DNA from: Candidatus Hydrogenedentota bacterium
GTDB lineage: Bacteria > Hydrogenedentota > Hydrogenedentia > Hydrogenedentales > JAEUWI01
Assembly (NCBI GenBank): GCA_024280935.1
Contig: JAJRPE010000584.1
Coordinates: 1-32,087 of the forward strand
Length of the DNA stretch: 32,087 bases
Reading direction: 5' to 3'
Positions 1-32,087 of the stretch are shown piece after piece. Numbering within the stretch: position 1 is the first letter of the stretch; each line of letters opens with the position of its first letter. The notes beneath the pieces were generated by a model, which saw only the letters and a program-made list of their open reading frames with translations, was not told where the DNA came from and searched no databases. Made by a program: the position numbers and the translations under genes.

Positions 1-241
1 AAAGCGTTGTGCCGCCAACGCCCGCACCGATAACGGAACCCAGCCCGATAACGAGGGTGTTGCGGACCGTGACCCACGCATACCCTTCGCGAAGCACGGC
101 GCTGTCCCACTGCAACAGGGCCTGCGCCAGAAGCCGCAACGTGGGATACAGTACGGTAAAACCAAGGATCACCGCGCAGACCACAAGCAGCCATCGGTCA
201 AGCGAGAACCGCCGCAGGGCATGGGATGGGTTAGAGAACAA
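1..241 (-). CDS. N-terminal fragment of an ABC transporter permease (binding-protein-dependent, iron/thiamine FbpB-like), truncated by the window edge
   Basis: Manual minus-strand translation is open to the edge: (M)FSNPSHALRRFSLDRWLLVVCAVILGFTVLYPTLRLLAQALLQWDSAVLREGYAWVTVRNTLVIGLGSVIGAGVGGTTL. TM helix followed by an 'xxNTLxxxxxxxxxG' permease entry. TTG start assumed, just downstream of the PilZ stop. Not in the ORF track because it lacks ATG/stop in the window. Confidence 0.55.
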   Translation of the reverse strand, partial: MFSNPSHALRRFSLDRWLLVVCAVILGFTVLYPTLRLLAQALLQWDSAVLREGYAWVTVRNTLVIGLGSVIGAGVGGTTL

Positions 242-243
242 CG

Positions 244-624
244 CTAGTCGTTCACACCGTCCTCGACCGAGATGTCCTCCTCAACAAACTGACGAATAGC
301 TTCGTGCTCGTCGGGATCAATCTTCGTGAAGAGGATGGCTATCTTGAAGTGGTCGTCGCCCTGGTCGTCAGGATCGCAACGCACGACGATACCTTCGGCA
401 TCAATCCGATGGCCCAGAGGCGCGGGCAAATCCAGCGCGATGCGCATCTTGGTCATAAGCGGGACCGGCTTGATGGTGTGGCACAACACGCCATTGGCGC
501 TGATATTGTCCACGTGATTCAACACACCCGGGCCGGCCTCATCGACCAGTACCGGAAGCCCACGTCGGCTTCGGGGATAGCGCCGCCGCTCTTTTCCATC
601 TGCACGCATATATTGCCTCTCCAT
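244..624 (-). CDS. PilZ domain protein (putative c-di-GMP receptor)
   Basis: 126 aa; N-terminal RxxxR (ERRRYPRSRR) and N-x-S-x-x-G (DNISANGVLC) motifs of PilZ. Confidence 0.8.
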   Translation of the reverse strand: MERQYMRADGKERRRYPRSRRGLPVLVDEAGPGVLNHVDNISANGVLCHTIKPVPLMTKMRIALDLPAPLGHRIDAEGIVVRCDPDDQGDDHFKIAILFTKIDPDEHEAIRQFVEEDISVEDGVND

Positions 625-800
625 AAGTACGCTTACTGTTCAAGACTCGCTCTATGATATCGCACTATCGAGGGGAATGCAACGGCGGGAACGGCGACAC
701 GGTGGGAACGGCGACGCAGGGAATGTCAGACTTCCTGATCCCGGTGGAATTGGGTTTGGCACTTTTTTGACTCCAGCGTGGCAATCTTCAGGCGGGGAAA

Positions 801-922
801 AAGCTTCGGGGTGCCACGGACAAGGGGCGATAGCCCTTGCCCGTGTTTGGAAAACATGTTTATTCGTCGGCCAAGGAGAAAACCATTGGTTGCGCTCACC
901 TTGTCCGTGACACCCAAAGCTT
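801..922. repeat. Palindromic MITE/REP-like element with ~24-bp imperfect terminal inverted repeats
   Basis: Left arm aagcttcggggtgccacggacaagg (801-825); right arm ccttgtccgtgacacccaaagctt (899-922). Left arm overlaps a local hairpin CACGGACAAGGG-GCGATAG-CCCTTGCCCGTG (815-845). Confidence 0.7.
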
Positions 923-1289
923 GTTTTTTGTGGCTGAAGTCGTTCTCATCGTGAGCGCTTGCGGCACTTGTTGTTCATATATGAACAACTTTCGACAACA
1001 AGCGATAGGCTCTCTATGACAACAGGTCCGAAACGGCTTTCCTCGTACAAGAGACACGTCCAATCCAGCGTGACCTGATGACCCTCAAAGAACTGTAATA
1101 GGCATTACATAGCCCTGATCCACCACCTAAAGGATTTTCTTCTCCAATGAGGCCTATGGAAAATACAAAACTGGCCCGGTTCCTGCTTTACACTTGCAGG
1201 TGGTCTTGGCAAATTGGCCAGAGATGGTCGAGGCTACGATGAACCACCTGCCAAAATAATTGATGTGCTGTGCTGTGTAATGTGCGAAA

Positions 1290-1319
1290 AAGGCCTTCCC
1301 CAAGTTTGGGGAAGGCCTT
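1290..1319 (-). terminator. Rho-independent terminator downstream of folD
   Basis: AAGGCCTTCCCCAA-gt-TTGGGGAAGGCCTT, 14-bp stem; followed on the minus strand by TTTTT; folD stop is at 1346. Confidence 0.85.
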
Positions 1320-1345
1320 AATTATTGCTATAGTAGTATTTTTAA

Positions 1346-2236
1346 CTAATTGCTGCGGCGGGCTGCCTCCACCGTATTCTTCATGAGCATGGCAATGGTC
1401 ATGGGACCGACGCCGCCGGGCACGGGGGTAATGGCTTTAGCCTTCTTGCTTACGCTTTCAAAATCCACATCGCCCACGAGACGGCTGCCCGACTTCCTGG
1501 TCTTGTCGGGGATGCGATTGATGCCCACATCAATAACAATCACGCCCTCCTTGACCATGCGGCTTTTCACGAACTCGGGAATGCCAATGGCCGCGATAAG
1601 GATGTCGGCTTGTTTGGTGATGGCGGAGAGATTCTTCGTCCGCGAATGGCAGACCGTAACCGTCGCATTACCGCCCGGTGCCTTTTGCATGAGCAGGGCG
1701 GCAACGGGTTTTCCGACGATATTGGAACGGCCCAGGACGACCACGTGCTTGCCCGCCGGGTCGTAGCCGCTGCGGAGAAGCATCTCAATACACCCGGCGG
1801 GGGTGCAGGGCACAAAGCCTTCTTCTCCGTTAAGCAGTTTGCCTACGTTAAGCGGATGAAAGCCATCCACATCCTTCGCGGGGTCAACGGCATTGAGGAC
1901 TTTCTGTTCGTCGATATGTTCGGGAAGAGGCATCTGTACGAGGATGCCATGCACCTTCGGGTCGTCGTTGAGTTTTGCGATGAGATTCAACAGACGGCGC
2001 TCCGTACAGGTGACAGGCAAGTCGTGGGCATAGGAATTGATGCCCAGTTCCCCACAGATACGCCGTTTGCTCTTTACATAGACCTGGCTCGCGGGATCCT
2101 CCCCCACCAACACGACGGCCAGTCCCGGCGTTCGTTTGGCTTTCGCGACGGCGGACACGTCAACCTTGAGTTCGGCGCGGATTTCCGCCGAAAGCTCCTT
2201 GCCGGAAATTATTTTGGCGGTGCGATTTGGGGACAT
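1346..2236 (-). CDS. folD: Bifunctional methylenetetrahydrofolate dehydrogenase/methenyltetrahydrofolate cyclohydrolase
   Basis: [69 protein letters not shown]. Start placed at [16 protein letters not shown] (2236) rather than the ORF-track start 2383, because the extra N-terminus is not FolD-like. Confidence 0.95.
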
Positions 2237-2454
2237 GACGACCGTTCCTTTTGGAGGTTGGTGATGGAATAGAGAGCCGAAACAGCGTGGAAAGCCCAGT
2301 GGAAGGATATGCCGTGCGCCTTCAAGCCCCGCCATTCTAGCCTGTGTACGTACGCAGTGCAAAAAAACAAGCGTGCGCCTCAACCGTCTGCGGTTGATTT
2401 ATGTTGGTGCGCTCCTCCCCTTTCCCTGTAAGATGAAGAAAAAAGGAGAATGTC

Positions 2455-4764
2455 GTGAAGCGTTTATTCGCCCCCCTTCTTTATTTGGCCCCCCTGTTAT
2501 TCTTGTTCCACGGAACCATCGCGTGGGCGCAGCCATTTCCGATTGCGACCGGTGGGGAAGCTTCTACAGGCTTGGTCATAGACCCTCAAATCGACGTGGC
2601 GGTGCGTGACGATTTCCTACGGATCTTGCGATCCGCGACGGGTGCCGATTTCCAGGTCGTGGCGGGTGGGTCGGCGAAAGCCTCGCTCATCGTCGGCACG
2701 AAGAATTTTGCGCCCTTTGCCGGAAAATACGACGGCCTCTCGGAGCAGGACACTTTTCAGATTACGCACGATGGGGAGAATCTTCACCTTGTCGGCGCTA
2801 CACCCCAGGCGACGCAACACGCTATCTACACCTTCCTCAATGATCTGGGATGCCGATGGTTCATGCCGGGCGGCATTGGCGAAGTCATTCCCACAGCGCC
2901 AAATCTGGTCTGGACGGCTGAACCACGTATTGAGCGACCGGACTTTGAGTTTCGCGAACTGTGGTGGGCCTTCGGGGGGCCGCCAGAGACCGCCGTCGAT
3001 TTCCGGTGGTGGCTGCGGCGCAATCGCGCAAGCGGACGGCGCGTGGCCCATGGGCACAATCTTACAAATACGGTTTCTCCCAAGAAGTATTTTGATTCTC
3101 ATCCCGAGTATTACGCCTTGGTCGACGGAACGCGCCAACCCACCCAGCTTTGCACGTCAAACCCGGAGGTCATTCGCCTGAGCATCGAGCATATCACCGC
3201 GTACTTCGACCAACACCCCGAAGCCATGAGCTACTCCTTGTGTCCAGACGACAACAAGGATTTCTGCGAATGCGATGCCTGCACCACCCTCGACACCGGC
3301 CAACGCGAGTCGGAGGATCTGGGCGGCCACCCCATCCTGACGGACCGCCTCATGGTCTACCTCAATGCCGTCGCACAGGGCATACAGGATAAGCATCCCG
3401 GCAAGATGGTGACCAACTACGCCTATGTCAATTATTCGACGCCGCCCGTCCGCGAAAAGGTAGATCCCCATGTCGCCATTGTGCTGACCACCAGCGTGTA
3501 CTGTTCTGCCCACAGCATTGGCGACGAGAACTGCGCCTCGCGAAAAACGATGTATCGTGATCTCGCGGGTTGGACGGAGGCCTGCGATCATGTCTACATC
3601 TACGAATACGACCCGACCCCTTTCAACGCCGAACTGCCCTGGCCCATGTACGGTAGCCACGCACGGGCCATGCCGGTCTACAAGGCCTTGGGTACGCGGG
3701 GCTTTTCCTATGAGGGGCACAACTCCTGGGCCACGCTCTTCCCCAATTTCTACGTGTCCGCACGGATGATGTGGGATGCCGATCAGGATTATGACGCGCT
3801 CCTGGACGACCTCTGCGAAAAATTCTTTGGTGCCGCCGCCGCGCCGATGCGTGCGTATTACGAGAGTATGGATGCCGCCATACGAAAGGTGCCACAGAAA
3901 GTCGAATGGGGACAGAAAGACTACCCGCGCATCTTTTCGCCAGCGGTGATGGTGGCGTGCCAACGTCACCTCGCCTCGGCCATGGATTCGGCAGAAACGC
4001 CCGAAACGAAGGCACGCGTGGAGATGGTCTCCATGGGATTCGCCTACCTCGAAAGCTACCTTGTCTGCCGCGACGCCGCCAAGGGTGATACGCCTTACGA
4101 TGACTACAAGAAGGCACGGACCCGTTGCGAATCTCTCATTGACAAGCTGCATGATCTCAATGCGGACTTCATCATGGAGAAGGTCGCCAAGGACTACCTG
4201 CAGCGCGAACTCGGAAATTACGAAAGCCGCTGGTACGCCTCGGAGATGGGACTCATAAACCAATGGATGATGATTGGACCTTTTTATAACACAGCACGCC
4301 GGGGCCACGACGCGGTGTATGCGCCGGAGCAAAATATCGACTTTTCAAAGCCTTCTGCGGGCATGGGTGGAAAGGAGATCGCGTGGTTCGAGTTTCGCGG
4401 CCAATCCTGGCAGGGCATGATTGACCTTGTCGCCCTGATTGGCCCCATTGATTGGGGGACAACCTACGCGGTCTGCTACGTCACGTCGCCCCTTGAACAA
4501 AACGTGCAATTTCGCATGGGCAGCAACGACTCCGTGAAAGTGTGGCTCAACGACGAGGAAGTGTGGGACAACCCGATCCACGGGGGCAGGAGTCTGGGGC
4601 TGGACGACGACATCGTCCCCGTGACCCTCCCAGCGGGCACCTCGCGGATCATGCTCAAGGTCAGTAACCTCGGCAATAACTGGGGATTCTGCTTCCGCAT
4701 TACCAACACGCAGGGCGACGGAATTAAGGGGCTGCATACCGGGTTGATGCCGCCGTCAGAATAG
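2455..4764 (+). CDS. Secreted DUF4838-type protein (glycan-related, alpha-glucuronidase-like N-terminal region)
   Basis: GTG start with AAAGGAG just upstream; signal peptide MKRLFAPLLYLAPLLFLFHGTIAWAQ; 'HLVGATPQATQHAIYTFLNDLGCRWFMPGGIGEVIP' typical of DUF4838 proteins; C-terminal 'MMIGPFYNT' and 'VWLNDEEVW' beta-sandwich-like segment. Confidence 0.8.
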   Translation: MKRLFAPLLYLAPLLFLFHGTIAWAQPFPIATGGEASTGLVIDPQIDVAVRDDFLRILRSATGADFQVVAGGSAKASLIVGTKNFAPFAGKYDGLSEQDTFQITHDGENLHLVGATPQATQHAIYTFLNDLGCRWFMPGGIGEVIPTAPNLVWTAEPRIERPDFEFRELWWAFGGPPETAVDFRWWLRRNRASGRRVAHGHNLTNTVSPKKYFDSHPEYYALVDGTRQPTQLCTSNPEVIRLSIEHITAYFDQHPEAMSYSLCPDDNKDFCECDACTTLDTGQRESEDLGGHPILTDRLMVYLNAVAQGIQDKHPGKMVTNYAYVNYSTPPVREKVDPHVAIVLTTSVYCSAHSIGDENCASRKTMYRDLAGWTEACDHVYIYEYDPTPFNAELPWPMYGSHARAMPVYKALGTRGFSYEGHNSWATLFPNFYVSARMMWDADQDYDALLDDLCEKFFGAAAAPMRAYYESMDAAIRKVPQKVEWGQKDYPRIFSPAVMVACQRHLASAMDSAETPETKARVEMVSMGFAYLESYLVCRDAAKGDTPYDDYKKARTRCESLIDKLHDLNADFIMEKVAKDYLQRELGNYESRWYASEMGLINQWMMIGPFYNTARRGHDAVYAPEQNIDFSKPSAGMGGKEIAWFEFRGQSWQGMIDLVALIGPIDWGTTYAVCYVTSPLEQNVQFRMGSNDSVKVWLNDEEVWDNPIHGGRSLGLDDDIVPVTLPAGTSRIMLKVSNLGNNWGFCFRITNTQGDGIKGLHTGLMPPSE

Positions 4765-4843
4765 TTGTTCAAGGCCCTTCCGTATAGCCGCCGCCCGATA
4801 AGGGGTACGACGCAGGGAACGCAAACAGTACGTGTTCACAGAC

Positions 4844-5059
4844 CGCTACGTGAAAGGGGGTTGGGCATTCCTGCCCGGCATAGGGCGCACGTGGGTGTTG
4901 AAACCGCACGTAGCGTTCGTGATGATGCGTTGATCACCCAAGACGATGCCTCGTGTTCTTTTCGGTGGATCCCAAGTGGGCATGTGTGCCAATAGCGGGT
5001 TGTATGTCCGGCGGACCCTTTATGTCGGGCCGGAAAGCCCAACCCCCTTTCCCGTAACG
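4844..5059 (+). repeat. Copy A of a ~200-bp MITE-like element with terminal inverted repeats that each contain a small hairpin
   Basis: Left end CGCTACGTGAAAGGGGGTTGGGCATTCCTGCCCGGCATAGGG; right end CCCTTTATGTCGGGCCGGAAAGCCCAACCCCCTTTCCCGTAACG. Homologous over its length to the reverse complement of 13605-13803. Confidence 0.8.
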
Positions 5060-5189
5060 AGTAATGGTTTTTCAGTCGCTTGCCGACTTAGAAACCTCGG
5101 TGTACTGAGCGCGTGGTGCTTAAAAGGACGGCTACAAGTACCAGCCGTGCCGCACGATCCCCAAAAGGCGAGTATCAACGAGCCCTGAC

Positions 5190-5308
5190 GGGTTCGTGCG
5201 CTGGCGCAAAGCAGTCTTCCTGAGAGTGAGAAGGACGGGATTACGCAGCGCGCGTACGGCGGTGTTTTGGGGAGTATCACGGTGCGGTTGCTCAAAACGC
5301 ACGAACCC
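5190..5308. repeat. 11-bp inverted repeat bounding a ~119-bp intergenic segment
   Basis: GGGTTCGTGCG (5190-5200) and CGCACGAACCC (5298-5308) are perfect inverted repeats. Confidence 0.45.
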
Positions 5309-5512
5309 TCGTACCTCGGGATCGCGCGGCACGTCCGCTAGGGCCGATGTCCACATAGTCGGTGCAGTGTTTTACGGCGCAGCCGTTTAGTTCAACGCTT
5401 ACCGCAAATACAATAGCGAAATCGAATCAGCCTACGGCAATGCCAAGACCTTTCCGCCTGTGATTGCGCACCGTCATATGCGTACGTCAACGCACCCATT
5501 CGGTGTCAATCG

Positions 5513-6643
5513 TTACCGCGCCAACAGGTCCTCGTAGAGGGCTTTCACCATCCTGGCCTGGGGCGCGAGCGCGTAACGCTTTTCGGCGAGATGGCGGGCA
5601 TTCTTGCCCATGGCCTGTCGCCGTTTCGGGTTGTTGCCGAGTTCGCGGATGGCGCTCAAGAGGGCGTCCGCGCTGCCATCGGTGACGAGGCCACTTTTTC
5701 CGTCCACCACGATCTCCCGCAGCATACCCCGGTCCGCCACAATGAGGGGTTTGCCCATGGACAGAATCTCGCGCGCGGCACGGCAGGTGCCGTCGCTTCC
5801 AGGCACAAGGTAAACACCGATATCCATGGCCTGAATGGCCGCCACAAGGTCGTCCCCTTCGACGTAGCCCGTGATATGAACATGGTCGGCGATTCGCATG
5901 TCACGGGCGGGTTCTTCCACGACGATTTTCTGGTTGGTGCCCCGCCCCACAATGACAAGATGGGCATTGGGCATGGCATCGATGAGCTGGCGCATCGCCT
6001 GAAGCAGGTCCTCAAAGTGACGGTGGGTCTGCATGCGGGCCACGATTCCCACCACGTAGGCATCGTCGGGGATACCCATTGTTGCACGGGTATCGCCTTG
6101 AATTCGCCCAGGCTCAAAGCGTTTCGTATCGATGGCACCCGGCACGAAGGCCAGTTGTTCGGAGGCCAGGCCGAACGCCTCGGTGTCGTGTCGCAAAGCA
6201 ATTTTGGAAGGCTCCAGCAAGAGATCGGTTTGTTGCAACAGATTGTGGTGGCGTCGATCCGCCTCGAATCCCAAACCTTCGTAGCTCGAACGCACCAGCG
6301 GTGTGCCCGTTGTACCTGCCAACGCGTAACGGGCAATCTCGTGGTCATTGTCAAGGTGGCAATGGAGCAAGTCGAAGGGCGTTTTCCTGAGGAAGCGACG
6401 CATCCGAAAAACGTCCAGAAAATCTTTGATGACGTGGCGGTGCTTTCGCAGGTGAAAATCGAGGATGGGTTCGATGCCCCGTGCGCGGGCCGACTCCACC
6501 ACCATGTTCACCGAGTTGCCCGAATCGGGCGCACAGGCAAATTCTATCTCTACGCCCTGGTCCCGCAGGGCGCAACAAAGGTTCAGGGCCGGTTCGGCCG
6601 GCCCGGTCCATTTACAGTTGCTGAAGAGATGGAGCACCTTCAT
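5513..6643 (-). CDS. GT4-family glycosyltransferase
   Basis: GT-B fold pattern: MKVLHLFSNCKWTGPAEPALNLCCAL, VVGIVARMQTHRHFEDLLQAM, HLVIVGRGTN, HVHITGYVEGDDLVAAIQAMDIGVYLVPGSDGTCRAAREILSMGKPLIVADRGMLREIV. Confidence 0.88.
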   Translation of the reverse strand: MKVLHLFSNCKWTGPAEPALNLCCALRDQGVEIEFACAPDSGNSVNMVVESARARGIEPILDFHLRKHRHVIKDFLDVFRMRRFLRKTPFDLLHCHLDNDHEIARYALAGTTGTPLVRSSYEGLGFEADRRHHNLLQQTDLLLEPSKIALRHDTEAFGLASEQLAFVPGAIDTKRFEPGRIQGDTRATMGIPDDAYVVGIVARMQTHRHFEDLLQAMRQLIDAMPNAHLVIVGRGTNQKIVVEEPARDMRIADHVHITGYVEGDDLVAAIQAMDIGVYLVPGSDGTCRAAREILSMGKPLIVADRGMLREIVVDGKSGLVTDGSADALLSAIRELGNNPKRRQAMGKNARHLAEKRYALAPQARMVKALYEDLLAR

Positions 6644-9600
6644 GCTGCGGGTTCGTCTTCGACATCCTCAAACTTAACGGACACGAGTTGAGACACGCCT
6701 AATTCCTGTTGTGTAACGCCGAAAATAGCGTCGGCTTGGGCCATGGTCTGCTTGTTGTGGGTGATGATGATGAATTGGCTGTTCGCCGTAAAATCATCCA
6801 CCAACTCCAGGAAGCGGCCCACGTTGGCATCATCCAGAGGGGCATCGACCTCGTCCAGCACGCAGAAGGGACTGGGCTTGGCGGTGAAAATACTGAAGAG
6901 CAGGGCGATGGCCGTCATGGCCTGTTCGCCACCGGAAAGGAGCGAAATGGTCTGGGGCTTCTTCCCGGGAGGCCGCGCCTCGATTTCGATGCCGCTCTCC
7001 AGGGGGTCGTCCTCGTCGAGAAGGTAGATTCGTGCCTGGCCGCCGTTGAAAAGCCGCCGGAAGTAATTCTTGAAACACTCGGCGACCTGGTTGAAGGTAT
7101 CCATAAAGAGTTTTCGGATGGTGACATCGATGCGCTCCACCACGCCCAGCAGGGTTTCCTTGGCCTTACGCAAATCTTCCTCCTGGGTGCAGAGAAACTC
7201 ATCGCGCTTTTCGAGAGACTCGTACTCTTCGATAGCCATGAGGTTCACCGTGCCGAGGCGCTGGAGATCCTTGCGGTGTTGCTTAATGAGGGCCTCCCGT
7301 TCTTTCTCATCGTACTCATCGTGGCCCACATCCTTTTCTTCGAGGGAGGCCAGCGCCAAGTTGTATTCCGAAAGAATTCGCTCCTGGAAAAAGGCCACCC
7401 GATCCTCGCGATGAGATAGATCCAATTCGAGGCTGTGTACTTCTTTCTGTGCTTTGGCGCTTTCGGTGCGGAGTTCCTTGAGGGAGCGGGCCAGGGTATT
7501 GGCTTCCACGTTGAGTCCGTTCTGCTCCTTCTGGGCCTCCAGTACTTTGTCGTGGGCCTCTTCCTTCGTTTCAGAGAGGGCCTTAGCCCGTTCCAACTGA
7601 TCGGCGATACCTGCTTCCAGGTCCCGGGCCTTGATGGCCAAATCCTTCATCATATCGTCGCGCCTGGCGGCCTCGCCGAGGGCTTCCTGATACTCCCGCG
7701 CTTCGCGCAACTGGTTGCGCTCGGCCTCTTCCAATTGCTGTGTCAGCGAAGCGACTTTGATGCGCAATTCGCCCAACGCATCGCTGCACGCCGACAGGGC
7801 GGCACGCATTTTCGCGGCAGCTTCCTGGGCCTCGGCCTGTTCCTGTTGAATCTTGTCGTCTTCGCCATCCATGGAACTCATCCGATCCTGGGCATCAACC
7901 CGGCGCTTTTCCAACGCCTCCCGCTGTGCCAACAGGTGATCGCGCTGCTCGCCAAGCTGGGAGCCGGAACTGGTCAAGGTATCGACTTCGGTCGAAAGCC
8001 GGGCGATTTCCACACCCGCCTTGTTCATGCGTTGACGAAAGCCGTTTTCGCTTTCTTCCAGCGTCTTTACCCGTGCCGAAAGTTCCTGGAGGGTGGTCGT
8101 CATTTGCTGGGCGTGTTGCACGAGGGTGTTGATGCGGCCCGTCGCTTTTTGGACGGAAGCCTCCAACTCGTCGATCTCGGCGCTGCGGCCCAACATGCCG
8201 CTGTTGTCGTGGCGGGTGCGACCACCGGTTACCGCGCCGGAGGAGGTCACGATTTCGCCTTCCAGGGTAACCAGCCGGGGAAAACGGCGCTCGGAGCGGG
8301 CGATACGAATGGCATCGTCGATAGTTTCAACGATCATCGTGTTGTACAGAAGATATTCCAGGGCGGGCATGATGCGCACATCGCTCTGGACGTAGTTGAT
8401 CGCCTGGCCAATGACACCCGGCGAACCCCGAAGGGCACCACTGTCATCCCGGTTGCTGCTGCGGATCGTGTCCAGCGGCAGAAAGGTCACCCGGCCGGCA
8501 CGGTGCTTCTTCAGGAAGTTCACTGCCGATTTGGCCGCATCGGCTTCCTCGCAGATGATGTTATTGATGTTGCCGCCCAGGGCCGCTTCGATGGCCCGGC
8601 TGTATTCCTTGTCCGTGGAAATCAGGTCGCCCACCGGTCCGATGATGCCGTCCACTTCGGGCATTTCGTGCTGGCGCGCCTTCATGATGGCCTTTACGCC
8701 CGTCGCAAAGCCCTCGTAGTTGTCGCGCAGCTCGCGGAGAGAGCGCATGCGTGCTTCATCGCTACTTTTCTTTTCCCGGAGGCGCTGCCATTCTTCGTTG
8801 GCCGTCTTCATGTCCTCGGCAATCTTGCGGTGCTTTTCCTGGTTGCCCTGGCGCTGCTCCACCGTTTCGGTGAGCTGTTTCTGCACGTCGATTTCTTCTT
8901 TTTGCGCGGTCTGAAGCTGGGTGGACAAGTCCTCGTGGCGCGTGTTTTGGACTTTCTGCCGACCAAATATGCCCTCAAGCTGGTCGTCAATATTTTTCAA
9001 GCTCACACTGGCCGTTTCGAGGTCGGTCTGGGTCTTATTGCGCGAGTTAATGGTCTCCAGCGTGCGGGTGCGCACCGCCTCCACCTTTTTGTCGGCCTCG
9101 GTCACAGCAACTTCGGCCGCAGCGTATTCTTCCTGCTTATCCTTGAGCGCTGTTTCCGCACCGTTGATTTCCTGGGTCAACTCCGTGCTCTTGTTGCCTG
9201 TTTCGCCTTGGACCCCTTTGACGGACTCCGCCCGTTTCAGGAAATCCTCTTTCTCCTTTTGGGCCTGGGCGCTCTGGGTTTTGGAGAAATCGATTTCCTT
9301 GCGAATGAGGGCGATCTCGCTTTCGATCTTCTCCATCTCGGAATCGACCTGGTATTCACCATCGCGACGGGCCATGAGCATGCGCTCCAGTTCGACCCGT
9401 TTCAGGCCCAACTCTTCCTGGCGTGCTTCCATGGTGCTCGTTTCCGCCGAGGCCGTTTCATAGGTCTTTTCGGCGATGGCGAAACGCTCTTTCAGATCGT
9501 CGATCTGGCCGCTCAGTTCGTTGTATTGAAGCCACGCATTGCGCACTTCCAGTTCGCGAAGGGCCTCGCTCAGTTCACGGTGCCGAATAGCCGCATTCAC

Positions 9601-10224
9601 CTGGCGCTTGAGGCTGCGCATCTGGCGCTGGACCTCGTTGATGATGTCGGCGAGGCGCAACAGGTTTTGTTCGGCATTGTCCAGCTTGCGTATAGCCACG
9701 CGCTTGCGGGCCTTGTATTTGATGATGCCTGCCGCCTCTTCAAAGAGAAAACGGCGATCATCCGGCTTGGAACTGAGCACCATGCTGATCTTGCCCTGCC
9801 CGATGAGGGAATAGGCGCTGGTGCCGATGCCCGTGTCCATGAAGAGTTCCTGGATATCCCGAAGGCGGCAGAGGGCCTTGTTAATGCAATATTCGCTTTC
9901 GCCCGAGCGGTAGATGCGGCGCGTTATCTGGACCTCGGCAAAGTCGAGGGGCAGTTTGGAATCGGCATTGTCGAAGGTGAGCGTGACTTCGGCCATGCCC
10001 ATGGGTGATCGCTGCTCACTGCCGTTGAAGATCACATCCTGCATGTGGGAGCCACGGAGGGCTTTGGCACTCTGTTCGCCCAGGCACCACCGCAGGCCAT
10101 CGAGGATATTGCTCTTGCCACAACCGTTGGGTCCCACGATGGCGGTCGTGCCGGGTTCCAGATCGATGTGGGTCTGGTCCGCGAAGGACTTGAATCCCAA
10201 CATTTCTACACGTTTGAAATACAT
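6640..10224 (-). CDS. smc: Chromosome segregation protein SMC
   Basis: 1194 aa; Walker A GPNGCGKSNI, signature LSGGEQAMTAIALLFSIF, Walker B/D-loop FCVLDEVDAPLDDANV, coiled coils around a hinge. Confidence 0.96.
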   Translation of the reverse strand: MYFKRVEMLGFKSFADQTHIDLEPGTTAIVGPNGCGKSNILDGLRWCLGEQSAKALRGSHMQDVIFNGSEQRSPMGMAEVTLTFDNADSKLPLDFAEVQITRRIYRSGESEYCINKALCRLRDIQELFMDTGIGTSAYSLIGQGKISMVLSSKPDDRRFLFEEAAGIIKYKARKRVAIRKLDNAEQNLLRLADIINEVQRQMRSLKRQVNAAIRHRELSEALRELEVRNAWLQYNELSGQIDDLKERFAIAEKTYETASAETSTMEARQEELGLKRVELERMLMARRDGEYQVDSEMEKIESEIALIRKEIDFSKTQSAQAQKEKEDFLKRAESVKGVQGETGNKSTELTQEINGAETALKDKQEEYAAAEVAVTEADKKVEAVRTRTLETINSRNKTQTDLETASVSLKNIDDQLEGIFGRQKVQNTRHEDLSTQLQTAQKEEIDVQKQLTETVEQRQGNQEKHRKIAEDMKTANEEWQRLREKKSSDEARMRSLRELRDNYEGFATGVKAIMKARQHEMPEVDGIIGPVGDLISTDKEYSRAIEAALGGNINNIICEEADAAKSAVNFLKKHRAGRVTFLPLDTIRSSNRDDSGALRGSPGVIGQAINYVQSDVRIMPALEYLLYNTMIVETIDDAIRIARSERRFPRLVTLEGEIVTSSGAVTGGRTRHDNSGMLGRSAEIDELEASVQKATGRINTLVQHAQQMTTTLQELSARVKTLEESENGFRQRMNKAGVEIARLSTEVDTLTSSGSQLGEQRDHLLAQREALEKRRVDAQDRMSSMDGEDDKIQQEQAEAQEAAAKMRAALSACSDALGELRIKVASLTQQLEEAERNQLREAREYQEALGEAARRDDMMKDLAIKARDLEAGIADQLERAKALSETKEEAHDKVLEAQKEQNGLNVEANTLARSLKELRTESAKAQKEVHSLELDLSHREDRVAFFQERILSEYNLALASLEEKDVGHDEYDEKEREALIKQHRKDLQRLGTVNLMAIEEYESLEKRDEFLCTQEEDLRKAKETLLGVVERIDVTIRKLFMDTFNQVAECFKNYFRRLFNGGQARIYLLDEDDPLESGIEIEARPPGKKPQTISLLSGGEQAMTAIALLFSIFTAKPSPFCVLDEVDAPLDDANVGRFLELVDDFTANSQFIIITHNKQTMAQADAIFGVTQQELGVSQLVSVKFEDVEDEPAA

Positions 10225-10416
10225 TCAATAGCCATTCAAGTTACACGTTGGCGCAGCGCACGACGTGGGTAATTGCTCTATTCTACGGGAAAAGGTAATA
10301 AATTTCTGCCCCAAATGTGGCTACTAATATTTGTTGTTCATGCCAGGGCTTGGAATATTTATGCCGTCATTCGTACTACTATCCTGCGTTTTCTTGTTTT
10401 TTTTGAAAGAAAATTC

Positions 10417-10462
10417 TCACCACAGAGGCACGGAGGGTGGTTTCTCCGTGCCTCTGTGGTGA
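10417..10462 (-). terminator. Strong hairpin, likely terminator downstream of ymdB
   Basis: Perfect 19-bp stem TCACCACAGAGGCACGGAG / CTCCGTGCCTCTGTGGTGA, 8-nt loop, 10 bp past the ymdB stop. T-rich ATTTTCTTT follows on the minus strand. Confidence 0.65.
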
Positions 10463-10472
10463 ATCGTATAAA

Positions 10473-11255
10473 TCACGTGTCCCGCAACAAGATGCGCTCA
10501 ATGCGCAGTGCCTTTCCGTTGGTGTCGTCGATTTCTATGAAGACGGCGGAAAACTGCGCCGGTCCCTTGGCGACCACAAACTTATTGGGCATGCCGGTCA
10601 CGAACTTCTTCACCACAATATCTTTGTCCGTGCCAATGACGGAATGGATCGGGCCGCACATGCCCACATCGGTGATATAGGCGGTGCCGCCCGGCAAGAT
10701 CCACTCGTCGGCGGTTTGGACGTGGGTGTGGGTGCCGACCACGGCGGAACAACGCCCTTCAAGGTGCCAGCCCATGGCTATTTTTTCCGAGGTGGCCTCC
10801 GCGTGTATATCCACCAGGATAGCCGATGTTTGTTCCCGCAAAACGGGCAATAATTCATCTGCTTTCAGGAAGGGACAATCAAAGGGTTCCATATAGACCC
10901 GGCCAATAAGATCAAGCAAACCGAGTTTCCGCCCATCGGGCAAGGGAATGATGGTGAAGCCGTGTCCGGGCAGCGTCGACGGATAGTTGGCGGGCCGCAC
11001 TAGCTCTGGAAAATCGGGCATGGCGGGAATGAGCACCTTTTTCCGCCACGTGTGGTTGCCCATGGTAAAGCCGTGGATCCCCAACTGTTTCAACTCTTTG
11101 ATGATTTCCGGGGTGGTGCCCAGTCCCCCGGCTGAATTTTCGGCGTTGGCAATAACCACATCGGGTTGCCACTGGTCGCGCACTGCCGGAAGGCGGTGCG
11201 CAACAGCCTTTCGCCCGGGTTGGCCGACGATGTCACCAATAAAGATAAGTTTCAT
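10473..11255 (-). CDS. ymdB: YmdB-family metallophosphoesterase
   Basis: MKLIFIGDIVGQPGRKAV, VVIANAENSAGGLG, FTMGNHTWRKK, LVDIHAEATSEKIAMGWHLEGRCSAVVGTHTHVQTADEWILPGGTAYITDVGMCGP; lies 3' of rny. Confidence 0.93.
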   Translation of the reverse strand: MKLIFIGDIVGQPGRKAVAHRLPAVRDQWQPDVVIANAENSAGGLGTTPEIIKELKQLGIHGFTMGNHTWRKKVLIPAMPDFPELVRPANYPSTLPGHGFTIIPLPDGRKLGLLDLIGRVYMEPFDCPFLKADELLPVLREQTSAILVDIHAEATSEKIAMGWHLEGRCSAVVGTHTHVQTADEWILPGGTAYITDVGMCGPIHSVIGTDKDIVVKKFVTGMPNKFVVAKGPAQFSAVFIEIDDTNGKALRIERILLRDT

Positions 11256-11362
11256 TGCAGACCATGCCCATACGTTGTTGTGTTGACGCGCCTGAGAGTG
11301 TATTCAACAATGGCGCGGTGAATTCTCGGATCTTTTGGGTGTACCCAGAGTCGGCAAGGAAG

Positions 11363-11571
11363 CGTTAAGGGTGCCACCCTCACACGAAGCCGGTTTCCGG
11401 CTGAGTTTGCGGGCGCGGGTTCATGGAAATGCTCTGTGTCATAGTTCGGCCTGGGAACACGTCCCGCTAATCTACGCAGTCTATGTTTTTTGTATCAAAT
11501 CTATTCTGGTGGCACATGCACCCGCAAGCTCCCCCGCTTTGCTCCTCCGCGTGAGGGTGGCACCCTCACGC
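11363..11571. repeat. ~210-bp palindrome-bounded element between rny and ymdB
   Basis: Left end cgttaagggtgccaccctcacacg (11363-11386); right end is a perfect 10-bp-arm palindrome GCGTGAGGGT-GGC-ACCCTCACGC (11549-11571). The ends are inverted repeats of each other (GTGAGGGTGGCACCCT). Confidence 0.65.
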
Positions 11572-11595
11572 AAATGGGCGGTTTGCCCACTGCGC

Positions 11596-13158
11596 CTACT
11601 TGGCCATTTCCACCGCACGGGTTTCGCGCACGACCGTAACCCGGATTTGACCGGGGTAGGTCATTTCCGATTCGATGCGCTTGGCCACCTCGCGCGCCAT
11701 GGAAGCCGCTTCGGCATCGTTGACGCGATTGGGTTGGACCACGAGGCGGACTTCCCGGCCCGCTTGGATAGCGTAGGCCTTTTCCACGCCGTTGAACTCG
11801 TGGGCAATCTCCTCCAATTGCTCAAGGCGCTTGATGTAATTTTGCATCGTCTCACTGCGTGCGCCCGGTCGGGAGGCGGACATGGCGTCCGCCGCTTGCA
11901 CAATCACGGAAACGACCGAGTTCATGGGCATTTCGTTGTGGTGCGCGCCGATAGCATTGCAGATGATCTCGCTCTCCCCGTGCCGTTTGGCAATATCGTG
12001 GCCCAGGATGGCATGGGAGCCTTCCACTTCGTGGGTCAGGGCCTTGCCCATGTCATGGATAAAGCCGGCCCGACGGGCCTCTTGGATATTAACACCAAGT
12101 TCGGCAGCGATAATGCCGGACAGGTGGCAAACCTCAATGGAGTGCTGCAAGACGTTCTGGCCGTAGGAGGTACGGAAGCTCAAGCGGCCCATGAGGCGAA
12201 GAATTTCCGGGTGGAGGCCATGGACATCGGCTTCAAGACAGGCGGCATCGCCCCGCTCCTTGATGGTCTCGGTCATTTCCTCGTTTATTTTCTCCACCAT
12301 CTCCTCGATGCGCGCCGGGTGGATGCGGCCATCTTGAATCAGCCGTTCCAGGGTAATACGGGCCACTTGGCGGCGAATGGGGTCAAAACCGGAAAGAATA
12401 ACCGCCTCGGGTGTGTCGTCGATGATGACATTGATGCCGGTGGCGTTTTCCAAGGCCCGGATATTGCGGCCCTCGCGACCAATAATGCGACCCTTCATTT
12501 CATCGCTGGGAAGTTGCACGACAGAGACGGTGGTTTCGGCGACATGATCAGAGGCGCAACGACCAATGGCTTCCCCAATGATCCAACGGGCCTTTTTCTC
12601 GGCCTGCTCCTTCAGTTCGTCTTCCGTGCGCTTCAACTGAAGCGCGCAATCGCGTTTGACCTCGTTTTCGAGGTTTATGAAGAGATCGCGTCGCGCCTGG
12701 TCGGCGGTCAGGCCGGAAATCTGCTCCAATTTCTGGGTTTGCTCGTCGACCAAGGCAGCGACCTTCGCCATTTCCTTCTCGTGGCGCTTTTCACGCTGCA
12801 CCAGATCCCGCTCCTGCCCATTCAGGTCAGCGGTTGTCTTGTCCAGCGTGATGGCCCGTTTGTCCAGGATTTCTTCTTTGCTGATCATACGACGCTCAAT
12901 GGCACTGATCTCTTTGCGCTGTTCCCGGCCTTCCTGCTCAAGTTTGGCGCGAAGATCGATTTCCAACTCTTTGGCCAGGGTGCGGGCTTCTTTGGCCCGG
13001 GTGGCGGACTCGCGCTCCGCGTCGGTAAGAATTTGAGCCGCGTCACGACGGGCCGTACCCACGAGGCTTGTGCCCCGGGCTTGCGCGAGAACGACGCACA
13101 CAACGTAACCAGCGATAACGCCGACCACGCCGCCGCCGATAATACTTGGGATATCCAT
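11596..13158 (-). CDS. rny: Ribonuclease Y
   Basis: N-terminal TM, coiled coil, KH domain (MKGRIIGREGRNIRALENATGINVIIDDTPEAVILSGFDPIRRQVA), HD domain (ARRAGFIHDMGKALTHEVEGSHAILG), C-terminal YPGQIRVTVVRETRAVEMAK. Confidence 0.96.
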   Translation of the reverse strand: MDIPSIIGGGVVGVIAGYVVCVVLAQARGTSLVGTARRDAAQILTDAERESATRAKEARTLAKELEIDLRAKLEQEGREQRKEISAIERRMISKEEILDKRAITLDKTTADLNGQERDLVQREKRHEKEMAKVAALVDEQTQKLEQISGLTADQARRDLFINLENEVKRDCALQLKRTEDELKEQAEKKARWIIGEAIGRCASDHVAETTVSVVQLPSDEMKGRIIGREGRNIRALENATGINVIIDDTPEAVILSGFDPIRRQVARITLERLIQDGRIHPARIEEMVEKINEEMTETIKERGDAACLEADVHGLHPEILRLMGRLSFRTSYGQNVLQHSIEVCHLSGIIAAELGVNIQEARRAGFIHDMGKALTHEVEGSHAILGHDIAKRHGESEIICNAIGAHHNEMPMNSVVSVIVQAADAMSASRPGARSETMQNYIKRLEQLEEIAHEFNGVEKAYAIQAGREVRLVVQPNRVNDAEAASMAREVAKRIESEMTYPGQIRVTVVRETRAVEMAK

Positions 13159-13591
13159 TTATCTAAACCTCCGCCCTGTATAGGGTTATGTAACATTCAC
13201 ACCCAGCGGAAGGCATCGATAGACAGGGATAGAGGTAGATCAGATTGTCAGCCCAGTTACGTGAATTAAGCATTGAACTTGTATGACAAAATGCGGCATT
13301 AAGAACGCACCGTATAACAGATATCCAGACACCGTCCGCAGTGAGCGGGGCGACCGGTCATTGACCTAAATCCTTGTCTCTCAAGAGCCTACTGCCAGTT
13401 TAGCAATTTTGACTGGGTACCATTATAGGGTGGCCCAATCACGAAGTCAACGAACAGCTTTGGGGAGCGAAGCTGCAATTTGACAGTAAATCCGTGTTTG
13501 CCGAAGTCAAATCGCGCAGAAAATATCAGCCGCAAAAGAACGTAAAGCAGCCGCTGGCCGCAAGCAAATAGTGTCTACCACGGAACAAGGG

Positions 13592-13816
13592 TTGTGCTCA
13601 CAGCAAAGGGGGTTGGGCTTTCCAGCCCGACATAAAAGGCACGTCGGACATGAGGCCCGCCACCGACACATGTAGCCGCTTTGGATTCGAGCGGAAAAAC
13701 AGGATGCACCGTCTTGGACAATCAATGTGTCCCCGCAAACACGACGTGCGTTTTCGACACCCACCGTGCGCGTTATGTCGGGCAGGAATGCCCAACCCCC
13801 TTTGCCGTGGCACCCG
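13592..13816 (-). repeat. Copy B of the ~200-bp MITE-like element (inverted relative to copy A)
   Basis: Core 13605-13803 begins AAAGGGGGTTGGGCTTTCCAGCCCGACATAA and ends CGTTATGTCGGGCAGGAATGCCCAACCCCCTTT; its reverse complement aligns throughout with 4853-5050. Confidence 0.8.
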
Positions 13817-13945
13817 TCGGTGGCTTTTGTTCGGGCAAGGCTACCCGGATGAGGTGCAGTCCCAGCCTCAACCCAATCCCAGCATCCTTCCCGGTTAAAA
13901 AATAATCTCCGGGTGCCACGGGTAGGCCCGAAGGGTTTACCCGTG
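13805..13945. repeat. Second palindromic element abutting copy B
   Basis: Perfect 12-bp inverted repeat CCGTGGCACCCG (13805-13816) / CGGGTGCCACGG (13910-13921), followed by hairpin CACGGGTA...TACCCGTG (13917-13945). Confidence 0.55.
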
Positions 13946-14022
13946 AAAAAACCGAGGTCTCCTGGAAGTGGATAGCCCCCCCGTTGTCGGTCCATGCCGC
14001 ACTTGCCACCCCTCATTGAGTC

Positions 14023-15390
14023 CTACGCTTTAACCCCGTACTCCTTCATCTTGCGCCACAACGTGGAGCGGGAGATGCCGAGCAGTTTGGCGGCGCGGGT
14101 CTGGTTGCCTCCAAGAGCCTCCAGCGTATTTTGGATGTGCTCGGCTTCCAGATCCGCGAGAGAGAGGATACTGGTGCTGGCGTCGTGGGTGAGGCGAAGG
14201 CGGGGCGTGGTGCCAAATTGCACCTGTTCGGGGAGATCCGCCGCGACGATGGTCGGGCCGTCGGCCATGATGACGGCATGGGCCACGATAGTTTCCAGTT
14301 CGCGGACATTTCCGGGATATTCGTAGCTCATGAGCAGGCGCTGGGTATGCTCATCCATGTCTTGCACATCTTTGTTATATTGCTGATTGGCCCGCTTCAG
14401 GAAGATTCCGATAAGGCCGGGCAGGGCTTCCATGCGCTCGCGCAAGGGCGGAATCCGTATCTGGACCACATTCAATCGAAAATAGAGGTCTTCGCGAAAG
14501 GAATTGTCCGCCACGGCCTGGACCAGGTCGCGATTGGTTGCCGCGAGGATGCGGGCATTGATTTGCATCGAGGTGTTTGCACCAACCCGCCGGATTTCAC
14601 CGTTTTGCAGGACCCGCAGTAGTTTTGCCTGGGTGATGGGGGCCATATCACCAATTTCGTCGAGAAATATGGTGCCGCCGTCGGCTTCTTCGAAGAGGCC
14701 CGCTTTGTCCTCCGTGGCCCCCGTGAAGGCGCCCTTCACATGGCCGAAGAGCTCGCTTTCCAGCAGGGCCTCGGGCAGGGCGGCGCAGTTGACCGCAACA
14801 AAGGCTCGGTCGCGCCGTTCGCTCAACCGGTGTATCGTGTTGGCAAGCACCTCCTTGCCGGTGCCGCTTTCCCCCAGCAAGAGCACTGTGCCATCGGTGG
14901 GCGCCACTTTTTGAATGAGACGAACGACCCGCTGCATGGCCGGACTGGAGCCCACGAGATTTTCAAAGGCGCTTTGCTCGTGCTGCCCGGCGGTGGTGGT
15001 CACGGCACGGAGGTGGTGCGCTTTCGCGATGACCAGCGCCACATCGGAGGGCGGACTCGATTTCGGCAAATAGAAGAAGGCTCCCTGTCGGATGCCCTCC
15101 AGGGCCGCTTCAATCTGGCGAACATCGAAGAGGAGGATAAGCTGGGCCTGGGGTGCCTGCTGGCGTACAAAGGAGACCAGATCCATATTGCCATCCGTAT
15201 TGAGGTCGAGGTCTAAAATGATGGTATCAAAAGGCTTGCGACCCACACGACGGAGCACGCCCGCCATATCATGGCATCGCTCCAGCTCGTAGTCGTCCAC
15301 CGCCAGGAAATTGCACAAGACCGCGCCATAGTCGGTGTCTGGTGTCGCGACAAGTAGGTGGGGGTGTGGGGAGATGGATATGTTCTTCAT
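14023..15390 (-). CDS. NtrC-family sigma-54-dependent response regulator (receiver-AAA+-Fis HTH)
   Basis: Walker A GESGTGKE, sigma-54 contact loop GAFTGATEDKAG, GGTIFLDEIGDM, R-finger region FREDLYFRLNVV, C-terminal HTH LGGNQTRAAKLLGISRSTLWRKMKEYG. Confidence 0.93.
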   Translation of the reverse strand: MKNISISPHPHLLVATPDTDYGAVLCNFLAVDDYELERCHDMAGVLRRVGRKPFDTIILDLDLNTDGNMDLVSFVRQQAPQAQLILLFDVRQIEAALEGIRQGAFFYLPKSSPPSDVALVIAKAHHLRAVTTTAGQHEQSAFENLVGSSPAMQRVVRLIQKVAPTDGTVLLLGESGTGKEVLANTIHRLSERRDRAFVAVNCAALPEALLESELFGHVKGAFTGATEDKAGLFEEADGGTIFLDEIGDMAPITQAKLLRVLQNGEIRRVGANTSMQINARILAATNRDLVQAVADNSFREDLYFRLNVVQIRIPPLRERMEALPGLIGIFLKRANQQYNKDVQDMDEHTQRLLMSYEYPGNVRELETIVAHAVIMADGPTIVAADLPEQVQFGTTPRLRLTHDASTSILSLADLEAEHIQNTLEALGGNQTRAAKLLGISRSTLWRKMKEYGVKA

Positions 15391-15777
15391 TGCAACAGGC
15401 CCTCATATGTTTATAGGGCATTGTAGCATAATGAAGCAAGATGTTTTGCCCCCAGTGTGAGCGACAGGTTCCCTACAGTACCTTGAGGGACGTACCACCG
15501 CACGGGCACGGCACGGTAGGAAAATTTGCTCCATAGCCCGTGCTCAATGCTCCGGGAAGTGCGGCCCACCACAACGCGGGGGCATGTCCCGGTGGGGCAC
15601 GGTATCCGCTGGCGGTCTAACAAAACGGTCCTTTCCCAAAGCCCGCCGGGACGGGCACGCGCATCAAGGAGCGCATCCTCGACCACGGCATTCTGCTCGC
15701 CAGCACGCAACCGCCACCAAGCCGATGTCCTGGCACTTAACACGTAATGAATACCGTGTTGTGGCAAGCGCACGGAG

Positions 15778-15840
15778 ACAGGCGGGGGTGTCCCCAAAAT
15801 ACGGAGCGCGAACTTCCAAGGTTGGGGATGCCCCGCCTGT
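15778..15840. repeat. Imperfect ~19-bp inverted repeat
   Basis: ACAGGCGGGGGTGTCCCCAA (15778-15797) versus reverse complement of TTGGGGATGCCCCGCCTGT (15822-15840). Confidence 0.55.
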
Positions 15841-15851
15841 TCGTGAACGAG

Positions 15852-15930
15852 GGGGTTGGCCCATAACTTTGCGCGGCTTCGATTGAGCGACACGCCCTTT
15901 ATGTCGGACAGGAATGACCTCCTGCCCAAC
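15852..15930. repeat. Degenerate or partial copy of the copy A/B element
   Basis: AGGGGGTTGGCCCATAA and CGCCCTTTATGTCGGACAGGAATG resemble the two TIRs of 4844-5059. Confidence 0.45.
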
Positions 15931-15962
15931 GCGCCATTCGGCGCGATGCAGTCCCTTTTCGC

Positions 15963-17723
15963 TCAGCCCCGGTCCTGCTCGGTGAGTCTTTCCATCTTTG
16001 CGGCGCTGGTGCGCTTGGCTTCGGGGACGAGTTCGCCGAACCAGGCATCGTTCTTTCGGAGCACCTGAACGGCGCGGTGGCAGACTTCGCAGGAGACTTC
16101 GGCCCCCTCAAAGGTGCTCTCGTCGAGCCGGATGAAGGTACTGCAGAAAGGACAGGCGATGCTCTTTTCGGAACTTTTGTGGTAATCCTGCAGGATACGG
16201 TCGATCTTTCCGCTCCGAAAACATCGAATCAGCGCGTCGGCGCATTCGGGATCGAACTGAGTGCCTTTGTTTTCCTCGATAATCTGGATGGCTTTTTCAG
16301 GATCGAGGCCCTTGCGGTAGGGACGGTTGCTGGTGATGGCGTCGAAGGTGTCGCCCACGGCGAGGGCACGGCCCTCAATGGGGATTTCCTCGCCCTTGAG
16401 GCCGTAGGGGTAGCCTTTGCCATCGTAGCGTTCGTGGTGGTAGAGGCAATAGGGTATGAGGGGCTCAAGAAACTTGACATTTTCCATGAGCTGGGCACCC
16501 TTTTCGGGGTGAACCTTGATCTTGTCAAACTCTTCGTCGGTAAGGCGGTCCGGCTTTCTCAGGATAGCGTCATCGACGGCGATTTTGCCCACATCGTGGA
16601 GGACCCCGCCCATGCGAACTTCCTTGAGTTTTTCTTCGGACCAACCCAATTCCCTGGCGACTTCGAGGGTGAAATTGGTGACGCGCCACGTGTGGCCCAC
16701 GGTGTAGTGATCCCGCATTTCGATGGCATTTGCCAACACGATGAGGGTGTCTTCATAGGCTTTTTCCAATTGGCGAACATACTGGGCATTCTTGATGGCC
16801 ACGCCAGAGGGCCCTGAAAGGGCCACCAGAAGTTCGAGATCGCTGTCAACAAAGGCGTTGGTTGTGCCCCGCGTATCGACGTAGATAACGCCGAGCCGTT
16901 CGTCCTGGCAGGCGAGGGGGGCGCACATGGCCGAAGAAATGTTTTGACTGATAATGCTGGCCCCCGCCTCAAAGCGGGAATCGTCGGCCGCGTCGAAAGT
17001 GATAATGGCTTCGCCATGCTCGTAGGCCCGGTTTACAATGGAAGAACTGATCGTAACCTCGGCGTTTTCCGAGCCGGAGCGCACGTATTCTGTAACAAGC
17101 TCGCCGCTTTCAGGGTCATGCAGCAAGATGACACCATTGTGGGCGGGTATGAGTTGAAAAATCTCTTCCATGACCCGCTCGAAGAGTTTGTTCAGATCAC
17201 GCTCGCTGGTAATGATCTCGTTGGCCTTATAGACCGCCCGAAGCCGCTGTTGCGTTTCCGAGAGTATCTTCGAATCATTCGCGGCCCCGACGGGTGCCTG
17301 GAAGAAGGTCTCGAAAACATTGGATGCCTTGGCACCTTCGATGTCACTGCCGGTAGAATCATCGAAGCGAACGCCGCCGCTGCCCTCATCGACCGCTTTC
17401 TGCGCGGCTTCTTGCGCCTCGTCGCCAGAAAGGGCCTCCGATTCGAAGCGAAGCTCCTGGGTGCCCAGATGAAGGAGATCACCGCTGGACAGCTTGTACT
17501 CCAGAATACGGCGCTCACCGACGAAGCTGCCATTGCCACTGCCCAAATCGCGCAGCATCGTGGCCCCGTCTTTTTGCTCTATGACGGCGTGTTGGCGCGA
17601 AATCTGGAGATCTTCCAACTGCAAGTCATTGTCTGGATTTCGACCAATAGACAACTTGGTATTGATGTCGAAGGATTTACCCTGAAGGGGTCCTGTCAGT
17701 ACAACCACCCGTTCTTTTCTCAT
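15963..17723 (-). CDS. FHA-GAF-HD-GYP signalling protein with C-terminal Cys-pair (zinc-ribbon-like) segment
   Basis: FHA: LSIGRNPDNDLQLEDLQISRQHAVI...LGSGNGSFV. GAF-like middle. HD-GYP: HDVGKI and YHHERYDGKGYPYGLKGEEIP. C-terminus CPFC...CEVC. ATG at 17723 preferred (GGGAG upstream); the ORF track uses a TTG at 17771. Confidence 0.9.
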   Translation of the reverse strand: MRKERVVVLTGPLQGKSFDINTKLSIGRNPDNDLQLEDLQISRQHAVIEQKDGATMLRDLGSGNGSFVGERRILEYKLSSGDLLHLGTQELRFESEALSGDEAQEAAQKAVDEGSGGVRFDDSTGSDIEGAKASNVFETFFQAPVGAANDSKILSETQQRLRAVYKANEIITSERDLNKLFERVMEEIFQLIPAHNGVILLHDPESGELVTEYVRSGSENAEVTISSSIVNRAYEHGEAIITFDAADDSRFEAGASIISQNISSAMCAPLACQDERLGVIYVDTRGTTNAFVDSDLELLVALSGPSGVAIKNAQYVRQLEKAYEDTLIVLANAIEMRDHYTVGHTWRVTNFTLEVARELGWSEEKLKEVRMGGVLHDVGKIAVDDAILRKPDRLTDEEFDKIKVHPEKGAQLMENVKFLEPLIPYCLYHHERYDGKGYPYGLKGEEIPIEGRALAVGDTFDAITSNRPYRKGLDPEKAIQIIEENKGTQFDPECADALIRCFRSGKIDRILQDYHKSSEKSIACPFCSTFIRLDESTFEGAEVSCEVCHRAVQVLRKNDAWFGELVPEAKRTSAAKMERLTEQDRG

Positions 17724-18253
17724 GCCATCTAAACTCCCGCCGTGCTTCGGGTTCGCTGCGTCAGTGCTCAATAAAACCTGCTAAGACGGCAGGGCCACCG
17801 CCGGTTGCCACCCCCGCAGCAAAGGGGGTAAACGGGGCCGTGAACACCTGCTCATCAGGCTTATAGCATGACTGAACGTAGAAACCAAGTCAATAGTAAA
17901 GCCTGGCCCTTCGTATCGCCCATCTCATGGAGTCTACGCTATGGCCGACATTCGAAGCGCAGAACTGCGAATTCCGCGAGTAGTTGGTTGACAGCCATGG
18001 TCTATTGGCGTATTATTAGGGGCGCTTAGATTGAAGCGTATTGATCGTTTAACGGGTGTGCCGTTACGTACTATCGGCACCGCCAGTAGTGGTGCAATTG
18101 GCCCAAGTCGGCAAATGGCGAGGTTTGTCTTGACGACGTTTCGATCCGCGTACCACCCAGGCATGAATGCTGGCTCCTTTTCTACCCGAGATTGGACTGG
18201 TGGCGGTCGCCGGGTGGAAATTTGCTAACCAGGCATTGAATTAAGGCAGGCGT

Positions 18254-19279
18254 ATGCGCATGGATGGAACGCAAACCTATTTACGGCAGTTTGGCCTGAC
18301 TGAACAGCCCTTTGCTCCCACAGCGGACCCGGTGTATTTCTATGCGACCGAAGGGCACAAGGAGTGCCTCTATCGCCTTTGGAATACTATCGATGCGTGC
18401 CACGGAATTGCCGTTGTACTGGGAAACTATGGCACCGGGAAGACGACGTTGCTGCGCAAGCTGATGACCGGCATGGCGGCGGATCCAGAGCGCTATATGA
18501 CCGCCGTCATTGGCTCCCCTATTCCTTCCTGGACCAGCTTTGCCCTGCTGGAGAGTATCGTCGCACAATTTGGGTTGCGGCCTGCGGAACAGTCGTTTGT
18601 GGCCTACATGGAGGCCCTCAATCAGCATTTGCTGGAAAACCGCCACCGTGTCTGCACGCTGATTATCGACGATGCGCAAAATCTGAACAAACGCGGCCAG
18701 TTGGAGTTGCTGCGCTTGGTTCAAAATCTGGAAACCCAGCAGCAGAAGTTGCTCAATCTCGTGTTTTTTGCCCAGTTGGAGTGGACACAGGTGCTCCAGG
18801 CCGCACCGAATTTCGAGCAGCGCATTAATCTCACGTACACTTTGGAATCGATCCAATATGAAGAGGCCAGGCAGTTTGTGGAGTTTCGTCTCCGCCAAGC
18901 GGGATCGCAGCCCGATGTGGGGCCCGTATTCGAGGAAGGGGCGCTTCGGGCTATCCACGCCTATGCGGAAGGAAGCCCCCGCGTCATCGTTACGTTGTGC
19001 CGAAACTCACTTTTATTGGCCGCTCAGCTAAAGACTCGGCATATATCGCACGATATAGTAGTACACACGATTGAAAAGACCACGCTGCCGAACCCGGAGA
19101 AACGGGCACGCGTTGCGGCGGTCGTTGGTGCGTTCGTTCGACCACCAGCGCCGGTGACGCCAGCGATGGGCGGTGGGCCACGAGAACGAAATGCGCGTGC
19201 GCAACAGACGCGGGATCAGCGAGCTGCTGATTTACTGTTGCGTTCTTCACGGACGAGACAAGGTCAGGGATCGGGCTGA
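18254..19279 (+). CDS. ExeA/GspA-like AAA ATPase (EPS/PEP-CTERM-locus type)
   Basis: FGLTEQPFAPTADPVYFYATEGHKECLYRL; Walker A GNYGTGKTTLL; Walker B CTLIIDDAQNL; FEQRINLTYTLESIQYEEARQFVEFRLRQAG; SPRVIVTLCRNSLLLA. Confidence 0.88.
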   Translation: MRMDGTQTYLRQFGLTEQPFAPTADPVYFYATEGHKECLYRLWNTIDACHGIAVVLGNYGTGKTTLLRKLMTGMAADPERYMTAVIGSPIPSWTSFALLESIVAQFGLRPAEQSFVAYMEALNQHLLENRHRVCTLIIDDAQNLNKRGQLELLRLVQNLETQQQKLLNLVFFAQLEWTQVLQAAPNFEQRINLTYTLESIQYEEARQFVEFRLRQAGSQPDVGPVFEEGALRAIHAYAEGSPRVIVTLCRNSLLLAAQLKTRHISHDIVVHTIEKTTLPNPEKRARVAAVVGAFVRPPAPVTPAMGGGPRERNARAQQTRDQRAADLLLRSSRTRQGQGSG

Positions 19280-19281
19280 AT

Positions 19282-21216
19282 ATGCCACCAGGTGCCGAAC
19301 AAGAGCAAGAACCCTTCATGGATGGCGGTGATCCCCATGTCCGTCAGCAGTTGGATTCCATTGATGGTGATTTCATGGCGGGCGTGCCCGATGATGATCG
19401 CTTTGGAAGTGGCGTGCCCGATGGGCAACGGGCCAATTCGATTGACTTTATCCAGATGACGGGGCTAACAAGAGCCCCTCTGCACGATTCCTCGCCCGCC
19501 ATCGATTCACTTGGAAACCTTGCTCCCTCTGCCGACCTCAACCCGGCTGCGCCTGTGAGTTTTTATGAGAAGGGTGTGGCTGATGTGGATGATGGCGGCC
19601 CCGGTGGCGCAAGTGGCCTTGCCGATGCGGCGCTGGATTCAAATCTTGTGCCGGATACCGGGTCCGATGCCTTGCATGGAGCCCCGCCATCGCCTTCCGC
19701 AGAAGCGTTTAAGGATATTGTGGCCGGATTGGATTCGGGAAGCATTGCGCCCGAGGCCGCCATCGATTCCGCGTCTGAAGAGGTGGCCGCAGGACTTGAA
19801 GGGGCCACGGAAGGGACGCTGGACGAACGTTCGGCCTCTTCGGACCTTCTGTCCATGCTTGACGCGATTGAAGAGGCTTCGCCTGAACCGCCCGAATCCG
19901 GCGGGGACCAGCAGCGGCAACTGTCCGGATCGGACCCTGTGGAGGCTGCCCCGGCTGTCGATCTTGATGGAACAACGGACGATTGGGATGCCTTGCTTGA
20001 CTCGGTTTCTTCCGATCGTACACAGGCAGAGCCGACGACACCCTCGATGCCGGGCCTCGGTAACGAAGCGCTCGTTGAAGCAGAGCAACTCATGCAAGAG
20101 CTCGGCCAGACCACGGGTGATGCCTTCTCGCCGGACGCTCCGAAATCTGCCGCCCCGCCGAGCCTCTTGCCGACCTACACCACCACCACGCCGACCGCTC
20201 CTGAATTGGATGGGGAGTTGGCCTATAACTATAGCGCGGTGCCCGCACGCCGCCGCTCCAAGCGCCACTCACGCGCCACCCGGCGGAGCAGGAAGGCCAT
20301 TAAGCTTGTTGCTGCGGTGGCAATTCTTGTGGCGTGTGTTGCCGCAGCCTATGTGTATGTAGTGCGTCCCACGCTCGAACAGGCGGAGGATTTGGAAGCA
20401 AAAGCGGAGCGGCTCCTGTCGGAGAACCGTTATGAAGAAGCTTCCAAGGTCTACGCAAAGCTTTCCACTGATCCCGTGCGGGGGGCGGAGGCCCAGTTCC
20501 AGGCAGCCTATGTCTTGACCCTTGAAGCACCGGGTGGGATGGATGCCAAGAGTCAGCGATATCGTTTGGCGTTGACCCGGTTTGCATCATTCATTGAGGC
20601 CAACCCGCAACATCCGAAGCGCACGCGTGCGCAGACCCTGATGGGACGGCTGCACTACGAGCTAGCCGAGTATGACGAGGCCATTTCCATTCTCCGTGAT
20701 CAGGTAAGCCCGCTGGATGATCCGCAGGCGGCCCTGACCATGTTGCGCTATCTGGCGAGGTCCTACAGCCAGAAAGCCGATTATGAGGCGGCCGAAAGCG
20801 CCTTTCTTCAGGCCGCGCTGTTGCCGGGCAATTACAGTGTGGACACCGACTATCGGGAACTTGGCGGGATGTTTCAGACCCGCGCCGACCTCGCGAAGAC
20901 CGACGGAGAGCGTGCTGCGTTCATGAAAACGGCGGTGGAGTATTGGCACAAGGCGATTCAACAGCCTGGTATAGAACCCGGCCAGAAAGCGGCCTTGGAA
21001 GAAAAGTTGGATTGGTTTGTGTTTCAGGATAGCGGGGAGCGCATGAACGCGGTGAAGGGCACGCCTTCAATGGCGGACAAACCCGAATTCGAGATACCGG
21101 CAGTGCCCGTGTCCAGTTCCGAACAGGCTCCCGTTGATGGCGACCACGAACCCGAGCCTGGTGCGGAGTTTCCCACGATTGAGACAACGAATAATTCTGT
21201 GCCCGAGACCGAATAG
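19282..21216 (+). CDS. Bitopic membrane protein: long acidic low-complexity N-terminus, one TM helix, TPR-like C-terminal region
   Basis: Basic patch ARRRSKRHSRATRRSRKAIK before TM LVAAVAILVACVAAAYVYVV; helical repeat region AERLLSENRYEEASKVYAKLSTDP...MGRLHYELAEYDEAISILRDQV...YLARSYSQKADYEAAESAFLQAALLPG. Two-bp gap to the upstream gene. Confidence 0.8.
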   Translation: MPPGAEQEQEPFMDGGDPHVRQQLDSIDGDFMAGVPDDDRFGSGVPDGQRANSIDFIQMTGLTRAPLHDSSPAIDSLGNLAPSADLNPAAPVSFYEKGVADVDDGGPGGASGLADAALDSNLVPDTGSDALHGAPPSPSAEAFKDIVAGLDSGSIAPEAAIDSASEEVAAGLEGATEGTLDERSASSDLLSMLDAIEEASPEPPESGGDQQRQLSGSDPVEAAPAVDLDGTTDDWDALLDSVSSDRTQAEPTTPSMPGLGNEALVEAEQLMQELGQTTGDAFSPDAPKSAAPPSLLPTYTTTTPTAPELDGELAYNYSAVPARRRSKRHSRATRRSRKAIKLVAAVAILVACVAAAYVYVVRPTLEQAEDLEAKAERLLSENRYEEASKVYAKLSTDPVRGAEAQFQAAYVLTLEAPGGMDAKSQRYRLALTRFASFIEANPQHPKRTRAQTLMGRLHYELAEYDEAISILRDQVSPLDDPQAALTMLRYLARSYSQKADYEAAESAFLQAALLPGNYSVDTDYRELGGMFQTRADLAKTDGERAAFMKTAVEYWHKAIQQPGIEPGQKAALEEKLDWFVFQDSGERMNAVKGTPSMADKPEFEIPAVPVSSSEQAPVDGDHEPEPGAEFPTIETTNNSVPETE

Positions 21217-21258
21217 GCCGTAAAATACCCGGTGCGCCGGGCTTTATAGTGTAACCCT

Positions 21259-22755
21259 GTGGAGTGGAAGATCATGTCAGCCCAGATACGATTATTTGTC
21301 GGCGCGTGCCTCGTAGCGATGCTTATTGCGGCTTCGCCAATGGCCGCCGCCGAGTCGGCGGGAGATGACACCTTGCAGCCGGGCGAACTCGTCTTTGTCA
21401 ACGTGCATCGCCAGCCGGAGCTTTCGACTACGACGCAACTGGACAGCCAGGGCAATGTGGATATGCCGTACATCGGCAACGTGTCCCTCAAGGGGCTGAA
21501 TCTTTCCGACGCGGGCGCCCGGGTTTCCATGGGCCTGAAAAGCATCCTCAAGAATCCGAGGGTTACGATCACGCGCAGTGCGGAAGGAGCTCCCTCCCTG
21601 CCGGGCGGATTCATGCGCACGCAGTCGATGCAAACGCAGGTGGTTTCCTTGAACAACGCCGACGCGGGCACCCTGGAGAAAGCCCTTTCCGGCATGTCGA
21701 CAGCGGGTGGAAACGTAAGCTACGACCCCAATACAAACAGCATGATTCTCACCGACGAGTCGGGCACCTTGCAAAATATGATTTCGGTGATTCGCGAGCT
21801 GGACCAGATGGAATCGCAGATCACGCAAGTGATGATAGAGGCCAAAATAGTCGAAGTTGAAACGGCGGCGGCCAAGGAATTGGGTATCCGCTGGTTTGCC
21901 CAGGGAGACCGTATCGGCACGGGTTACACGCCATCGCCCCGGCAGGATGCCCTGCTCAATTCAATTCGGCAATCGGTGGGGCCGGGTTTCAACGAAACGA
22001 TCACGTCATCGGGCGGACGGGGTGGTGGTCTTGACCGGCGCTTTCTCGGTGACGAAGTATTTGACCGGCGTCTTCAGGTGCCGGTCCAAGTTGCCGCGCC
22101 GGGGCAGATGTTTCTCGGCTATATGAACAAGGGTATTGATTTGGGTGTCATGCTGGATGCACTGGTGGCCGATGACAAAGCCGAATTGCTGGCATCGCCT
22201 TATGTGGGCACGGTGAACCACAAGCCCGCTGTGATTCGGATGACCGAAGAATTTCCCTATACGGAAATAGGGACCGCAGGCTTTTCCTCGGTGCAAAACG
22301 TTCAGTTCCTGGAAATCGGCATTGTGATGGAAGTTATTCCTCATGTACGCCGTGATCCCAATGGGGAACGGTATGTACTGGTGGAATTGAAGCCGGAAGT
22401 TTCTACGGCGGTAGGGGTTTCCAATGGGGTTCCAGTTCGCGCCATACGCAGCAGCAACAGCCAACGCATCGTTCGGGACGGCCAGACCTTGGTCATCGGC
22501 GGTATTGTTATGGCCGACAACCACACGGTCGTGCAGAAATTGCCGGGACTGGGCAACCTTCCCGTATTCGGCAACCTCTTTAAGCACAAGGAACGCAGCC
22601 GAACCAGCCGCGAGCTTATGATATTCGTGACACCCACCATCCACGACAAACCCGAAGACATCCGTTGGGAGCGGAGTTTGGATATGGATGGTTTCGGTCA
22701 CAATGATGCCTTTCTTGCTGCCCTTGAGTCTCGGGCCGAAGTACGGAAGGACTAG
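21259..22755 (+). CDS. Polysaccharide-export (Wza/Poly_export-like) domain fused to a full secretin domain
   Basis: Signal peptide; Poly_export-like 'LQPGELVFVNVHRQPELSTTTQLDSQGNVDMPYIGNVSLKGLNLSDAGARVSMGLKSILKNPRVTI'; secretin N-domain 'VVSLNNADAGTLEKALSGM...NSMILTDESGTLQNMISVIRELDQMESQITQVMIEAKIVEVE'; secretin core 'SNSQRIVRDGQTLVIGGIVMADNHTVVQKLPGLGNLPVFGNLFKHKERSRTSRELMIFVTPTI'. Confidence 0.9.
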   Translation: MEWKIMSAQIRLFVGACLVAMLIAASPMAAAESAGDDTLQPGELVFVNVHRQPELSTTTQLDSQGNVDMPYIGNVSLKGLNLSDAGARVSMGLKSILKNPRVTITRSAEGAPSLPGGFMRTQSMQTQVVSLNNADAGTLEKALSGMSTAGGNVSYDPNTNSMILTDESGTLQNMISVIRELDQMESQITQVMIEAKIVEVETAAAKELGIRWFAQGDRIGTGYTPSPRQDALLNSIRQSVGPGFNETITSSGGRGGGLDRRFLGDEVFDRRLQVPVQVAAPGQMFLGYMNKGIDLGVMLDALVADDKAELLASPYVGTVNHKPAVIRMTEEFPYTEIGTAGFSSVQNVQFLEIGIVMEVIPHVRRDPNGERYVLVELKPEVSTAVGVSNGVPVRAIRSSNSQRIVRDGQTLVIGGIVMADNHTVVQKLPGLGNLPVFGNLFKHKERSRTSRELMIFVTPTIHDKPEDIRWERSLDMDGFGHNDAFLAALESRAEVRKD

Positions 22756-22758
22756 GCC

Positions 22759-25017
22759 ATGTCCAGCATTGATGTGCCGCTCCAGGAAGAGACTACACAG
22801 CAGGGCCAGGGCAACCAGGGTCGTTTTCTGTGGAATGTGGTTTCAGAGCATTGGTTAATGTTGCTCATCGGCACCTTGGTTGGCGCGATAGCTTTTGGGG
22901 GCTACACGTTGCTGGCCCACACGGAGGCCCCCGTGCGCTATGGCACGTCGGCGAAACTGACAATTACCGCAGGGCGCACGGCGGTTGTTCGCTCCCTGAG
23001 AACATCTGGCGCTTCCACATCGCTATATGAGATGACGGCGGGGGATTTGCAAGCGGGCACCAGTCTGAGCGATCTTTCCGAGGAAGTGGCTCGTGGACTT
23101 ATTCAGAAGGACATCGCCGCAGGCGGGCGCTTTGGCAGTGTAGCCACACCGGACGAGTTTCGAAAGCAAGCCAACGAGATTGCAAAAAAAATCACTGTTA
23201 ATGCGCCGGATGAGCGCACCATTGAAATTCGCGTCCAGGGATGCGCCAGGGCGCAGGAAGCGGATGACATTGCCGAGTACGCGACCCGCGCCTTCCTGGA
23301 AATGAACCGCAAGGTTCATCTGGAGAAAGCGAACAAGAATCACGTGGATGCTGTCGCCATCATTCAGTCGCTACGGCAAAAGCTGGCGGAGGCGGAACAG
23401 GCCCGTCTCGCCTTCATGCAAAAGCACGGATTTCGCGCCTACGGAGACCTCGACCAGCAACTTACCAGCAAAGCGGATTCCTTGCGGGAAATAGAGACCG
23501 CCAAGGAGACGGCTCAACAAAAGTTGGCGCAGTTGGACGCGGAGCTGGCGCTGGCTGCGAAACAATTCTCCATGTCGCTGAACCAACCCAGCGACAATAT
23601 GGTAAACGGTCTCTTTTTGGATCTCGACGATCTTCTTGAAGAGAAAATGTCCCTTGCCGCTATTTATCAACCCAGTTGGCCGAGGCTGCTTGAGTTGGAG
23701 GAGGAGATCGCCGAGACGCAGGGACTCATTCTGGAGGCGGAAAAGCAAAAAGCGTCCGGTGTTCCCGGCGGCAGCGATATCTGGACGAAGCGGAAGGAGA
23801 TTTATCGTCAACAAATTGAGCTTCGTCTACAGACGACAAGCTTGGAAATCCGTGAGGCGGCCATCAGGAAAGAACGGGAGGAACTCATCCCCCGGGTCCC
23901 GGAATTGGCGAATCTGAAGCTTGATGCAGACCGACTCCGGCGTGAGGTGGATAATATTGAGCTCCGGCTGAATCAGGCGGCAGACCGGGAAATGGAAATT
24001 CGCGTCGCCATCGAACGGGGACTCGCGTCGGTGGAGCGCAAGGAATCTATTGCCCCGGCGGCGATGGTCCGGATTCCAGATGGCCCACAGGCTTGGATTA
24101 GTTTTGCCATAGGCGGGCTTATAGCGTTCGTGGTCACGTTTGGCTTTGTTATGCTCATGGAGTACAACGATACGTCCATCCGAAGTATTGAAGATGTGAA
24201 CGAATACATCGGACTGGAGGTAATCGGAACCATTCCACGCATGCGTTTCGGGCGCCCCCGGGGCGGGCGACGCCGTCGGGCCACCTATGTCAGCACGGTG
24301 GACGAGGAGCAAATCGACTCTTGTATCGTGACACAGCACGATCCAAAATCGCCTGTTTCCGAGGCGTACCGTACCCTGCGCACAAATTTCCAGTTCGCCA
24401 CGATCAAGAAAAAGCCCCGGACCGTCATGGTAACCAGCGCCGTGCCGGGTGAAGGCAAGACGACGACGGCGGTAAACCTCGCGGTAACGATGGCGGATCG
24501 CGGCATGCGTGTCCTCATTGTTGATACCGACTTGCGCCGTCCGAATGTACACCGGGTGCTTCGCATGGAGCGCGGCCCGGGTCTGGCGGATGTGCTTCGG
24601 GAGGGCTTGGAACCCAAGAGCGTGATTCGGCCAACCCGCATCGAGAACCTCTGGATCATTTCCAGTGGTCGCGTGCCGCCGAACCCGTCGGAGCTTATTG
24701 GATCCGACCACATGGCCCAGCTTATGACGCAACTGGGTGATGAATTTGACTTGGTCATCTGCGATGCGCCTTCGGTGCTTGTGGTGACCGACCCGGTGCT
24801 GCTGGCAACCCACGTGGACACGTGCATGATGGTGGTGTCAACCAACAACGCACGCCGCGAAACGGTTATTCGCGCCAAGAAGCTCTTGAGCACGGCTCAG
24901 GTGGATGTGGCCGGTGTGGTAGTAAATGGCCTTGAAACAACCCGTCGTCACTACTACTACTATTACTACTATTATGACGATGGCTCAACGGGCCGGCGTA
25001 AGTGGTACCACTTCTAG
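22759..25017 (+). CDS. Wzc-like polysaccharide co-polymerase / BY-kinase (tyrosine autokinase)
   Basis: TM HWLMLLIGTLVGAIAFGGYTLLA, coiled-coil periplasmic region, TM AWISFAIGGLIAFVVTFGFVMLM; kinase Walker A SAVPGEGKTTTAVNLA, Walker A' VLIVDTDLRRPNVH, DLVICDAPSVL; C-terminal Tyr cluster HYYYYYYYYDDG. Confidence 0.93.
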   Translation: MSSIDVPLQEETTQQGQGNQGRFLWNVVSEHWLMLLIGTLVGAIAFGGYTLLAHTEAPVRYGTSAKLTITAGRTAVVRSLRTSGASTSLYEMTAGDLQAGTSLSDLSEEVARGLIQKDIAAGGRFGSVATPDEFRKQANEIAKKITVNAPDERTIEIRVQGCARAQEADDIAEYATRAFLEMNRKVHLEKANKNHVDAVAIIQSLRQKLAEAEQARLAFMQKHGFRAYGDLDQQLTSKADSLREIETAKETAQQKLAQLDAELALAAKQFSMSLNQPSDNMVNGLFLDLDDLLEEKMSLAAIYQPSWPRLLELEEEIAETQGLILEAEKQKASGVPGGSDIWTKRKEIYRQQIELRLQTTSLEIREAAIRKEREELIPRVPELANLKLDADRLRREVDNIELRLNQAADREMEIRVAIERGLASVERKESIAPAAMVRIPDGPQAWISFAIGGLIAFVVTFGFVMLMEYNDTSIRSIEDVNEYIGLEVIGTIPRMRFGRPRGGRRRRATYVSTVDEEQIDSCIVTQHDPKSPVSEAYRTLRTNFQFATIKKKPRTVMVTSAVPGEGKTTTAVNLAVTMADRGMRVLIVDTDLRRPNVHRVLRMERGPGLADVLREGLEPKSVIRPTRIENLWIISSGRVPPNPSELIGSDHMAQLMTQLGDEFDLVICDAPSVLVVTDPVLLATHVDTCMMVVSTNNARRETVIRAKKLLSTAQVDVAGVVVNGLETTRRHYYYYYYYYDDGSTGRRKWYHF

Positions 25018-25141
25018 CCGCTGCAAAAGATACTACCCTTCGTCCGGGATCTTGCCCGGAAGAAATGGTGCCTGTGGTGCAGCGAGCGAAACCGCATATA
25101 ATCGTTGTAGCCATGTCGCATGAGCAACCGCCCCGAAGGGG

Positions 25142-25306
25142 CTCAACAGGTTAGCCCAGGGCAACGCCCTGGGTCAGAAGGTAGAAATACTTAACAGCCC
25201 TGAAAGGGCGACACAGTGGCCGTGATGTGCTTCTATTGCGCCCTTTCAGGGCTTTGTTTTTCTAGTTCCTTTTTCCCAGGGCGTTGCCCTGGGCTAACCT
25301 GTTGAG
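25142..25306. repeat. Nested long palindrome (perfect 32-bp arms enclosing perfect 15-bp arms)
   Basis: CTCAACAGGTTAGCCCAGGGCAACGCCCTGGG (25142-25173) is the exact reverse complement of 25275-25306; AGCCCTGAAAGGGCG (25196-25210) of 25239-25253. Each arm also folds locally (CCCAGGGC-AAC-GCCCTGGG; GCCCT-GAA-AGGGC). Confidence 0.9.
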
Positions 25307-25474
25307 GCCTTTCAGGCCGAAAACGACATCGAGAACTCATAATCTATTGTCGATAGCAGGCCCCAAAGGGCCTAAGTAGCCGGGCACCGTCATTTTTTTG
25401 CGCTGACCATTGCGCTCCAACGTGTCTTTTTGTTTTCTCGACCATATCAATAACGGAAGCATTAAAGGAAGCAT

Positions 25475-27001
25475 ATGGCATTTTTCCGATCAGAACGCGG
25501 TATCGGTCGTGGTGAAGTCGCCGAAAGCCAGATGGAAGTTCCGATCTTTGCGGCGTTCATGCTGCTTTCCAGCGTGGCGTTGGTGACGCAGCACCTCGTT
25601 CTGGGTAACAACAATCTGACGGCGGCCCTCTCTGTCAGCATGGTTGTTTTTGGGTTTACGGTGGTGCGGGTGGAAGTGGGGATCTTCGTATTGCTGGTCG
25701 CCATGTTGCTGTCACCGGAAATCGAATTGCGGGCGGCTGCGGGCGGGGACCGCAGCCTCAATATTCGCTATGGCGATCTATTGGTTATCGTTATTTTCCT
25801 GGGTGTCATGGTGAAGCTCGTGTTTGAAGGGCGACTCAGGCTCTGGCAGCCCAGCCCCATCAATGCGGGTATCGCCACCTACTATGCCGTATGCATAATC
25901 TCCACCATCCTGGCCTATGAGCGAGGCTTGCCGGCATGGGATAAACGAACCGCCTTCTTCGTTATGCTGAAGATGTTGGAGTTTTATCTCATCTTTTTCA
26001 TGGTGGCCCATTCCGTGCGCACCTCGAAGGACATACGAATACCCCTGGTATTGTTCTTCATGGTGATGTTGATCGTAAGTTGCTATGGCATCTATTCCAT
26101 CGGCACGACCCCCCGGGTGAGTGCGCCCTTTGAGAAAGGGGGCACCGAACCCAACACCTTGGGTGGATATTTGGTCATATGTCTTTGCGTGGCCTTGGGA
26201 CTGATGCTGCAGGCGCGCCGATTCCGCATGAAGTTGCTCTTTTTTGCCATTATTTTAACTGGATTTATTCCTCTGCTATACACCCTTTCCCGGGCATCCT
26301 ATATGGCGCTGCTGGTGGGATTCACCGTAATCGCGCTCATGAGCCGTAAGTATTTTATCCTGGTGGCGCTGGCGTTGGTCTTGCTCTTCTCGACACTCAT
26401 TATGCCCGAGGCCGTGATTGAGCGCGTGGCATTCACAATTCAGGAAGAGGACGGTCGCGATCTGGTGGTCGCGGGGCGCGATTTGGGCGTGAACGTGGAT
26501 AAATCGACCTACGAGCGGATACATGTATGGCGAAAGGTGGGGTTTATCCTCAGCCTTGGCCCGCAGTTCTTATTCTTCGGCGGGGGGATATCCTGGGAAT
26601 CGGTGCTGGACAGCCAATACGCGCGCGTGCTGCTGGAAACCGGCATCATGGGGTTTATGGCATTCTTTTTCCTCCAGATTCAGGTGCTGAAAACGACCCG
26701 GCAGGCCTATCGCTGGACCGAGAACTGGATGGCCCGTGGTATTGCGCTGGGAATGTTCGGCGCGACTATGGCGCTTGTTGTTCACTCCTTTGGGACGATA
26801 TCATTCCTGATCGTCCGAATCATGGAACCCTATTGGTTTCTTATCGCGCTCACGGTGTCGATACGAAACGAGGCACTTTTTTTGCATCGGCAGCGCTATC
26901 TGGCGCAAAAGAAGACCCGAGTCGCGGCCCGGAAAGCGCTGCAGCCTGGTGACGAGGCAGCCCAAGGTGGCGTGGAGGGCGGCATGCCCGCTGTGACCTA
27001 G
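25475..27001 (+). CDS. O-antigen ligase/polymerase-family (Wzy/WaaL-like) membrane protein
   Basis: Multiple TM segments; 'TEPNTLGGYLVICLCVALGLML', 'FIPLLYTLSRASYMALLVGFTVIALMSRK', 'LLETGIMGFMAFFFLQIQVL' typical of the O-antigen ligase domain. Confidence 0.82.
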   Translation: MAFFRSERGIGRGEVAESQMEVPIFAAFMLLSSVALVTQHLVLGNNNLTAALSVSMVVFGFTVVRVEVGIFVLLVAMLLSPEIELRAAAGGDRSLNIRYGDLLVIVIFLGVMVKLVFEGRLRLWQPSPINAGIATYYAVCIISTILAYERGLPAWDKRTAFFVMLKMLEFYLIFFMVAHSVRTSKDIRIPLVLFFMVMLIVSCYGIYSIGTTPRVSAPFEKGGTEPNTLGGYLVICLCVALGLMLQARRFRMKLLFFAIILTGFIPLLYTLSRASYMALLVGFTVIALMSRKYFILVALALVLLFSTLIMPEAVIERVAFTIQEEDGRDLVVAGRDLGVNVDKSTYERIHVWRKVGFILSLGPQFLFFGGGISWESVLDSQYARVLLETGIMGFMAFFFLQIQVLKTTRQAYRWTENWMARGIALGMFGATMALVVHSFGTISFLIVRIMEPYWFLIALTVSIRNEALFLHRQRYLAQKKTRVAARKALQPGDEAAQGGVEGGMPAVT

Positions 27002-27035
27002 ATGAGACACCGTGGGAGATGAGACACCGTGGGAG
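27002..27035. repeat. Perfect 17-bp tandem duplication
   Basis: atgagacaccgtgggag x2 (27002-27018, 27019-27035), exactly filling the gap between two convergent stop codons. Confidence 0.9.
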
Positions 27036-28544
27036 CTAGTGAGCGGTGACCATGCTCTCAAGCCGTGGAACAGCGTAGGTCCCCATGCGGATCTGGTCGA
27101 ACATACTCGCATCTGTCGAATACTCCTGCGCGTGTTCCAAGTCGATCATACGCTGCGTAAATAAATCGTACAGGTAGTGCTCGAAGAGGAAGGAGTGGGA
27201 CACGGTCTGCTGCATGCCGATGCGTATAGAATCGGTGCTGCCTTCCATGACCCCGTCCGCAATGGCTTTTATGTCGTTGAGCATCATCTCCAGGGCGGGT
27301 ATGCGGCCCCCACCAATCTTCGGGACGAGGCGCTGGCAGATGACGCACTGGAGGCAATCCCGCAATTGCAGCTTTACGAGATCCCGTTCCACGGGGTCGA
27401 AGAAGCTGATAACGCGGTTGACGACTTCGGCGGCCGTGTTGGCGTGGAGGGTACTGATCACCAGGTGCCCCGTGGCCGCAGCGTTGATGGCCGAGCGAAT
27501 GGTATCCGGGTCGCGCATTTCACCGATGAGAATGACATCGGGATCGTGGCGCAACGCGCCCGTGACCGCGTCTCCAAATGATCGTACGTCCATACCCAGA
27601 TTGCGCTGGGATACGATGGATTTTTTGTTGATGTGGACGAACTCAATGGGGTTTTCAATGGTGAGGATATGGCTTGAACGGGTCGAGTTGATCCAGTCGA
27701 TCAGTGCGGCCACCGTGGTGGTCTTTCCGCTGCCCGTCATGCCCGTAACAAGAAGTAGGCCCCGGTGCAACTCGGCCAGTTTGACCATGGTGTCTTTTGG
27801 CACATGAAGGTCTTCAAAACTTGGGATAGTCTCGGGGAGAAATCGGAAGGTGCAGTGGGGCGCGCCTGATTTCATGAAGGCGGAAACGCGCGAATAGCCG
27901 AGTCCCGCTTGGTGGTAATTGAAGCTGGTTTGCTTATCCTCCTGAAACTCCTCCCACGCGCTGTCCAGGCAAACTTCTTCGATGAGGGCCATTATCTGGA
28001 CGGCAGACAGGGGGCCAAGCAATTCGGAAGGGCGGGTTTCGCCATCGATGCGAAATACCGGGCTGACACCTGGGGAAAGGTGTACGTCGCTCGCCTTGTA
28101 CTGGACCATGGCTTTGAACAGCAGTTCCACGCTGATGTGATCGATGCTGTACTTGCCGCCTTCGGCACGCCACACTTCCGGGAGGGTCACGGAGGCGGAA
28201 AAGGCGTCGACCGCTTTCAGGGCCTTGTTAACAGAGGCGGCGTCCTTCGGCGCGAAGGTGAAGCGCGCAACGCCATTTTCTTCCCGGCGCACGCTACAGT
28301 GTGGCGCGAGTTCTTCCGCTTTGGCAAGCAGCGCCGCAAGGTCGGGCCAGTCCTCTGGAAGGTTGACGACGAAGTGTGCAAATGGCGCGTCGAAATCAGC
28401 ACGCTCGGCCTCGAAAGAGAATCCGCCGCTCCAGGCATGTATGCGCCGCGGAATGCCTTCGGTTCTGAGAAGGTGCTTTTCCAGAAGACCGATTACGGAG
28501 CGGAGCGAGCACTCGGCTCCCGTACCCATTAAGAAGACTGCCAC
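27036..28544 (-). CDS. PilT/GspE-family ATPase with ~150-aa N-terminal extension
   Basis: YKASDVHLSPGVSPVFRIDGE, Walker A GMTGSGKTTTVAALIDWIN, ILTIENPIEFVH, LRHDPDVILIGEMRDPDTIRSAINAAATGHLVISTLHANTAAEVVNRVISFF. GTG start with AAGGAGGT upstream. Confidence 0.92.
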   Translation of the reverse strand: MAVFLMGTGAECSLRSVIGLLEKHLLRTEGIPRRIHAWSGGFSFEAERADFDAPFAHFVVNLPEDWPDLAALLAKAEELAPHCSVRREENGVARFTFAPKDAASVNKALKAVDAFSASVTLPEVWRAEGGKYSIDHISVELLFKAMVQYKASDVHLSPGVSPVFRIDGETRPSELLGPLSAVQIMALIEEVCLDSAWEEFQEDKQTSFNYHQAGLGYSRVSAFMKSGAPHCTFRFLPETIPSFEDLHVPKDTMVKLAELHRGLLLVTGMTGSGKTTTVAALIDWINSTRSSHILTIENPIEFVHINKKSIVSQRNLGMDVRSFGDAVTGALRHDPDVILIGEMRDPDTIRSAINAAATGHLVISTLHANTAAEVVNRVISFFDPVERDLVKLQLRDCLQCVICQRLVPKIGGGRIPALEMMLNDIKAIADGVMEGSTDSIRIGMQQTVSHSFLFEHYLYDLFTQRMIDLEHAQEYSTDASMFDQIRMGTYAVPRLESMVTAH

Positions 28545-28828
28545 GATGGTACCTCCTTCCAGAGAGTTGCGTGCGCGGGGAAACTTCCCCCTCTCAGTAG
28601 GATAGCGATTCTAGCGGGAGTATGCAACGCAGTGCCTGTTTGCGCCGAAATCGGTTGCTCCCGTATACTAATCGCTCTTTTGACGGCTCGCCGAATGCCG
28701 TCGTGTACGCGATTTGCGCACCTCTTTCTCCAAATCGACGCAGTGTGCGATTGCCTTCTTAACGAATGCTCCGCGCATTCGTATCGACTGGAAATGCAAT
28801 CGTCTGTCAACCAGCTACGAGGAATACC

Positions 28829-30226
28829 ATGGCTAGCAAGGTCATCGAAGTCACGAGTCCATTCACGGAAGAAGTAGTCCACCGCGCAGAGGCGATTTCG
28901 GCGGATGCCGTGGACATAGTCGTGTCGCGGGCACGCGTCGCCTATCAACATTGGCGTGCCACGCCCCTGGTCACACGCAAGGCCCTTTGTGAGCGGGTCG
29001 TCGCCTGGTTTGAGGCGAACCAGGAAAGAATTGCCGAGGATATCACGCGCCAAATGGGAAAGCCCCTCGGGCAAGCTCGGGGCGAGGTTGGTGGCCTGAT
29101 GGAACGCGCCAACCACATGATTGCTATCGCCGATGAGACCCTGGCCGATGATGCCGTCGCGGAAAAAGAGGGTTTTACGCGCTATATCCGTCATGAACCC
29201 TTGGGCGTTGTCCTCGATATTGCGGCGTGGAACTACCCGTTGCTTATCGCGGTGAACGTGGTGATTCCAGCGGTGTTGGCGGGCAATTCGGTTATCGTGA
29301 AACACTCCAGCAAAACCCCCCTGTGTGCGACGGCCTTTGAAGATGCCTTCCGCGCGTCGGATGGGCCCGAACATCTGGTTCAGGCCGTTGCGGCGGATCA
29401 TGGGGTTACAGAATTGCTCATCAAGCATGAAGGCGTGGATCATGTGTCTTTCACCGGCTCAGTATCCGGCGGCCGCCAGGTCAACCGGAGTGCGTCTGAT
29501 CGATTTATCGAGGTGGGCCTGGAATTGGGCGGCAAAGACCCGGCTTATGTTTGCGCGGATGCGGATTTTGACTGGGCGGTTGGGAACTGCGTGGATGGCG
29601 CGTTTTACAACGCGGGCCAGTCCTGTTGTGCGGTGGAGCGCATCTATGTCGAGGCACCGATCTACGACAAGTTCGTGGAAGCCTACGCCGCGAAGGCGCG
29701 GGACTATGTGGTGGGCGATCCCATGGACGATAAAACGAGCATGGGGCCTTTGGCCTCCAAGGGTGCCATCGACTTTTTGAAGAAGCAGGTTGCCGATGCC
29801 GTGTCTGCGGGCGCTCGCTTGGTGGTTTCGCCCGACGAATTCACCACACCGGACAAGGGTTATTTTCTGGCACCGGCGGTCGTAGCCGATGCCCCCCAGG
29901 ATTGCTCCCTGATGCAGGAGGAGAGCTTTGGGCCGGTTATCGGTATCACGAAGGTGTCGAGCGACGAAGAGGCCATTCGCTACATGAACGACAGCCCCTA
30001 CGGTTTGACGGCCTCCATCTGGACCAGCGATACCGAGCGGGCCATTCGTATCGGCGAGCAGGTCGAGACGGGCACCTTCTTTATGAACCGGTGCGATTGC
30101 CTGGACCCGGCGCTGCCTTGGTGTGGCGTGAAGGACACAGGCCGTGGCGCGACGCTTTCGGCCTATGGGTTGCTGGGCTTCACCCGCCTGAAAAGCATGC
30201 ACTTGCGCACGGAGATTCCGACATAG
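28829..30226 (+). CDS. NAD(P)-dependent aldehyde dehydrogenase
   Basis: FTGSVSGGRQV, VGLELGGKDPAYV, catalytic Cys in FYNAGQSCCAVERIYV, EESFGPVIGI. ATG at 28829 with GAGGA upstream preferred over 28766. Confidence 0.92.
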   Translation: MASKVIEVTSPFTEEVVHRAEAISADAVDIVVSRARVAYQHWRATPLVTRKALCERVVAWFEANQERIAEDITRQMGKPLGQARGEVGGLMERANHMIAIADETLADDAVAEKEGFTRYIRHEPLGVVLDIAAWNYPLLIAVNVVIPAVLAGNSVIVKHSSKTPLCATAFEDAFRASDGPEHLVQAVAADHGVTELLIKHEGVDHVSFTGSVSGGRQVNRSASDRFIEVGLELGGKDPAYVCADADFDWAVGNCVDGAFYNAGQSCCAVERIYVEAPIYDKFVEAYAAKARDYVVGDPMDDKTSMGPLASKGAIDFLKKQVADAVSAGARLVVSPDEFTTPDKGYFLAPAVVADAPQDCSLMQEESFGPVIGITKVSSDEEAIRYMNDSPYGLTASIWTSDTERAIRIGEQVETGTFFMNRCDCLDPALPWCGVKDTGRGATLSAYGLLGFTRLKSMHLRTEIPT

Positions 30227-30253
30227 GCATTGGTGTCACGAGATAGAGCAATT

Positions 30254-30286
30254 AAGCCCGCCGGAACATTTTTCGGCGGGCTTTTT
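30254..30286 (+). terminator. Rho-independent terminator after the aldehyde dehydrogenase
   Basis: AAGCCCGCCG-gaacattttt-CGGCGGGCTT followed by TTT. Confidence 0.9.
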
Positions 30287-30334
30287 GGCATTAGTGGGCA
30301 CCTACACCAAAATCACGCTTGACTCGGAATGAGT

Positions 30335-30730
30335 TCAATGGCCGATCTGAAAGGTTGTCACCGGATATTGCTTAATTGCACGATCAACGGTCATTAGTGT
30401 GAGATCGTATTCCAGAGCTTGGCAAATTAACATTCGGTCGAAAGGATCACGATGCAGATCGGGCAGTTTTGCCAAATGGCGCACCTCAGCCTCATCGACG
30501 GGCAAGGGGGAAATGGCATGTCGCTGGCGTTGGAATGGGAGGTATTCTTCCGGTGGATGGGGTAGGGGAAGCTTTCCAAGGCGGTGCTTCACCAGGCATT
30601 CCCATAAGGATACGGAACTCAGGAATACTTGGTTTTCTGGTTGGCGGATGGCCCGTTCAGCGTCAGGGTCCAAACGACGATCCTTAGTGATGTACCAGAG
30701 GAATATATGGGTATCGAGCAGTAGCTTCAC
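30335..30730 (-). CDS. PIN-domain toxin, VapC-like
   Basis: MKLLLDTHIFLWYI, SSVSLWECLVKHRLGKL, LPDLHRDPFDRMLICQALEYDLTLMTVD: PIN acidic residues. Confidence 0.88.
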   Translation of the reverse strand: MKLLLDTHIFLWYITKDRRLDPDAERAIRQPENQVFLSSVSLWECLVKHRLGKLPLPHPPEEYLPFQRQRHAISPLPVDEAEVRHLAKLPDLHRDPFDRMLICQALEYDLTLMTVDRAIKQYPVTTFQIGH

Positions 30731-30936
30731 GCTTCGAATTCCCGAAGCACGGATTTTGGAAGGGGCGCATCAAAGTCCTTTGGAACAGCGAACTCCCCCT
30801 GGCATAAGCCAACCGGGCGTACATCGGACAGTCGTTCAGGTCGTTGCTTGATGAATTCCACAAAGTTAATGACTTCGGCTCGACGTTCTGGCGGAAGCGT
30901 CTGTATCGCGTTGAGTAGCTGCGCGTCGATGTCCAT
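30727..30936 (-). CDS. DUF2281-type / VapB-like antitoxin
   Basis: Small ORF MDIDAQLLNAIQTLPPERRAEVINFVEFIKQRPE... overlapping the PIN toxin start by 4 bp. Confidence 0.8.
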   Translation of the reverse strand: MDIDAQLLNAIQTLPPERRAEVINFVEFIKQRPERLSDVRPVGLCQGEFAVPKDFDAPLPKSVLREFEA

Positions 30937-31167
30937 GTCTCACCTCCAAATGTAGTTGTCCCAAGTGGCAGGGTTGCAACCGAGATCTACGGATCCTGCC
31001 TCTCGCCGCCCGAGGCGCTTCTCGTTTCGGACGTACTACCCTATCAAGGCACAAAAGTTTGACCCTGTACTTCTTTGTTCGGACAGCTTTGAGCTAATGA
31101 TAACACGACTTGTGTTTACTGTCGAATGAAGTGCTTTTTATTGAATTTTTCGGGTTGGGGCGTTAGC

Positions 31168-32087
31168 ATGGTTCCAGTATTCCCAAAACGACCCAAGAAG
31201 GAAAATACTTTGATAATTGCACGACCCGTGGTAGCGCTTTTTGCCCTGCTTCTAACCTCTTTTTCCATGGCCGACACACCGCCCGTGCGGCTGCTCCTGC
31301 CATCGACCATTTATGCCACACCGGGGGTGGAGTGCAATCTCTATCTTGAGAACGTGGTGCTCGTGGTCAACCCGGCGAACTATGTCTTTGATGTGGATTG
31401 CGGGCGGGGCATTCAACAGGCGGAACGCTGGACCTACACGCCCACGGAAGCCGAGGTGGGCCAGTATGCTCTCACGCTTCGGGTACTGGATCAGGCCAAC
31501 GCAGTGGTTGCCGAGGGCAGCACGCTGGTGGTCGTGACATCGTCAGCGGCGCTGGAAGAGAGGGCCGTAACTGCGTTGATCATTGGGGACAGCCTGACCA
31601 ATGCCTCCGTCTACTCCCAATCGGTGCTTGATGTGTTTGCTCGGCCAGATACGCCAACGCTGACCCTTGTGGGAAGCTATGCGCCAGAAGGCACGCCGGC
31701 CAATCGGCATGAAGGACTCAGTGGCTGGACGGCGGCCCGTTTCGCGACATTTTTTGCGGTGGCCCGACCCGATACACCACGGAAAAAGAGGTCGAGTCCC
31801 TTTATCTACAAGAATGAGGCGGGCGAGACCGGGTTGGATTTCGCCCGGTACTGCGCAGAGAACAATGGCGGCGTAGCGCCCGATATGGTAACGATATTCC
31901 TGGGTTGCAACGACACCTTTAATGCGAAGGAGGACTCGATTGAATCTGCGATCGACACCATGTTTACCCACATGGACGCGCTCGTCGCGATGATTCATGG
32001 TTACAGTCCCACGACGAAGATTGGCCTTATCGCTCCGGTACCACCGGCGGCGACCCAGGACCCTTTCGGGCAGAATTACAAGAGCGG
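31168..32087 (+). CDS. Secreted SGNH/GDSL-type hydrolase, truncated by the window edge
   Basis: Frame open from ATG 31168 (alternative TTG 31210 after AAGAAGGA): ...LIIARPVVALFALLLTSFSMADTPPVRLLLPSTIYATPG...ALIIGDSLTNASVYSQ...DMVTIFLGCNDTFNAKEDS.... Block I GDS and block III GxND present. Absent from the ORF track because no stop lies in the window. Confidence 0.8.
   Translation, partial: MVPVFPKRPKKENTLIIARPVVALFALLLTSFSMADTPPVRLLLPSTIYATPGVECNLYLENVVLVVNPANYVFDVDCGRGIQQAERWTYTPTEAEVGQYALTLRVLDQANAVVAEGSTLVVVTSSAALEERAVTALIIGDSLTNASVYSQSVLDVFARPDTPTLTLVGSYAPEGTPANRHEGLSGWTAARFATFFAVARPDTPRKKRSSPFIYKNEAGETGLDFARYCAENNGGVAPDMVTIFLGCNDTFNAKEDSIESAIDTMFTHMDALVAMIHGYSPTTKIGLIAPVPPAATQDPFGQNYKS

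Follow-up and report, generated by a model that had tools for sequence, protein, structure and literature searches.

A candidate one-piece OPX/secretin translocon for polysaccharide in Candidatus Hydrogenedentota

A gene in a 32,087-nt contig of a Candidatus Hydrogenedentota bacterium (JAJRPE010000584.1, analysed over its whole length and called the window here) encodes a protein in which a Poly_export domain is joined to a secretin. We consider it probable, at roughly 0.72, that this fusion is a one-piece OPX/secretin outer-membrane translocon for a Wzx/Wzy-type polysaccharide. In the proposed mechanism the secretin domain would oligomerise in the outer membrane as a gated beta-barrel, and the ring of OPX D1 (Poly_export) domains, at the STN/N0 slot, would face the inner membrane and dock the helical arms of a Wzc-like co-polymerase. 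Polymer made by a Wzy-like protein would then leave the Wzc arms, cross the OPX ring and the N1 ring, and reach the surface by way of the secretin gate. An AAA ATPase and a membrane TPR protein may assist secretin assembly or insertion, by analogy with ExeA and with TPR pilotins. We infer the polysaccharide cargo, the docking, the outer-membrane pore and the roles of the AAA and TPR proteins from the domains, the predicted folds of the parts, the operon, the co-occurrence of its genes and a single clade of fusion secretins.

This reading is favoured by domains that score over their cut-offs, a conserved operon, conservation of both halves of the protein, and secretin and WzaB/Wza D1 folds in one model. 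It is also favoured by the role of D1 as the Wzc-docking domain in E. coli, with the Glu aligned to E102 kept, by a neighbouring kinase with Wzc fold, arm and tail, by the co-occurrence of fusion, kinase and Wzy-like gene including their joint absence from one locus, and by the presence of separate secretins in pilus and T2SS-like loci. A symmetry mismatch with the co-polymerase, the change of D99 to Arg, the lack of SLBB, the occurrence of the AAA ATPase also without the fusion and the modest full-length model count against it, as does the lack of an identified glycosyltransferase or flippase next to the operon. With slightly less confidence, we also believe that this single-chain OPX/secretin hybrid represents a new class of outer-membrane translocon for polysaccharide, that polysaccharide is a new class of secretin cargo and that the N0 slot is exchangeable for another docking module. 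If so, secretins, which carry proteins, pili and phage, would gain polysaccharide as a cargo, and they would be specialised by exchange of the N-terminal docking module. No published description of a Poly_export-secretin fusion was found in a search of the main texts of openly accessible papers, and we know of no cultured host of the fusion.

Domains and predicted structure of the fusion

The ORF at 21259-22755 (+) reads as 498 aa from a GTG at 21259. The ATG at 21274, about 8 nt behind a GGAG, is the likelier start (21274..22755, 493 aa); residue numbers below refer to the 498-aa form. The N-terminus has a hydrophobic signal-like stretch and no lipobox cysteine. Pfam placed Poly_export (PF02563; OPX D1/PES) at residues 34-105 (21358..21573; E 2.9e-14, 53.5 bits against a cut-off of 28), Secretin_N, a periplasmic ring domain of N1 type with GspD matches, at residues 126-187 (21634..21819; E 4.8e-12, 46.4 bits against 28.2) and the Secretin C-domain (PF00263), with predicted long beta-hairpins and a VPGLGxxPxxGNLF motif, at residues 301-461 (22159..22641; E 1.3e-34, 119.7 bits against 27.5). 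The initial annotation had read all three domains in this one ORF and had staked its interpretation on a Poly_export match at about residues 35-105; the match was found there, well over the cut-off, and the predicted fold agrees with it. No match to SLBB, Wza_C, GfcC, STN or GspD-N0 was obtained in the fusion with Pfam up to E = 1. Among NCBIfam models, PilQ (the best match) and GspD aligned over residues 120-469 and the EpsE/EpsY/XrtA export protein models over residues 38-107, all below their equivalog cut-offs. The C-terminal tail (22642..22752) closes with ExR[KR]x in 20 of the 22 aligned sequences, and from its sequence this could be a pilotin- or partner-binding end.

The structure of the fusion was predicted with AlphaFold2 on the orthologue alignment. 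The full-length model was modest (pLDDT 66.7, pTM 0.39); in it D1 and N1 were confident and the barrel had long hairpins. Foldseek matched it to solved secretins with E values down to 8e-16, including 13-, 14- and 15-mers, and D1 of the same model was separately matched to WzaB (9n9a; 1.0 Å over 71 columns) and also to Wza and Wza-Wzc chains. The orthologue profile of the Poly_export domain likewise found WzaB (2.7e-11) and Wza (2e-8). The possibility that Poly_export is here a diverged STN/N0 domain was rejected on this fit to WzaB together with the lack of STN/N0 matches up to E = 1.

Two large OPX surveys classify these proteins by SLBB, Wza_C, GfcC or coupled barrels, and secretins go unmentioned in the parts consulted (PMC9601211, PMC9603273). 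In the three OPX classes at least one SLBB follows Poly_export, and a Wza_C helix or GfcC belongs to classes 1 and 2 (PMC9603273). Like E. coli Wza and the class-3 OPX proteins of M. xanthus (WzaB/EpsY), the fusion has a Poly_export D1 by both sequence and fold, over the cut-off, and has genes for a Wzc-like co-polymerase and a Wzy-like protein as neighbours; unlike them, it has no SLBB, Wza_C helix or GfcC and carries a C-terminal secretin instead. SLBB is presumed to be where OPX proteins contact the sugar.

With the composite translocons EpsY-EpsX and WzaX-WzpX (PMC9601211, PMC9603273), the fusion shares a periplasmic OPX D1 and an expected beta-barrel exit, but it is one polypeptide, with a predicted multimeric gated secretin in place of an 18-stranded single-chain porin. 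Nearly half of OPX proteins are reported to have no membrane-spanning part, so that outer-membrane crossing by most OPX systems is an open question (PMC9603273). The presence of docking module and barrel in a single polypeptide opens the concept of an OPX ring plus beta-barrel to a direct test. It could also be that the secretin forms only a wide outer-membrane ring and that the polymer leaves through a separate beta-barrel or an OPX protein encoded elsewhere, comparable to the Wzp/EpsX partners of class-3 OPX. We find this improbable. Many OPX systems do use a separate barrel (PMC9601211, PMC9603273), and the same genome encodes two ordinary Poly_export+SLBB proteins; however, these have kinase-like or Wzc-like genes of their own adjoining them, and the operon of the fusion contains no other conserved gene that could be an outer-membrane barrel. 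In one ordinary OPX locus, L146:9501-12578, a Wzc-like kinase comes after the Poly_export+SLBB protein.

The operon and its partner genes

The gene order AAA ATPase, TPR protein, fusion, BY-kinase and Wzy-like protein, all on the forward strand of the window, is kept in the sampled relatives with long-enough contigs. The conserved first gene (18254..19279) encodes a soluble ATPase of ExeA/XrtA-associated type (PF13401; TIGR03015 below cut-off). The second (19282..21216), a conserved neighbour of the fusion that is yet retained in some fusion-less genomes, encodes a membrane-anchored protein with an acidic N-terminal region, a TM segment at about residues 336-354 and a C-terminal TPR part; by analogy it is a possible secretin-assembly or pilotin-like partner.

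The Wzc-like BY-kinase/polysaccharide co-polymerase (22759..25017) begins after a gap of 3 bp from the fusion. It scored 177.5 bits with TIGR01007, over the cut-off, its best fold match was Wzc (Foldseek, E 8.4e-26), and it has two TM helices, a Walker A motif and a tail of eight tyrosines, invariant in 13 sequences; thus the kinase domain, Wzc fold and tyrosine-rich tail of a BY-kinase/PCP-2a were all found. The next gene (25475..27001) encodes a polytopic membrane protein with about 12 hydrophobic stretches, which matched PF04932 with 20.9 bits, under the curated cut-off of 31.7, and the O-glycosylation ligase model TIGR03097, also below cut-off. It is probably a polymerase or ligase, and its sequence allows no finer family call than the Wzy/WaaL superfamily. 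Both neighbours had been named in the initial annotation: the BY-kinase stands, directly adjoining the fusion, and the Wzy-like protein is indeed encoded next, at superfamily level only.

As in XrtA/PEP-CTERM EPS clusters, genes for an AAA ATPase, a tyrosine autokinase, an OPX and a ligase-like protein are grouped. The difference from those clusters is that the OPX is joined to a secretin and that the matches to XrtA-system models all lie below cut-off (153 of 324.5 bits for TIGR03015, 155 of 231 for TIGR03018 and 27 of 180 for TIGR03027).

Between the kinase and Wzy-like genes, at 25129-25319, lies an inverted repeat of 45 nt (91%, arms 101 nt apart), with a perfect 15-nt inverted repeat nested inside it. 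Further copies of its core, CCCAGGGCGTTGCCCTGGGCT, occur elsewhere in the genome (L141 and L145), and the gap between the two genes is shorter in close relatives; from its sequence we take the element to be a dispersed palindromic repeat. The cluster is flanked in many carriers by genes for an FHA-GAF-HD protein (15963-17771, -) and a PilT-family ATPase (27036-28544, -), and one or the other is still found beside the ATPase gene in several fusion-less genomes.

Docking of D1 to the kinase

In the structure of the E. coli K-12 Wza-Wzc complex (2026), which is C8, the Wzc forearm binds Wza D1, the Poly_export domain; deletion of D1 abolishes the association with Wzc, and D99-K332 and E102-H338 are among the residue pairs at the interface (PMC12881504). 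The earlier suggestion that the Wza domain of the fusion would dock the Wzc-like co-polymerase is, by analogy, in agreement with this. We infer that D1 of the fusion docks the adjacent kinase and that the secretin serves as the exit.

A profile match to Wza chain 9r60 set domain position 5 at residue 86 and so D99 and E102 at positions 18 and 21. Glu was found at the E102 position in 21 of 22 sequences, and Arg at the D99 position in 20 of 22. Given that E102 is kept and D99 reversed to Arg, the contacts of D1 with the kinase must differ from those of Wza with Wzc if docking is retained. The profile alignment of the kinase to Wzc begins only at residue 349, and the forearm-tip residues of Wzc are not mappable by profile. 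In the predicted model of the kinase, two long helices of the periplasmic arm are joined by a turn at residues 303-307 (YQPSW), and this turn is a plausible docking tip. Since secretins are 12-16-mers and Wza and Wzc octamers, one-to-one docking of the secretin on an octameric Wzc fails unless the stoichiometry is changed, and the coupling of a 12-16-fold gate to an octameric co-polymerase is a structural puzzle raised by the fusion, one that the initial annotation had not brought up.

Linkage of the fusion with the kinase and Wzy-like gene

Among 68 Candidatus Hydrogenedentota genomes, the Wzy-like gene was present in exactly the same 28 as the fusion, and the N-terminal two-thirds of the BY-kinase in 26 of these 28 carriers and in no genome among the remaining 40; no probability is attached to these co-occurrence counts, the genomes being non-independent through shared ancestry. 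In G050 the fusion match lies at a contig end. In G026 the kinase at the locus is in two pieces; there, at L056:5938-9178, the fusion also matches in two pieces, with one in-frame TGA, and the broken genes are either pseudogenes or assembly errors. The ATPase is more widely distributed than the fusion (38 genomes, 12 of them without it), and this weakened the idea that the AAA and TPR proteins are obligate partners of the fusion. In G003 (L168:6599-10801) PilT comes immediately after the ATPase and TPR genes, and the other three genes (fusion, kinase, Wzy-like) are absent together, a natural absence of this block. Apparently, from these counts and from G003, the fusion goes with the kinase and Wzy-like gene and not with PilT or the ATPase alone.

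These observations bear on whether the fusion could be a protein-exporting or pilus secretin, with N0 replaced by Poly_export for another reason such as anchoring to a kinase-regulated platform; the cargo would then be a protein, which the Wzy/WaaL-like enzyme perhaps glycosylates. In favour of this, the substrates of other secretins are proteins, pili or phage, no NCBIfam model matches the fusion better than PilQ, a PilT-like ATPase is encoded downstream on the opposite strand in many carriers, and the Wzy-like gene matches an O-glycosylation ligase model, if below cut-off. However, PilMNOP, prepilin and T2SS genes were not found in the operon, G003 retains PilT without the other three genes, and the fusion tracks the kinase and the Wzy-like gene. 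Moreover, the genome has other secretins elsewhere, in loci that also encode PilM/PilO or T2SS L/M proteins. We therefore regard protein export as unlikely, and a role as the housekeeping pilus or T2SS secretin was rejected, those loci being occupied by the other secretins; the pilus secretin is a different protein, and the fusion is one of several OPX proteins of the genome. The fusion resembles PilQ and GspD in its N1-type and complete secretin domains and differs from them in having Poly_export for STN/N0, a clade of its own on a long stem, and Wzc-like and Wzy-like partner genes versus PilMNO/PilB or Gsp genes. The polysaccharide assignment of the initial annotation is strengthened by the linkage with Wzc-like and Wzy-like genes and by the separate PilM/PilO-type and T2SS-like secretins; the polysaccharide would leave through a putative secretin pore.

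Distribution and phylogeny of the fusion

The fusion is spread over 21 of 44 Hydrogenedentota genera. It is intact in 22 aligned sequences (the window and 21 relatives), and both domains and the linker contain invariant residues. An assembly or frameshift artefact was rejected on the 21 intact relatives in other MAGs. That the fusion is degenerate or accidental, with no special function, is hardly credible: nothing specific speaks for it beyond the confinement of the fusion so far to one phylum, and it is contradicted by conservation across the 21 genera, where many residues of each domain are invariant.

In a quick tree, which includes long branches, the secretin domains of the fusions formed a single clade with full support on a long stem (1.18), to which neither the 46 secretins of other phyla nor the other secretins of the same genome belonged. 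The survey of the architecture that had been proposed at the outset thus returned a single clade, found in many genera and conserved in both domains. STN was present in 41 and N0 in 38 of the 46 secretins, and none was listed with Poly_export. Judging from domain order, Poly_export occupies in the fusion the slot of the usual N-terminal docking domain (STN/N0) of secretins.

No second case was found in about 1,115 genomes from four further phyla and ten single genomes, where the Planctomycetota search used one query sequence and the Myxococcota search a strict cut-off, among the candidates listed, so that absence outside Hydrogenedentota is unproven. Four matches spanning or nearly spanning the junction were checked and discarded, three being ordinary STN/N0 secretins and one an ordinary OPX. 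Short Omnitrophota secretins of about 450 aa (L079, L093 and similar) formed a well-supported clade of their own, and the one scanned in full, L079, showed an STN-N1-secretin architecture.
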